Shown here piece by piece: positions 1 through 64,000 of a stretch of DNA of 64,000 nucleotides; position 1 is the first letter of the stretch; every line of letters begins with the position of its first letter. Origin of the DNA: Aphanomyces cochlioides (Eukaryota; Oomycota; Saprolegniomycetes; Saprolegniales; Verrucalvaceae). The notes below the pieces were generated by a model. It was not told where the DNA came from. It saw nothing but the letters and a program-made list of their open reading frames with translations, and made no database searches. The translations under genes and the position numbers were made by a program. The stretch covers positions 682,001 through 746,000 of the forward strand of contig JAHQRK010000023.1 of NCBI GenBank assembly GCA_019828595.1, in the 5' to 3' direction.

Positions 1-978
1 GTGTCGTTGAGCGTCGCGGCTGTCCGTGACGATGAAACGTCGTCGTCGACTCGCCGCGTCAAGGAAGACGACGACGAAGATGGTGACGAAGACCAAGGCA
101 CGATGCGGTTTGGAGCAAAGAAGGAAACGTCGGGCTATGGCGACATGGACGACGAAGATCGAGCGATTCAAGCCGCGCAAAATGCAGACGATGACGACGA
201 GGCGAACCCCGCCACTGGTGGATCCGACACTGAAAATTCGAGCGACGAAGACGACGACGGTCGCGACTCGGCGCCGCTGAAGCAAGTCGCGGGCGACTTG
301 GATCCCGTCGCCGTGAGCGAAACCGTGCGCAAGAACCCCTACTTTGCGGGCGCTGGTTTCAACGTCAAGGAACAATTTGGCGAACTCAAATTGCGCTTCC
401 CTGCAAACATGAAGACACTTCTTCTCGTGCCGCTGATTGAAAAGGTCGCTGCGCAAGTGCTCGTGCGATCGTGCCCTGGTATTTCGCGCTGCTACCAAAC
501 GAAGCAGCGCTTTAACGGCTCGGACGTCGAAGAGCAATGCATCCAAACCGCGGGCCTCAACTTTCAAGCGATTTGGGAACGCAACGAAATCTTGGACGTG
601 AACCGCTTGACAACAAACGACATTTACCAAGTGCTGCGTCACTACGGCGTCGAAGCGGCGCGTGCGTCCATCTCGAAACAAATCCAAGATGTCTTTGGCG
701 TGTACGGCATCAGTGTCGACTTGCGCCATCTCAATCTTCTCGCCGACTACATGACGCACTATGGTGACTACATGCCGCTCAATCGATCCGGCATGGGTCG
801 CAAAGGCTCAAGCTTCCAACAGATCACGTTTGAAACGTCCATGAAGTTTTTGACCGCCGCCGCGACGGGCAACTTGAGCGACGCGGTCGATGGCCCGTCG
901 GCACGATTGGTACTAGGCCAGCCTGTCAAGCTAGGCACGGGCAGCTTCTCCCTCATGACGCCCATTGCGTTGTCGTAA
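1..978 (+). CDS. RPA190: DNA-directed RNA polymerase I largest subunit, C-terminal part (5' truncated)
   Basis: The frame is open from the first base, so the gene begins outside the window. The last ~325 residues are visible. The first ~100 are a long acidic, Asp/Glu-rich stretch, typical of the insertion in the jaw region of Pol I large subunits. After it comes the conserved C-terminal part (clamp/cleft closing region), with the signatures VRSCPGISRC, TNDIYQVLRHYGVEAAR, LADYMTHYGDYMPLNRSGM and TFETSMKFLTAAA followed by PSARLVLG. The order and spacing match RPA190/POLR1A family C-termini. The protein is the catalytic subunit that makes pre-rRNA in the nucleolus. No intron is seen in this part. 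The stop is at 976-978, and the next gene lies tail-to-tail 192 bp away. Confidence 0.93.
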   Translation: MSLSVAAVRDDETSSSTRRVKEDDDEDGDEDQGTMRFGAKKETSGYGDMDDEDRAIQAAQNADDDDEANPATGGSDTENSSDEDDDGRDSAPLKQVAGDLDPVAVSETVRKNPYFAGAGFNVKEQFGELKLRFPANMKTLLLVPLIEKVAAQVLVRSCPGISRCYQTKQRFNGSDVEEQCIQTAGLNFQAIWERNEILDVNRLTTNDIYQVLRHYGVEAARASISKQIQDVFGVYGISVDLRHLNLLADYMTHYGDYMPLNRSGMGRKGSSFQQITFETSMKFLTAAATGNLSDAVDGPSARLVLGQPVKLGTGSFSLMTPIALS

Positions 979-1170
979 ACGCGAAATAGATTTATATATA
1001 ATTGTCCAATGCTCAGTACGAACATGGGACTAACGTCGACGTCGGCGGCTCCAGGAGCGCTTGTTTCATGGCGGTTTTCCTCCCGACGACAGCTCCACTC
1101 GGCGCAGCGTCGCCCTTGGCTGTGTAGTCTCTACAGATCTCCATGAGCTTTTCATCCAGACGCGATGGGG

Positions 1171-2518
1171 CTACATGTAGCTGTCGCGCTTCCACTGCTT
1201 GAGAAAGAGCGCTCGAAATGTTGCTGTGCCCTGGCATAAAATTTCACATCTTTCAAATGTCCATCGTTGGCTTTTTTCTACCTCAGTTTGCCGCGCCGAC
1301 GTGTGATCGCGCCGACCGCACAACGCTGTTGTCTCGGCTCGCGGCGCGTCGAGGGAATTGAGCCACATGAACTGAAAGAGTGCTCTAGACGACACCAGCG
1401 CTGTCAGGCACAACCTTGTCCACAGCGACCTTACTTGAGCTGGGTTTCTGGGGTCGCCGCAGCGTACAATCGCATGGCGATGCGGACAAGGAGATGACAA
1501 AAGCCAAGATAAGTGAGCTGGCGGAACGTCGTGTGGTTGATCTTCTCGACGCTGTCAATGTAACTCGCGGCAAACTCGGCGACAGTGACGCCGCCATGGC
1601 TCACGAGCCCAAACTTGCGAGCAAACGCGGCCGAGTCGTGGTAGTTGAGGTACAACGCCATGTTGGGCGCCGGTCGCTTGGAAACTTTCTTCACGCTCGG
1701 GCTGCCAGCACAAGACGAAGGCGTCTTCTTGAGCTTGTTGCGCTGCTGGCATCGTGTCTGGTGCGTCGCATCGGCGTAGCATTTAAAGATCTCGAGGAGA
1801 CCAGGCTCAAAGAAGGTGAACACTTTGTCCGTTTGCTTGTACACGCTCTCCACTGAGACTCGCACTCTAGTCGACGCTGTCAGACGCTGTCTCGTTCTCG
1901 GGAAGAGCAGCCGTACCGAGCTTTCGTCGGGGGACAATGCACACATTGATCCACGAGCTGCTTGAACGCTGCAGCTGGTGTAGCTGCGTCTGGATCAACC
2001 TAGCCATGCGCATGAGCATGGACAAAGCAACGGAAAGCAGCGAACATGGAGGGCTAAGTCCCAAAGCAGCTTGAGGAAATCGTCGTACGTGAGCTTTGTA
2101 CACGTCGTCGAGGTGTGCAAGAGCTTGGACGCGATGATTTCGACTTGGCGGATTGTCAGCTCCTACAAGATGCTGCTCTTAGCGACGACAACCTCGAGAT
2201 GGAAACCTTGGCTTGATGGCCTTCGCTGGCGGATGACGTGGCTATCGTATCAGCCACAACGCCACAGTCGTGGAGGAGCTTGAGCACATTGACCAAGCGG
2301 ATGCTCGTTGGGTCTTCGGACGAAAACTGCATGGCGTAGGCTGTGAAGAGCTCAAACAAGCGCTCCTCCCGCGTCTCGGACGTGGATTCTGGCAACTCTT
2401 CCGGTGCAGCGAGAGCCAACAATTCGGCTTCACTTGGCGGGGCAGGGTCATGGCCAAAGAGGTGGTCCGAGAAGAGATCCTCGACGCGAATCGTCGACAG
2501 CGCTCGCAGGACTTGCAT
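1171..2518 (-). CDS. Double p25-alpha (TPPP)-like protein, 368 aa, six exons
   Basis: Exons read on the minus strand: 2518-2207, 2162-2046, 1999-1917, 1866-1435, 1384-1282 and 1230-1171. All introns are GT-AG of 44-51 bp and the total is 1107 nt, a whole number of codons. The first half has a helix resembling LFELFTAYA, then VLKLLHDCGVV, then LTYDDFLKLLWDLAL. This is the order seen in p25-alpha/TPPP domains, which end in a 'itfeeF..aLeelA' helix. The second half repeats the pattern (LLEIFKCYA, ALYLNYHDS, LTYLGFCHLLVRIA), separated by a basic Lys/Ser linker. TPPP proteins bind and bundle microtubules and are common in flagellated protists, so a cytoskeletal or axonemal role is inferred. The domain call is from pattern memory; the exon structure is firmer than the function. 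Confidence 0.6.
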
Positions 2519-2864
2519 AGTCGACGAATGAATTGATGGACGCCGACAAGATCAAGCTATTTTTAATCGCTGATGGAGACCTCCAACCTACCAGGCTATA
2601 ATTGAGTAAAAGATCGCGAGCACAACACCGCCAAGAGCAAAGCTACATGGAAAACCTTGACATCAAAGTCGACAAGAGTAAATTAAGAGCGTTAAATGAG
2701 GTCAATAAGTAGGTGAGCCGTCATCTGGCGGCAAAGATGCTGCCAGTGATGCTGTCAGTACCTACAAGGGGGTCTGACATGGTTCAAGAGCGCGAGAGTC
2801 GAGAGCATGGGCAAATTCCTTTTGACAGTGACCATGGTAACCAGAGTTTGCCGTCCTCTTGGCC
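2519..2864. other. Intergenic, no gene seen
   Basis: Short intergenic stretch between the start of the p25-alpha-like gene and the stop of the next minus-strand gene. No open frame with family features and no repeat was recognised. Confidence 0.5.
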
Positions 2865-3251
2865 CTAGGCAACCCATGCAGTCGCTAGAGGAGGCTTGTA
2901 ATACGTCAATGCAATGTCCGTGACAAGAACAGTCACATTGGCAGACGCTTCGCAGAAGCGTCGATCGAGGCATTCTTCGCACAATCCCATCGCACTTTCA
3001 TCGACAGGGGCGAGTGTATGCCACATCTTTCTCAATCGTTTCAATCGCTTGACTTCAGTTACTTGGAAAGGCACACATCGTCCGCCGACAATGGTATCAC
3101 ACTTGGCAATGCTTCGGTCGACGGGGGTGATTGTCGTTGAGACTGGGACTGGAGGCGTCTTCTTCTTGAGCGAAAAAAACCCTCGCTTGGAGCGTTCCTT
3201 GCAGCAAGCTTGTTGTTTCATCGGCAGTTTGAGCGCGGCCATCATCGTCAT
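2865..3251 (-). CDS. Small basic Cys-containing protein, paralogue of the gene at 5517-6065
   Basis: A single open frame of 128 residues from the ATG at 3251. An in-frame ATG at 3311 would overlap the CCAAT-box promoter, so I prefer 3251. The N-terminal ~45 residues are basic with a Cys-Cys-Lys/Arg motif (QQACCKERSKRGFF). The core has IVGGRCVPF, then a Lys/Arg helix, then GLCEECLDRRF, and ends VTVLVTDI. The same order (LPCCRKRQQ, IVGGCHVPL, EVCEDCIAFF, VIVLLKDI) occurs in the gene at 5517-6065, so the two are diverged paralogues. The paired cysteines suggest a metal-binding half-finger, perhaps a relic of the treble-clef ends found in oomycete START/FYVE-type proteins; this is inference only. 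No family name can be given. Confidence 0.5.
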   Translation of the reverse strand: MTMMAALKLPMKQQACCKERSKRGFFSLKKKTPPVPVSTTITPVDRSIAKCDTIVGGRCVPFQVTEVKRLKRLRKMWHTLAPVDESAMGLCEECLDRRFCEASANVTVLVTDIALTYYKPPLATAWVA

Positions 3252-3300
3252 TGTCGGTTCCGGTCCAATTGGAAAATGACCAAATCTGGCGAAGGATAAT

Positions 3301-3368
3301 CTACTGCCCAATCAGAATCGATTATTCCGAATCGACGTCATCTGATTGGCTAGTCTGAACCAATCAAA
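3301..3368. promoter_or_regulatory. CCAAT-box cluster upstream of the 2865-3251 gene
   Basis: Three CCAAT-type motifs within 70 bp: CCAATCAGAATCGATT at ~3308, the inverted TGATTGGCTAG at ~3341 and CCAATCAAATCACG at ~3360. They match the NF-Y core RRCCAATCAG. The same motif with the same flanks occurs before several other gene starts in this window. Confidence 0.55.
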
Positions 3369-4439
3369 TCACGTTTTTACAAAGTTCAACTTGCACATCA
3401 AAGACGACGAAATCCAACAACCACGGCAACGGACAATCTATCGCCCTCCATGCTCGAAATCTCCTGCCCTTTCTTGCATATCCGAGTGACAGTGTGGCTC
3501 TTCTGAAACGAGACTGGAAAAGAAAGTGCAAGAGGCAGCTTGACATATGTGTCGAGTCTGTCAAGTACTGATAAGAAAGATGATGGATTCTCCATTGATC
3601 GTCGGATATATTCTGAAAAAAGACAGCAAAATTATAAATGTTTACAGGTATTTATATATGACAGGCATAAGATTAAACACTCTCATCCCCCGGAGTGTAT
3701 CTGTGGAGTTTCCTCCACATCTTCCCTCGGCTACGTCGAGTTGCATGGCCACAATTCACTCTTCACCTAACCTTGAAGAGTCTACTGATCCAGCAGCCAC
3801 TCGTCATTGATATTTGAGAACCCTGAATCAGGGTACTGTAAGTCACATTTCCATGACACAGCTCTGCGTGGCGGAAGATTCGACCCAAGGAGCTGGCGCA
3901 AAGCGACCTTATGATCGTACTGCACGTCGTGCCAGCTACATATATGATGCCATTGAAGCCACGGAGAGAAGATGTGAGAGTTTGTTAGCTCAAATATCAA
4001 AGTGGCTGTTGAATTCTATTCAAGCGCGGTGAAGTTAAAATATAAATTTGTACAGGAGATGTATTTATAGAATGTTGTAATGCAGATAAATCACTCAAAA
4101 TGTCATCTAATTAATAGGAAATTTTGGGGAAATTCCTCAAATTAATACTGATTTTTTGCAAAATTCCTCAAAAATGCAAACAAATGTGAATTTCAGCGGT
4201 GATATGGATGTCAATGCATCCAATCAGGAGGAGGATGAGCCCATGAGCAGACCATTACAGCACGATGGCAACGACAAAGTGGACGGATTGGAATGCATCG
4301 TCGCGGATTCCACGTTACGCGTTATGAGATGACGGCTGGACAACGGCGCCAGGACGAAGACGAGTTGACGGCAATGAGTGGACAACGACGACGTCCAGTC
4401 CGGCAAGTTGAAGAAGATCTGGGCGGACGACGCGCGACG
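3369..4439. other. Intergenic, low-complexity AT-rich stretches
   Basis: No supported gene. A minus-strand frame at 3398-3595 (65 codons) begins with ATG but shows no recognisable domain. 4040-4200 is AT-rich with a repeated AAATTCCTCAAA-type word (about 4131 and 4160). No RNA gene was recognised. Confidence 0.4.
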
Positions 4440-5160
4440 TCATGTGCTCGCTCGGCCTCGCTCGTGTTTGTCTGCGTAAAACTTGTGGCAGAGTGTCCTG
4501 TCTACCGGTAGATGTTCGTCTTTTACAAGGTCCGGTCTCGGAACAGCTTGGCGAGTATCGAGCATTTGGATGCGGCTGTTTGGCGCGTGGTCCGGCGGCA
4601 TGGATTGATTCATTGGAGTAATCAAATACGCGACGTCCATGTCTGTGTGTGGCGTGCGTGGTTGGACCAAGACAAGCCATATCAACCCCTCGGGCCATGC
4701 AACTCTGAAAAGCTGGTCCGAGACAGCTCCCAGAGTATCAACCTGATGTTGCATCCTCACTGCACCTCGATATCTTCTTGCAGCGTGAAAATGTGAGGCT
4801 CATGTTGTCCAAGCAGTCTTGAGCTGGACGACTCCCGACGAGCTCCCCTCGACCCACGCGATGCCATCCAAGCCCACAGTTTATACATGAAGCCACTGCT
4901 GTTCGTCAGCCAAGACGATGGTCTCCTTGCAAGATGTCATCCTCGTGGAGTCATCTCGTCGGTATGACGGCATGAGCTTCGTGTAGTCAGCAAAGAAAGT
5001 TTCATTCCCCCGACGTGTCTTCAACACGCCGAGCAGCTTGCATCTCACAAGTACCTCGAGAGTATCTCGTTGAAGCTAGAACACCACGGCAGAGTCTTCA
5101 TCCACTGCAAGGAGTCCTATGACTCTGGCGTCATTCTCCCGAGGACTTGAAACAAGTTGT
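4440..5160 (-). pseudogene. Coding-looking but broken minus-strand segment, unidentified
   Basis: Open minus-strand pieces with protein-like composition are interrupted by stops. They include 4440-4760 (start MRMQHQVDTLGAV) and an upstream stretch around 4880-5060 reading TRRGNETFFADYTKLMPSY. The pieces are in nearby frames and could be exons or remnants of one gene. Their location downstream of the 5517-6065 gene on the same strand allows them to be further exons of it. I found no join that restores one frame with convincing splice sites throughout, so I leave it as a probable remnant. Confidence 0.25.
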
Positions 5161-5516
5161 CTTGGCAGACTTGTTTCTCAACGACGGACACAATCGAATG
5201 TCAGTGCCGCAATATTGAGGACGCGTCTCTGAGGTTGTCGTCGCGGCGCTTTGAACCTGCAATGACTTGGAGTCTTCTCGACCAGCAGAGCACAAACGCG
5301 ATTCGGCTCCATCCATGTTGACAGAGTTTCCTTGTCTTCCTCGGCTGCAACTTGTCTCGAGAATGTGTGGTTCTCCTCGCGCCCCCTTAAGATCTGAAGT
5401 GGAAAAGGTGTGTCCATTCGAGCTGAAAACGATCAGATCGGCAGGTAAAGCAACGCATGTTGACTTCGGCGGCCTCAGGGACGACGACAAGACGATTGAA
5501 CACATTCATGTAGACT

Positions 5517-6065
5517 TTAACAGCACCGCGGGGTTTCAAAGTTTGGGTTTGTGGCGGATTCGCGTCGAGGCATGTTGGCAAACGCATACTTACTCGGTTT
5601 GGTCATGCGATTCAACTGGAGAGGAAGAGGCTTCCGCAGCGAATCAGACGCTCGCCGGGCGACTGGCTTGACCACGACGCGCTTCTCCACTTCTAGCCCC
5701 TTGGGTCGTCGAGGCTCGATGTCCTTGAGGAGTACAATCACGTCCTTGGGAGTGAAGAAAGCGATGCAGTCTTCGCAGACTTCCACCTCTTCATGAATGC
5801 TCGGTAGAGCATACCTCCTGCAAGCCTGTCGGTGTTTGACGACTTCGTCTGCTTCCAATGGCACGTGACAGCCACCGACAATCGAGCTGGAGCGCGGGCG
5901 ACGGATAGTCTCGACGAGAATGGTTGGCGTCACTGCCTTCGTTGTCGTGAAGAACCGAGATGCCTGTTGACGCTTTCGACAGCAAGGTAAGGCCTGCCGT
6001 GACGGAGACAGATGGAAAAGTCTAGAGAAGATGCTCGAGATCGTCGATCCTCCTCTGATCTCCAT
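5517..6065 (-). CDS. Cys-containing protein, longer paralogue of 2865-3251; probably more exons downstream
   Basis: The open frame extends to 6347, but the homology to the 2865-3251 gene begins near residue 15 from the ATG at 6065, so I start there (182 codons to the first stop). Shared features are LPCCRKRQQ, IVGGCHVPL, the helix after it, EVCEDCIAFF and VIVLLKDI, followed by a Lys/Arg-rich tail. A strong donor (GTAAGTATGC) lies inside the tail at about 5593. Splicing from it to an AG near 5508 would add an exon reading VYMNVFNRLVVVPEAAEV then MRCFTCRSD, which looks coding. The stop at 5517 may therefore be intronic and the true gene longer, reaching perhaps 5131. The function is unknown; paired cysteines suggest zinc binding. 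Confidence 0.45.
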   Translation of the reverse strand: MEIRGGSTISSIFSRLFHLSPSRQALPCCRKRQQASRFFTTTKAVTPTILVETIRRPRSSSIVGGCHVPLEADEVVKHRQACRRYALPSIHEEVEVCEDCIAFFTPKDVIVLLKDIEPRRPKGLEVEKRVVVKPVARRASDSLRKPLPLQLNRMTKPSKYAFANMPRRESATNPNFETPRCC

Positions 6066-7343
6066 GGAGGTGCGCACGGAGTGGAATGAAGAGTGTCCAC
6101 GTCTGTCAATGGCACTCTGGTCGCTATTAATACTCCGGTCTAGCGGTTTCAAGATGGCACTGCGGAAGAGTAATGCAGTCATCTCTGGCGCGCCGTGACA
6201 GATTTCTCGTACGCCATAGACAAGAACGCATGGCCTGAATTGTTGATCACACCTGCGTAGACGGCAGGCAAGGCGTTTCAGTTGTATACGCATGTTCTCG
6301 TCACGTTGCCAGCAGCCACAAGTCTCATAGTGGACAGTGTCCACCATGAGACTTGCATCACCTTGGTACGCTCTACACCCGTTAGCTTGGTGGCTACATG
6401 CCGTTTACTCGGGCTAAGCCGACGGTGGAATCTCTACTTGGCCATGGCTGTGGAGTCTAGGGTGTGTTTGGCCGGTCGACTTACCCCAGAGCATCTCTTA
6501 TCCTTGCTTTAACGTTCTAGCGGCGTAAGAAATGCCCCCAGGCAACATGAGAATGGGAGATTCATGGTTCCAAGATGGCGTTAACTTCTGCACTGGACAA
6601 AGATGTGGGGTGACGAGATCCCTCGTATAGCGAACAATAGGACTGCATTTCATTGCGCGCCGTGAAACAGACAAGCAGGGCGTGCTTGGTCTAAGCACGA
6701 GATTCGAGTGAAAGCTGACGCATGGAGGGGCCGTTTGGGGGCGAGCCGAGAGCTGGATAATCGATGCCTTCTACTGTAGCCACCTCCATGCATTCAACGC
6801 TCATAGCTTGGGCGACTGGGGAGACGGCAGATTTCTGCTGTTGTTGATGCTTCTAGGCTCTAGCTTGCAAGCTTTTCATTCTTGTAGTGATCTATGGACG
6901 ACGCCTCATTACCAAGACTGCATGGCGCTTCCACGTGGCATCCCCTAGTGAGATTTGTCGCCCCCTCGAGCCCCCCTTTGCTCTTTTCACCGTTTTGAAT
7001 GCTCTCTCGCGCTACAAGTCGAACTAGACACAGCTCTTGTGTGCACTACTGGAATAGCGCCCTCAACAAAAACGGGAAGCCATGGAGCGTGGAGAAGATT
7101 GGAAGGGTTTGTCTTTTTGCATCCAAGACCTGGTTAGTACTTTTTTTAGTTTACATGCTCGTTTCAGACATTTTGAATGAAATATGCAAATAAATCGGGT
7201 CATACGGATAAATAATTGTATCCGGAAGAGATTTCAAAATCAAAATCTGCTCGCTTGACAACGCTGCCGCCGACATTGACCGGTGCGTGTAGAAAGTACA
7301 TTCCAAAGGCTGTAGCACGCATTCCAAGGCAAGAGGGAGATTG
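6066..7343. other. Intergenic, nothing supported
   Basis: 1.28 kb without a supported gene. Short words such as CAAGATGGC and GCGCGCCGTGA recur at ~6152-6200 and ~6570-6662, suggesting a decayed duplicated segment. The last 150 bp upstream of 7344 should hold the promoter of the coiled-coil gene, but no clear motif was picked out. Confidence 0.4.
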
Positions 7344-10300
7344 ATGGAAGTACATCGTGTCGATAATCCACAGGATCTCTTTCTCGAGGTACATGTGCTT
7401 ATCGACTACGTAATAAAGTTTGCATGAACAGGATGACGATTTCCCACTCGATCTGAATGCTCAACAGATCGAAACAAGCAGCGAAGATTGCAGTTTTGTC
7501 AATCGACGACATAGTTCTGTATCGACCGCGTCAGATATTACATTGTCCAACTTGAAGTCAGCTCTGCTGGATGAATTGGTTCGTGCAGTTTTCGTCACAG
7601 CTGAAGCATTCCATTTTCGTAGAGAGAACGTATCGAGGAACATCCATTGCTTCCTCTAGTTCACCAAGAGCTTTCTGTAGCACTGGCGACGTGTTTAGCC
7701 CAACGGCAACGGATCAAAGCATGGAAGGTAGGGCAAATGAAATTCTTATTTGCTTCTGCTTTATGTAGGATACAGAACTCGACTTGGCGACAAAAGAGCA
7801 AGAAAGCCACGATGAAGATGTCAAGCGACTTATACTCGTTCGTTAAAACATGTCACCTCCTCTTGACATCCCTTTTAGACTATCAAAGACTTGCAAGCTA
7901 AGATAGAATCGTTGCAAAATTCAGCATCCTCATCTCATTCGCATGAATCCAGTCAAGTAGAAGCGATTGCGCGTCAGCTTGCAGAGACTGCAAATCAACT
8001 GATTTCCATGGAGGCGAAATTTATTGAGGTGTCCGCGCAGCGGATGGAATTGGAGCAGCAGTCCAAGGATCTCCAAGAAGTGAATCAAGCATTAAGTGAA
8101 CGAGTGGCCAAGGCGAAGAAAGGTGACCACATGGCCATGTCAGAGCGGGCATGGATTGCAAAACAAGCAGTTTGGCAGCAGGAAAACTCTGCGCTGAAGG
8201 AAAAATGCAAACAATTGGAGCTACAACTGTCTGAACTCAACCAAACTCAAGTAAATTCGATATCGTTATTCTAACTTTATGACGCTTTAGAATCTTGAAC
8301 ACCTGAAACAAGCCTACCGTGATGTCATCGATGCCAATACAAAGCTCCAGGAAGAACGAAAACAACGAGCACTTGAGAAAGCCAGGCATGACCAGGTTAG
8401 CTGAGTTTGGTTGTCGATGAAATTACATTTTGTGCAGGAAATGGAAAATTTGTTAAGAGAAAAGTTGGATCTAACAAAAGTGATCGGTGCTAAAGATGTC
8501 GAAATTACTCGCTTGGTAAAAGAACTGACTGGAATAAAATCTCGATTAGCCAACGCCGAGGCTCAGCAGGCTGCTCATGAACGCATGCAACCTGCTCTCC
8601 TTGAAGAAAATTTTCAAAAACTGCAGGTATGAATGAGATATATCTCCTCGTTTCACCTTTCAAGGAATTTGATCGAGTGAGTATGGCTTACCATGATGCC
8701 CACATTGCGCTGGAAGCCCAACGAGCCGCAAATACTCGGCTGACAAAGGATTTCGAGCAAAAACAAACAGAGAGCAATAAGAGAATCAGTTCTCTCGAGA
8801 ACGATCTCGCATTTCAGGCGCAGCGGATGGAACATCTCTCCAAGCAGCTTGAGATGTCCGTACGCCGAGCTAAAGAAGTCGAAGAAGCTGCATCAACCAG
8901 ACATTCAGAGCAGGCACAGGTCAATTCGACGAGTTTGAAATTACTCAAAATATTTTGATTAGAGCAATGAACAACTTAAACGCACAATTCAAGACCTTCG
9001 TTTGGCCAACGAGCGGTTAAAAAAGGAAAATGATATGGCAGGGCAGGAAGTTGCCAAGTTGAAATCGACTCTCCTTGACTCTGCAAGGAAAATTGAAACA
9101 CTTGAGATTGATTTGGAAGATCGGCAAGTTTCTATCGACCGCGCGACGTCGCTACTGCGTCAAAAGCAAGATTACATTGAAAAGATGAACGTTCTTCTCG
9201 CCGAGGAGAGACAGCGCCATGATGTCCAGCACAAAGATTTGGAGCTGCAATTCAAAAGGCTACAGGTAAAGAGCTAGCAAAACCATTGAGGCTGACACTC
9301 CGACTAGGAATTTGACCAACTCAGTATGGCTTACCATGACAATCGAATTGCCCATGAAAAGCTTGTGATTGAATACAACGAAGTCAAGCAGAAATGGACT
9401 GCAGCCCAAATGGCCTTGGAAGAACAAGTCGAAGCCGCCAGGGACAGAGTTACTACCATCGAGCGGGAACTCCAAGTCGCGGCCGACGATAAAATCTCCC
9501 TCGAGGCTCGGCTGCGTGAAGCACAACGTATGTGCCAAGACCTCGTGCTGAAAAATGAGCAATCCGAGTTGGAAATCCATGCTGTCCACATAGAAAAAGA
9601 TGAGGTAGCATGAAGAGTTTGCAGTCTTTAGTCTGATCTTGTTGTAGGAACTGGACCAACTGCGAAATTCTTACGAAAGACTCAGCCAAGTCCACATTCA
9701 GCTGCAGAATGAGTTGAGCAAGACGACAGGAGAGAAAACCGCCTTGACAAAGAAATTCAACGAGGAGATGCATGCAAAAGTGGCAGAGCTCCACAATCAA
9801 ATCCACGATAAGGAGAAGCGCGTGCTTCACCTGACCAAGCTGGTTGACCGCTACGAAACCGAACAACTCGAGAAAGAGGCCAAGACAGCAAAACATCGCC
9901 AAGAATTGGAAGCGAAATACTGTGAGTTGGTTGAAACAAACCAAGAACTCCGAAAATTCGTGGACAACTACAAGAAATCCCTCAGCTCCAACGATGAAGT
10001 GAGTTTACTGAATTTTTTTTATTCTAATGGCATACAGATCGTGGTGCGGGTGAGGAAAGAAAATGAAGAAGCGGCGAAGGCCAACGAGATCCTTCGCGCT
10101 AATTTGACCCAAGTTAAATCCGAGTCGACCAATTTGAAGATGGAGATTGAAAAGCTGAGTGACGAAAATCGATCCTTGCAACATGAATTGAAAGCTCGAG
10201 AAGTTTCATGGAGCTCCAAGCACAAACAGGTTTGCCGGCATCAAATGACTACAATTTGACATGGAGTAGGAATTCGAGCGGCTCCGTGGGGCTTTATATG

Positions 10301-10878
10301 ACGCGACGACCACAAATACTAAGCTCACAAGTGAGCGGCAGGAAGTTGTCAAGCAGCTGAGGCAGCTTTTGAATTCCACTGACACAACCAATGACGATAT
10401 TCAAGCACTAGTAGCCTGCCTGGTGCAGGCATGGACTACCCAGCGAAGTAAACTCAAAGCTTTCGAAGCGACAACCAACGAAATTGACTCGAAATTGGCG
10501 TTGAAAGTTGAAACCCGAGGCCAATCTGACCAAGAGATTGAGCATTTGGTGCAGCAACTACTCTTTGCACTTGGCCACCAAGCAGCGCCACACTACTCCA
10601 CCAGGGACGCGCTGATAACAGCCATCAAACTAGCTCAGCGCAAGATGCAACCTGTGATCGTTGACACTCCAAAGACCGAAGTGACTGTCATGTCCAAAGG
10701 TGAAACATCCCATGAGCTCCAAATCGCACAAATGAACGATCATCTCACCCACATGCTGCACCAATGTCTCGCCTTGCAGCATCGCAATGATCAGTACAAG
10801 ATACAAATCAAACATCTTAAACAGCGTGAGAAGAACCTCGAGCAAGATCTACTAGGACATGTCCACAGTCGCAAGTGA
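7344..10878 (+). CDS. Long coiled-coil protein, 1012 aa, 13 exons
   Basis: Exons: 7344-7388, 7432-7578, 7623-7727, 7769-7837, 7879-8250, 8291-8395, 8438-8626, 8665-8919, 8963-9265, 9308-9604, 9648-9998, 10038-10229 and 10270-10878. Every intron is GT-AG and about 38-51 bp, and every exon is a multiple of three (all phase 0). From residue ~110 the protein is almost entirely heptad-like, rich in Glu, Gln, Lys and Leu, with no membrane segment. Exons 6, 8, 10, 11 and 13 begin with related motifs (NLEHLKQAYRD, EFDRVSMAYHD, EFDQLSMAYHD, ELDQLRNSYER, EFERLRGALYD). This points to exon duplication. The architecture is that of a golgin-, centrosome- or axoneme-type scaffold, but no family-specific domain is visible. 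The start ATG at 7344 gives a 15-codon first exon. Confidence 0.8.
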
Positions 10879-10888
10879 TCGGATTATT

Positions 10889-11310
10889 TCATCCAGCAAA
10901 TTAGCTCAAGAAGCACAAGAAATAGCATGAAGAGAGCTCCAGCTTTGGCTTATCCAACTCGTAGACCTGCCCGATTTGATCGATTCCCAGTCAAGATCCT
11001 CCATCTCCTGGCTGGAAGATAGCTCTCTCATAAAATTCAGTCATCAAAGTCACCCCTATGGATGTCAAGCATGCCGAAAGTTTGATACAACAAAGGGTTC
11101 ATGCCGCGGAACCAACGATTGCTCACGTTTCCTGAGCACCATGACCTTATCCACCGCTCAGTGTTGCAAGCCCCCTCCAGGAGCTGCAATCTTCACTGAG
11201 GGATGAAACCAACGTCTAGCCATCGAGCTCAAAAGCAAACACTAGAACTCAAACAGACGGCCACAACATTGGAAGAAGCATCATGGGCAAATATTCCATC
11301 GTGCCATTCA
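10889..11310 (+). pseudogene. Possible decayed coiled-coil coding remnant
   Basis: After the stop at 10878 the sequence still shows coiled-coil-like codons in broken plus-strand frames, for example LQSSLRDETNV near 11190 and LELKQTATTLEEA near 11235-11285. Stops and frame changes separate them. They could be lost 3' exons of the coiled-coil gene or a second degenerated copy. Confidence 0.25.
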
Positions 11311-11313
11311 ATT

Positions 11314-13165
11314 TTAAGTCTCCAAGTGAGCCGAGTGACGCATGGGCTCAAAGGAAAAGTTGAACACGGTGGGCTGGCCCAAATGTGACGCAAGCTTGTC
11401 AAACTCGTGGGTCCAAACAAAGGTCGGCTGGTTGTCGTTTGTCGGCCCGAGGATAGCGTCGCATTCAAGCTTTTTGGCCATGAGAAGACTTGTCACTTTG
11501 GCATCGATGGCGCCATTCAGTGCAAAGTCCGTTGAACTCAAGTCGTATCGTGCCGCGACGGAGCGTCCTGGGTCTTGGAAACTCAGTGGATCATGCTGGA
11601 AGTCATTGTAGCGGAGGAGATGCTTGAGATCCGCGAGGGAATTGACTTTAGGAGCGTCTCTCGCAAAAATTTTCGCCCGGGGGCAATTCTGATGCGACCA
11701 CGTGTCACTACGCCATGGAAGACCGCGCCATGAGCTGCTTCAGTGGCACGAGAAAGCTCTTACCCTGTCAGTTTCGCAAAGCCCGACTCGTTGTAGATGG
11801 CTTCAAAGTAGGGAATGTTGTAGGATCCCCAGTAGCCTTGGCTATTCAGGACAGCGGAGACGTCGCGTACAACAACTCGGCCTGGGATTTGCTCCAAGAG
11901 CATTAAGCCCTGCGGCTCCATGCTGCCGTTGTGAAATCGCCGCGCGTCCAATATCATCCACTGATTGTTATACGTCCCGCTGTTGAATAAAGCGAAGAGG
12001 TCGGTCCACTGCTGTCCGTCATGAGCTAGAGCATTGGCCACCTTGGCTCTATCCACCGAAACGTTAGCCGCTCCAGCGATGATGATGCTTACCGGATCCA
12101 GCTAAGACACGATTGAGGCTTGATGAGAGTGAGCAGCGACTGAGTAAAGATGCCGTTGGTGGTTTCTAGCACACCCAAGCCATTGTCGAGGAGGTACCAG
12201 TCGTCCACCGACGAGAGATAGCCAGGGCTCGATGCCATGGAAATCCGCCGAAATGACGCAGAGTCGTCTGGGAGCGGTACGTTGTAGTGCTTGAACATCT
12301 TGTTCATGGCCGTGTAGGTATCCCAAGTTGCGTGGCCCCAAAGCAAGTCGTCAGGAAGGAGTCGGATGAGCGCCGAGCATTTGAAATTCGGTGGTTCCTT
12401 TGCACGGGGATCGCGGCCATCCACGGTCGCAATCAACGTGCCCATGTCGCCATCGGCATTGAGAAACAAGAAATCCGATCGCGTCAATGACTTCGTCTCT
12501 GTTGTGAATGCCTTGTAGCCTGCTGAGAGTCCCTCCAGCTGAGCTAGAATGCCTCCCACCATGCGCCAGTAGCGTCTTGCGGATGCTGGAATTGTTGAGT
12601 TCGCAGCATGTTCTGCAACTTGAGACGTCATCCATTCAAAGTTGCGTTCGAGGAAGGCAGTGACTTTGGCTGCGACGGCTGTGTCGTTGGTGAAAAAGTA
12701 GCTCCACGTATTCTTGTAGTGCTGAGCGATACGACGATGGGTCAGTGCGGCTTCAGCGTACCCGGCTGCGAACATTGCAGTGTTGAAATCGTCGTGGTGT
12801 GTCCGAAGCCAGAGCTGCGACCATCCGATCAAGGGAACGCTGTCGTTAAACGTTGCAAACGCAGCCTTGGGCTCATTGTCTGGTATGTCAAAGAGGGCGC
12901 GGGGGTTCCATGTTTGCGTGGTTGTATTCCAATGCATTGTGATCTGAACTGTGCGGACGGCAGAGTTTGGAGGGGGCGGCATTTTGTGGTTGTTTACGAC
13001 GGCTGTAGCTTGGGATAGAGGCCACACCAGGCGACACAGAGCAAGGACAGTGCTAAAGGCTATCACTAGCATGAGCCACGGTGGATAATTCCCGCGGCGG
13101 GGCTTTGGTTTGGGCAAAAGCGGTAGCGACTCCATTGCGGTATTAGAGTCACACCCAGTGTTCAA
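11314..13165 (-). CDS. Phospholipase B-like protein (Ntn hydrolase), 583 aa, three exons
   Basis: Exons on the minus strand: 13165-12093, 12048-11764 and 11707-11314, with introns of 44 and 56 bp and 1752 nt in total. A signal anchor lies at residues ~29-49. Family hallmarks: the DGDMGTLI strand, then FKCSALIRLLPDDLLWGHATW with the candidate N-terminal nucleophile Cys263. They continue with SSPGYLSSVDDWYLLDNGL, LFNSGTYNNQW, LRYNDFQHDPLS and the C-terminal NGAIDAKVTS and HLGQPTVFNF. This is the PLBD/laminin-ancestor family (Pfam Phospholip_B), whose members are lysosomal or secreted and self-cleave before the Cys. Length agrees with the family (~550-590 aa). The function as an acyl-amide or phospholipid hydrolase is family knowledge. 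Start ATG at 13165 is the first in frame. Confidence 0.92.
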
Positions 13166-14187
13166 GTAGTGTCCAAAAAGATCTTTCTGTCACATATGCG
13201 ATCTACCAAACCAATCAAAACGCACGTTTCACCGCTAAGATTCATCCTGAATGTTCTTTAGCTTGAGATCTAAGCCCAGTCTCGTCGATAGCCTTGTCGG
13301 TAGCTAGAAAGTGCGAGAAATCCCCGCCAAGATCGCTTCCTTCCACCGGTCTAGCCATGGACGTGACTGACTCGAACAACGACACGATTGACAGGGTAAT
13401 GCGCAGTGAATCGAAATATTTAATTATACAGGTTTTAGGGGTTTATCACAATGGGGTGTAGGGGTTCTGCAGTTTACAGGACTTTCCAGGTTTGACTCAG
13501 AGAGAATACTTTAGAGTCTTCCCTATAGAGGCCTTGCTAGCAAGGACTTGTCTGCAAGTGCGCTGCATGTCTTCGCCATAAATAGTCATGGTTAAAGAAA
13601 GTTACCAAGGCTTCTATCCTCCCCTACCTATGATATTTCAATGCGGTTCAGGGGGGACCTTTATGCAAATCAAACCAAGCAAAATCGAGGCATAGGGATG
13701 GAAAGATCTTTGTTTGAGAGGGCAGTGTACCACACGGTTGTCGTCTGTGTACACCTCTTGATCCCTCCAGTTCTCCCCACGATTAATGGACATAACCTTG
13801 TCCCCCTCGCCATTATAGCCACCGCTTTGGCCCCGGGTGACGGAGAAGGGCTGTGGGAATAGCTCTCCGTTGAGTATGTAAGGAACACTGCCATATTTGA
13901 ATGTTTGGTATGTTTGGCTGTTGCGCAGCAGTCCTGACTTAATGTCGATTGTTAGGGGTTGAAGGGGTTTTGGGAAGGGTTTGAGGGGTGTAGGGTTTAA
14001 ATTGAGCTTCAACAGAATCATCCGGTTTAAACCACATAAAATAAAGAGCGAGAGGGACGACCTCGATAGCTCTTGCTCTGCCGTGGTCACGCTGCCACCC
14101 CACGCCCGCCACGACCGCGCAGCGCGTCTGTCTCCATCGATCGTCAACTCGTGGATTGTAGAGCTCGATCGGTGGACCAACAACATC
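13166..14187. other. Intergenic region between divergent PLB-like and kinase genes
   Basis: One kilobase between divergently transcribed genes, so it should hold both promoters. A CCAATCAAAACG motif lies at ~13208, about 45 bp upstream of the PLB-like start. Two G-rich blocks are present (about 13430-13470 and 13938-13999). Weak open frames on both strands have no family features. Confidence 0.45.
13938..13999 (+). promoter_or_regulatory. G-run block with quadruplex potential upstream of the kinase
   Basis: Six or more runs of three to four G lie within ~60 bp on the plus strand, around 200 bp before the kinase ATG. The block ends in GGGGTGTAGGGTTTAAA. The word GGGGTGTAGGGG also occurs at ~13453 and ~18187. 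The spacing of the G-runs fits an intramolecular G-quadruplex. Resemblance to TTTAGGG telomere repeats is only partial. Confidence 0.4.
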
Positions 14188-15980
14188 ATGCTGGACCAAG
14201 TTTTGACAGGGTCGTTGTGCTTTCTGGCCCTGGCGATCTACATGTACATGAAATTCATCCGACGTGACCGCACCGCAGGATTTGAACAAGTCAAGCCGAT
14301 GAAGGAAGCACAGAGTCCGCCCTCGAGAGACATGGAGCTCCAGATGCAACCCGCGAATGCACAGAACAACCATCCGCAACGAAAACAACCCAAGGGACAT
14401 TATGTCTACCAGCACCCGATGCGACGACGAACGCATAGTTCGATGACGAATGCAGAGCCGATTCCATCGCCAATGGATATGTCGATTGCAATCGAACAAC
14501 CCCCTCCACCACCACCGATGCCACCACCACCACCGCCAATTCCTGAGGAACCATCATTTTTTTCACCCAAGATGGAGCCGCGCATCCCGTTGCTATCGAG
14601 AGTAGTCGCCCACGCATCGCCAGATCTGCGTGTCGTGAGCCCCAAGAAAAATCTCTCCTTATCCCCTGACATTGATCTCTTTGCAGACATCCCGTCCGAC
14701 AAAAACTCGCTGTCTCGATTGGAAAGCCAGCGGGTGCTCAGCGACGTCGTACTCGACATGCCCAAGACATCCGAGCAGCACAAGACGTCTGAATTGACTG
14801 TCGTCGTCACGTCACCTCCTCTTTCACCTCCAACTCCGCCACTGAATCCAACGCCTCGAGCGAAACTCCTCATGGACGATCGCAATCAACCCGCTCAGAT
14901 GCAGCTCGAAGTCGCAAGGAAAGCGCATATTCCTCTCTTTTTGCATTTGCCACTGCATCCTCGGCGTGACGATGGCGGCGCTATCCCTCCAGCAGCCGCT
15001 GAAGCCGTGGCTGAAGCAGGAGTTGGATCGTCTCCGCCAGCTGCAGCCTTTGCGGAACCTGCAGCTAAACCACCCGTCGCCCCCGCAGTGACAGCGCATC
15101 AAGTGAAGCGGCCGGTGAGAACCAACACGTTCAACTTCCGCATCGACTTCAAGGAGCTCACGATGGGCGAATTGATCGGCCAGGGAGCGTTTGGCACAGT
15201 GCACAAGGCAACGTGGCGAGGGACGCTCGTTGCCGTCAAGATCCTCCAAGTTCAGCATCTTTCCCCCGACGTGCTCGAGGAATTCGAGACGGAAGTGCAC
15301 ATCATGAGCGTCCTGAGGTACTCTTTCCCGTCTCCATGGAGGACACTGTGGCTAAACTTGACGGGCGTAGGCATCCCAATATCTGCCTCCTCATGGGCGC
15401 TTGCATGGATCCTCCCACGAGATGTCTCGTCGTCGAGTACTTGCCGAAAGGCTCGCTGTGGTGCGTCCTCCGCCAGCCCGGCGTCGACATCAGTCTCAAG
15501 AAGCAACTCGGGTTTGCGCTCGACACGGCGCTCGGGATGCACTACCTCCACACATTCGACCCGCCGATTCTCCACCGCGACCTCAAGAGTCCCAACTTGC
15601 TTGTCGATGGGTCGTATCGCCTCAAGATCTCCGACTTTGGCCTCGCTCGCGTCAAGGCGCACCACCAGACGATGACGGGCAATTGCGGCACGACGCAGTG
15701 GATGGCGCCGGAAGTGCTGGCGGCCGAGAAGTACACGGAGAAGGCCGATGTCTTTTCATTTGGCGTCGTCTGCTGGGAAACCGTGACGCATGCATGTCCA
15801 TACGACGGGTTGAGCCAAATCCAAGCGGCGCTCGGCGTGCTGAATCACAATCTGCGGCCGACCATCCCGCCCGACTGCCCGCCGTTCCTCAAGAAACTCA
15901 TGACCGTCTGCTGGGGCCCCGTCCCCGAGAAGCGACCGACGTTTGCCCATATCATAGACATGCTACAGCAACAACAGTGA
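14188..15980 (+). CDS. Membrane-anchored TKL-type protein kinase, 579 aa, two exons
   Basis: Exons 14188-15317 and 15371-15980 with a 53-bp intron, phase 2. The frame is open upstream to 13981, but the ATG at 14188 places a hydrophobic anchor (VLTGSLCFLALAIYMYM) right at the N-terminus, so I choose it. Residues ~30-300 are a low-complexity Pro/Ser/Ala linker. The kinase domain starts at ~326: GQGAFGTV glycine loop, VAVK lysine (~351), HRDLKSPN with the catalytic Asp (~447), DFGLAR, and a WMAPEVL activation-segment end. KSPN after the catalytic Asp and the YLPKGSLWCVL hinge are typical of the TKL (Raf/MLK-like) group. Short single-pass TKL kinases are numerous in oomycetes. All catalytic residues are present, so it should be active. 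Its stop lies 7 bp from the stop of CFAP52 on the other strand. Confidence 0.9.
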
Positions 15981-15987
15981 TCCTATC

Positions 15988-18120
15988 TTATTCGTCCGTG
16001 TAAATGTTCCACACAAAGATGCTCCCCTCGTCGCCCACGGACACGAGCTGCCGATCGTCGGGACTGAAGGCCAGCGCGCGGACCGAGCCGGAGTGCCCCA
16101 CGCCGTCCATGACCAACGTGCCTATAATCCACAACGATGAGGGAATCGCGAGAGGGAGAGCAAAGGCACCCGTGTCAAACGACCACAGTTTGATGAGCTG
16201 GTCCGTGCCGCCTGTTGCAAAGTACGGCATGGTGTGGGCGACGGCCAAACACGTCGCTTCGTCGGCGTGTGCCTTGGAGACGACATTGACAGGCGCGTCG
16301 ACGCGGAGGTCCCAGTATGAAATGCGCTTCTCCTGCCCGACGGTGAGCACAATGCTCTGGTTCTTGGAGAGCGCGACTGCATTGATCCCTACAACCTCAA
16401 CACTGCAACTGGCGGCAAGATGGAGATGATGTACCGCCCATTCGCTGGATATGCGATGCGAGACGCCGCTCCGTGCGCAGTTCCCAGCAAAGGAACGACT
16501 TGTCCCGACTGCAGCTGACGAGATGGACGTCGTCGTCAAAGAGGACGAGCCCCGTGACGGCCATCGAGTGCTCCTTCAGGTGGGAAACCATGTCCCGCTT
16601 GCGGATATCCCACACGCGAACGTCGCCACCCATGCCGCCCGAGACAATAAAGCGCTACGAGGACGCAGGAGCTCTCAGCACGAAGATGGATGACGTACTT
16701 GGTTGTTGCTGAGGACGAGCGACGTCACGCCGCCAGTGTGAGCGTTGTCGATCGTCCAGAGGGGATGCCCCGTGTCGGAGCTATGGCAGCGCAGACTGCC
16801 GTCCTGCCATCCCGTCAAGACGATATCTACAGTCCAACGTCAACGCCAAGGAACATGTCAAAGTCCACCGAGGGAGAACGCAAGACTGGTCGGCATGCCC
16901 GCATTCTGAACGACTTGCCGCACCAGGACCGAGTAGTCGGAGCCGTCCCAGATGCGAATTGTGCAGTCCTTGGCGATCGTCGCAAAGCGATCCGAGTGTC
17001 CCGCCGCAAACGCGATCGAGATGACGCCGTCCGAGTGGTTTTCACTCAGGAGACGCGACGACATGGTCGTTCCAGCGAGCGTCACGTGGTAGATGAACCC
17101 ACTCTGCGCGCCAGCGATGAGCTGCAACCCTCTAGACACGAGCTACAGGTCAAGGAGACGCGAGGACACTTTACCCTCGAGACGACGAAGATGCCACCGC
17201 ACTCAATCCTGCGATCGGTCCGGCCAATGTCTGCTTGGCGGAATCGACATAGGAATTGTTAAAGTAGACCAAACTGCCGTCGCCGCCACCGACGACGACG
17301 CCAAGGTCGAAGACAAACAACGACAAGACGCCACACGTGCAGGCGGACACGCTTTGGACAAAGCGCCGCGTCTTGACGTGGACGATGGCAAAGTCGCCGC
17401 TCGTTGTGCCAGCGACCATCGTCTCCCGGTCGGGCGTGAACTGCAGACACGTGTAGTCGCGGACGACGGGCGCGCCAAATTCGACTTTGTTGGAGACAAG
17501 TTCACCCGTGAGTGGATTCAAGACCCAGAACTGCAGCATGCGCGTGCCGCCCGTGGCAAAGAAGTACGACGTCGTGTCGCGCCGCTTGACGTCGCGGTGG
17601 AAACCGCCCCAGGACGCTGCCAACACCGTTGCTGACAGCTTTTGCTGCGTCGTGACGATGTTTCCTGACGCCATATCCCAAATGAAGATGCGGCCGTCGC
17701 GTTCATGACCGACGCTCAAGAGGAGCTTCTCGTCGTGGGAAAACGCCACCGCTACGTCAATCGCATCAACGACAAAATCATCAAGACCACACTACCGTTG
17801 ATGCCAAAATCGTGCTCGGAGAGGCGAAAGAGCATCTGCCGTGATGCGTAGTCCCAGACCAAGACGTCGGCATTCGATCCTGCTTGGCCCGACGCGAGGA
17901 AGCGTCCAGAAGGCGAGAGCGTGAGGCATGTAATGTTGGCATCGTGGCCGCGGAGCAAGACTTGGTTGTGCGGATCGGCCAACGAGGCAATCACAATGCA
18001 ACCACCCGCTGGGTACACGTAGTCGACGCCATTCGGATGGTAGTGCAAGCCTGCTGGAATACCAGAAAATCCAATGGCATGCTCCAGTTCGATCGTCGGC
18101 GCCGCCTTCTGGATGTCCAT
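15988..18120 (-). CDS. CFAP52: Cilia- and flagella-associated protein 52 (WDR16), 621 aa, seven exons
   Basis: Exons on the minus strand: 18120-17796, 17751-17175, 17131-16869, 16826-16699, 16654-16435, 16388-16170 and 16121-15988. Introns are 42-48 bp and the total is 1866 nt. The protein is a run of WD40 repeats in two propellers with no other domain. It begins IELEHAIGF then GLHYHPNGVDYVYP, continues ITCLTLSPSGRFLASGQ and ends DGVGHSGSVRALAFSP then GSIFVWNI. Start, order and length correspond to human CFAP52 (620 aa). The family protein is a microtubule inner protein of axonemal doublets and is needed for motile cilia. Its presence implies a flagellated life stage. Three junctions were settled by comparison with the family (intron ends at 17132, 16389 and 16122). 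Confidence 0.93.
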
Positions 18121-18718
18121 TGCGCTGGATGCCCGTCGCGACCTTTCGACTTGACAACCCGATCTTACGGATAATATTATCCGGATATGTGATTTAGGGG
18201 TGTAGGGGTTAGAGATGGTCGACGTGGCGCCAACTTCATGGAGGAAGACCAGGAAAGAAGCAAGATGAAGCCGCGGAAGCTAGCGATAACTCATCAACTG
18301 TAATGAGAAGAAGACATTTTGAACCGCGACGCAAGGTGTGGGGCCCATTCTGTTGTGAAAATGGCGTGAAATGGATGTTATCGGAATGCTAATGCTTGAA
18401 CGCGGCTTGCGTTGATCCAGTTGTAGCCACACACACGCAGCCTGCAGAGAATACTAGCGTGTGTAGACGCCACTGGGCATGGAAGGAAGGAACGTTTGGC
18501 CAACGGTGCGATTGAAGGACGACTGTGGGCGCGACGCTTTCGAGGGCAGTCGTCAACTTTTTCGTCTCTTCCATAGCTGAAACCATTTCAAGAGCCAGAC
18601 AGTCGCCAAGACGGAGACTCTCCTTTTGTCCATCTCCATGCTTGCTTCGAATGGCAAGCAACTACATGGACCACGTCAAAACACAACGCAATTTGGAAAG
18701 GATCACGGCATCTTTTAC
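18121..18718. other. Intergenic between MRE11 and CFAP52
   Basis: Contains the word GGGGTGTAGGGGTTAG at ~18187, shared with the kinase upstream region. A minus-strand frame of 90 codons (18389-18661, start MLAIRSKHGDGQ) has no recognised domain and may be noise or a small lineage-specific gene. Confidence 0.35.
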
Positions 18719-21164
18719 TTATTTTCGAGCGCGACCCCATCCTTTGGCGACAGACGACGTGGCTGCCGAAGACTTGGGTGCATCTTCGTCGTCTTGGGTG
18801 TATGACGAAAATGAGAGCGGTAGTTTGCGTCGGCCGGGGTTACTTTGGGAAACAGTCGGCTGTGTCGGTGCCTCCCGCCATGAACTTGACATGGGGAGCT
18901 GACTTGTTTGTGAAAACAAATTGGAGATTGTCGTCTGCATGGCTTTCTTCTTGGGCTGTCGATTTTGCGTCGGGCTGTCGTCTACATCTCGTTTGCGACG
19001 ACTTGCGGCTGGCTTTTTTGCCGGGGCTTTGCGCTTTGGTGTTGATCTGGACTGAGCCGTGTCGTAATCGCTGCCAGAGTCGACTTCCTCGTCAGACAGA
19101 TATTGTTGCTTGGTTGGTTTTTGCTGTCGCCGACTTGTGGTGGTTTTGGATGGCCGCTGAACTATTTGAACGTCATCGTCGTCATCGTCCTCGTTGTCTG
19201 ACAGCACGTGGCGATTTCTTGCCGGTTTCTTGGGCGATGGTTTCCGTGCAGATGGCCTTGGAGGTTTCGATGGAGGCGGGGCGTCGTCTTCGTCGTCTGG
19301 GTAGATATTGGCATCGTCGTCACTTCTGGCAGCATCAGGAGCTTGCAACATTCGCATCACTTCGTTCGTAGCTGAAGCATGATCACTAGCACGCGCTGCC
19401 TGGGAAACTTTTTGCCGTTCAATATGCTTCTCAACAAGCTCGAGGATATCTGTTTTGTCGGAAGCAGATTTATTCTGCCTCAAGACGCCTTGGGTTTCTT
19501 TCAACACGGTGTCGTAGATATCTCCAAACGCCGTTGACACATTCTTGAAGACGAATTCTTCTAGCGCATGGGCCATATTTGTTTCCGGAAGGATCTCAAG
19601 CTTTCGATCCGATGTAGTCAAGTGTTCTGACAAGAGCTGCTCCACGCCCAATATCGACGCCGGTGGCGGGCCAGGGCGAATGGGATCTCTGAGACTGCTA
19701 GAGCTCTTTTTCGAGTCGTCGCCGCCTCCCTTTTGTCGAGTAAAGAGTAAAATGTCGCCGGGATTCGCCACTTTGCCAACAAATTGACCACCAAATCGCT
19801 GATTGCTCAACAGTGGAAAGCCTAGCATACGAGTTAGCAAGTGAAGAGCTCCAAAGCGAAAAACCTGAATGCTCGACTTTGATTCGTACGAGGACTTGCA
19901 TGGATGGCTCACTGGCATGAGCAGGAAATTCAACAGCAGCTCCGTCAATCATTTCTTGGACCTAATTTGGATTTTAGACACCACTACAACTTGAAGAAAC
20001 ATACTTTAGCCGCCAGGAGTGCAGAGATTTTCTCATCAACATTTGGGTCGTGGGGATCCAAGTGTTTGTGATCGCGCAGAAACACTTCCGCCATTTTAAA
20101 TGGCCGCACGGTCTTCAAGGGAATGCTACGCAGTCGAAAATTGTTGCCATTGACTTCGAGGATGCCAACTTTCTTTGGCTTCGCTTCGCCTTCAGGAAAA
20201 ACTACGTCACAGAGTGCTTTGAGGAGGAGATTTACCTTCAATCAGAGACGTAGCCACACTAGAGCCTGGCTGGGTGATGAAAAAGTTGCCCTTGATGCTT
20301 TCTTCCACTTCAATTAAGCATTCATGCTCATGGCCCCACATGACGAAGTCAATAAAGTCAGGGATAAAGCTTTCTGGCAGGCAATTTTTGGCCCCACGGC
20401 CACGATTGTCGCGGTTTTGATGCACGACAAATATTGAAAACCACGATTCGGGGTTTTCCTCGGGTCGACGGAAGCGTACGTTGCCTTGGGAAAACATTCG
20501 ATGCAACCGTTCGTCGCGCATGTTACCCAATCCATAAATGGCCAGCTTGGTCGAGCCCTTTTCAAGCAGAATCGGAAACACCTCGATCTCGTCCACTCGA
20601 TCGGATTTACCAAAATAATTGACCTATTCAAGGCGGTCAGAGAACAAAGTGGTAGACTGTGTACCAAATTCGCAGCACTCAACAAATCCAATGCAGCTAG
20701 TGATCGCCCAGCTTCACCAGTCGGGTCATCGTGATTGCCGTGAATACTAAACACAGGAAGGCGTACGTTGATGTTTGGATCTTCGTAGTTAACACATCCA
20801 AAGTTGGGGAAGTTCAAGCTCTGGTCTGACAATATTTGAAAGTTGATCGCTCCATCACCTACAATGACGATGAACGCCTCGAGCAGTCGATATCGTTAAA
20901 CATACCTAGGCAGTAGTTGCGCAGGAGCGACATTGTGCGATATAATGTGGCGCGACTGGGTTTGTTGTGATGAAAGAGATCTCCCGCCAAGAGGACAAAA
21001 TCCACTTTGTTCTTGACGCCAATAGCGAGCATCTCTTCGAACGAGCGGAACGAGTCCCTGCCACGGACACCGTCGTTTTCATTGTACCCTAAGTGATTGT
21101 CCGTGCTGAGGAGAATCTTGATGGTCGATTCGTCGGACGGCGACGGGACGGGCGGATTGTCCAT
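18719..21164 (-). CDS. MRE11: Double-strand break repair nuclease MRE11, 741 aa, six exons
   Basis: Exons on the minus strand: 21164-20906, 20858-20665, 20623-20236, 20189-20005, 19961-19865 and 19821-18719. Introns are 41-47 bp and the total is 2226 nt. The five phosphoesterase signatures are present: [39 protein letters not shown] and WGHEHEC. These supply the Asp, His and Asn ligands of two manganese ions. The DNA-binding/capping part follows, with [11 protein letters not shown] and [14 protein letters not shown]. The last ~350 residues are a charged, disordered Ser/Asp/Lys tail with nuclear-localisation-like basic clusters. MRE11 is the nuclease of the MRE11-RAD50-NBS1 complex for end resection and checkpoint signalling. 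ATG 21164 is chosen over 21230 because the family starts just before the first motif and the longer start runs into the promoter. Confidence 0.95.
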
Positions 21165-21199
21165 GTTGCAACTTGCGCTCAATTTGAAAACTAGGTCGA

Positions 21200-21345
21200 A
21201 TTTTAGCCAATCAGATGAAGAATTATTCATTTATGAAAAAAATGACCAAAAAATCAACGCTTTTTTTCCAAAACCTGAAAATTTTTGGCTAATCAAAACA
21301 CGACATTTCCATGTATTTATGACATTTTATCCAATCAGAATAACT
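21200..21345. promoter_or_regulatory. CCAAT boxes upstream of MRE11
   Basis: CCAATCAG occurs at 21207-21214 and again at 21331-21338, with an intermediate GGCTAATCAAAA at ~21284. The first is 43 bp from the MRE11 start codon. It is the same motif and spacing class as seen before SEC61 gamma and other genes here. Confidence 0.55.
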
Positions 21346-21359
21346 TAAACGTTTGAAAA

Positions 21360-21972
21360 ATAAACTCTCAAAACACTTTCATGGCGTCTGCAAGCACGAC
21401 GTCGAGTCGGATGGGTCATGGGACCACAGCATTGGTCGATTTGGTTGATAAGAGCATGGCCAGTGCACTCCAACTGGGGCCACGGTCCTGCTGTGGCCCC
21501 ATCGCACACTTCTTGTCAATGCGCGCTTCTCCCCCTTGATTCCCCCTTCCTGTATGGGGGACGATTGTTTCCCCAGCTTTTCAATGGTTTCGCACGTGGA
21601 AATGAGTTGAACAAACCCGTCGTTCTCTCGCCTAGCTGATCTTCTTGCTCTAGTGCGGCAGATCATGCATCAAAGGATGGTCTCAACGGTCTAATTTGAG
21701 CTGTGACTAGCAGATTGAAAATGTGTCGGGTTACCTTCTCGGGCTCTTCAAGTGAAACATTGGATCGTTGCTTGCTTGCGGGGGTCCCAGCTGGCCAGCA
21801 ATAAACAATAAAGCAGTAGTCGAATTTATTCTAATAATCACTGGTAAATGGCACTAGAAGCAAGCCACATACTCTTCCAAGGCGTCCACGTCATCAATTT
21901 GGTTAACGAGGACAACGACCACGGCATTGACCATGCATACCCAAAGGGAAGGGACTAACACATCAAGATTGG
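21360..21972. other. Intergenic, nothing supported
   Basis: No gene recognised. A block with CCCCCTTGATTCCCCCTTC (about 21527) resembles one at ~31371 (CTCCCTTGATTCCCCCCTTC), a possible trace of a dispersed repeat. Confidence 0.35.
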
Positions 21973-22944
21973 TCATGTTGGATTCTTTTTGACTTTGTGG
22001 TTCTTGGATTCGAGACGAATGTCGGGAAACGAGTTCTTGATGTACGCCCGAAATGTTTTCTCACTCGGCAGTCGACGGGCTTCAATGCCGCGGTTATGCA
22101 GATGGGCCAAGTAGTCATGATGCAGCTTCTCGTACGTGATATAAGCAGGCAGCACAATCACATTGTCCGTGCGGTACTTGATTTGGGTTTGGCCGTCTTC
22201 TGTCTTGACGCGAGTTTTGCGTCGTGCCTGTATTGTATGCCCCACGGCAGCAGCATACGGCTGGAACCAGCCTTTCAATGTGTCATAGTCGACGCTCTTT
22301 GCGTTTTGGTTTGAAATGTTGCCGTGCTTCTTGGGTACAATCGATCGAGAGACTTGTTTACGAAGTCGGCTGAGCGAACCGCCTGAAATATCAAAGCACG
22401 CTTCAAACGCTTGCTTGCACACATAGCCAAGATACGGCATGACATACGTGTATCGGACGCGGAGTCCCTTGCCTCGAGACTTGCGTTTGTTCATCATAGC
22501 AATGCTGATTGAGAGCGATGTGAGAATGCAAGTATGCTGCATTTCTTTCGACATTTCGTCCAACGACTGGACAAACAAGTCCATCTCCCGCGTGCGGCCA
22601 AAGATACATCGCTTTGCACAGCATGTATAGTTGACAAGCTGGATCACTTTGGTGTTTTCTGTCATGTATTCTTCGTCGTCGTCGTTGGCAGTGTCATTTT
22701 CATGCTCGGCGTGAGCTTCGTCTCCCTCACTGCTTTCATCTGGACCATGGTCATCTTCGGCATAATCTGAATCGGAAGATGATTCGTCATCTCGTGGGGC
22801 ACCTTCACGTGCCGCTACAATAGACACTACCGGCAACAGAGGTTGCTTCTGCATGGACTCGATGACAGCACTTGGGTGGGTATTCTGATGGCTCAGCCTC
22901 CAGAAAATATTTTCCCAACAGTATTGCATTCGAAGCACAATCAA
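21973..22944 (-). CDS. Transposon-type protein, N-terminal part only (DDE region absent)
   Basis: 323 codons from the ATG at 22944; an internal ATG before QKQPLLPVV is an alternative start. Residues ~60-110 are acidic. The conserved part contains VNYTCCAKRCIFG, a helix-rich stretch, the motif RVRYTYVMPYLGYVCKQAF and GGSLSRLRKQVSRSIVPKKHGN. It ends with LPSEKTFRAYIKNSFPDIRL. From memory this layout resembles the N-terminal half of large uncharacterised DNA-transposon or domesticated-transposase proteins that continue into an integrase-like core. That core is missing here: the frame ends at 21973 and no catalytic motif follows. A truncated element is the simplest explanation. Confidence 0.5.
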   Translation of the reverse strand: MIVLRMQYCWENIFWRLSHQNTHPSAVIESMQKQPLLPVVSIVAAREGAPRDDESSSDSDYAEDDHGPDESSEGDEAHAEHENDTANDDDEEYMTENTKVIQLVNYTCCAKRCIFGRTREMDLFVQSLDEMSKEMQHTCILTSLSISIAMMNKRKSRGKGLRVRYTYVMPYLGYVCKQAFEACFDISGGSLSRLRKQVSRSIVPKKHGNISNQNAKSVDYDTLKGWFQPYAAAVGHTIQARRKTRVKTEDGQTQIKYRTDNVIVLPAYITYEKLHHDYLAHLHNRGIEARRLPSEKTFRAYIKNSFPDIRLESKNHKVKKNPT

Positions 22945-23690
22945 TAATTGTAATTCAATATATTTGTCGCTGAAAAATATATTGCTGAGATTGACAATAA
23001 TTCCATCGCATCAAATTTCACAGGCATGCTGCAATAACTGTAAAGCATTATCATCTGTCATACTAGTATTCTCCAACAAGAATACAAGTGGAAGATCTTC
23101 ATACAATAGAAGTGCACAATGTGTGGCTGGCGAAAACCTCGATACGTATTTTAAATATATTGATATTTCAATATCAGTTCATATTATGAACTGTACTTTT
23201 CAAGGAACACAATTATTTATTGAAACTTATTTCACAATATATTGATAAAGTAGAGACTATAATTTAAAACAATGAAAGTCAAAAATATATTGTGCTTTTG
23301 CTGTAAATTTCTATTTTTTGCGTGATTTCTCAATTTCAGCACAATGACGCCTTGAACCGCGCCAGAGGGAAAATATGACGATAAGCTTCTTTAAAGCGGG
23401 TCCGTCCAAGCTCTAATATTACTTATCATCAATTTTAAGCATTATTCATCGTTGTGACGAGCAATATCCAATGGGTTGTCTCTTTTAACCCACTATTTCA
23501 TCCATAATTTGTGAAATCGTACATGTTGAGAAGTTAGTGAGCATTTTGCTCAGTAAAAACAGCCGTATCTTGCTTCACACGCTCCTCGCGGCTTCCTTAA
23601 GAGTAATTTGAATCATCTCGTCTGTCTGCATGAACGGACGAGCGTGGACAAAGGAGCATGATCGATGATGGTTCAGGACATTGTTGTTTA
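22945..23690. repeat. AT-rich stretch with AATATATT palindromes
   Basis: About 750 bp of AT-rich DNA with repeated AATATATT cores (about 22958, 22975, 23153, 23237 and 23283) and an imperfect hairpin around 23155-23175. GCAATATATTGAT-type words recur at ~23842 and ~29570. No coding capacity was seen. It may belong to the transposon remnant at 21973-22944. Confidence 0.35.
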
Positions 23691-24380
23691 TAATTGACCA
23701 ATCAAATCAATTTATAATGTCTTTTTATCCAATCAGATGCGTGATCGATTGGCGGCGCGATTCGACTGGCGTGATTCGATTGCGCAGGAAGTGGAAATTT
23801 GTACCAAATCGACAATATTGATAGTCAATTATTTATTGTTGCAATATATTGATCATATCAGTGAATCTGGTCTTGTAGAAAAAGGTCATCTCGACTGTAT
23901 TCCATCTGTGGGCGCGACGATCATCAAGAGATCTTGCAGCCTTACGGTATTCGCGTCATGGCGCTTTGACTTGTGCACTGTACTGGGCGCATACAGCCAT
24001 ACCGTAGGAAGCAGACAGCGGCTCCAGAGTCGCCGTACAAATTCTCAAAGTGTAGATAAACTTGGCCGTGTACCATTCATTGATGAGTTCCCAAGTCCAA
24101 CGTGGCTCCGCTCGTGCGTTCTGACCTCCTCAAACCTCCTCCAAGAAGGCCATAAAGCGAATATCTCTCGCAGCTGGTTTGTGTACAACATTGTAGCCCC
24201 ACGTTCGAGTACGCGTGCGTTGTGCACTGTCGCCTTGCATGATGCGACAGAGGCCAACCATACGATGCGAGAGACTTTTCCCCCTCAAGAAATGCACCCT
24301 CACGCTTCAACAAAAACACGTTGGGCGAGTTTTCATAATGTCCGACAACAGGCAACGCACCAGCCATTGTTGAATTTACG
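23691..24380. other. Promoter-like CCAAT pair and broken coding-looking DNA
   Basis: CCAATCAA at ~23698 and CCAATCAG at 23729-23736 lie directly before an ATG at 23737. The first ~20 codons from it look natural (MRDRLAARFDWRDSIAQEV), but from ~23795 the sequence turns AT-rich and noisy, as if another sequence had been inserted. From 24045 to 24370 minus-strand frames look coding (for example EEVRTHERSHVGLGN), but stops break them. I could not identify a family. Confidence 0.3.
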
Positions 24381-25010
24381 ATGGTTTCTGCACTGCTTGT
24401 CGCCGCGCTAGCTGCCACCGCCGTGGCGCAATGCCAAGACTCGTTGAAGGTCTCGCTCCAGTACACGAGCGACATCTACTGTGTGGGCCAAGATCCGTGC
24501 TCGGGCGTCTACTTTCCAGGCAAGTTTGCATGCCCGTCCAAGGGAGCGGTCGCCATCAACACTGGAGTCACGCTGCAAGCGGATTCCTGCTGCTCGATCA
24601 TCAACGACTTGAACGCGGTCGGGTGCGTCATCCCAACGACCTCGACCAAGTGCATCTCCAAGAACACTGGACCAGTCGAGCCCGAGACGACGCAGTCGAA
24701 TCAAACCACGACTGCTACAACGACGGCAGCGCCAACAACTGCAACCACGATCTCGCCAGGAACCACAACTTCGCCAGGAACGACGGCAGCCCCGACAACG
24801 ACGCCAAGCAATACCACGACCAGTTTGTCCAACACAACGAGCGCACCCAACTCGACCGACGTCACACGCGAACCAAGCAACGACATCACGGAGCCTCCAT
24901 CGACCGCCAAGCCATCGACAGCTGCCCCAACGACGACCGCCAAGCCATCGTCGGCCGTACAAGCTGTCGCCTCTACTGCTTTCCTTGTCCTTGCACTCGC
25001 CATGATCTAA
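24381..25010 (+). CDS. Secreted, GPI-anchored Thr-rich (mucin-like) protein, 209 aa
   Basis: Single exon. The signal peptide is MVSALLVAALAATAVA, cut before QCQDS. Residues ~17-95 form a compact domain with eight cysteines (including a Cys-Cys pair in SCCSIIND), likely four disulfides. Residues ~96-185 are a Thr/Pro/Ser-rich stretch with TTT and TTSPGTT repeats, suited to dense O-glycosylation. The C-terminus is a hydrophobic tail (VASTAFLVLALAMI) preceded by small residues, typical of a GPI attachment signal. The protein should sit on the outer cell surface or wall. No enzymatic motif is visible. Such mucin-like surface proteins are common in oomycetes and may have adhesion or wall roles; that is inference. 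Confidence 0.8.
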   Translation: MVSALLVAALAATAVAQCQDSLKVSLQYTSDIYCVGQDPCSGVYFPGKFACPSKGAVAINTGVTLQADSCCSIINDLNAVGCVIPTTSTKCISKNTGPVEPETTQSNQTTTATTTAAPTTATTISPGTTTSPGTTAAPTTTPSNTTTSLSNTTSAPNSTDVTREPSNDITEPPSTAKPSTAAPTTTAKPSSAVQAVASTAFLVLALAMI

Positions 25011-25203
25011 TAATCCCAAGATGGTCGAGCAAGCAAGGAGCATTTCATCCATTTTATTACCTAGCTAAGATATCAATGACGCATCCACTGCCGTCTTGCG
25101 TTGTTTTTCTCCCTCCGCCGTCGTCGTAGCATGATGAGTCGTATTCCATGCATAAAGCTCTTGAAATCGTCCATGAAACGGACCGACACCGCGGCGGATC
25201 AAG

Positions 25204-25600
25204 CTATATAATATGGCCAGGCTCTTGATAAAGACATGAATCGCCGCGTCTCAAGCTGCCACAGTCTGCTTCAAGAGTGGACACAGCAAGCATCTGTGGA
25301 GCTCCAGCGTCCAGCTGTACCGTATTACCAAAGACACGCTCGACATCAACAGTTGCCTCCTCTGTCAAGAGTACGTACGGTAGACTCGCTAGCTCACGCA
25401 TCCACAGCATCGAAATAGCCTTAACAACTCGCATGCAATGTACAGCAGAACGCTCAGACGCAAGATTGCGATGCGCCATGACGACGTGCTAACGTCCATA
25501 GAGTCCGCAGCACTAGCTCGACAACTGGAGTGGTTCCATGACGAGAGATCGTCGCCGTGGATTACTCTGTCAGGGGATCGACAACCCGACAACGATGTCA
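25204..25600 (-). other. Unidentified minus-strand coding-looking segment
   Basis: Overlapping minus-strand frames contain protein-like stretches (for example LPYVLLTEEATVDVERVF, or RRQLLMSSVSLVIRYSW after a putative intron ending near 25366). No family was recognised, and two mutually exclusive readings look equally good. Treat as an unresolved small gene or remnant upstream of DRC7. Confidence 0.2.
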
Positions 25601-25707
25601 GTGGTCAACAGTTGACGGTTACAGATGAAACCGTCAGGAGGGGGCTGGATCTTGAAGGGACACACCAGTTACACAAAGTGTGTGTGTGTGACTGCGCGGT
25701 CGTCGCG

Positions 25708-28673
25708 ATGCCGGACAGCAATCAAGAGATTGACTTTTCAGAGCGTCAAGACATCTTTGTCCAGCCGGCCAAGGCCACGCCGCGGCAGTTTACAAGCGCT
25801 GGCGTCGTGAGCACCAAGCAGCGGCGACTGGAAGATCATGTGATTGAAGAGGTCCCGCCGTCGTACTCGACCAACTCCAACAAAGAGCTGCTCTGCTTGG
25901 AATACGTCGCCAACTTTCGCAAGCAGTTCGAAGAGCTCATGGACGCGTCCGACATTCGCCGCCCGCCGCTCTACTTGTGTCCTCCCAACGAGCGCGGTAT
26001 CCCCAAGTTTGTCTGCACGACGATCCGGCCGACACTGCTGCCGTTCCTCGACTTGTACGACATGGACAAACTCGCGAGCTTCGTCTCGGGCTTGATCGAG
26101 TACGAACCGCTCGCGGATCCATGCGCGCCGCCAGCATGTTTGCCGTCGCCGACTGCCGTCTTGGCCTGGCAAACCGGCGATTCCTTTGACATGGCGACTC
26201 TGCTCGTGTCGTTCCTCGTCGGCGCTGGCTACGACGCCTACGTCGTCCATGGGTAAGCTCTTGGCCTTCCTTCTTGGTTCCAATGCCCGCTAGGATCGCC
26301 CCCAAGTGGGTTTGCTTGCTAGACCAGAGCCAGACATTGTGCCCTCCATTGGATTTACCAGGGGAGTCCATGGGGATGCCATCGTCGTCGTCGACAGCGC
26401 AGTCGTCAAAGCACAACGATGACGGCGACGATGACCACAAGGGCAGCAGCGATGAAAGCAAGAAGAGCGCATATGTCGCCATGCAGCAAGCCAAAGCCGA
26501 AGCCAAGCGGCGCGAAGAAGCCGCCCTCCGCGACTGGACCAAGCATCTCGACGACGACGAAGATGACGAAGATGAGCTCGAGGGGAAACGCGCTCATGCG
26601 TGGGTCCTCGTTCGCGCCGGTCGACGCGATGGTACGCTTTCTTTGAGCTCTTTGTCCAGCGTGGTCTCGTCGGCGCTTGTAGTGACGGAGCATGTCTTCA
26701 TCGAGCCGTCCACGGGGCGGAAATATGCCGTCCATCAGTCGCCTTACGTTGCGATCGACAGCGTATGGAACCACCAGAACTACTGGGTGAACATGCAAGC
26801 CACCAAGACGTCGACGCGCGTCCACGAGACGCTCTTTGACTTGTCGAATGCGACCGACTGGGAGTTTGTCTTTTTGTCGTCCCATGCGTCGAGCCAGCAC
26901 AAGACGGCGCGGAGCGGCAGCATCGCCAGTGAATCCAAGCATGACGATCTGGACAGCGGGGACAACAACGACTTGGCCTCTCGAGACCATCGGCACGACA
27001 ACGACAACGACGAGGACGACCACAGCGACGACAACGTCTTGGATTTGCCGCCCACGTGGGTCTCCAAGCTTGTCGTGGACCGCAAGACGTACAAGCGGCG
27101 ATTTGTCAGCGACGGCCAGCGCACGACGCTCTTCCGCAAGGCCAAGATGGACGAATTCGCCGAGAACACGCATCCCCAAGGGCTCGTCTTGCGCGTCACC
27201 GAGTACCGCAATGCCGCCAGGACGTTACCCGTCGTCATTCGGGAGGTTGAACCATTGAAGTCGTCGTCTTGTTGATGGAAAGACGGGCTTGTAGGTGTTT
27301 AAAAACCGCAAGGACAAGCTGCATGTCCGCGTGCGCTATCCACTCGAGGGCAAGTTTGAAGAGCATTTCCTCCCAGGCCGATTGCCCGAAGCGCTCTCGA
27401 CGCGGACGGAATGGAGCGGCTTTCGTCGCCATTTGACCTTTTATACGAGGTACCGCATCGTCGCTCTAACTTGAGTTCAATCGATGGCTGTCGTCGTTTA
27501 GCGCCCGCGTGGATGGCCTTGTGGAGCGCGACGAGACGATTCATAAGCGCATGGCGGAAACGTTTGAAGGGCGCGATGATTTTTTGATCGCGCGGTCCGT
27601 CACGCTCTCCGAGGACAAGGATCCAAACGACGTGGTCAAGTCGAGCATGTCATATGTGCTTCCAGGCGGCGCCACGGGGGAACTTCTCGTCGTCAAGATG
27701 GCGGAAAAGTTGGAGCGCAACCCGACCAAGGACGCTGACGAGGTAAGAACCAAGGGGGAAGGAAACGTCGAGATTTTTGGTGGTCGTAGGACGCACGCAA
27801 GCGGACGTACAACATTCGAGACGGCACGATCCGCGTCCAGTTCCACTACGCCGACGGAAAGATCACGTCCGGCGCGCGGGTGTACTCCAAGACACCCAAC
27901 ACGCCCGTGGAAGTCTTCCAAGTCGATCCGCTCGCCGTGCGGCCAAAGGATTCGATCCTCGAGCGTGAACTGCAAGCGTCGCTGCAGGTTTGCCGAGCTG
28001 AGCGTCAGGATGACGTTGGTTGTGTAGATGGAGAAGGAATGCTACAACAGCATCCGCCATGCCGACATGGAGACGCAGGAAATCCTCAAGTACCGCCGCC
28101 GCGAAGAGGCGTCCATTGCCCTCGACGCGAGCATTTTCGACGCCCAGGACGACGAAAGCAAGCTCGACGAAGCGGATGATCCACGCAAGCAAGGCAAAGA
28201 TGTACGTCGAGAGAGTCTTGAGCAGCCTCTGGATGTGGTGAACCTCCTCGTAGGCCAAGACAGTCATGGACTACTTGAGTCCGTTCATCCACGCTGTCTT
28301 GCACAATCACCATCCTCATGGCGCGGGAAGCGATCAAGTGCGCAATCTTTCGAGGGACGAAGCGCACTCGGTGCGGGACATGTGCCTCAAGAACTTGAAA
28401 GAGCGCTTGCTGGAGCGTGCCAACATCATCCAAACGCGCTTGGACAAGGAAAACGCCGCGCTCGCCAAGAAACAAGCGGCGTTCCAGCGGAGCCAGCGCG
28501 AACACGACCAAGGGACCGACGAAGAGTTTGAACGCTTCTGCTCCGAGACGATGTTTCGCATCCAAATCCTCGAGCAGCGCCTCACGCGCCATGAAGAAAC
28601 CGCGCTTCAAAAGTACGCAGAGCTCGACCAGCGGCTCCACAACGACCCGCGGCTTGCTGTCCTCCATGTCTAG
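25708..28673 (+). CDS. DRC7: Dynein regulatory complex subunit 7 (CCDC135/lobo), 877 aa, eight exons
   Basis: Exons: 25708-26252, 26294-26631, 26683-27245, 27295-27449, 27502-27742, 27790-27987, 28028-28201 and 28254-28673. Introns are 40-52 bp and the total is 2634 nt. Landmarks shared with human DRC7 (874 aa): LCPPNERGIPKFVCTTIRPT, the transglutaminase-like segment GDSFDMATLLVSFLVGAGYD, then HAWVLVRAGRRD, VWNHQNYWVNMQ, ARVDGLVERDET and the C-terminal coiled coil with ETMFRIQILEQRL. DRC7 belongs to the nexin-dynein regulatory complex that links doublets and controls flagellar beat. Together with CFAP52 it supports motile zoospores. A very acidic His/Asp stretch (residues ~395-425) is longer than in animals. 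The start ATG 25708 gives an N-terminus of ordinary length; the frame is open further upstream but without similarity. Confidence 0.94.
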
Positions 28674-28703
28674 TCGGCCATTGCATGTAACAACGTCTTG
28701 GAT

Positions 28704-29367
28704 TCAAAGTAGATCGCAGGACCTCTTGGCGTCTGTAGCCGGCTCCAGCTGGAGCTTGTCGCTCGCTGCAGAGACCCAGGCGTCAAAGACATCATGGCCA
28801 AACATGACGAACTCGATCGTCCGGAGCGACGCGCTGGAGTTCGCCACGGCGACGTCCTTGCACGTGGAAACAGCGACGAGCGCTGCCGAGTCGAGGGGAT
28901 ATCCAAAGACGCCGCAGCTTATGGCTGGGAAAGCGACAGACTTGAACTTGTGGTCGAGAGCAATCTGCAGCGAGTTGTCGTAGGCAGAGCGGAGCAATGG
29001 TTCCGAGACCGCGTGCGAAGCAAAGATGGGGCCGACGGTGTGGATGACATACTTCGCTGGGAGGCGGAAACCCTCTGTAATGCGAGCTTCGCCCGTTGGA
29101 CAACTGCATAGTCGCATTAGCTTGAGATGGAAGACGGGACTCGTACCGAATGGCCGTGCCTGGAACTGGTGCAATTTGTGCGCACGCATGACGGAGACGA
29201 CTGCCCGCCGCGCGGTGGATCGCCCCATCAACGCCACCACCTCCTAGCATACCTTCATTCGCAGCATTGACGATCGCATCTCCACTCCAGCGCGTGATGT
29301 CGCCCATGGAGATGACAAGTTTGCAAGACGTCGAGAGCTGGAACGCACGAGACGCTACTGCAGCCAT
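28704..29367 (-). CDS. Macrodomain ADP-ribose/O-acetyl-ADP-ribose hydrolase (MacroD type), 206 aa
   Basis: Two exons on the minus strand, 29367-29147 and 29103-28704, with a 43-bp intron (phase 2) and 621 nt in total. The whole protein is one macrodomain: [20 protein letters not shown], then the ligand loop [15 protein letters not shown], then [21 protein letters not shown], and [12 protein letters not shown] for the phosphate-binding loop. The NAAN and [12 protein letters not shown] motifs are those of MacroD1/2 and YmdB enzymes that remove mono-ADP-ribose from acidic residues. No targeting signal is obvious. The gene is tail-to-tail with DRC7, with 30 bp between the stops. Confidence 0.93.
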
Positions 29368-30054
29368 GATGATGATTCAGCCACAATGACATGTCCAAGC
29401 TGGCTAATTTGAAGTAGTATACTTTAATCACAAAATATATGCAATAATAATTATATTTAATAAATATAGTTGACCTTCTATTAAATTTCCGTATCTATAA
29501 AAAACACAAAAGTGTAAATATATGCATTTTTGCTTATAAGCATTGATAGGATCACAACAATCAGGCTTGCAATATATTGATTGAATCAAAATATATTTTC
29601 TTTCAGTGTGATGTCCTCTTCCTGATCTCAATCATGCACGGCAAAGTGAGCTTGCAATGGCCTACTCGATCAAATGCACTGCAGTGGCTTGCACTGTATG
29701 GATTGGAAAGTACGGTTTTTTTGCCGCCTGAGGAGAGACTGTGCTATAGCTCTGAGTAATTTCGTAAAATATATTTTTGATAGAATATTCAATATATTTA
29801 TGTCTACAATAAATTATTGTATTGCAGAACATGCATCGACTGAGACTTCCTTGGCCATGCCGACAGTGAGCGACTCGATGCGTCGGTCAACTAACTTGAT
29901 TTTGTCTCTTCCCTTGTCTCTAAGCGATGTCTTGAGCGCTCTCCTCTGGGAGCCATGAAATCAGTGCCACCTCCTCGTATTAGTGACGACATTGCGTTGT
30001 GTGCACAGTCAGAAAAAGCGAACTTTAGAGGCAGCTCAGTCGGAATTTGATCTC
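29368..30054. repeat. AT-rich intergenic DNA with AATATATT words
   Basis: 29410-29840 is AT-rich with CAATATATTGATT (~29571), AAAATATATTTTC (~29588) and CAATATATTTATG (~29791), like the stretch at 22945-23300. No coding region. The last ~200 bp should contain the TMEM19 promoter. Confidence 0.35.
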
Positions 30055-30915
30055 ATGGCTTGGCAAGTTGTCGTGCGAGTGGTCGTTGCGATCGCCATCA
30101 GTGTGCTGGCGGCACTTCATGGCCTGAGGAAACGTTCTTTGAGTCGAGGAGGCGCCTTGGCAGCCTTTTGCGTCGGCTCTGTGTCGATGGGTTGCGGCTA
30201 TCGCTTCGGGATCCTCCTCCTTCTCTTCTACTTCACGAGCTCCAAGTTGACGCACTACCGAGAAGACCAGAAAGCCAAGATGGACGCAAGCACGAAAGAA
30301 GGCGGACAGCGCTCTGCAATCCAAGTCTTGTCCGTGAGTCTCATCGCTTGCGGTCTCGCCATCACGTACGTCTCTCAAGTCGGCGAAGATCGGCCCATCG
30401 ACGGCACGCCACTCCCGACCATGCTTTGGGGGGCGTACATTGCACACTACGCTTGCTGCGCTGCCGACACTTGGGCCTCTGAACTGGGAGTGCTAAGCAA
30501 GTCGTCTCCCATTCTAATCACGCGGTGCAAGACTGTTCCCCCCGGCACGAACGGCGGTATTTCCTTGCTCGGCACGGCCGCTGCTGCCGCCGGTGGCACG
30601 TTCATCGGCGTTTTATTCTACCTCTACGACTTGCTCTTCCTCCCTGCGGTGACGTCGACGCCTCAGTGGCCTGCTGTCTTCTTCGGCTTAGCCAGCGGTC
30701 TCATCGGTTGCATGCTCGACTCGATTCTCGGCGCGACGCTCCAGAGCACGTTCTACTGCACGCGCACGAACCGCATCGTCCCCCAGCCACACATTCCATC
30801 GGCGGACGTTGTGCTCATCAGCGGCTACGACATTTTGACCAACGAACAAGTCAACGTCGTCTCGGTGGCGCTCACGACGTTGCTTGGCGCGTACATCGCC
30901 CCCGCATTCTTTTAA
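30055..30915 (+). CDS. TMEM19: TMEM19-like (DUF92) integral membrane protein, 286 aa
   Basis: Single exon from the first in-frame ATG at 30055. Six or seven hydrophobic segments cover most of the protein. Family signatures: SRGGALAAFCVGSVSMGCGYRFG, FYFTSSKLTHY, CCAADTWASELGVLS, a PGTNGGISLLGT motif and LIGCMLDSILGATLQ, where the acidic residues lie within membrane segments. This order defines the DUF92/TMEM19 family, found from bacteria to humans. In plants and bacteria related proteins act on phytyl/isoprenoid phosphates (VTE5/6-like), so a lipid-phosphate kinase-type role is possible but unproven. It is slightly shorter than animal TMEM19 (336 aa). Confidence 0.9.
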   Translation: MAWQVVVRVVVAIAISVLAALHGLRKRSLSRGGALAAFCVGSVSMGCGYRFGILLLLFYFTSSKLTHYREDQKAKMDASTKEGGQRSAIQVLSVSLIACGLAITYVSQVGEDRPIDGTPLPTMLWGAYIAHYACCAADTWASELGVLSKSSPILITRCKTVPPGTNGGISLLGTAAAAAGGTFIGVLFYLYDLLFLPAVTSTPQWPAVFFGLASGLIGCMLDSILGATLQSTFYCTRTNRIVPQPHIPSADVVLISGYDILTNEQVNVVSVALTTLLGAYIAPAFF

Positions 30916-31517
30916 CAAGAATCTCTCACTGATACATCCTGTAGCCACAGTCATGGAGCTTGCTAATGCTAACAGGAAACAATCTTTCCATCCCGCAGTA
31001 GATCGACCTCTCCATCTATGTCAAGGCGACGACAGGAAAGCGCACGCATTCGCAGTGGACAGCGCAAGTCGTGAGAGGGAAATGCTCAAAGTTGTGGGTT
31101 CCTGGCCTTAAAATCTCGCCACTGCGGATCCATGGCGCGGTAATTTCCAAGTTTGCCGTCATGAATAGCGATCTCCATCGTCCTTGGGGAGTCTACAGAG
31201 CTGAGCAGAGCACTCCCCGTGGAAGTCCCGCTCGTGGTTGACTCCCCAGCGACGTGCCTGCATCTTGTCGCTCCCGGCGTCAAGTCCCCGCTCTCCCCGG
31301 CGCTACTGGAGCTCAAAAGGATAGAGCGGCAAATCCCCGCCATGGTCGCCTCGCACTTCAGATGCATGTGTTCTCCCTTGATTCCCCCCTTCGTCGCCAG
31401 CTCCCATGAGAACGCCGCTTTCTCTGCTTTCGCCAGCGCTGTTGGAACGAGTCGGAGGGGGAGAAAGCTGCGCTTCATCTCCTTCGCAAGATGGGATTAT
31501 ATATAAATTGGGATAAG
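30916..31517. other. Intergenic; one doubtful minus-strand frame
   Basis: A minus-strand frame of 130 codons (31086-31478, start MKRSFLPLRLVPTALAKA) is continuous but shows no domain and no paralogue here apart from a short GGIKGE-coding word shared with ~21535. It could be a lineage-specific gene. I do not call it. Confidence 0.3.
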
Positions 31518-32720
31518 TTAAGCGCGGTCGTCGATCAAATACCGCATGGGGAGGTCATGGTTGTTGTTCTCTCGGAGGCGGTCTTTGGCGTTGAGCACCA
31601 TGAAGCCGCGGTTGCATTCTGTGTAGCGGTTCCAGATCACAGACTCGTCCACGACGGACACATGGAGGCCGAAATGGTGGTAGTGGTCTGGGATCAACAT
31701 GCACCGACAACGACTCAAGTCGGTGCAATCGCCACGGCGCTTCATGGGCACCCACACAGAGGATGCTCTGGTGCATGAATGAGTCATGAGCACATGGAGA
31801 GAGAGTACGTACCGCTCGAGGAAATCCGCTTCAAAGTCGCACTCGTTGCACTCGACGTAGACCCCCAGGACGACAAAGTCCAGGAATCGCAGCGACGGCG
31901 ACGACAAACAAGTCGCAGACTCGCTCGTCGCTTGTCCATTCCACGCGAGAACGCGCGGCGTCATGTCGATCTGAGGATGTGGGCGACTGTCAACTCCAAT
32001 CTAGTTCCAGAGTCATCAGCGTGAGAGTTTCCAACGTCCGGATTACCACGGGGACGATGGGGCCGTTCTTGAAGTGGACTTGGATCGCCGCCATGTCGAC
32101 CCACACGACGGGAGCGCTGAGGTTTTGCACCACGACGCGCAGTTGAATGTACGATTTCGAGTGGACGCGGATCGTTCGGCAGTCGGATCGATGGCCCAAT
32201 GTCAACCTAGCACAGCCGACGACTATGAGCCTCACAATTTCATAAAATTACGCGCGTACCAAGCTTCAACGCCATCATGTCGAGCATGTCCCCACGTGAG
32301 CTTGTCTTGGTTCGAGTAGGCGCCGTTGGGTTTCTGCTTGGCGCCGTCCAAGTGACGATAGAGTCCCGTGTATGAATGCACGCCGTAGCGTGTTAGTCGC
32401 AGAAGCCGCGGTTGGAACAACTGCCATCGGGTCACGCAGAGCGGTTTCCAAATGCGGTCCATCGTGCTCACGACTGCCCACGCTTTCGACAATTCCCGCG
32501 TCTTGACGATCGCTGCCGGCGTCAGATATGAAAAGACCATGACAATCTACTCGAGACACCGCGCGGTGAGTCGTCGTTGGTCGCAATCTGTCTGTCGTAC
32601 CAGTTCTTCGCTCATGTAGACTAAATCCTGGACGTCACGACGTGCGCTAGATGGACAAGGCGACGCCGCCGTCCGAGTAGACGCAGCGGCAGCAGCAGCA
32701 GCAGCGACGATCGTACTCAT
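31518..32720 (-). CDS. F-box protein, 323 aa, five exons
   Basis: Exons on the minus strand: 32720-32601, 32546-32260, 32206-32050, 31970-31813 and 31767-31518, 972 nt in total. The third intron (32049-31971, 79 bp) is longer than the rest, and that junction is the least certain. After an Ala-rich N-terminus, residues ~36-75 read SEELIVMVFSYLTPAAIVK, RELSKAWAVVS and RIWKPLCVTRW. This is an F-box, the SKP1-binding motif of SCF ubiquitin ligases. The rest is beta-rich with several aromatic and Cys residues (VYVECNECDFEADF, DESVIWNRYTECNRGF) but no kelch, WD or LRR repeats. It would recruit an unknown substrate for ubiquitination. The start follows CCAAT-like motifs near 32810-32830. Confidence 0.75.
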
Positions 32721-33151
32721 CTGTTGTCTGTTTGGCCAATTCCCAACTGAAGCCGAGCATCTTGTCCGATGCAGCTCTTCCTGCATGTTGCTACGCTTCC
32801 GTGGATTGGCTACAATCCATATTGCCAACCAATCCAAGATGGAAGCATGGCGAGCATCCAAGTGATTTCTTCAACTGCAAGTCGAGAGAGTGGGCGGTGG
32901 ATGTTCGCATAGAAATGAAGATGACCTTCCACGCGTGCGATGCTTTGGGAAGATGACAAAGAAGCAGCATGGACGAGACGCATCCCCTGAGGAAAGATAT
33001 GCCCTGGATTTCCTTCCCCCCTCGAGAATCAACGACGACAACGGACGGCAAGACGACACGATTGAAGCTCCCCCGCTTGCACGTGTCTGCCACGATCTAG
33101 ATTGGTCAGCACACACGTTGTTGGGAGGTTAGTACACGATCGGAACGCTGT
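32721..33151. other. Intergenic; CCAAT-type motifs
   Basis: No gene supported. GTGGATTGGCTACAATCCA (about 32802) and CCAACCAATCCAAG (about 32824) lie ~100 bp upstream of the F-box start and resemble the CCAAT elements of other genes in the window. Confidence 0.4.
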
Positions 33152-35377
33152 CTACAGCCTCGTTGGGGTTGCTGACTTTGCTATCGCTGTCGCGATCACA
33201 GTCGCGACGATCGCCTCCTCCGAGAGAGCCCACGATGAACCTGCGGCTGGATTTGACGACGCGCCAAGCATTGACGCTGGAGAAGAATCTGTCTCGATCA
33301 ATGGAGCTCGTGCAGCCACTGCGTCTGGAAAGATCTCGAGTGATGGAGCTGCTTGTGTCGCGATCAATGGCTCTGCGGTTGCCTCCACGGCTGGAATCAC
33401 TCGGACTGGAGATGGAGATTGTGTTGTCTTGATGGAAGGAACGGAAGCTTTTGCAGCGTCGATCAATGGACGTGGAGCTGGACTTGTCTTCGTTGATGGA
33501 GAAGCAGCGGCCACCGCACCGGCGACAACCGAGTGAAGGTTCGCTGTGGGGTCACCGCGCTGGGCTTTCTTGGCCGGCATCCATTTCACACGACGAAGTG
33601 CCTCCGCGCGTCGCGCCCGCGCTTGCCGCCGCGCATCCAACTTGGCCTACACCACCAAGTCAGTCATGATATCCAAGTTGGTCGACTTCAAGGATACGCT
33701 GGCGTTCTTTCTTCTGCCGCTCGCTGGCTTCAAAGTACGCGGCATCGGCGGCGCGCTCGTTCTCCAGCGACTTGCGCTTGGACTCGACGGCATACGGCAG
33801 ACTCTACGCAAATGCCGAGATGAGACCGCTCTAGACTTTCTCCTACCTCGGTCGTCGTAGTGGTCGCCACTGCCGCTGTCGTCGAATTGCTTTTCCAAGG
33901 AGTTGGCGCGGCGATGACGACGGCGGTGAATGCATCGTCGAGCCCAGCGTTTGGCTTTTGCCGCTTCTCCTCCATGGCACGCCGGCTCCATTCGCTCGAC
34001 TGTGGCAGCGACGACGAGCGGACTTGTCGGCTGTGCTTGAGACTGCCAAGCTTGACGACTTTGGCGCCGCGGGCATCGTCCTTGGCGGGAGACGGCTCGG
34101 CATCCGCGACGACATGGCGCGTGTACCATGCCTTGGGCGCTTGGCTGAAGAAGGAGACGTTCTCAATCACGTGGTCGCCATGGTCGAGCTTGGTGAACTC
34201 TTCGAGCACCGACAAGCTGCTGTAGCGCCGCGTCGTCCCGAGCGCATGGACGCCCGCCGTGAGTTTGCTGATGGAACTCTTCCGTCGGCGTGGATTCATG
34301 GCCGTGAGGAGGTGAAAGCTCACCGCCTTGCGCCAAAATCTAGCCAAGGTCCGCTCCATCAAGCCCATGGCGAGCTCTACCTACCGAAGGATGCTCATCA
34401 TCTTGGCCACCGTCCACGCCACGCGGCGGAACGTCGCTCGAAGCGCCGCGCGCCACCGCGCATCGTCGCGGACATGGCCGACGTTATGGAGCACGCGGCG
34501 GAACGCTAGCCGCCACCGCTTTTGAATCCCAATCGACGCTTTGATGCAGTCCAGGACGTTGCTGTCCATGGGAAGTCCAAGCTGCTGGACTTTGTTGAGC
34601 GCTCGGAGGCCAAGGACGGTGTTAGCCTACAGGAAGATGACAGCGACGGCGGTCGAGATGGCGTCAAGACGTACAACAGTCGCTTGGAGCTTCCTGGCGA
34701 GAAATTGACGGCGCGTCGAGCGGCCACGGACCAAGCGCTGGATGAAAACGGCGGCGCGATCGCGACGGAGCCCCAAGACGACAGCTCGGGCAAGAAATCC
34801 CCGCGCGACTCGTTGGATCTTGACGGCATAGACTTGTCGGACTGCGTTGAATTGGTGCGTCGCCATGGCACGCCGCTTTTGCAAGTAGACGACCGTCTCG
34901 TTGGCTTCGTCCATCTACTCGACGTGTGAGCCATCGAGTATGCAAACTGTCGACTTGCTTCGGCGCGCAAGATGTCGGTCGTGGCGTCCATGCGGTCAAA
35001 ACTGGCGCGGATTTCATTCTACCGCGACAAAAATTAACCAAAAATTGTTTGTTGCGGCGCGCACAAAGAGGTTCGTAAAGCTCTCGACGAGCAGCTCTGC
35101 CGTGTGGCAGTCGTCCACGTTGAGCACGAAGCGTGTATGCGCGGTCTTGGGCTTGATCACTTTCGTCATCGGCACAAAGCTAGCCAAGAGTCAATCGAGG
35201 TGGGGCAATCTTGTACTTTGGATCGACATGATGCGGCTTCAACGGGAGCTTTGGAAGCGGCCGCGGCGACAGCAGTGTAGGCGGCAAGTCCAGCTCGGGC
35301 AGAGCAAAGCATGGGACTTGAAATCGCGGCGTGGACGCGCTTGTGCCGCGACTTGGAAGCTTCAACTGCGGCAACAT
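33152..35377 (-). CDS. IQ-motif protein, 641 aa, eight exons
   Basis: Exons on the minus strand: 35377-35217, 35179-35039, 35001-34955, 34904-34675, 34626-34385, 34339-33847, 33803-33687 and 33646-33152. Introns are 37-50 bp and the total is 1926 nt. The N-terminus (MLPQLKLPSRGT) is Pro-rich. Residues ~140-190 contain two good IQ motifs, KIQRVARGFLARAV and FIQRLVRGRSTRRQF, and a weaker third, GIQKRWRLAFRRVL, expected to bind calmodulin or centrin-like light chains. A basic, Arg-rich helical part follows, then a Ser/Thr tract and an Ala/Pro-rich C-terminus with three PLI[DAE]-type repeats. There is no motor or kinase domain. The exon 3/4 junction (50-bp intron) was chosen for frame and is less certain. 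The start lies 80 bp from that of the divergent LRR gene. Confidence 0.75.
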
Positions 35378-35457
35378 GAAACTGTCCCCTCGGCAGTACT
35401 TTCTATGGCAGTTACACATGTAACTGGCGGTCAAACCACTGGCATTGGAACTTTGTC
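35378..35457. promoter_or_regulatory. 80-bp bidirectional promoter between IQ and LRR genes
   Basis: Start codons of two divergent genes are separated by only 80 bp, so transcription start elements for both must be within or overlapping the coding ends. It contains a palindromic CAGTTACATGTGTAACTG-like core at 35409-35427. Confidence 0.5.
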
Positions 35458-36696
35458 ATGATGAAGGGCAAAGCCGACGACCGCGCGATGCCAGACGCGC
35501 CACAACATCGCGATGCGAATGCGTTGACGACGGAGGATCTACGTTCCGAGGTCGGACGATCGAATGGAACTCGATTCATAGTGTGCGACTTGTAGATGGC
35601 GCGGTATGGCATTCCCGCGCATGAAAGCGGCGCCAACACAATCCTCCTCGTCCAGAAGAAGTTTGACGACGAGTACGCTGCCCAAATGGTCACGTACACC
35701 AAACTCGTCGAGCGCTATCGACGCAAACAAGCGCAGCAACAAGCAGAAGCGAAACTCGCCCGCGAGGCCGACGCGGAACGCGACGCCTTTGCCCAGCATC
35801 CCAAGATTCACATCCTCGTCAAGCAGGTCCTTCCATCTTGTCGTGGATTGAATTGACAGGTGTAGATCCAAGCCAACGAGACCAATACGACGCTCACTGT
35901 GCGTGGCCTCAACGACGTCACAGCGCGCGCGGTCCTCCGCGCCATGGCGATCAACCAGTCGGTCGCCGTCCTTGATCTCGCGCAAAATGGACTCAACGAG
36001 CAGACCATGGCGGAGCTGGCGCACATGGTCCGCGCCAACAAACGACTCGCGAGCTTGGATCTCGGCTCGAATCGCCTCAACGCCAAGTGTCTTCTCGAGC
36101 TCGCGAAAGCGCTGACGGACAATTCCGTCCTCACGGCGCTCAGTCTCGAGAGCAATCCCATCACGGTCCATGGCAACACGAGCGACCTCAGTGGCTTCGA
36201 AGCGCTCTGCGGCTACATTTCCAACACGACGACGCTCCAGAGCTTGAATTTGTTTCGCACGGGGCTCAATGTCGAAGCGGGACGCATTCTCGCCAAGTCT
36301 TTGCTCTTCAATGAGTCCATCTACATGCTGGATCTTGGTGGAAATGCCATGACGGACAAGGAGATGGAAGTCATCGGCGTCCAGCTTGCCGAGAATCGCC
36401 AAGTGCACGACACGATGGCGGCCAACATGTTTGAAAAAAAGCAAGCGGTCCAAGCGCAAGCGGCGGTCAAACGCGCCGAGCATGCGCTGGAACAACTCAA
36501 GCTCGACACGGAAGCGTGGCATCAAGCAAATGCTGTCACGCGGCGGGAAGAGCGCGCGATCGAGCGGGAAAAAGAGCGCAAACGGCAAGCCGACGACGAC
36601 GAGCGACTTCGCAAAGCTGCCGCCGACAAGGAGAGAGTCTTCCGAGCGCAACTCGAAGAGGCCAAGGCTAAGGCAGAGAAAAAGGCAAAGAAATAG
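35458..36696 (+). CDS. Leucine-rich repeat protein with C-terminal coiled coil, 384 aa, three exons
   Basis: Exons 35458-35550, 35596-35826 and 35866-36696, with introns of 45 and 39 bp, 1155 nt in total. Residues ~45-90 form a charged helix (YRRKQAQQQAEAKLAREAD). Residues ~110-290 carry about six ribonuclease-inhibitor-type LRRs (VAVLDLAQNGLNEQTM, LASLDLGSNRLNAKC, LTALSLESNPI, LQSLNLFRTGLNVEAG, IYMLDLGGNAMTDKE). The last ~95 residues are a Glu/Lys/Arg/Ala-rich coiled coil. This architecture is common among flagellar and cytoskeletal scaffold proteins of protists. No catalytic domain. The stop codon is immediately adjacent (0 bp) to the stop of the TTD14-like gene on the other strand. Confidence 0.85.
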
Positions 36697-38249
36697 TTAC
36701 TCGAGAGCAATGTTGTACGCAGAATAGAACGGATGGCTCTTGGTCAGTTCGCATTCGATGTCTAGGAAGGACGGGATCGACACGGCCGTGTCCGAGTCGG
36801 ACGCCTACGCGACGAAAGCGCCATGAGCTCCCAACGACGGCGGCAACATCCATACCTGGACGTGGACAATCCCTTGGTTGGCAATCACAGACGGCTCCTT
36901 GTACCAGTGAATATTGAACGACTGGTTGTGCCAGAGGAAGCAGATCCGCCGCTGCTTGATCACCTTTCTTGTGTGGTCCTTGCGGTGGCGCACGGCGTAG
37001 GCGTACTCTCGAGCGCTCAGCACTCGTTTCAAGTGAACACTACAGGGCAAACATGGTCAAACTTGGAGTTGGGAGCGACGTACGGTTCGTCAGAGTCTTC
37101 CAAGTATCGCACAGTCGTCATGCCATAAGAAGGAAGGCCATACTGCGTCCGGCAGCGGACGAAATCGTAGTCTTTCGTGCCTTCTACATGACGACAAAGC
37201 GCTCAGATGATGCAAGGACGAGGAGGAATTGTACCTTCGGTCGTGGGAAGCACGGAGAGATAAACCTTCTCGACTTCGAATTCCTCGACGTGGATCGGCC
37301 ACGACGTCGGGAACGACCGCAGTAAATATTTCTTGGCCGTCTTGACTGTCGACGGCAAGCCTGTCAAGTTGGCCGCTGTGCTAATCAACCGCTGCATCTT
37401 GGACTCGAATCCGGTCGAATTGTCTACCGCGTCGTGCATGAGACCATGGAAATTCCAAGAAGGAATTCCTACCAAAGACGAAGAACTTGGGGTGGCCGAC
37501 CCATGCGCGGCAGAGACGATCGTCGGCTTCAATGGCTTGCTCGATCGACTCGGAACGCGCGCCATTGTTCTCAAGAGAATAATACGCTTCGGCTCCTTTT
37601 GCCGCCGTCACCAAGTGAAAGACAGCATTGTAGCGCCTAGAAAATTTGCTCAGTCGGCCACGAGCTCAAGAGTTAATTTGCGTACGTGTCGCGCAGCGTG
37701 ACAGTGTCAAGATCATGCATGCTCTTGAGTTCTTCCCATTGTTCTGCAGTCACATATGCCGATCCGTCCATGGCCCCTCGGTCGCATAAAATCACACAAG
37801 GACAGCCCGTGTCTTTCGCCAAGGAGGTGAATGCATCTTCAAGCGCAATTTGCGTCGACAAGATTTGCCACTGAAAGTTCAACACGTCGCTGGCTTTGAG
37901 ATCCCTACATCGTCGATCTTCAAATTCCATGAGTTCTCTGCGGTGGATTTACATGACGTAGGCGCCACCCGTTTGCAAGAGCGTCGAGGCTTCAGGTACC
38001 ATGTAGACGCGAAATCCTCGTTCTCTACGTATCTGCATGAGTCGTTCGATCCTTGGATTTGCGCGGGACGAACCGAAAGTACGACGACAAGCGATCCAGC
38101 GAGGTGGTTTTCCCGGCGCAGGGTCCGCCCGTCAGGACAAACTTGTAGATTGGAATCGCAGACTCGGCTCCAGGCTTGAGTGAATGCATCAACGGGACGC
38201 TATTTGTACCCGCGCGGGGCCGCGTTGGCGCCGATTCGTTGTCGGACAT
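36697..38249 (-). CDS. TTD14-like P-loop NTPase with CYTH-like C-terminus, 403 aa, eight exons
   Basis: Exons on the minus strand: 38249-38074, 38024-37953, 37904-37686, 37636-37473, 37423-37235, 37183-37084, 37039-36856 and 36804-36697. Introns are 44-51 bp and the total is 1212 nt. Residues ~30-60 hold the Walker A motif YKFVLTGGPCAGKTTS. FRVYMVPEASTLL, VILCDRGAMDGSAY (Walker-B-like DRG) and YYSLENNGARSES with RAWVGHPKFFVF follow. This is the AAA_28/NadR-type kinase fold. The C-terminal half begins HVEEFEVEKVYLSVLP and includes KRVLSAREYAYAVRHR and RRICFLWHNQSFNIHWY, like the TTD14 lipid-binding/CYTH part. Drosophila TTD14 binds GTP and phosphatidylinositol-3-phosphate and acts in membrane-protein trafficking. 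The same is inferred here. The last exon encodes a short ECELTKSHPFYSAYNIALE tail. Confidence 0.85.
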
Positions 38250-38330
38250 GTTGGTGGTCGATGGACGATTTGTCAATTCGACTGGAGGAAACGCTCGGGG
38301 ACCAATTTCCATCTTCGAAGTTCGGATTTC

Positions 38331-38880
38331 TTATTGACTTGAAATTTGTATACTTTCTACCACAGCACCACTTCCTTTACAAATTTCAAGTCTATTTTTG
38401 AAACCGACAACGATTACATGAAAAACCATCCAAAACAAGTTGGACAGTGCGCCATGTGCTTCCGTGAACACACGCTCGTCCATCTGCAGGAGAGAGAGAG
38501 AGGAGCAAAGCAGAGCGAGGAGCGAGCCACGTCTATGGAAACAAGCTCCGATTGGGCTCACCAACACCACCAAATGACGTGAGAAACTCGAGGACCAAAT
38601 GGTACTTTCCGCGGTAAACTGGAGGTTCGCCATCTTGAATTGAGACCTTGAAGCTGCCAACGTGCGCAAAAGTCGCCTAGGAAACGCTCTCCCAGACAGT
38701 CAGATCGCATTCAGGACGAGAAGACAGCGTGGGTTGATGTAAGAGGACCACGAATCGACCGCGTTGTCAACGCGCAACATGTTCTTGATAACAACGGAAA
38801 CTTTATGCCTCGAGATAATATGAAAGCGTTCTCGCCTACAATATAAACTATTTTGACCATATTTTCGGAGAGTTATACTG
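38331..38880 (-). CDS. Unidentified multi-exon gene (boundaries uncertain)
   Basis: Minus-strand segments show coding character joined by good splice sites. An exon reading KVSVVIKNMLRVDNAVDSW ends at a GTCCTGAATG donor (about 38723). After a 41-bp intron comes ATFAHVGSFKVSIQDGEP then YRGKYHLVLEFLTSFGGV, ending at ~38568. A third exon, after a CT-rich acceptor at ~38484, reads MDERVFTEAHGALSNLFW plus a hydrophobic stretch and stops at 38331. The beta-rich middle part recalls an arrestin/C2-like sandwich, but I cannot name it. The start exon was not found. Confidence 0.35.
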
Positions 38881-39579
38881 AAATAATATGAGCGAAATGA
38901 GGCATCGACGCAGCACTGGAGGACCGAGCGACAGCGCAAGGTGTACCAGCGCCATAAATGAACTGTGTGGAAGCCAACAATGTACAGGCCATGTATTACG
39001 GGTCCTCTGTAGTTGTGGCGCTCAAGACAATGGGCTGGCATCTATCACTCGCCTCCACTCTCTGGGATAGATAATATGAGCGGTTTATATGAGTTCTATA
39101 TTTTGAACATTCTCTAGAGGTGAGATAAAATGAATGATCTTGTCCGAGTGTCATCAAGACTCCAAGTGCCGCTCGTTTGATGGCGTTCGACAGCGAGCAT
39201 CGAGAGACGATGGAGTTGTTTGCATATTTCGAAGCACCTTGGAAGAATCCGTGATTGACACGACTTTGTTGACGCAAAGACATGCTTCTGATCGACTTCC
39301 TTCGAATTTCGGTTCATGAATGCATGGAAAGGATGTCGAGCTCAAGAGCAGCAACAATGTGGGTCCTCTCTGCATGACCAACTCAGACCCAAAGTCCTCA
39401 CGTTGCTCAACTCGCTGGTAAAGCTCCTCGAGCCATTCCAAGCATGAACCCAGCGAGCTGAAATCACACCAAGAACTCAATCCATAGCTCACCCTCTTGC
39501 GACCTGCGTCTTGAAGATCACGGATGGCGAAACTTATCGATAGCAAGCGCAATGGCAGACAAAACACAAGCAAGGGAGC
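38881..39579. other. Intergenic, nothing supported
   Basis: No gene recognised. The region leads into the duplicated secreted-protein block that begins at about 39580. Confidence 0.35.
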
Positions 39580-40120
39580 AACGCGTGAATTGAGGATCAG
39601 CAGCCTACTGTCTGTGATGGTTGTGATCATGATGGAGATTGCTTTTGACGTTCTCTTCAACTGGATCGAGGAGCTGTCACATTGATGGATCGATGTGGTC
39701 TTTTTCGCTTGCTCGAGAGGAGAAAAGCATCCCCTTGCCAGTTTGTTATTGAAAAATTCGCTTGGTCTCATGAAGTTCATCCTCGCTTTCATCGTTTCTG
39801 CCATTGCGCTTGCTACCGACATCTCGAGCGATCTCCCCAAGGAACAACGTATGTTGACGGAGACTGACATGAAGGAGGCGAAGCATTTGCGTGAAGTCTC
39901 TGCGTCTGACAAGAAGAAGCAAGAGTGGGGATTGTGGGGACTCGGCCGTTGTGGTGGTTGCGGTCTCTGGGGCTTCGGCGGCTGTGGATGCGGCTTTGGT
40001 GGCTGGGGATGGTGGTAACTCCAAGACACGATTGACTAGAGCTAAGCACTCCTCTGTGCGTAATATCTAAGCTCTTGTCATCTGTAAAGACTCCTGTCCA
40101 TCTTGACACACTGACTCTAG
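39580..40120. repeat. Inverted duplicate of 45395-45945
   Basis: About 540 bp around the Gly/Trp-rich gene, including ~190 bp upstream and ~100 bp downstream, reappears in reverse orientation at 45395-45945. Downstream words such as CACGATTGACTAGAGCTAAG and upstream words such as AACGTCAAAAGCAATCTCCA are near-identical in both copies. Confidence 0.8.
39770..40018 (+). CDS. Small secreted Gly/Trp/Cys-rich protein, 82 aa (copy 1)
   Basis: Intact single-exon frame. Signal peptide MKFILAFIVSAIALA, then an acidic/basic helix (DLPKEQRMLTETDMKEAK, HLREVSASDKKK). The C-terminal ~30 residues are built from Gly, Trp, Leu, Phe and Cys (EWGLWGLGRCGGCGLWGFGG then CGCGFGGWGWW). Four cysteines are in CxxC and CxC spacing. 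The tail is very hydrophobic and aromatic, so it may insert in a wall, membrane or protein assembly. No known family. A near-identical copy lies at 45497-45745 and a broken one at 41470-41640. The spacer between helix and tail suggests a small precursor that could be processed at KKK. Confidence 0.75.
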   Translation: MKFILAFIVSAIALATDISSDLPKEQRMLTETDMKEAKHLREVSASDKKKQEWGLWGLGRCGGCGLWGFGGCGCGFGGWGWW

Positions 40121-40532
40121 CAGGAATCTCGAAAACACGGCATCGTGCTTGATTTCCAACGAAAAGACGACAGAGGGAGTCTTTCGAGGTGTAGCTGAGG
40201 CGACAGAACATGAATTGGAGCTCAAACTCAGTGTAATTCAACTTAGAAGCTTCTTAAGAGAAGGCTACAATGGTGCAGAGCAAGGACAGCGGCATTCGTC
40301 ACCCGTGTAGTAGCACACGCCACAACGATCGCGACCGCAACTTGGAGGGGGGCGCGTTGGGGATGTCGTTGGGGGAGCTCCACTCGATGGAGACACCGGC
40401 TTTGGTGACGATGGACGCACCGATGGAGAGACCGAAGGGACAGCCGTCGATGGAGGATCCGTGTCAGGACACACGCATTGGTTCGTCTCGGCTTCGAAGA
40501 TGCAGTTGCGACCGAAGAGTTTCTTGCAGTTG

Positions 40533-40540
40533 GTCGCATC
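40533..40540. repeat. Target site duplication, left copy (GTCGCATC)
   Basis: Eight bases directly before the hAT terminal repeat. Identical to 41235-41242, and present once at the corresponding place of the intact relative (GTCGCGTC near 45211). Confidence 0.85.
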
Positions 40541-41234
40541 CAGGGCTCCCGAATATCGGATATTTTACCGATATTTATTTCAAAATCCAAAAAATAAATA
40601 TATCCGATATTTATTGTATTGCTTAAAGTATTTCAATTGGTGATGCTTGACGTCAAAGTCGTATACTCTGTATGGTCGCTGCACTCCAGAGATCAAAGTT
40701 ATACCTCAGCATCATATTGTCCTCAAGCGTTTCAGTATCCATACTTGAGCGAAGCTTGGAGTACGTCAACTTGGCTTGTGAAAAAAAACGCTCACATTCA
40801 TTTGACGTCGGTGGCACAAAACGTGTGTCAATATATACTTGTCCGTAACTTTTGGCGTTTGTAGCATTTTTCGATGTACGATTTCTCTTCAGTTGTTGCT
40901 GTGAATTCCTTGTCGTCAAACCTAGCGACGGCGCTTCGCTCAGTCAAGGACAACGATTCATTGTCGCGCTGAATTTTTACAAGAGCATTCTCCAGTGAAG
41001 GATTATTCGTAATGTCGGCTGACTTTGACAAGTGAGACTTCATAGTCCAAGGCTTGGTCGAACATTCTACGTACAGCTGACAATGCAATGGTATTCTTCT
41101 GGAGTTCAAGCATGAGGAGAAAATGTTTTCCACCACACATCAGTATCGGGAAATATCGGTCTTTCAAACGATAAATAAATACGATCCAAATATTGGATTG
41201 TATTTGGTATTGGAATACTTATTCGGAAGCCCTG
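40541..41234 (-). mobile_element. hAT-family transposon remnant, 694 bp, with 8-bp TSD
   Basis: Ends are inverted repeats: CAGGGCTCCCGAATAT on the left and CAGGGCTTCCGAATAA read inward from the right. Flanking 8-bp duplications (GTCGCATC) are the hAT hallmark. Minus-strand coding remnants at 40653-41136 include FVPPTSNECERFFSQAKLTY then TLEDNMMLRYNFDLW, the C-terminal dimerisation region of hAT transposases, in two frames. The N-terminal BED finger and most of the catalytic core are missing, so the element is non-autonomous. Subterminal regions are rich in CGATATTT and CGGATATT words, possible transposase-binding sites. Confidence 0.88.
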
Positions 41235-41242
41235 GTCGCATC
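41235..41242. repeat. Target site duplication, right copy (GTCGCATC)
   Basis: Directly follows the right terminal repeat and is identical to 40533-40540. Confidence 0.85.
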
Positions 41243-41469
41243 CACGGCCGAACTGGTCGACGCCATGGCCAACACACACGCGACGATGAAGAGAGAGGAG
41301 GCTTTCATGGCACAGTTCAAATTGAAATATGACGATGCCGTTGATTTTTGCTTGTGCTTTTGTCATCTTTTCGTTGGAGATCAAGTAGGAAGTCTTCGTG
41401 TGGTGGAATCGACATTTGGGTCGCTTTTTCGTGGTTCCAGTGGATTTGTGCGGAATCTCCCATAGAGCT

Positions 41470-41640
41470 AGGAGATTATATGGACTGACGCCACCTGACC
41501 ACAGACGCCAAAACCTTAGAGACTGCAATCACTACAACGAACAAATCCTCACAATCCCCACTCTCGAGTCTCCGCCAAGGCTCGTTGTTCCATGGAGACG
41601 TCGCTGTAAATATCTCACTTTCAATACCTAGCATTTCGAA
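41470..41640 (-). pseudogene. Decayed third copy of the Gly/Trp-rich secreted gene
   Basis: In one minus-strand frame the order of the family is recognisable: a DIYSDVSMEQRAL piece matching DISSDLPKEQRML, then EWGL, stop, GFVRCSDCSL, stop, GFGVCG. Two Trp codons (TGG) have become stops (TGA). The helix between EQRAL and EWGL is deleted by about 25 codons relative to the intact copies. The signal peptide region is not recognisable. It sits upstream of the interrupted Pro/Cys gene, in the same arrangement as 44940-45745. Confidence 0.7.
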
Positions 41641-41939
41641 CAGCATGGTGGCCTTCGTGAAGGGCTGGAGCAAGCCGGCCCAAAACGTTGTCCTCAATCA
41701 ATTTTCAGCCTTCAACCTGCGGCGTCGACGTGCTTGTTGCCTGTTGCTGCACTCCTAGAGCTAACTCCCAGGACGTTGTTGGAACACTGGGTTATTCCCA
41801 TCAGATTGATCGTATGTCCAGGCCTGAGGGCGTCGTGTTTCTCTCTCTGTGTCGCCGGAGGGGGCACTATCGGACTTTTGGTCGTGGTCCCGAGCGGACT
41901 TTGTCGGAATTTCGAGTGAGTCTGGTCGGTACGTTGCAA

Positions 41940-42020
41940 ATTCTTATTGGTTAAAATAGCATTAATTTTAAGATCCTTGATTGGCTAGAATAATAAGAAC
42001 TGGTTATGATTGGCTAAAAT
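41940..42020. promoter_or_regulatory. CCAAT-box array upstream of SEC61 gamma
   Basis: Three inverted CCAAT motifs: ATTGGTTAAAAT at ~41946, TGATTGGCTAGAATAA at 41978 and TGATTGGCTAAAATAA at 42007. The last two are 29 bp apart, and the nearest is ~65 bp from the start codon. Confidence 0.6.
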
Positions 42021-42078
42021 AACAACACGCGGTCTGTGTGGTGCATTTCCAAACTTGCGCCAAAGCCGAAGTAACACC

Positions 42079-42354
42079 ATGTCGGACGTGAACGCCCTCG
42101 TGATTGAACCTTTGAAGCAATTCGCCAAGAACAGCGTCCATTTGGTCAAGAAATGCACCAAGCCTGACCGCAAAGGTAGATTCCCCATGCGATTTGCGTG
42201 AATTGGAAGTGCTTACGACGTTGTGGTTGTAGAATTTACCCGCATTGCTGGCGCGACGGGCATTGGTTTCCTCATGATGGGCTTTATTGGTTTCTTTGTC
42301 AAGTTGGTCCACATCCCCATCAACAACATCCTTGTCGGTGGTGGCAGCGCGTAA
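42079..42354 (+). CDS. SEC61G: Protein translocon subunit SEC61 gamma, 72 aa, two exons
   Basis: Exons 42079-42175 and 42233-42354 with a 57-bp intron (phase 1), 219 nt in total. The amphipathic N-terminus ([27 protein letters not shown]) is followed by [32 protein letters not shown], the single membrane helix of the SecE/SEC61 gamma family. Length and motif order match other eukaryotes (68-70 aa). It clamps the two halves of SEC61 alpha in the ER translocon. The gene is an ordinary housekeeping locus within the duplicated secreted-protein cluster. Confidence 0.96.
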
Positions 42355-42584
42355 ATTGACTTTGCGTCGATATTGCTGCTCTTCTGTGGACAATTTGATA
42401 GAGTATGAAGATAGTTTTATTAGTATGCGAGACTCTCAAAAACATGACCGTCATCCCTCAGATATTCCTCTCATCTTGCGCCGATTCTATCTCGCCGCCC
42501 TTCAGTGCTCGTCACTCGCGTGATGGATCCTCATGGATCTTGAACGATATCGGACGTTTCAAGCTACAGTTTTTGTCGAGCAGG
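42355..42584. other. Intergenic between SEC61 gamma and ankyrin gene
   Basis: Nothing supported except the likely promoter of the ankyrin gene. Confidence 0.4.
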
Positions 42585-44077
42585 ATGGCATCGACGGATG
42601 AAGTACCGCAGCGAGATATCCGAGCTATTTGGGAAAACCAGCGTGTCTTCCATGGACATACATCGACATTCAAGGAAATGAAGCTCAATTACACCCGCAA
42701 CGCATCGAAAGGCGTCCACGTAGCTCTTCGTCAACGTCAATCCTGAGTTAATTAGCTCCATGTAGAACTTTCTAGGCCTCGAAGACCAGCGGTACACACA
42801 CGTTGCTGTCCGTTCTGGATGATTCCACACTCTTCTTAGCTTTCTACGAGGGGAGAGCTCACATGGGATGCTGCCACGTATGTTGTCCACAATTCCTGAC
42901 AACATTTAGCTCATTGAGACCCAGGGAAGCAAACGCGAGATGGCCCGCTCGGCATTGTCGGGTACTGAACCATCAAATAGAACAATCGAGGTGATATCTC
43001 GCGCCAGAGCTATCGAATTCGGCGACATCGAGACCGTGGAGACCAAGCTCGATGCAGGAACATCGCCAAATCAAGCGAATTCAGTACGTCCATGCCTCCA
43101 GGACCACTCACTCATGCATGCCAAGGGGGGAGAAACGTTACTCCACGTTGCGGTGTTGCATCAGCAACTGCGGATCGTTCAACTCTTGATCGAGCGCAGC
43201 GCTGACGTCCGCGCAAGAACTCCCGTACGTCTTTCGGCGCTCGGTTTTGCCTATTCGATCCTTGCTAGTGGCGTCCAACGCCATTGTTCCAAGACCACAC
43301 ACTGCTGCAGTATGCCTACGACACGGCGTCCGACGGAGCTACGCCACTGCACTACGGTTCGATCTACTCCCATCGTCGATTCGGCCTTCGACTGAGCTCT
43401 GTGTTAGCTTGTGCACTCTCCAACATCCACTTGGTCAAAGTTCTTGTCGCTGCTGGCGCTGAGGTCGAGCTCTTCTCGACACGTGGATGGACTAACGAGG
43501 ACGATAGATCGACTGCGGTATCAACGAGGTACAATCCAAGGAGCTATCGGTGGTTTACATGACGCATGCTTGCTCCAGATGTGTGGCTCTCCGATTGTTT
43601 GGGCGCTGAGGTACAGTCGCTGGGGAGTTGATGTGGTCAGGACCAAGTAGAGCGCCCGAGAGACCTGTCGACGTGGTGAAACTGCTCTTGACGCTAGGAG
43701 CTTCCCCGCATTGCCTCGACATGGAATGCAATTCCACGATAGCGATGGCAGTGTTGTGGTGGCCAGAACCCGACGCATTCGACAAAGTGCAAGAGCTCGT
43801 TGCGCTCTTTGTCGCTGCTGGCGTCGACATTCAGCTGAAGAACACGTGTGGATGGACTGCATGGGACGTCGCCAAGTCCGAACGGGTGAAAACCTTTCTC
43901 CAAACCAAGTTTGGCGCTGCGTCCGGCCGCCACGAATCGATTGAACACTTTGGAAACCTCGAGCGCGAACGCAATGAAGGCCAGCCGTGGCTCAAGCCGC
44001 TCTACCGTCGTCCTGACGTCGGGAATCCTGCTGAGCGACCCACTGAAGTGTCAAATGAAGCTTCGATTCAAGGTTAA
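42585..44077 (+). CDS. Ankyrin-repeat protein, 388 aa, eight exons (5' exons tentative)
   Basis: Exons: 42585-42719, 42776-42877, 42910-43083, 43126-43224, 43269-43356, 43408-43517, 43579-43610 and 43651-44077, 1167 nt in total. From residue ~85 ankyrin repeats follow: RAIEFGDIETVETKLDAG, GETLLHVAVLHQQLRIVQLL, DGATPLHYACALSNIHLVKV with LVAAGAEVEL, then VVKLLLTLGASPHCLD and ELVALFVAAGVDIQLKN with GWTAWDVAK. The C-terminus is charged and unique (EGQPWLKPLYRRPDVG). The first two exons and the 32-bp second intron rest only on frame and splice-site fit. Without them the gene could begin at the ATG at 42940. Ankyrin repeats bind other proteins; no partner domain shows the pathway. Confidence 0.75.
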
Positions 44078-44104
44078 AGTTTCCCCTTCGATCTCTCTCA
44101 AAGA

Positions 44105-44570
44105 CTACAACGGAGAGGAGCATGGGCAATGACATTCGTCGCCCGTGAAGTAGCAAATGCCACAGCGATTACGGCCGCAAGTCGGAAAGGTTGGGCTTGG
44201 CGGGGGAACTGGTGCGACTGTGGGGGCGGCTGTCGGAGCAGCCGAAGTCGTGGGGGATTTCGTCGGCGACAGTTGAGCTCGGTCGTTACGATGGCGGTAA
44301 GCTCGAAGACGGCGCAATTGTCGGGCGCGTGGTCGACGTCACAGGTGGTGCAGCAGTGCTACTTGGAATTGGCTCATCGCTCGGTGCCGTGTTGGAGCAG
44401 ATACATTGTCGCGTCACGGGCTCAAAGACACAGCCAGGGCCAAGCTGCACGCACGTCGTCGCGTTGAATTGAAACGCAGCGATCGCATTGGCATGCAAGG
44501 CGATGGAGACAATGAGAAGGGCAATGACTTGCATTGGTGAGAGAAAATTGTAAAATGACAAGGCCTTCAT
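44105..44570 (-). CDS. Secreted Pro/Cys-rich protein, diverged copy; frame change or unusual intron
   Basis: Starts at 44570 (MKALSFYNFLSP...) or at the internal ATG 44534, both giving a signal peptide ending before FQFNATTC. The N-terminal domain has TTCVQLGPGCVFEPVTRQC. A Pro/Thr/Ser linker then runs into a stop (TAA near 44298). The C-terminal module (CGRNRCGICYFTGDECHCPC) continues in another frame to 44105. Splicing from GTAGCACTGC (about 44367) to the AG at ~44283 would restore the frame without loss of cysteines, with an ~85-bp intron. The alternative is a frameshift. A CT microsatellite (44610-44630) lies just upstream. Confidence 0.6.
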
Positions 44571-44939
44571 GAGCAGAAGAGAACGCTCTTCCAGGAGCGA
44601 TAGAGCTTCGCTCTCTCTCTCTCTCTCTGTCGTCTTTTCGTGGATGGAGACGCAATGTGCTTGCATCGCAGTCAGGCGATGAATCTCCAAGGTCGCCTTT
44701 TTGTTGTCGTCGCACTGGAAGTGAAAAGAATTGACGTCGTGCTTTCGGTGATCTTCCGTCCGTCTCGAGGAGATTTCCAGTGAGCTGATGGATGCGTCGG
44801 CTTGATTTCAAGGTAAGGAATCTAATCAACAGCAGATTGCAATGACGAGGCTCGTCAGTGAAGACTTAGCAGTCTCGAGTAAATTGAATGAATGGTGCTT
44901 GCATGACGTAGATGTATTCATGACCAAAGCACTACTGTA

Positions 44940-45284
44940 CTACAATGACGCAGAGCAAGGACAGCGGCATTCGTCGCCCGTGTAGTAGCATAAGCCACAA
45001 CGGTCGCGACCACAGCTTGGAGGGGGACGAGTGGGGGATGTCGTGGGGGGAGCTCCATTCGATGGAGTCACCGGCTTTGGTGACGATAGACGCACCGATG
45101 GAGAGACCGAAGGGACAGCCGTCGATGGAGGATCCGTGTCAGGACACACGCATTGGTTCGTCTCGGCTTCGAAGATGCAGTTGCGACCGAAGAGTTTCTT
45201 GCAGTTGGTCGCGTCCACGGCGGCCAAAGTGATCGACGCTATAGCCAACACACACGCGAGGGCGAAGAGAGAGGAGGCTTTCAT
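44940..45284 (-). CDS. Secreted Pro/Cys-rich protein, 114 aa (intact copy)
   Basis: Intact single exon from the ATG at 45284. Signal peptide MKASSLFALACVLAIAS, then NCKKLFGRNCIFEAETNQCV as a three-to-four-Cys N-terminal module. A linker rich in Pro, Ser and Thr follows, and the C-terminal module CGRDRCGLCYYTGDECRCPC is followed by only three residues. The C-terminal eight cysteines in Cx5CxxC...CxCxC spacing look like a compact knotted or metal-binding head. The two Cys-rich ends joined by a likely O-glycosylated stalk resemble small apoplastic proteins of oomycetes. No known family was recognised. Relatives lie at 40265-41308, 44105-44570 and 45941-46489. Confidence 0.75.
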   Translation of the reverse strand: MKASSLFALACVLAIASITLAAVDATNCKKLFGRNCIFEAETNQCVCPDTDPPSTAVPSVSPSVRLSSPKPVTPSNGAPPTTSPTRPPPSCGRDRCGLCYYTGDECRCPCSASL

Positions 45285-45394
45285 GGCAGGTTGCAAATTC
45301 AAATATGACAAGGAGGCTGATCGTCGCTTGTGCTTTTGTCATCTTTTCGTTGGAGAACAAGTTGGAAGTGAGTCGAAACTTGTGTCGCTTTTTC

Positions 45395-45945
45395 GCGAAA
45401 CGTACGAAATCAGTGCGAAGTTCGACATGATTGATGACAAGAGCTTGGATGTTATGCACTGAGGAGTGCTTAGCTCTAGTCAATCGTGTCATGGAGTTAC
45501 CACCATCCCCAGCCACCAAAGCCGCATCCACAGCCGCCGAAGCCCCAGAGACCGCAACCACCACAACGGCCGAGTCCCCACAATCCCCACTCTTGCTTCT
45601 TCTTGTCAGACGCAGAGACTTCACGCAAATGCTTCGCCTCCTTCATGTCAGTCTCCGTCAACATACGTTGTTCCTTGGGGAGATTGCTGGAGATGTCGGT
45701 AACAAGGGCGATGGCAGGAACGATGAAAGCGAGGATGAACTTCATGAGACCAAGCGAAATGAACAATGAGGATGAGGAGCTGAAAAGAATGCTTTCATTC
45801 CTCTGGCTAGCGAGGAAGACCGCATTGACCCATCAATATGATAGCTCGTGGTTTCAGTTGAGGAGAACGTCAAGAGCAATCTCCATCATGACAGGAACCA
45901 TCACAGACAGGAGGCTGCTCATTCAACATTTCACGTGGTCTCACG
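45395..45945. repeat. Inverted duplicate of 39580-40120
   Basis: Contains the second intact Gly/Trp-rich gene with its flanks, in reverse orientation to the first copy. The two coding sequences differ at only a few residues. Confidence 0.8.
45497..45745 (-). CDS. Small secreted Gly/Trp/Cys-rich protein, 82 aa (copy 2)
   Basis: Intact frame from the ATG at 45745. The sequence is the same as copy 1 except for a few changes in the signal peptide and the first mature residues (for example VPAIALV in place of VSAIALA, and SSNLPKEQ in place of SSDLPKEQ). The whole Gly/Trp/Cys tail is unchanged. The near-identity points to recent duplication or gene conversion, while keeping the tail suggests function. 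It lies directly upstream of the intact Pro/Cys gene on the same strand with ~210 bp between, so the two may be co-regulated. Confidence 0.75.
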   Translation of the reverse strand: MKFILAFIVPAIALVTDISSNLPKEQRMLTETDMKEAKHLREVSASDKKKQEWGLWGLGRCGGCGLWGFGGCGCGFGGWGWW

Positions 45946-46489
45946 AGTCTTGGCGGTGACTGACGTGGAGGAAACCAAGCATACCCATATGTCCAGAACT
46001 TGGCACCGGTTGGCACCAAATGGCGCCAAGGAGTAGACACAACACGACTACTCCTTGTCGTCTCAGTAATTCCTGGAAGTACATCACCAGTGAAATACCA
46101 AATGCCGCAGCGGTCACGCCCACAGGTTGGAGGAGGATTCGTCGGCAGGTTATCGGGTAGCTCGGAGGAGGACTTGGAGCCATCGTTGGAAAAGTTGGTG
46201 GAGGTGTGGACGAGATGGGAGGCAGTGTCGGTGGTGATGTCGGAGCTGCAGTTGTGCTCGTCGTTGTAGTGGGAGTTGAGATGGTCCTCGGAGTTGGTGG
46301 GACAGTCGACGGAGGAAACGTCGTGGTGTCGGGTGGCAACGGCGTATTAGTGAGAGGAGGATTATTGCAGATGCACTGCCGAGTCGTTGGGTCGTACGTG
46401 CAGTCAAGCTTTCGGCAAGTCGTCGGGTTGATTTCAACGGGCTTTGCCATCGTCGCAGGACTCACAAGTACAAGCAGGATTCCCTTCAT
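45941..46489 (-). pseudogene. Secreted Pro/Cys-rich gene copy with frameshift and lost C-terminal module
   Basis: Start at 46489 (MKGILLVLVSPATMA) with NPTTCRKLDCTYDPTTRQC as the N-terminal Cys module and a long Thr/Pro stalk. The open frame then runs to 45941 without the family module. In another frame the beginning of the module is visible (PPPTCGRDRCGIWYFTGD), with Cys to Trp in the middle, followed by unrelated residues instead of ECHCPC. No splice pair I tried joins the frames. It is therefore probably a broken copy; a shortened functional protein is possible. Confidence 0.6.
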
Positions 46490-46712
46490 GCTGTTGGCAA
46501 GTTGAAAAGTGAGCATGCTGCTGAGGTTTCAACACCCTGAAGGCACGCCAAGTCGCATTTCCGTGGGAGGAGTCTGTCGGATCGTCAACCAAATATTTCC
46601 AGTCGTGCGCAAATTCGTCCAAGTGATCGAGATTCCTGGTCGTCCGTTGAGAGAATCCATGCCATGCTCACCAGATAACGCACTCCAGGCGATGTCGTTG
46701 CCCAGCTAACGA

Positions 46713-47062
46713 TTAGAGCATGACGGACGTCTTGCCTGCCTCTTTGGAAGTCGAGCACTTGAATTGAAACGTTGTCCCAGCGACGGAGGACGAAAGAACA
46801 AAGTCAAAGTGCGGATGCGCTGACTGCTCCATGCGGGAGTAAACCTTCTCCAGTGTGTCGGGCCTGTCGAACTCCCACGATGAATCTCCTCTCATGAATC
46901 TTGCCATGGTCGCTGAATGTGTGGAGTATGCGATCTCTTCAACTTGTTGGACTTGTCGAGTACACTGTAGCCTCGCCACCTGGTGTAGGCATCCCACTCG
47001 GAGGTCAACATTACTGCGGCTTTCTGCTTGTCAAAAACCAGGTCCTTGTTCGCGTCACCCAT
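46713..47062 (-). CDS. Small unidentified protein, 98 aa, two exons
   Basis: Exons on the minus strand: 47062-46966 and 46912-46713, with a 53-bp GT-AG intron (phase 1) and 297 nt in total. The protein begins MGDANKDLVFDKQKAAVM, has WDAYTRWRGYTTMARFM with GDSSWEFDRPDTLEKVYSRM, and ends with a Ser/Thr/Lys tail. It is hydrophilic, without a signal peptide or membrane segment. The intron was chosen because both sides keep natural composition and the intervening 53 bp carry shifts. No family was recognised. Confidence 0.5.
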
Positions 47063-47084
47063 GGCCTATATACACTGTATAGGC

Positions 47085-47300
47085 TAAAAAATTACTTATT
47101 AAAAACATATTTAAATATTGTGAATAAAACTACTCAATAGTATGAACTTGTTAATTGAAATAAGTTATCCTCTTGACCTTTGATAAAAAATAAATAATTT
47201 GTGATCTTATGCGTTAAAAAATAGATTACGGACTTGCTATGAATAATTTTGAATATTTTGACTATTGATTTCAGTCAGCTTCATTGATACCAAAGCTCTC
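47085..47300 (-). repeat. Dispersed repeat, intact copy of the sequence split by the Harbinger element
   Basis: In reverse orientation this ~215-bp stretch matches 57795-57884 followed directly by 61256-61376. Shared words include GACTGAAATC, ATTCAAAATTATTCATAGCA and GTCAAGAGGATAACTTATTT. It is the unoccupied version of the site where the transposon at 57885-61255 inserted. The far side of the other copy continues into a hAT transposase C-terminus, so the repeat probably derives from a hAT element. Confidence 0.75.
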
Positions 47301-47903
47301 CCATTCATCCAGAATACCAATTTGAACGGATCTCGGGTTCAACTACTGCGACTTGATTGCTCGGACAGCATCTCGGTGCACGTTTTGATATTTTGGATTC
47401 GACAAGCACTCTCTGTGTTGAAGAGTGTTGGTTGTTTGTAGCAATGAACACCAACAATTTGAGCAGTAAAGCAGTTTATGATCTTTATTGGGGTTTAGAA
47501 AGCACTGGCTGTATCGTTAGAACATTCTCTCAACCGATTTCAAGCTCCATTTTGGACAGGAGAACTGCCTGTGAACTCAATGTAAAATATAAGAATTATT
47601 CGAATAAATTATTTTGCAATGATCTCGAAAAAGATAATTTATTCCTTGGTAGTCGAGGAGGTGAATAAGTTACTCGATCTGAACAACTCACAGAATAAGT
47701 TACTTGAATTCCCTTGAGTAAAGAATAAGTGGAAAATACTATTTTGAGGCCCTTGCCGAGCCAGGGATTCCTCGCACCGCGCTATGACTGTGGACAATCC
47801 GTGGCGAGCTGCCGACGGAGGAGACAGGAGATTGTGGACAATAAACTTATTATTTGACAAGAGTAGAAAGACACGGCGAATACAATGGATCGGCGTCGAG
47901 AAG
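47301..47903. other. Intergenic, no gene supported
   Basis: AT-rich DNA with GAATAAGTTACT words repeated at ~47662 and ~47692. A plus-strand frame at 47357-47668 has no domain. Confidence 0.35.
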
Positions 47904-49238
47904 TTAGTCGTAGTGCTTGTCGGGGATGAGCTCTTCCTCCAAGTCAACAATTTCATGGTGGTCGTTCCAGCCTTCCTTGCGGAATTCGCCTTCCATCTTG
48001 GCCATCACGACGGCAGCCAAGCAGTTGCCAAAGACATTGGTGAACGTGCGAGCCATGTCCATGAACCAGTCAGCACCCAAAAGAAGGCCTACAGTCCACG
48101 TGGGGATGTCGAATTGGTCCAAAGTCGAGGCGATGACAATGATACTGGCCGAGCGGACACCAGCGACACCCTTGGACGACACGATGAGCATCAACACCAT
48201 CGTGATTTGTTCGCCGACAGACTTGTGGATGCCAGCGGCTTGGGCGCAGAACATGGAGCCGAGAGTGAGGTACAACGTCGAGCCATCCAAGTTGAACGAA
48301 TAGCCGAAAGGCACGACGAAGGCAGTGATGTGCTTGGAGACACCGAAGGCATCCAACGCTTCAAAGACCTTGGGCAATGCGGCTTCAGACGTGGCGGTGG
48401 TGTACGCAATGATCAAAGGTTCGCGCATGCCGCGGATGAATTCAATGGGGCTCATGCGGAGATAGAAGAAGATAGGACCAAAGACGACGATGATGAAAAC
48501 GAGCAACGTGCCGTACAACGTGGCAACCAGCTTGCCCAAGCTGCTGAGCACATGGAGACCACCGTTGCTGGCAATGGCGTTGGCGACACTGAAGCAGACA
48601 CCGATGGGAGCCGTCCAGATCACAATGTCGACAAACTTGAACATGACCCACATGACAGCCTCAGCGACGTCCATGATTTGCTTCTTGGCGCGATCATTCG
48701 CAAGAGCAGTACTCGTACCGAAAAGCACGGCGGCAACCAACACTTGGAGCAATTCCGACGAGCCAGAGCCGCCCATCATTTCACCCCATGTCTTGGGGGC
48801 CAAGTGGTTGATCCAGATCGCGTAGGTAAACTTGTCAGCAGTCGTGACATTGGGGTTCTTCACCGTGGCGAAGCCTGATCCACCAGGCTTGATCCAGTTG
48901 ACAGAGAGCAAGCCAAGGATGAGCGCAATCGTGGTCACAATTTCAAAGTAGATGAACGACTTGAGCGCGACACGGCCCAACGACTTGAGATCGTTGTTGC
49001 CGGCAATACCGACAATGAGCGTCGAGAAGACCAACGGGAAGACGATGAATTGCACAGGGCGCAAGAACAAGTTGGCGGTAGGGGCAGCTTTCTTGCTAAA
49101 GTCTGGCGCTTCCGAGCCGAGCAAGATGCCCAAACCAGTACCGACGATGATCCAAAACGTCAACGACGTCAAGATGCGGCGGGTGAGCGTCTGCGGCTCT
49201 TTCGGCGTAACGTCTTCTTGAGCGTGAAAGGCGACCAT
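47904..49238 (-). CDS. Dicarboxylate/amino acid:cation symporter, 444 aa (copy A)
   Basis: Intronless. Member of the DAACS/SLC1 family (Pfam SDF; bacterial GltP, archaeal GltPh). Visible landmarks in order: N-terminal scaffold helices (SLTFWIIVGTGLGILLG, PVQFIVFPLVFSTLI), the WGEMMGGSGSSELLQV loop and hairpin 1 TTATSEAALPKVFEA. Then TM7 FNLDGSTLYLTLG (the NMDGT motif), hairpin 2 SSKGVAGVRSASII, and TM8 DWFMDMARTFTNVFGN. By GltPh numbering Asp390, Asp394, Arg397, Thr398 and Asn401 are conserved, which suggests an acidic amino acid or dicarboxylate substrate. Asp405, a sodium-site ligand, is Asn, and Met311 is Leu. The protein should be a plasma-membrane trimer. Over 90% like copy C. An upstream block shared with the other copies lies at 49620-49700. 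Confidence 0.93.
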   Translation of the reverse strand: MVAFHAQEDVTPKEPQTLTRRILTSLTFWIIVGTGLGILLGSEAPDFSKKAAPTANLFLRPVQFIVFPLVFSTLIVGIAGNNDLKSLGRVALKSFIYFEIVTTIALILGLLSVNWIKPGGSGFATVKNPNVTTADKFTYAIWINHLAPKTWGEMMGGSGSSELLQVLVAAVLFGTSTALANDRAKKQIMDVAEAVMWVMFKFVDIVIWTAPIGVCFSVANAIASNGGLHVLSSLGKLVATLYGTLLVFIIVVFGPIFFYLRMSPIEFIRGMREPLIIAYTTATSEAALPKVFEALDAFGVSKHITAFVVPFGYSFNLDGSTLYLTLGSMFCAQAAGIHKSVGEQITMVLMLIVSSKGVAGVRSASIIVIASTLDQFDIPTWTVGLLLGADWFMDMARTFTNVFGNCLAAVVMAKMEGEFRKEGWNDHHEIVDLEEELIPDKHYD

Positions 49239-49619
49239 GGCTCTGATGTCAAGGCGGAAATTTCAAGAGTGAGCAGGCTCAACTCATGTTTGACATGCTC
49301 TAGATCAGATGGCTCGCAATTTAATTTGCCTGTAGGCCACGTTTACTTTGAGATTTCCATGCCATGTGCACTTTGCACTGGAAAAAATTACATGCAGATG
49401 GTCGCCAGCACTTCAACTTTTCCACTTCAAAGTCGGAATTTCCTTAAGTCAATCGTACCACCTTGACAGACTGCAGAGTGACCAGGCGACTCAGTACAGG
49501 CTATCGGCTTGGATGGCATGTTCCATTTGGTGTGTTTGGTTGACTGATCGATGAGACTACAATGTAGCTGCGGGATGGCTGCGACGATGGATGAAGCAGT
49601 GCATCCATTTTCGTAGCGA

Positions 49620-49700
49620 AAGTCCAATCAAGATGACGCCGGTTTATTCGGAACCGTACTTATTTAAGAAATTTGCAAATGTGCACCTACCATGTGCTGC
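49620..49700. promoter_or_regulatory. Conserved upstream block of symporter copy A
   Basis: Contains GATGACGCCGG, then GTACTTATTTAAGAAA, then GTGCACCTACCATGTG. The same series occurs ~330-350 bp upstream of copies C (55640-55705) and D (63893-63945). Confidence 0.6.
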
Positions 49701-51750
49701 GCTTCGTGATGGGCGTAACAGGGCTTGACGATCGTCATCTCGTGACCAAATTTGAGCTTTCCATTGCTCGACCGACAGTCGTCATGGAGAAGAAGCGATG
49801 GATGCAATCGAAATTGCGCAAATTCGACGATTTGCAAGGAGAACTCGACCTGGACGAGTCGAAAGTGCACATTGCACATAGCCGGACTGTACAATTTATA
49901 ACCAGAGGAGTGGTTTCAAGGACAGTATGGTTGAACCCACTCTTCCTGCCATACTGTAGCTTTCCATAGGTGCAATCTTGAAACATCTTCACGACATACA
50001 AGGCCGTGGCGACCTCTAGACAGCGTAATATGTCACTAGCCATGGCGCGAAAAGCGCGGATGGGGATGGAAATTCGTGGCAGTGCGTCAAATTTGTTGTC
50101 CGGTCGTGTTTTCGTCGATGAGTCGCGCCGAGCAGTGCGATCCAACAAAGTCCAAGCGTGGGACGGCTCTCTCTGGCTCCAGCAGATGGCCTTGACGCAG
50201 CAACCTTGATTGGAACCACTCACTCCTGTTTCAAGGTAAATTCTCGAAACTTTTCGATCAGATGGGCCTGTGAAATAGCGCAGCTACAGCCACACGCAGC
50301 GGCATCTGAACTTAGCAAATCACCTCTCAGCATCGTGAGAGGCGAAAGGCCTGCATCATGGCGGTGCGGGGCGAGGCTTTGGTTCGCTACCAAGGGACCT
50401 GGGAGAGATAGGGAAGGCCACATCCTTTCCCTATGCGTTGAGTCCTCAACGATCAGATCTCCAGCTTGTGCGAGCCACGTCGGGGCTACGATAGTCACCA
50501 CACGTCTTAGCGTAACACGCGTCAAGAAAGGTTCCAGCAACAAGCAGCAATTGCACGCAGACGACAAGTAAGCGCAAATCGCTGACGTAACAAGTTTGGC
50601 CATACAATACTTCAAGAACAATCTCACATAAGACTTGTGTGGTAACCATTTCGACTCTGCTGTATAGAAGCCAAGAGCCACTGTTGTTGATAACCTCAAG
50701 GAGAACACACACACATTGGCGAGCATGGGAGCCGTCCGATCCGCGTCTGGGGCAAGCTGCGAGTCCATTTTACAATGAATTGATAGAGTAAAGGGAACAC
50801 GACAGACAGCCTCTCCCCCCCATCAAGATGACAAAGGCCACGATGATAGAGTGAGAGGCGCGGTTGTTGCCACCGCCACAACATTCGCTCGCTGCCTGGT
50901 TCCAAACCCATATCAGGCGTATCTTTCGCACAGTTCTCTCGCTCCCAAAATGTCCATGACATAGTGGTTGTATTGGATGGTGCTTAGCAATCCCTGCTGC
51001 TGGCTGACTCGGATTTTCAAGAAATCACCACGACCAGCTCGCTATTTCGCGATCCTCTCTCACGTACCACTACATTTTTATCAATTCTAGCACTGGACGC
51101 AGCTCACAACATACAGCGCGTTGTTCAAGAATGCCACATCTCTCAAGAGCTGAATACGTGAGGACAGCGCCAAGGAGCGAAATCTTTTGCCTTCGCTTGT
51201 GATCGATAGCGTCCTGGCATCCGGTCAACGCACCCAAGTTGACTGTATTTTGTCGCTTGCCTCAGAAGTTCGCATAGTGCGAAGAAGGAAAGGCAATCGG
51301 GATACTTGAGATACTGCCTGCTGCTGACTGTCTGATGCGAAGTGTGGGGGGAAGTGACAAGACTCATTCGATAGCGAGAACCCTGGCCAAACCGGGCCAC
51401 AAGACCATGTATGCTTGTAAGACCATACCTTCATTGACAATCTCCATGATGATTAATGAAGAAAAGGGTTGCCGAAACAATCAAGGAAATGCTCAACTAT
51501 CCATGACGAGGGAAAATTAATCAGTGTCATGTTGACGCCGAGTCTATCGATCGCGACACCAGATGCACGAATATTTCAGCCAGCCATGTCATTCTATTCA
51601 CGAAACAAACGACATCCTTCGCGCTGGAATATCTACAAGGCACTGGCAGACGATCGGCTCCATGACGCGCATTGTCTCTCCCAATCTGAATGCCTCCCAA
51701 CCATTCAATCGTGGTCGTGTCATGCCCAGCAAAAACCAGAAATACAACGT
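49701..51750. other. 2-kb stretch without a supported gene
   Basis: Several minus-strand frames (50220-50768, start MDSQLAPDADRTAP; 51143-51400) look weakly coding, the first with hydrophobic stretches such as LRLLVVCVQLLLVAGTF in an overlapping frame. Frames conflict and no family was recognised, so I leave them uncalled. No RNA gene seen. Confidence 0.35.
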
Positions 51751-51859
51751 GCATAATTTATTACAGTACCCTTCTAATTTTATATATAAACTCACTCCAT
51801 CAAGTGTCCTTTTCACAATTTCTATCATGTCTCACCATTCTCACCATGCAAAATCTCAC

Positions 51860-52035
51860 CAAATATCAAAAGATCTCGAAAAGTATCATAAAATAGCCGA
51901 AAAGTCTCATTTTATCCTCCATTCTGATACTTTTAGTATCAAAAAAGCAGTTTGACATTCATATTTTGATACTTTTAGGTCTAAATGGTATTTTTGAATG
52001 CCTATTCTGATACTTAAAGTATCAAAATATCCATA
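51860..52035. repeat. Palindromic GATACT repeats
   Basis: GATACTTTTAGTATC at 51927-51941, a half copy GATACTTTTAGG at ~51968 and GATACTTAAAGTATC at 52009-52023 are spaced ~41 bp apart, with related AAAGTATCATAAAATAG at ~51882. Each full copy is a near-perfect palindrome in AT-rich DNA upstream of symporter copy B. Confidence 0.6.
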
Positions 52036-52340
52036 AAATAGCTAGTGCGATATTTTTGACTGTGCGGACACCGCATATGTATTCGTCCTGTGGCTTGGAG
52101 GATGTCGCAGGATATCATTTGGCTTGCATCCCACGGTGAGTCAAACTTGACTTGACCGAGATTGATCCACGTCGACCAGCACGCATGCCATGATTGGTTC
52201 GACCTCAAGCGTATTGCCAAGATCGTCTGGTCGCTTGGCAGCCCCGAAGCGACACACACGTTCAACGAATTCACTTCCTATCGACCTCCGTGGACCAGAC
52301 AAAGACCTAAAAACACTGTCCAAGCAGTCCAAGTATCAGC

Positions 52341-53714
52341 ATGGCTAGCCCACGAGCGCAACCAGTCGACCCCCGAGTCTCACTAGAGCATGGAGCCGCC
52401 TACGAACGCCTTGACGGCTTGAAGCCATCGCTGGCGAAACGCATTCTCAAGTCGCTGACGTTTTGGATCATCGTTGGCACAGCCATTGGGATCATCCTTG
52501 GTTCACAAGCACCATCGTTCAGCATCAAAGCAGCGCCGACAGCCAATTTGTTTTTACGTCCCGTGCAATTCGTCGTCTTTCCACTGGTCATGTCAACGCT
52601 TGTGATTGGGATCGCGGGCCATTCCAACTTGAAAGCGTTGGGGTGGCTCGCCCTCAAATCCGTCTTGTACTTTGAAGTCGTGACGACGATCGCTCTCGCC
52701 CTTGGTCTCATTGCCGTAAACGTCTCCCAGCCAGGCGACGCTGGTTTCAACAAAGCGAAAGATCCCAATCTAAACCCATCGTCGACATTCACGTATGCCA
52801 TTTGGATCAACCACTTGACGCCAAAAACGTGGGGCGAGATGATGGGCGGCTCTGGCTCGTCCTAACTGCTCTAAGTCCTCGTGGCTTCAATCGTCCTTGG
52901 CGTCAGCACCGCGCTCGCCGACGACAAGTCTAAGAAACGCATCCTCGACTTTGCCGACGCCGTCATGCAAGTTATGTTCAAGTTTGTCGAGATTGTGATT
53001 TGGGCTGCCCCTGTTGGCGTCTGCTTCTCGATTGCAAATGCGATTGCCAAGAATGGCGGGCTCAGTGTAATCTCAAGCTTGGGTCAGCTTGTCGCGACGC
53101 TCTACGTGACGCTCATTGTCTTTGTCGTTGTCGTCTTTGGCACGATCTTTTGGCTCATCAAGCTCAACCCGATTGAATTCGTCCGTGGCATGCAAGAACC
53201 GCTCTTGATCGCATTCACGACCGCGACGTCTGAAGCAGCGCTGCCCAAAGTCTTCGAGGCATTGGATACGTTTGGTGTCTCCCCTCACATCACCGCCTTT
53301 GTCGTCCCCTTTGGCTATTCTTTCAACTTGGACGGCGGTGCGCTCTACATGACCATGGCAGCGGTGTTTTGTGCTCAAGCTGCTGGAGTGCACAAGTCGG
53401 TGGGCGAGCAGATTGTGATGCTCCTGCTTGTCATGGTCTCGTCCAAAGGGATTGCCGGCGTGCGCTCTGGGAATCTTGTCGTGATTGCCGCCGCGCTCGA
53501 GCAATTTGACATTCCAGCGTGGGCAATGGGGCTTATCGTTGGCGTCGACTGGTTCCTCGACATGGGACGCACGTTTGTCAACGTCTTTGGCAATTGCTTG
53601 GCTGCCGTCGTCATGGCAAAACTCGAGGGCAAATTCCGCAAGCATGGCAAGTGGGCTACACACCACGCTGTGGTCGTCGATGAAGAGCATCCTGACAAGG
53701 AAATCGCCGCGTAA
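52341..53714 (+). pseudogene. Dicarboxylate/amino acid:cation symporter copy B with two in-frame stops
   Basis: Opposite strand to the other copies and the most diverged of the four. The frame covers the complete family length (457 codons) with every landmark: NLFLRPVQFVVFPLV, WGEMMGGSGSS, TTATSEAALPKVFEALDTFG, FNLDGGALYMT, SSKGIAGVRSGN and DWFLDMGRTFVNVFGN. Right after GGSGSS the codons for Glu and Gln (ELLQ in the other copies) are both TAA, at 52863-52865 and 52872-52874. Everything else is open and conserved, so inactivation is recent, or the region is a sequencing or assembly error. TAA is the normal stop of SEC61 gamma and others here, so codon reassignment is excluded. Confidence 0.85.
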
Positions 53715-53964
53715 ACGCCGCTAGAAAACGCGTTATCTACTCGTTCAATACAACCCGCCATACTTCGATGGAGACGCTGACAGAGTGACGTCGACGTCCA
53801 GGAAGGCACTGTAGGAGCTATGGCAATGATTTGGGGGGGGCTGTAGCTATTCGATCGATGGACGGGTGGGGAAAGTTGATGAAAACAGTCATGGACGAGT
53901 ACTTAGATGTACTATTAGACAAGACTATAATAGATGGACACAAGATACGCTATGGGCTAGAGGC

Positions 53965-55317
53965 TTAGTCGTGGGGCTTGTAGGGGGCAGAAGCCTCTTC
54001 AAAGCCTTCACGTGGCGTCTCAATGTCGACGATTTGAGCATCGTTCCAGCCTTCCTTGCGGAATTCACCCTCCATCTTGGCCACCACGACGGCAGCCAAG
54101 CAGTTGCCAAAGACATTGGTGAACGTACGAGCCATGTCCATGAACCAGTCAGCACCCAAAAGAAGACCAACCGTCCATGCTGGGATATCAAATTGGTCCA
54201 AAGTCGAGGCGATGACAATGATACTGGCCGAGCGGACACCAGCGACACCCTTGGACGACACGATGAGCATCAACACCATCGTGATTTGTTCACCAACGGA
54301 CTTGTGGACGCCGGCAGCTTGAGCGCAGAACATGGCGCCGAGAGTGAGGTACAACGTCGAGCCATCCAAGTTGAACGAATAGCCGAAAGGCACGACGAAA
54401 GCAGTGATGTGCTTGGAGACACCGAAGGCATCCAACGCTTCAAAGACCTTGGGCAATGCGGCTTCAGACGTGGCGGTGGTGTACGCAATGATCAAAGGTT
54501 CGCGCATGCCGCGGATGAATTCAAGCGGGTTCATGCGGAGGTACAAGAAGATAGGACCAAAGACGACGATGATGAAGACAACCAGCGTGCCGTACAACGT
54601 GGCGACCAGCTTGCCCAAGCTGCTGAGCACATGGAGACCACCGTTGCTGGCAATGGCGTTGGCGACACTGAAGCAGACACCGATGGGAGCCGTCCAGATC
54701 ACAATGTCGACAAACTTGAACATGACCCACATGACAGCATCCGCAATGTCGAGGATTTGCTTCTTGGCCTTGTCATTTGCCATGGCCGTACTCGTACCAA
54801 AAAGAACGGCAGCAATCAACACTTGAAGCAATTCCGACGAGCCAGAGCCGCCCATCATTTCGCCCCACGTCTTGGGAGCCAAGTGGTTGATCCACAGCGC
54901 GTAGGTAAACTTGTCAGCAGTCGTGACATTGGGGCTCTTGACGGTGGCGAAGCCCGATCCGCCGGGCTTGACCCAGTTGACAGAGAGTAAGCCAAGGATA
55001 AGAGCGATCGTGGTCACAACTTCAAAGTAGATGAACGACTTGAGCGCGACACGGCCCAACGACTTGAGATCGTTGTTGCCAGCGATACCAACGACGAGGG
55101 TTGAGAAGACCAACGGGAAGACAATGAATTGCACAGGGCGCAAGAACAAGTTGGCCGTCGGCGCGGCTTTCTTGCTAAAGTCTGGCGCTTCCGAGCCGAG
55201 CAAGATGCCCAACGCCGTACCAAAAATGATCCAAAACGTCAATGATGTTAAGATGCGGCGGGTGAGCGTCTGCGGCTCTTTCGGTGGAGCGTCTTGCTGA
55301 AGCTGAAGGTGAACCAT
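53965..55317 (-). CDS. Dicarboxylate/amino acid:cation symporter, 450 aa (copy C)
   Basis: Intronless, very close relative of copy A through the membrane domain. Differences are concentrated at the extreme N-terminus (MVHLQLQQDAPPKEPQ versus MVAFHAQEDVTPKEPQ) and in the C-terminal tail (DIETPREGFEEASAPYKPHD). All landmarks and the Asp405-to-Asn change are the same (DWFMDMARTFTNVFGN). It lies tail-to-tail with copy B, 250 bp apart. It probably arose with copy A by tandem duplication. The divergent tails may give different trafficking or regulation. Confidence 0.93.
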   Translation of the reverse strand: MVHLQLQQDAPPKEPQTLTRRILTSLTFWIIFGTALGILLGSEAPDFSKKAAPTANLFLRPVQFIVFPLVFSTLVVGIAGNNDLKSLGRVALKSFIYFEVVTTIALILGLLSVNWVKPGGSGFATVKSPNVTTADKFTYALWINHLAPKTWGEMMGGSGSSELLQVLIAAVLFGTSTAMANDKAKKQILDIADAVMWVMFKFVDIVIWTAPIGVCFSVANAIASNGGLHVLSSLGKLVATLYGTLVVFIIVVFGPIFLYLRMNPLEFIRGMREPLIIAYTTATSEAALPKVFEALDAFGVSKHITAFVVPFGYSFNLDGSTLYLTLGAMFCAQAAGVHKSVGEQITMVLMLIVSSKGVAGVRSASIIVIASTLDQFDIPAWTVGLLLGADWFMDMARTFTNVFGNCLAAVVVAKMEGEFRKEGWNDAQIVDIETPREGFEEASAPYKPHD

Positions 55318-55639
55318 GGAAGCGTCGCCCGCGATGCAAATTCAAAAGTGAGCCTCATGAGGGAGCCGAGATTACACGGTCAGGGGAGCTTGAAGTTGAC
55401 TGATAAACTGTGACAATATTGGCTCCAACTTGCCCCAAGGCAGATGGACTGTGCGCGCTGCTGCATGAATTCGCATGGTTCGACAGCGTGGCCCATTTAA
55501 AGCAACGAGTCACTCTGCCCATTTTGGGCTTTGGACGCCGCGTTTGGATCGGCAAATCGGTGCATTCGACAGCCAACATTGGTGCGATCAACTGTGTGAG
55601 CCTATAGCTTGTTTCGATCGCGCCGTGCGATGAAGACAA

Positions 55640-55705
55640 TGCCGCTGGGTTTTCGGAAGAGTACTTGGTTAAGAAAGTCGCCCATGTGCACCTACCACAT
55701 GGTGT
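55640..55705. promoter_or_regulatory. Conserved upstream block of symporter copy C
   Basis: GGAAGAGTACTTGGTTAAGA, followed by CATGTGCACCTACCACATGG, 330-390 bp upstream of the start; see the blocks of copies A and D. Confidence 0.6.
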
Positions 55706-56306
55706 CTCTCGCGAGGTAGTAACATGGCGGCCAGTGCGGCCATCACTGCATAGGACAAGACATTCAACACGAGATGCGGGTTAAGGACGATGTCGAGAAG
55801 TTTCTCCACGAGGGAGGCAACCAATTCGCTTGGACATATAGGTTCCAAGTCGGGTGCAATCCATAACGAGATCAAGGTTTCAGCGACGATACGGTTGAAA
55901 TACGATCTCCAGGTGGCTTCACATGAGCGGCAATCCGACTGGCATAGGACAGAAGTGGTCTATGCCGGCGTAAGAGTGATAAGTCATGGTGGAAACATGG
56001 CCATACTCGCGAGCTTGTCGTTGTAAGCCATAGCATTGCAGGGGAAGACACGTTTGTCGTTGTGAGGCATCAAACGCAGTCAAGGCACGGGTATGTTGGT
56101 CTTACTGTAAGGCACTCAAGGTGCAATTGTCAAGCCGTGGAGATCATGGCGGGACAGAGCGACGGGGAAATGAAGGACGACGTGGATGGGATAACATGCT
56201 TCAATTGAGACCATAGTTACAGTCACCCATGAACTCATAGTACGTTGTCTAGCATGGCTGGCGGCTGCTAAGCAAGGTTGCGCACGAGAAGAGAGCTAAT
56301 GAGATA
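55706..56306. other. Intergenic, nothing supported
   Basis: No gene or repeat recognised between the symporter upstream block and the pogo-like element. Confidence 0.35.
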
Positions 56307-56719
56307 CAGTAAACCCCGAGTTAGTCATACCTTTCTAATTTTGTATATTATATAAATTGATACTATATATCCAATAACATTTGAAAGGTGAAAGAATATG
56401 TTGTGGCAACGCTAACTTTGAATCTCAATGCATCGCCAACGTATCAGTCTCGCCGACAAACTCAAGATCAAAGAAGAGTAGTGGGCCCAAGCAGCGTGGC
56501 AAGAGGTCACTGAGTCAACAATTTCGAATTGTTGGCGCCATACAGCTATCCTCGATGAAGAACTGTATGAATTGGATAACTTGATCAATGCAATTGAGCT
56601 TTAAATTTGCCAGGTTTAATGACATGAATGATAACATGACGTAACCTTATAGTCTTATACTTTTACAAATTTATAAACTATACTCTGAAAATTGATGTGA
56701 CTATCTCGGGGTTTTACTG
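56307..56719 (+). mobile_element. Internally deleted pogo/Tigger-like element, 413 bp, TA target duplication
   Basis: Ends are inverted repeats: CAGTAAACCCCGAGTTAGTC on the left and CAGTAAAACCCCGAGATAGT read inward from the right, flanked by TA (56305-56306 and 56720-56721). Inside, a plus-strand frame joins an N-terminal piece (RISLADKLKIKEE, helix-turn-helix-like, starting about 56430) to the end of a DDE domain (AWQEVTESTISNCWRHTAIL then DEELYELDNLINAIEL). These two parts are ~300 codons apart in complete pogo transposases. The element is thus a deletion derivative mobilisable only in trans. Confidence 0.8.
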
Positions 56720-56854
56720 TAGTATGAAGTGCAGATGTGAGCTGCAGACCCTGGGAAAAATTGATTCTATTTGAGGCAACGTAAATTAAAATCAGTCTTA
56801 TTGCCAGTTGGGTGCCGTTTGAGTTAGATATATACTATTATTGTGCTTTTGATA

Positions 56855-57300
56855 CAAAATTGTGAGGAACGGTTTGAATCGACCGAGGTTTCGAATCGAA
56901 CGGGCTTCTCTGATTGGCTAGAATTAAAAATTAAAAATAGTCAACCAATCAGAATCGATTAACCACCTGACTCACGCAAAACACACACTAACACACACCA
57001 CTTCAGTATGATGAAATCGATTTGAAAATTAATTCGCTTTTTGGTCAAAACCACAAATTTGGTTGAAAATGACAATAATAGTATTGTCAATTTCATTCGA
57101 AATTGTGAGGGGGGTCCGAAATGTATCGATTTTTCAAATCGATCTGCAAATCGCTCAGCCAATCAGAATCGAGTATTTACCTAATACACGCAAAACACAC
57201 CCAGACACACGTGTAATTAATTTGGACGTTTGCCATACTTTCCATTTATACTTGACTTCAGTATGATCGAATCGATTTGGAATCGAATTACACTCCAGAT
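56855..57300. repeat. Imperfect tandem duplication, unit about 235 bp
   Basis: Two copies (about 56858-57060 and 57096-57300) share the ordered words AATTGTGAGG, CCAATCAGAATCGA, ACGCAAAACACAC and CTTCAGTATGAT with GAATCGATTTG. Each copy carries the CCAAT motif found in promoters of this window, yet no gene follows. Confidence 0.65.
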
Positions 57301-57794
57301 TTTTATGAATAACTCAAAATCAAGACTGAATTGCTCAATTTGAATAACAGAGCAACATTGGTGTCGCTGAGACGAGTTGAACGATACCAAAAACTCAAAC
57401 CTCAAATTTTGTCGGAAAAGTCGGACCACCAGCTTTGATGCCTCATATCTCGGCGACCAGAGCACTGTTTGGGGAGATTCGAGCGGCAAAACATAGCTAT
57501 TAATAGAATAGTGGAAAATAACACTATTGTCTTTTTCACCCAAATTTGTATTTTTTACCAAAATCGAATATGTAGTAGAAAACTGTTTCAAACACTAATA
57601 TTATAACTAATGACATATATGTTGTAAACTAGTAGATGCTTTCCCAAAACTGTTTTTTAGTTTTCTCGAAACTCAGAATTTTCACCAATTTCCCATCATC
57701 ATACTTTGCACCTCAATTTCTCGAAAATTGGTAACTGGTTGATAAGACTGGTTTTTATTAACGCGGCTTCATTTATTGTGTTTTTGTTCCGAAA
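57301..57794. other. AT-rich, no gene
   Basis: No coding region or structured repeat was recognised. Confidence 0.35.
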
Positions 57795-57884
57795 TTGTGA
57801 AAGCAATGAAGCTGACTGAAATCGATAGTCAAAATATTCAAAATTATTCATAGCAAGTCCTTAATCTATTTTTTACACGCATAA
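57795..57884 (+). repeat. Left part of dispersed repeat interrupted by Harbinger
   Basis: Reverse complement of ~47207-47295. Continuous there with the part found here at 61256-61376. Confidence 0.7.
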
Positions 57885-57899
57885 GGGCATCTCCAACGC

Positions 57900-58780
57900 G
57901 TGGAGCTATTAGAGACTTTGCGCAAAACGTGATTATACTATAGGTTATACTATGGAGCATAGTCATATCTATAATATAATTCATTGCTAACGGCGATTGC
58001 GCACACTACAATATTGACTATAAATGAATGAGAGAGTTAGAGAGGTTTGGTGGTTGTATTGGTTTGAATCTCTGGACCAGCCGTTCACATACTCATTTCC
58101 GTCGACAACAAGAAATGCACCCGACAGTGATGGTGCTGCTCGCCGCGAGCAATGATGACCTGGTTTTCTTGCTCCTCCGTCGCTCGATTCGTGAAAGGCT
58201 CCTGATACCCCAGGAACGATTTCAACTGACCTCGGTGTGTGAGCAAACATGCGTGGCGTTGTTTCGATTCTCAAAAAGGGACATCAGCCGACTCTGCAGG
58301 CGCTAGTGAATGCCATGCCACTGCAAGACTTCCTTGGTGCCATCGATGAAGAGTCCAATGTCGCTAAGGATCTCTTGCAGCAGCTTGACATGGTCGGCTT
58401 CCTTGTAAGCAAATCGCGTCTTCCTCTCTTTTTTTATGTCGTCGGCAGGGGTAAGCGCCACGCTTTCTTCATTGCTGGCGACTTCCAGCGAAGCCTCGAT
58501 CATTGTATGGGCCATCCGACCGCTTGTGAACTGGTTGGACCGCAATGGGCATTGCCCAAGAGGAACCCCGTGAAAAGACATTATATTGAAAATAACAACT
58601 TATCAATACTTAGAGTTGTTTTCGAAGATTATAAACATGCCTTTATAGTTGTGGTGACTATCGATCTTTGACTATAAATTATTTGTTATTAAAGGTTCCT
58701 CCATAACTCTATCTCTATAGCCCTGCCTATAGTATAATCACACTTTGCGCAAACTCTCTATTAGCTAAGCTATTCAAGCT
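57900..58780. mobile_element. Nested inverted-repeat element inside the Harbinger left end
   Basis: AGCTATTAGAGACTTTGCGC followed by GTGATTATACTATAGG at 57903-57945 is repeated in reverse at ~58715-58775 (CTATAGTATAATCACACTTT, then GCGCAAACTCTCTATTAGCT). Between them lie broken minus-strand frames (58303-58581: EADHVKLLQEILSDIGLF), perhaps a remnant of a SANT-type protein. It may be a non-autonomous Harbinger relative, or the left end of the large element captured twice. Confidence 0.55.
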
Positions 58781-58865
58781 ATTTGCCATCTGTTTCAGAT
58801 AGATAGATGAATTTCATAGATTTGCTCGTACTGCAAACCAGCTATCACGAGTGGTATCCAAAAGA

Positions 58866-60227
58866 ATGAAAGATACAACGAGTGAAATGACCGACTGGTA
58901 CGACCGTATCTGGGAGGATGAGCGTGCAAACGACGACATCTTCGAGCTTTTGACCTTCACCGATGCTATGGGTGATGACAGTGAGCAAGAGTATAAGAGC
59001 AAATGGAAAGGATCAAGACAGGGCCGCTCAGAGAATGTGAATCGTGATTTCAAAGCCGGTGCCGAACGTATACTCAAGGACTATTTCTCGTCCTCTGCCA
59101 TTTACAACGATCACATATTTTGGCGGCGTTTCCGTATGCGCCGGTCACTATTCTTGCGTATTGTAAGCAAGATTGCATCATACGACAAATGGTTCGAGCA
59201 AAAATTTGACGCATTAAACAAGCCCGGACCGTCAACTCTGCAAAAGATCGTCGCTCCAATGCGAATCCTTGCTTATGGATGCGCTTATGATGCCGTGGAT
59301 GAATATATTCGAATCAGTGAGTCCATGGCAAATGACTGCCTTGATCATTTCTGTGCTGCAGTCCATGGTGTTTATGGTGAAACGTATCTCCGTCAACCTG
59401 ATGTCCATGACCTTGAACGTATTCTTCACGAAAATGTCAAGAGGGGCATGCCAGGCATGGTTGGATCTATTGACTGCTACAACTGGGTTTGGGACAATTG
59501 TCCCGTGGCTTATCATGGATCCTACAGTGATGTAAAAGGCACATCGATTGTTTTAGAAGCAGCAGTGTCATACGATCTCTGGATATGGCATGCCTTTTTC
59601 GGCATGCCAGGAGCACTCAATGATGTGAATGTCCTTGATCGCTCGCCTCTGCTGCATTCAATGGTTAATGGTTCTTGTCATGAAGTTGAATACATTGTAA
59701 ATGGAACGAAGTATACAATGCCATACTGGCTAGCTGACGGTATTTATCCAAATTGGCCAGTGTTTGCAAAGTCGATCCCTGATCCACATGGCCCAGCAAG
59801 AAAATTGTACAGTCAGCTACATGAGAGTATGCGAAAAGATGTAGAGAGAGCCTTTGGTGTATTGCAGAAACGTTTTACCATCCTAAAAAATCCAGCACGT
59901 TCATGGACAGTGACTCGATTAAAAGCTATCATGACAACTTGCCTCATTCTACACAATTTGATTGTGGAGGATGAGAGAGAACTGCATCTTGATCACGAAT
60001 ATGATCCGTTTTCAAGCGTACAGCGTTGTATTCGAAAAAAGCGTCGAAAAAATCGAACAACTGAAGCCCCCATAATAATTCGTCAGACAAACACCGCCGA
60101 CATGCCTCAGCAATCAATGGCTTCGATTTTCAAACGTCTGTGTGTTATTCATGATCGTTCAGCATTTATCAAGTTGCAGAATGACTTGGTAAGCCACATT
60201 TGGAAGGACCATGGAGCTCACGATTAG
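58866..60227 (+). CDS. PIF/Harbinger DDE transposase, 453 aa
   Basis: Uninterrupted, from the first in-frame ATG at 58866. The N-terminal ~100 residues contain DYFSSSAIYNDHIFWRRFRM with RRSLFLRIVSKI and a helix-turn-helix-like region ending VAPMRILAYGCAYDAVDEYI. The catalytic triad is visible: Asp in GMVGSIDCYNWVW, Asp in MPGALNDVNVLDRSPL, Glu in DVERAFGVLQKRF, followed by IMTTCLILHNLIVEDE. This matches the DDE_Tnp_4/plant transposon (Harbinger) family. The protein cuts and pastes the element and needs the partner encoded at 60294-61058 for nuclear import and end binding. There is no stop or frameshift. Confidence 0.92.
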   Translation: MKDTTSEMTDWYDRIWEDERANDDIFELLTFTDAMGDDSEQEYKSKWKGSRQGRSENVNRDFKAGAERILKDYFSSSAIYNDHIFWRRFRMRRSLFLRIVSKIASYDKWFEQKFDALNKPGPSTLQKIVAPMRILAYGCAYDAVDEYIRISESMANDCLDHFCAAVHGVYGETYLRQPDVHDLERILHENVKRGMPGMVGSIDCYNWVWDNCPVAYHGSYSDVKGTSIVLEAAVSYDLWIWHAFFGMPGALNDVNVLDRSPLLHSMVNGSCHEVEYIVNGTKYTMPYWLADGIYPNWPVFAKSIPDPHGPARKLYSQLHESMRKDVERAFGVLQKRFTILKNPARSWTVTRLKAIMTTCLILHNLIVEDERELHLDHEYDPFSSVQRCIRKKRRKNRTTEAPIIIRQTNTADMPQQSMASIFKRLCVIHDRSAFIKLQNDLVSHIWKDHGAHD

Positions 60228-60293
60228 CATTGAATTGACATTTGTTAAGAGGAACATCGAGCTCATGATTTGAATTGAATTAGTACGATTAAA

Positions 60294-61058
60294 TCAAACG
60301 ACTTTCTCTTCATCATCCATATTTTGTTGTTCAATGCGCTTCTTCAGTGATTCAAGTGCCATTTCGCGTTTGAGCATGAAATATTCGCGTGCTATGTCGT
60401 CGTCGTCCCTGCCCATCAATGCCATTTTATTCGTTTCTTCAAGCAGCGCATTTCTTTTATTCTGAGCTTTGATCATGTTGGAGCGAAAGGTAGCCACGTC
60501 CGTTCCATGATCGCGCTCTTCGATTTCTCTTTTCACTCCTCTTGGCAGCTTTGCGGACGGAACTACAGTATCCTCCATATTAGGATCTGTTGATCGTCGC
60601 TTTCGGTCGGAGTTTTCTTTTGTAATTGAAGGCATTGAGCCACCATCGACAAGAATATCCTCAAACTTGGGAACTGACTTTCGCAAATTGTTCCACACAT
60701 CCAACAATTCAAACTCCGTTTCTTTTTCGTGCCGGAACATTTCGAGCGCTAGTTTCACATAATCTTCGTCTTGCCAGCCAGAACGGACAAGACTCGTGGC
60801 CTTAGAGTAGCATCCAACGAACTTATTCACGTCTGCTTGCATAGTTTTCCAACTATTTTCGATTGCAACGGCTGTACGTGGTACGGGGATTGACGAGCTG
60901 TCTTCAGTGCTTTGGAGGGCCACAAACGTGTCATAGACGCGCTTGTAGTATGTTGCCTTCTTCTGGCCCGTCCCAGAGATAGGATCATGACTCACATGTA
61001 CGATGGACTTTGCAATGAGCATTGAATCCTCCGCAGACCAAGCTTTTCCTCGGCCCAT
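60294..61058 (-). CDS. Harbinger accessory DNA-binding (SANT/Myb-like) protein, 254 aa
   Basis: Uninterrupted frame in the same element, converging on the transposase (66 bp between stops). The N-terminal ~100 residues are trihelical, Trp-rich: GKAWSAEDSMLIAKSIVHVS, ENSWKTMQADVNKFVGCY, ATSLVRSGWQDEDYVKLAL. They resemble the Myb/SANT-like domain of Harbinger ORF1 proteins. A basic linker (DRKRRSTDP, AKLPRGVKREIEE) and a C-terminal helix (YFMLKREMALESLKKRI) follow. In characterised relatives this protein carries the transposase into the nucleus and binds subterminal repeats. Confidence 0.85.
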   Translation of the reverse strand: MGRGKAWSAEDSMLIAKSIVHVSHDPISGTGQKKATYYKRVYDTFVALQSTEDSSSIPVPRTAVAIENSWKTMQADVNKFVGCYSKATSLVRSGWQDEDYVKLALEMFRHEKETEFELLDVWNNLRKSVPKFEDILVDGGSMPSITKENSDRKRRSTDPNMEDTVVPSAKLPRGVKREIEERDHGTDVATFRSNMIKAQNKRNALLEETNKMALMGRDDDDIAREYFMLKREMALESLKKRIEQQNMDDEEKVV

Positions 61059-61255
61059 TCTTTAAAATGGAAATGACACGAGCTTCCGTTGATTATCCGT
61101 ATGGAAGGACGAATAACTCTGAAGCTATCCTGGCCAGAAATAGCTTCAAAACAGATCCAGCTATCTTTAGATAACTTTATAACTGTGCGTTGGGGGTTGT
61201 TTTGGAAGCTATTGATTAAATAGCCCCGACAATAGCTTCGCGTTGGAGGAGAGCA

Positions 61256-61376
61256 CAAGTTATTTATTTTTTATCAAAGGTCAAGAGGATAACTTATTTC
61301 AATTAACAAGTTCAAACTATTGAGTAATTTTATTCACAATATTTAAATATATTTTTAATAAGTACTAGTAGTAATT
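61256..61376 (+). repeat. Right part of dispersed repeat interrupted by Harbinger
   Basis: Reverse complement of ~47090-47205; see 47085-47300. Confidence 0.7.
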
Positions 61377-61583
61377 TTTGAGGATGTCTGTTGCCGCTTC
61401 ATACAGCCTACTTCAAACATGTGCGAACGACTCTTTTCGTTGTCTAAGTTTGCGCTCAGTGATAGCCGCCGCGGCATATTGCCTCAGAACTTCGAGTCTC
61501 AAATGTTCCTCCATGCAAATAGGGAAATTTGGGGCCTCACCGACGTGGATGAAGCCATCAAGCAGGCAAATTTTCAAAGTTAG
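61377..61583 (+). pseudogene. hAT transposase C-terminal fragment
   Basis: About 68 codons open to a TAG at 61581-61583. They include CCRFIQPTSNMCERLFSLSK then RGILPQNFESQMFLHANREI. This is the conserved C-terminal dimerisation segment of hAT transposases, and the element's catalytic part is missing. It adjoins the dispersed repeat, so that repeat is probably non-coding hAT sequence. The family differs from the hAT remnant at 40541-41234. Confidence 0.75.
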
Positions 61584-62188
61584 ATTTAGCACTAACATCT
61601 AACGCGACTTCCATTGTGTATGAACTTGATCGGGCTTTTTTTCGACTTCTTTCGTGCCGCGTGCAAAGAAAGTAACTTATCTGACAGGATGTGCTGTAAG
61701 AATAACTTTATCTTGTGACCGCACTGATGCCATGAATATATTTATTCCTCGCAGTCAAGGAATAGGTAGTAAATACGATTTTCCCAGGGTCTGGTGAGCT
61801 GGAAAGATTGCCTCGAGGATCTCCATGATAGCAGCTAAATTGGAGACTGCCGAGTCAAGTTAGTCGTGGCAGAGTTGATAGAATTTGCCGACTCATTGCA
61901 GATTCACATGGAGTTTCTTCGCGTGGACGGCATTGAATTGATCATTGCGATTCTCTTGCGATTGCGTCAACAAGTCGACGAGATAGGGTCATTCATGGCA
62001 AAGCAGACAAAGAGCGCTCGTGTGGCATGAAAAATAGCCGCGAGAATCGCCATGACGTCAACGACATTCGAGACAAGATGACAAGGCCGAGTGGGTATCA
62101 TTCGACGACTTCTTGTCGAGCAAGACACGACATCATGTAAATTTCTGAAATTTAGACACATGCACTTCGACAAAACTAGAACGATGGC
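61584..62188. other. Intergenic, nothing supported
   Basis: Downstream of symporter copy D. No gene recognised; a minus-strand frame at 61967-62173 has no domain. Confidence 0.35.
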
Positions 62189-63553
62189 TTAGTCCAAGTG
62201 CTTGTACGGGTGTTCTTCCGCCAAACCAGCGTTGGGCGACGCGATCGACAGTTCATCGATTTCGTGGTGGGCGTTCCAGCCTTCCTTGCGGAATTCACCT
62301 TCCGACTTGGCCATGGCGATAGCAGCCAAGCAGTTGCCGAAGACGTTAGCGCAAGCACGAGCCATGTCAATGAACCAGTCGCCACCCAAGATGAGACCGA
62401 CCGTCCACGCTGGGATATCAAATTGGTCGACCGTCGCGGCGATGACAATGATAGCAGCCGAGCGGACACCAGCGACACCCTTGGACGACACGATAAGTAG
62501 CAAGCACATGGTCACTTGTTCGCCGAGCGTCTTGTGGATGCCAGCAGCTTGGGCGCAGAACATGGAGGCCAACGTAAGATACAAAGTCGAGCCATCCAAG
62601 TTGAACGAATAGCCGAACGGTACGACAAAGGCAGTGATGTGCTTGGAGACACCGAAAGCATCCAACGCTTCGAAAACCTTGGGCAATGCGGCTTCAGACG
62701 TAGCCGTGGTGTAGGCAATGAGCAAGGGTTCGCGCATGCCACGGACAAATTCAATCGGACTGAGCTTGATGTACCAGAACACTGGACCAAAGACACAAAT
62801 CATAAAGATGAAGAGTGTCACGTAGTAGGTGAGGATCAACTTGCCCAAGCTTGCAAGCACGTGAAGACCACCGTTGTTGGCGATAGCGCTGGCAATACTG
62901 AAGCAAACACCGATGGGAGCCGTCCAGATCACAATGTCGACAAACTTGAACATGATCCACATGACAGCCTCGGCAATGTCGAGGATTTGCTTCTTGGCCT
63001 TGTCGTTTGCCATGGCCGTACTCGTACCAAAGAGGACAGCAGCAACCAACACTTGAAGCAATTCCGAGGAACCGGAGCCGCCCATCATTTCACCCCACGT
63101 CTTGGGAGCCAAGTGGTTGATCCAGATCGCATAGGTAAACTTGTCGGCAGTCGTGATAGTCGTGTTGGAGGTTTTACCGAAATCGGATGCGCCGGGCTTG
63201 ACAATGTTGACGGAGATCAAGCCAAGGATGAGCGCCAGGGTGGTCACGACTTCAAAGTAGATGAACGCTCGGAGAGCAACACGGCCCAAAGATTTGAGGT
63301 CGTTTTGACCAGCGATACCATGAATGAGCGTCGAGAAGACCAACGGGAAGACGATGAATTGCACGGGACGCAAGAACAAGTTGGCCGTCGGAGCGGCTTT
63401 CTTGCTAAAGTCTGGTGCTTCCGAGCCGAGCAAGATGCCCAAACCAGTTCCAACAATGAGCCAGAACGTCAAGGAGGTGAAAATCTTGCGGGCGACCGAT
63501 TTCGGTGGCTTGAGCTCGACCAGCTCGTTTTCTTGGGGATGGAAATGGACCAT
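62189..63553 (-). CDS. Dicarboxylate/amino acid:cation symporter, 454 aa (copy D)
   Basis: Intronless, same strand as A and C, and more diverged from them than they are from each other. Differences include KPGASDFGKTSNTTITTADK in the TM3-4 loop, a changed TM5 region (LGKLILTYYVTLFIFMICVF) and a different tail. Landmarks are kept: TTATSEAALPKVFEALDAFG, FNLDGSTLYLTLASM, SSKGVAGVRSAAII, and DWFIDMARACANVFGN in TM8. In this copy the RT pair is RA, so GltPh Thr398 is Ala here, besides Asp405 to Asn. Arg397 is kept. This suggests altered substrate or cation handling relative to copies A and C. Confidence 0.93.
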   Translation of the reverse strand: MVHFHPQENELVELKPPKSVARKIFTSLTFWLIVGTGLGILLGSEAPDFSKKAAPTANLFLRPVQFIVFPLVFSTLIHGIAGQNDLKSLGRVALRAFIYFEVVTTLALILGLISVNIVKPGASDFGKTSNTTITTADKFTYAIWINHLAPKTWGEMMGGSGSSELLQVLVAAVLFGTSTAMANDKAKKQILDIAEAVMWIMFKFVDIVIWTAPIGVCFSIASAIANNGGLHVLASLGKLILTYYVTLFIFMICVFGPVFWYIKLSPIEFVRGMREPLLIAYTTATSEAALPKVFEALDAFGVSKHITAFVVPFGYSFNLDGSTLYLTLASMFCAQAAGIHKTLGEQVTMCLLLIVSSKGVAGVRSAAIIVIAATVDQFDIPAWTVGLILGGDWFIDMARACANVFGNCLAAIAMAKSEGEFRKEGWNAHHEIDELSIASPNAGLAEEHPYKHLD

Positions 63554-64000
63554 AGAAGCGTGTGTTGCGGACGACGAGGCAAATCCAAAAGTGAATCCGT
63601 TTGAGGTTTAACTTTGCCCCTGGACCAGATTTACACCTTGCATTAGAGTGCACTTTACTGTTTGAGTCCATGTCGGGCAGGGGGTGAAAATGCACTTCAA
63701 CTTACCTGCTTCAACGTTCCATTTCCTTAACTCGACAGCTTGGAGATGTATGCGCATTTCTGGTCTGGCGAAAATGGATGGTCGGACGGTACCAGGCCTC
63801 CGTCAGACCAACGAGATTGTGCCTTCATGGATGCACAATGGCTACATGTGCCAATCGATGGCAACTGCTTGCTGAAAGGCAAGACAGACCTTGAAGATGA
63901 CGCCGGAATAGTTGGAAGAGTACTTAATTAAGAAAATGTCGAATTGGGCTACCAACATGTCGGGGTTGGAACTCTTTGTCCTCTCGTCACGACAAATGGC
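63554..64000. promoter_or_regulatory. Upstream region of symporter copy D with conserved block
   Basis: GATGACGCCGGAATAGTTGG then AAGAGTACTTAATTAAGAAA (about 63893-63935) corresponds to the blocks of copies A and C. A second shared word group, CACTTCAACTT...CATTTCCTTAACTC at ~63690-63740, also occurs at ~49410-49450 upstream of copy A. No gene recognised in the rest. Confidence 0.55.

What the first reader, a model, noticed from the sequence alone, without database searches (positions are those of the whole stretch)
39580..46490. Expanding cluster of two unknown secreted-protein families
Within 7 kb there are three copies of a Gly/Trp/Cys-tailed 82-aa secreted protein and four of a Pro-stalk protein ending in CGRDRCGxCYxTGDExxCPC. 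Two Gly/Trp copies are intact and near-identical in opposite orientation; other copies are interrupted, frameshifted or carry stops. The Gly/Trp and Pro/Cys genes are paired in the same order at 40265-41640 and 44940-45745, so they duplicated together. Neither family matches anything I know. Paired, fast-duplicating secreted genes often act at the cell surface or in host or wall interaction.
Basis: partly seen in the sequence, partly recalled or inferred. Interest (0 to 1): 0.8.

Follow-up and report, generated by a model that had tools for sequence, protein, structure and literature searches.

The report
Glycine-tryptophan-tailed secreted gene cluster
A root pathogen related to water moulds carries small, probably secreted proteins with a glycine- and tryptophan-rich tail, usually encoded head-to-head with a positively charged sister gene; they resemble known but poorly understood secreted proteins, and what they do is untested.

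Summary
The window (Aphanomyces cochlioides) has two intact 82-aa Gly/Trp (GW) genes in opposite orientation, one GW relic with stops, and four Pro/Cys (PC) copies: one intact, one split by a 694-bp hAT-like insert, two frame-broken. A GW+PC block was duplicated here.

The interpretation needs changing. A genome search finds 14 open GW genes. For 12 of 12 outside the window the partner is not PC but a head-to-head cationic Trp/Arg/Gly (RW) sister gene, 171 or 163 nt away (one RW broken). GW-PC pairing is local; PC has its own cluster on another contig. A 29-nt promoter block occurs 8 times in 76 Mb, each time upstream of a GW gene (6 of 6 on C5, 2 of 2 here, 0 of 6 on C56). GW and RW share signal peptide, leader with an 'LR' motif, and tail starting mostly EWG(L/R)WG. 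Relatives exist in A. euteiches; a link to Phytophthora and Achlya proteins is weaker. GW looks to be under purifying selection, strictest in the tail: it expands in copy number rather than diversifying fast.

It fits the published 'G-rich SSP' class of Aphanomyces. Best guess for mechanism: co-expressed secreted peptide precursors, antimicrobial-like. Rivals: host-directed effector, wall component. No expression data.

The parts
39770..40018 (+). GW gene 1, intact, 82 aa
   Evidence: ORF; one of 14 open full-length copies in the genome
45497..45745 (-). GW gene 2, intact, 82 aa, inverted copy of GW gene 1
   Evidence: ORF; 96% identity; inverted arms 39748-40082 / 45433-45767
41498..41614 (-). 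GW relic with in-frame stops (described only)
   Evidence: tblastn 42%, E 3e-8 in a search of the window; 1 TGA, 1 TAA
39635..39663 (+). conserved 29-nt promoter block upstream of GW gene 1
   Evidence: 8 places in 76.2 Mb at up to 3 mismatches, all exact, all upstream of GW genes; mean 0.00 in window shuffles
45855..45883 (-). conserved 29-nt promoter block upstream of GW gene 2
44940..45284 (-). PC gene, intact, 114 aa: signal peptide (by eye), N-terminal Cys part, Pro/Ser/Thr stalk, C-terminal CGRDRCGLCYYTGDECRCPC
   Evidence: ORF; own-genome search
40265..40540 (-). PC copy, C-terminal part, split by the insert (described only)
   Evidence: 94% to the intact copy over 93 aa
41243..41308 (-). 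[quoted passage not shown]
   Evidence: 67% over 30 aa, the last few of which lie in the insert
40541..41234 (.). hAT-like element (694 bp), terminal inverted repeats CAGGGCT(C/T)CCGAATA
   Evidence: target-site duplication GTCGCATC at 40533-40540 and 41235-41242; 23 matches in the genome including itself, searched as 40552-41243
44105..44534 (-). PC copy with N and C parts in different frames (described only)
   Evidence: tblastn pieces 44534-44277 and 44275-44108, stop near the break
46083..46498 (-). PC copy with N and C parts in different frames, C-module degraded (described only)
   Evidence: tblastn pieces 46498-46211 and 46172-46083
44940..45600 (.). duplicated PC+GW block, second copy of 40265-41571
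   Evidence: collinear repeats D1, D3, D4

Best explanation
The GW genes encode small secreted precursors: signal peptide, leader of about 35 residues with a conserved HLR(E/D/Q) motif, then a probably disordered Gly/Trp/Cys tail that begins EWGLWG. Their usual arrangement is a head-to-head pair with a cationic RW gene of the same layout, probably co-expressed from a shared promoter of 163-171 nt. In the window the RW half is absent, the promoter block is kept, and a neighbouring PC gene was caught in a local duplication. Shown: the family in this genome, its layout, the pairing, the promoter block, the decay of three of four PC copies, low dN/dS. Inferred: secretion, co-expression, and action outside the cell. 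I think the most likely action is that of antimicrobial-type or surface-binding Gly/Trp-rich peptides used against other microbes or at the root surface: the tails bind membranes or surfaces, and in the RW partner an acidic leader (-5) balances a cationic tail (+5 to +9) until release. Whether the leader is cleaved is unknown.
For: 14 open GW genes; RW genes head-to-head with 6 of 6 GW genes on C56 and 6 of 6 on C5 (one C5 RW carries a stop), gaps 163 and 171 nt, C5 intergenic stretch identical in 6 of 6 copies. Promoter block at 8 of 8 C5 and window GW genes and at no other place in 76.2 Mb at up to 3 mismatches, 0 for the reversed control, although C5 and C16 coding sequences differ at dS above 1. 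Leader and tail start shared by GW and RW. Tail stricter than leader (dN 0.12-0.19 against 0.31-0.48 between loci). Six tails measured: 43-52% Gly, 12-34% Trp; three RW tails +5 to +9. Nematode caenacin and insect NLP proteins appear among the weak hits; from passages of PMC8181894 and PMC2453101: caenacins are Gly/aromatic-rich with a signal peptide, CNC-4 increases bacterial membrane permeability, and the related nlp-29 peptides form a recently duplicated cluster.
Against: No expression, secretion or activity data. GW tails are nearly neutral (0 to +1), unlike typical cationic antimicrobial peptides. No dibasic cleavage site is shared by GW and RW (by eye). The caenacin likeness is compositional (E 0.33), and insect cuticle-type proteins score better (2.6e-3). 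AlphaFold gave no usable model (pLDDT 52). The promoter block is absent at the 6 C56 genes, and the pattern was drawn from the genes it finds.
Confidence: 0.4

Rival explanations
1. GW (and RW) are host-directed effectors of the Aphanomyces SSP class: the leader, with its HLR motif, is a sorting or processing signal and the tail acts in the plant apoplast or inside plant cells, as AeSSP1256 does in the nucleus.
For: Passages seen: G-rich SSPs characterise the non-core secretome of A. euteiches, and AeSSP1256, a core SSP of the G-rich class, promotes infection (PMC8780586; PMC5907361; PMC11339880). LR in the leader in 17 of 19 Aphanomyces-type and 21 of 22 Phytophthora/Achlya-type proteins, shuffle expectation 1.6 and 1.1. 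Two Phytophthora hits carry the UniProt name 'RxLR effector protein'. RW tails hold RG-rich repeats.
Against: No strict RxLR at the conserved site; the authors found no RxLR effectors in A. euteiches or A. astaci. The LR sits at different distances from the tail in the two sets. Low dN/dS and tail conservation rather than diversification. A similar-looking protein in Achlya hypogyna, though at E 0.11 only.
Confidence: 0.3
2. They are structural: glycine-rich, Trp/Cys cross-linkable proteins of the hyphal, cyst or oospore wall or of extracellular mucilage.
For: Gly 43-52% and regularly spaced aromatic residues; weak Pfam GRP match in 4 of 14 members, best E 0.0032; 'Glycine-rich protein' labels and insect cuticle-type hits; tail constraint and many identical copies, as for dosage.
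Against: The GRP match is weak and probably compositional. Tails are short (30-57 aa in the six measured). A paired cationic/neutral design is not what I would expect of wall proteins (judgement).
Confidence: 0.2
3. This particular locus is mostly a decaying remnant of the family, shaped by duplication, gene conversion and a transposon, and the window copies contribute little; PC here is dying out.
For: One of three GW and three of four PC copies are broken; hAT-like insert; no RW gene found in the window; the A. euteiches PC model departs from the Cys module after the stalk. Identity between the GW copies is 100% in the tail but 50-90% upstream, as conversion would give.
Against: Both GW frames are intact, dN/dS 0.26, and both keep the 29-nt promoter block exactly.
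Confidence: 0.1

Closest known systems
Aphanomyces small secreted proteins (AeSSPs), G-rich class (PMC5907361, PMC8780586; passages seen)
   Same: Short, signal peptide (by eye), no domain, Gly-rich, clustered duplicates, same genus; the named close relatives are A. euteiches proteins.
   Different: AeSSP1256 carries an NLS and enters the plant nucleus; the GW tail is Trp/Cys-rich with no obvious NLS (by eye). Head-to-head pairing with a sister gene and the promoter block did not appear in the passages I saw.
Phytophthora/Achlya Gly/Trp-rich small secreted proteins (unnamed; some 'Glycine-rich protein' or 'RxLR effector protein')
   Same: MK signal peptide, xLR in leader, KKE(F/W)WG or QEWG tail start, Gly/Trp tail.
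   Different: LR lies next to the signal peptide (about residue 24-26) rather than at about 37-42; homology of the leader middle is only weakly supported, and only the best hits exceed insect Gly-rich proteins.
Nematode caenacins / NLP antimicrobial peptides
   Same: Gly/aromatic-rich short secreted peptides in expanding gene families.
   Different: Different phylum; GGYG repeats; similarity to GW is compositional (E 0.33).
Trypsin-like (S1) proteases of the C5 locus with Pro/Thr stalk and Cys module
   Same: Stalk plus a C-terminal stretch CDTCSYCYYPDGDEC resembling CGLCYYTGDEC of PC (3 of 2000 shuffles reach the score for the window PC; 3, 12, 88 and 99 of 2000 for two C6 PC proteins), also beside GW genes.
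   Different: Carry a trypsin domain (PF00089 tested on one copy) and a longer 39-aa module; PC has no recognised enzyme domain.

Membership tests
Aphanomyces SSP, G-rich class | Secreted, under 300 aa | tested here: inconclusive
   82 aa; MK + hydrophobic stretch + ALA by eye; no signal-peptide program was available
Aphanomyces SSP, G-rich class | No known functional domain | tested here: met
   GW: only sub-threshold or weak Pfam hits, no NCBIfam
Aphanomyces SSP, G-rich class | Glycine enrichment | tested here: met
   Tails 43-52% Gly; the paper's proteome-quartile cut-off was not computed
Aphanomyces SSP, G-rich class | Infection-induced expression | not testable with these tools
   No reads held
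RxLR effector | RxLR motif downstream of the signal peptide | tested here: not met
   KHLR(E/D/Q), GHLRQE, THLRQE, NLRQE or none at the conserved site; no strict RxLR there
RxLR effector | WY-type helical effector fold | tested here: inconclusive
   AlphaFold pLDDT 52, tail without structure
Caenacin/NLP antimicrobial peptides | GGYG repeats | tested here: not met
   No GGYG in the GW and RW sequences (by eye)
Caenacin/NLP antimicrobial peptides | Antimicrobial activity | not testable with these tools
   Needs an assay
hAT element (the insert) | 8-bp target-site duplication and terminal inverted repeats (recalled criteria) | tested here: met
   GTCGCATC on both sides; 15-bp ends alike at 14 of 15
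hAT element (the insert) | hAT transposase in a full-length relative | not tested
   No transposase search of related copies was run

The most novel reading that the evidence does not exclude
GW and RW are the two halves of a head-to-head, two-peptide antimicrobial system of oomycetes: one cationic Trp/Arg peptide and one neutral Trp/Cys peptide, made as leader-held precursors from one shared promoter with its own cis-element, and used against competing root microbes; the Phytophthora and Achlya proteins are its relatives, so the system would predate plant parasitism in Aphanomyces.
Probability: 0.12. Interest if true: 0.8.

Novelty: new variant of a known kind. Interest (0 to 1): 0.5.

Why it matters
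Small secreted proteins without domains make up a large part of the A. euteiches secretome and are proposed to shape host preference (PMC8780586, passages), yet few have a defined mode of action. A recurring head-to-head GW/RW unit, most copies with their own promoter block, gives a concrete, testable module, a cis-element to follow in expression data, and a possible link to similar proteins in Phytophthora. The single-protein searches listed no A. cochlioides entry for the window's GW or PC proteins, so its gene set may lack them; for GW an entry could be hidden, since the database is clustered at 90% identity.

Tried and rejected
PDB hits of GW to designed 'SAKe' kelch proteins rejected as Gly-composition matches. 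Pfam 'Microp_apicomplexa_5' (E 0.048, bits below its cut-off) and GRP (best E 0.0032) not accepted. C5 'PC' hits looked like conserved GW-PC pairing but are proteases with a stalk and Cys module: one piece tested as trypsin, the other two by eye. PC as two copies of one six-Cys module: Cys spacing fits in 5 of 5 N-parts and 4 of 5 C-parts of C6 proteins, but alignment scores are mostly no better than shuffles (19 to 1015 of 2000 in six proteins), so not claimed; the window PC's N-part does not fit the spacing. Leader homology with Phytophthora: with signal peptide and junction held fixed, 22 real leaders rank 2 to 162 of 200 own shuffles; suggestive at best. LR count: of 33 proteins fetched, 27 entered the counts, chosen by eye; of the six left out, P0008 and P0012 have LR and P0016, P0028, P0032 and P0048 do not. 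The first count mis-split the two window rows; corrected. Structure of PC: pLDDT 56 without alignment; no fold search run. Positive selection: not seen, but silent sites are saturated between loci and several tail dS values could not be computed. C56 tandem units: 3 of the other 5 are identical to unit 1 over 1049 nt without gaps; two score 0.80 and 0.77, probably from a one-base register shift and the array edge, which I did not resolve; the GW proteins are identical in 6 of 6, RW in 6 of 6.
Full report
WHAT IS THERE. The window lies at C16:682001-746000 of a 76.2-Mb, 94-contig genome. It is Aphanomyces cochlioides: a database protein named AC1031_018353 [Aphanomyces cochlioides] sits on a contig of 3,361,283 bases, exactly the length of contig C56 of this genome, and all but its last part equals an ORF read from C56.

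THE BROKEN COPIES. The PC copy at 40265-41308 is split by a 694-bp element with 15-bp terminal inverted repeats (14 of 15 alike) and an 8-bp target-site duplication, GTCGCATC, the hallmarks (recalled) of hAT elements. It is dispersed: 23 matches in the genome including itself. Two further PC copies have N and C parts in different frames with little sequence between, so an intron is unlikely though not excluded. The GW relic has two in-frame stops. These copies were described, not repaired.

THE USUAL PARTNER OF GW. A search of the whole genome with the GW protein gave 16 matches: 14 full-length open copies (2 on C16, 6 on C5, 6 on C56), one weak match on C12 and the window relic; the tool calls such counts lower bounds. 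C56 has a tandem array with period about 1049 nt, in which each GW gene stands head-to-head with a second small ORF whose tail is cationic Trp/Arg/Gly (RW). A search with RW gave 21 matches: 15 RW places (6 on C56 in the array, 2 more on C56, 6 on C5, and a tail-only piece on C7; two of the 15 carry a stop) and the 6 C56 GW genes. Thus 12 of 12 GW genes on C5 and C56 have an RW gene head-to-head, ATG to ATG 171 nt (6 of 6 on C5) or 163 nt (6 of 6 on C56); one of the 12 RW partners, on C5, carries a stop. In the window, tblastn with RW finds only the two GW genes at E below 0.001, so no partner was found there. On C5 the pairs lie in inverted repeats, among them one of 1644 nt at 100% and one of 3938 nt at 99.7%.

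PROMOTER BLOCK. The C5 intergenic stretch is identical in 6 of 6 copies. Aligned with the upstream regions of the window genes it shows a common block. As pattern GAGATKGNNNTYGACGTTCTNNTCAACTG with up to 3 mismatches it occurs 8 times in the genome, each time exactly and upstream of a GW gene (6 on C5, 2 in the window); the reversed control gives 0, and window shuffles 0. The pattern was drawn from these sequences, so the hits themselves are expected; what is informative is that no other place has it and that it survives between C5 and C16, whose coding sequences differ at dS above 1. It is absent from the 6 C56 pairs.

PROTEIN LAYOUT. Alignment A1 of 14 GW and RW proteins shows signal peptide (by eye), leader, and tail start, mostly EWG(L/R)WG; E52, W53, W56 and G57 are among the invariant columns. 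LR is present in the leader in 17 of 19 Aphanomyces-type proteins (missing in P0005 and the C56 array RW) and 21 of 22 Phytophthora/Achlya-type ones (missing in Achlya P0044), against 1.6 and 1.1 expected in shuffled leaders. The rows were chosen by eye from the profile hits and are related, so this shows conservation, not independent events. The two RW leaders measured are -5 and the three RW tails +5 to +9; the one GW leader measured is -1 and the three GW tails 0 to +1.

SELECTION. The two window GW genes differ at 6 nt, 3 of them changing residues, all in the leader; dN 0.016, dS 0.060, ratio 0.26, which rests on few changes. Identity is 100% from 39850 to 39999, 90% at 39750-39849 and 50% at 39700-39749, then 80-88% at 39600-39699, so gene conversion may have homogenised the tail. 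Between loci the ratio over the whole gene is 0.08 to 0.29 where computable, and dN is lower in tail (0.12-0.19) than leader (0.31-0.48); dS is saturated or not computable in several comparisons.

PC. The intact window PC has no Pfam match, no PDB match at E up to 10, and only a sub-threshold NCBIfam hit (E 0.51). It has one database relative, A. euteiches LEN26_008933, whose model leaves the Cys module after the stalk. In the genome it has a second cluster on C6, 804-812 kb: 8 places, 3 with a stop, without GW or RW hits there. The three C5 hits are protease ORFs. Their 39-aa Cys module is found at 17 places, 16 on C5 and 13 of these between 535 and 576 kb, among the GW/RW pairs; only one of the 17 was tested for a trypsin domain, and several lie in short frames. 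The PC C-module resembles that module (window PC: 3 of 2000 shuffles; two C6 PC proteins: 3, 12, 88 and 99 of 2000). PC may be a stalk-and-module relative of these enzymes; this is a lead only.

RELATIVES. Single-sequence search: 5 proteins, two from A. euteiches (E 5e-43, 3e-40), two unnamed from ENA (8e-35) and JGI (2e-26), and one at E 3. Profile search: 83 proteins at E up to 10, of 7982 candidates scored, including more A. euteiches GW and RW proteins, one A. cochlioides RW protein, Phytophthora (best 1e-6) and Achlya hypogyna (0.11). Composition alone reaches 2.6e-3: an insect cuticular protein and a Drosophila protein score that, insect NLP-32 0.03 and C. elegans CaeNaCin 0.33. So the best Phytophthora hits stand about three orders of magnitude above that level, while others and Achlya do not, and the leader test is weak. 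One oomycete-wide family is plausible, not shown.

LITERATURE. Passages of PMC5907361 and PMC8780586: A. euteiches SSPs, about 5% in clusters of 3-9 genes, G-rich class in the non-core secretome, AeSSP1256 a core G-rich member; no RxLR found. Passages of PMC10084794: modular proteases with PAN/Apple, ML, CBM1 and CAP domains. Passages of PMC11653986: A. cochlioides infection RNA-seq with under 1% pathogen reads. Passages of PMC11339880, PMC4316629, PMC8181894 and PMC2453101. Ten searches listed no paper whose title or abstract start describes a GW/RW head-to-head family in oomycetes; one search listed 20 of 55 papers and 10 of 13, and the library lacks most subscription papers. The A. cochlioides genome paper was seen only as a reference.

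VERDICT. A real, well-observed cluster. GW fits a published class (G-rich SSPs) with an arrangement I did not find described, and PC is a small unknown Cys/Pro family whose link to GW is local. AlphaFold gave no usable model for either. Mechanism remains inference: I favour secreted peptide precursors with antimicrobial or surface activity (0.4) over host-directed effector (0.3), wall component (0.2) and mere remnant (0.1).

Noticed in passing
window 47904-49238, 52965-53714, 53965-55317, 62189-63553: Family of sodium:dicarboxylate symporters (PF00375) in tandem: three ORFs covering the whole domain on the - strand and one partial on the + strand.
   Followed up: partly
window 58866-60227 and 60294-61058: Transposase-like ORF (PF04827 Plant_tran, PF13359 DDE_Tnp_4) beside a second ORF without Pfam match, laid out like a Harbinger-type element with its partner gene (recalled).
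   Followed up: partly
window 24381-25010: Secreted-looking ORF with Thr/Pro stalk and hydrophobic C-terminus, GPI-anchor-like by eye; no Pfam match at 0.001.
   Followed up: no
window 42940-44077: Ankyrin-like frames (by eye) between the GW and PC copies; the 43631-44074 piece has no Pfam match at 0.001.
   Followed up: partly
C5:535-576 kb (L033-L037): Protease-type ORFs with Pro/Thr stalk and an unannotated 39-aa Cys/Tyr module, 13 places, interleaved with GW/RW pairs in near-perfect inverted repeats.
   Followed up: partly
L071 (C56 around 1,179,000): An RW gene between two other secreted-looking ORFs with RG- or RGG-rich tails.
   Followed up: no
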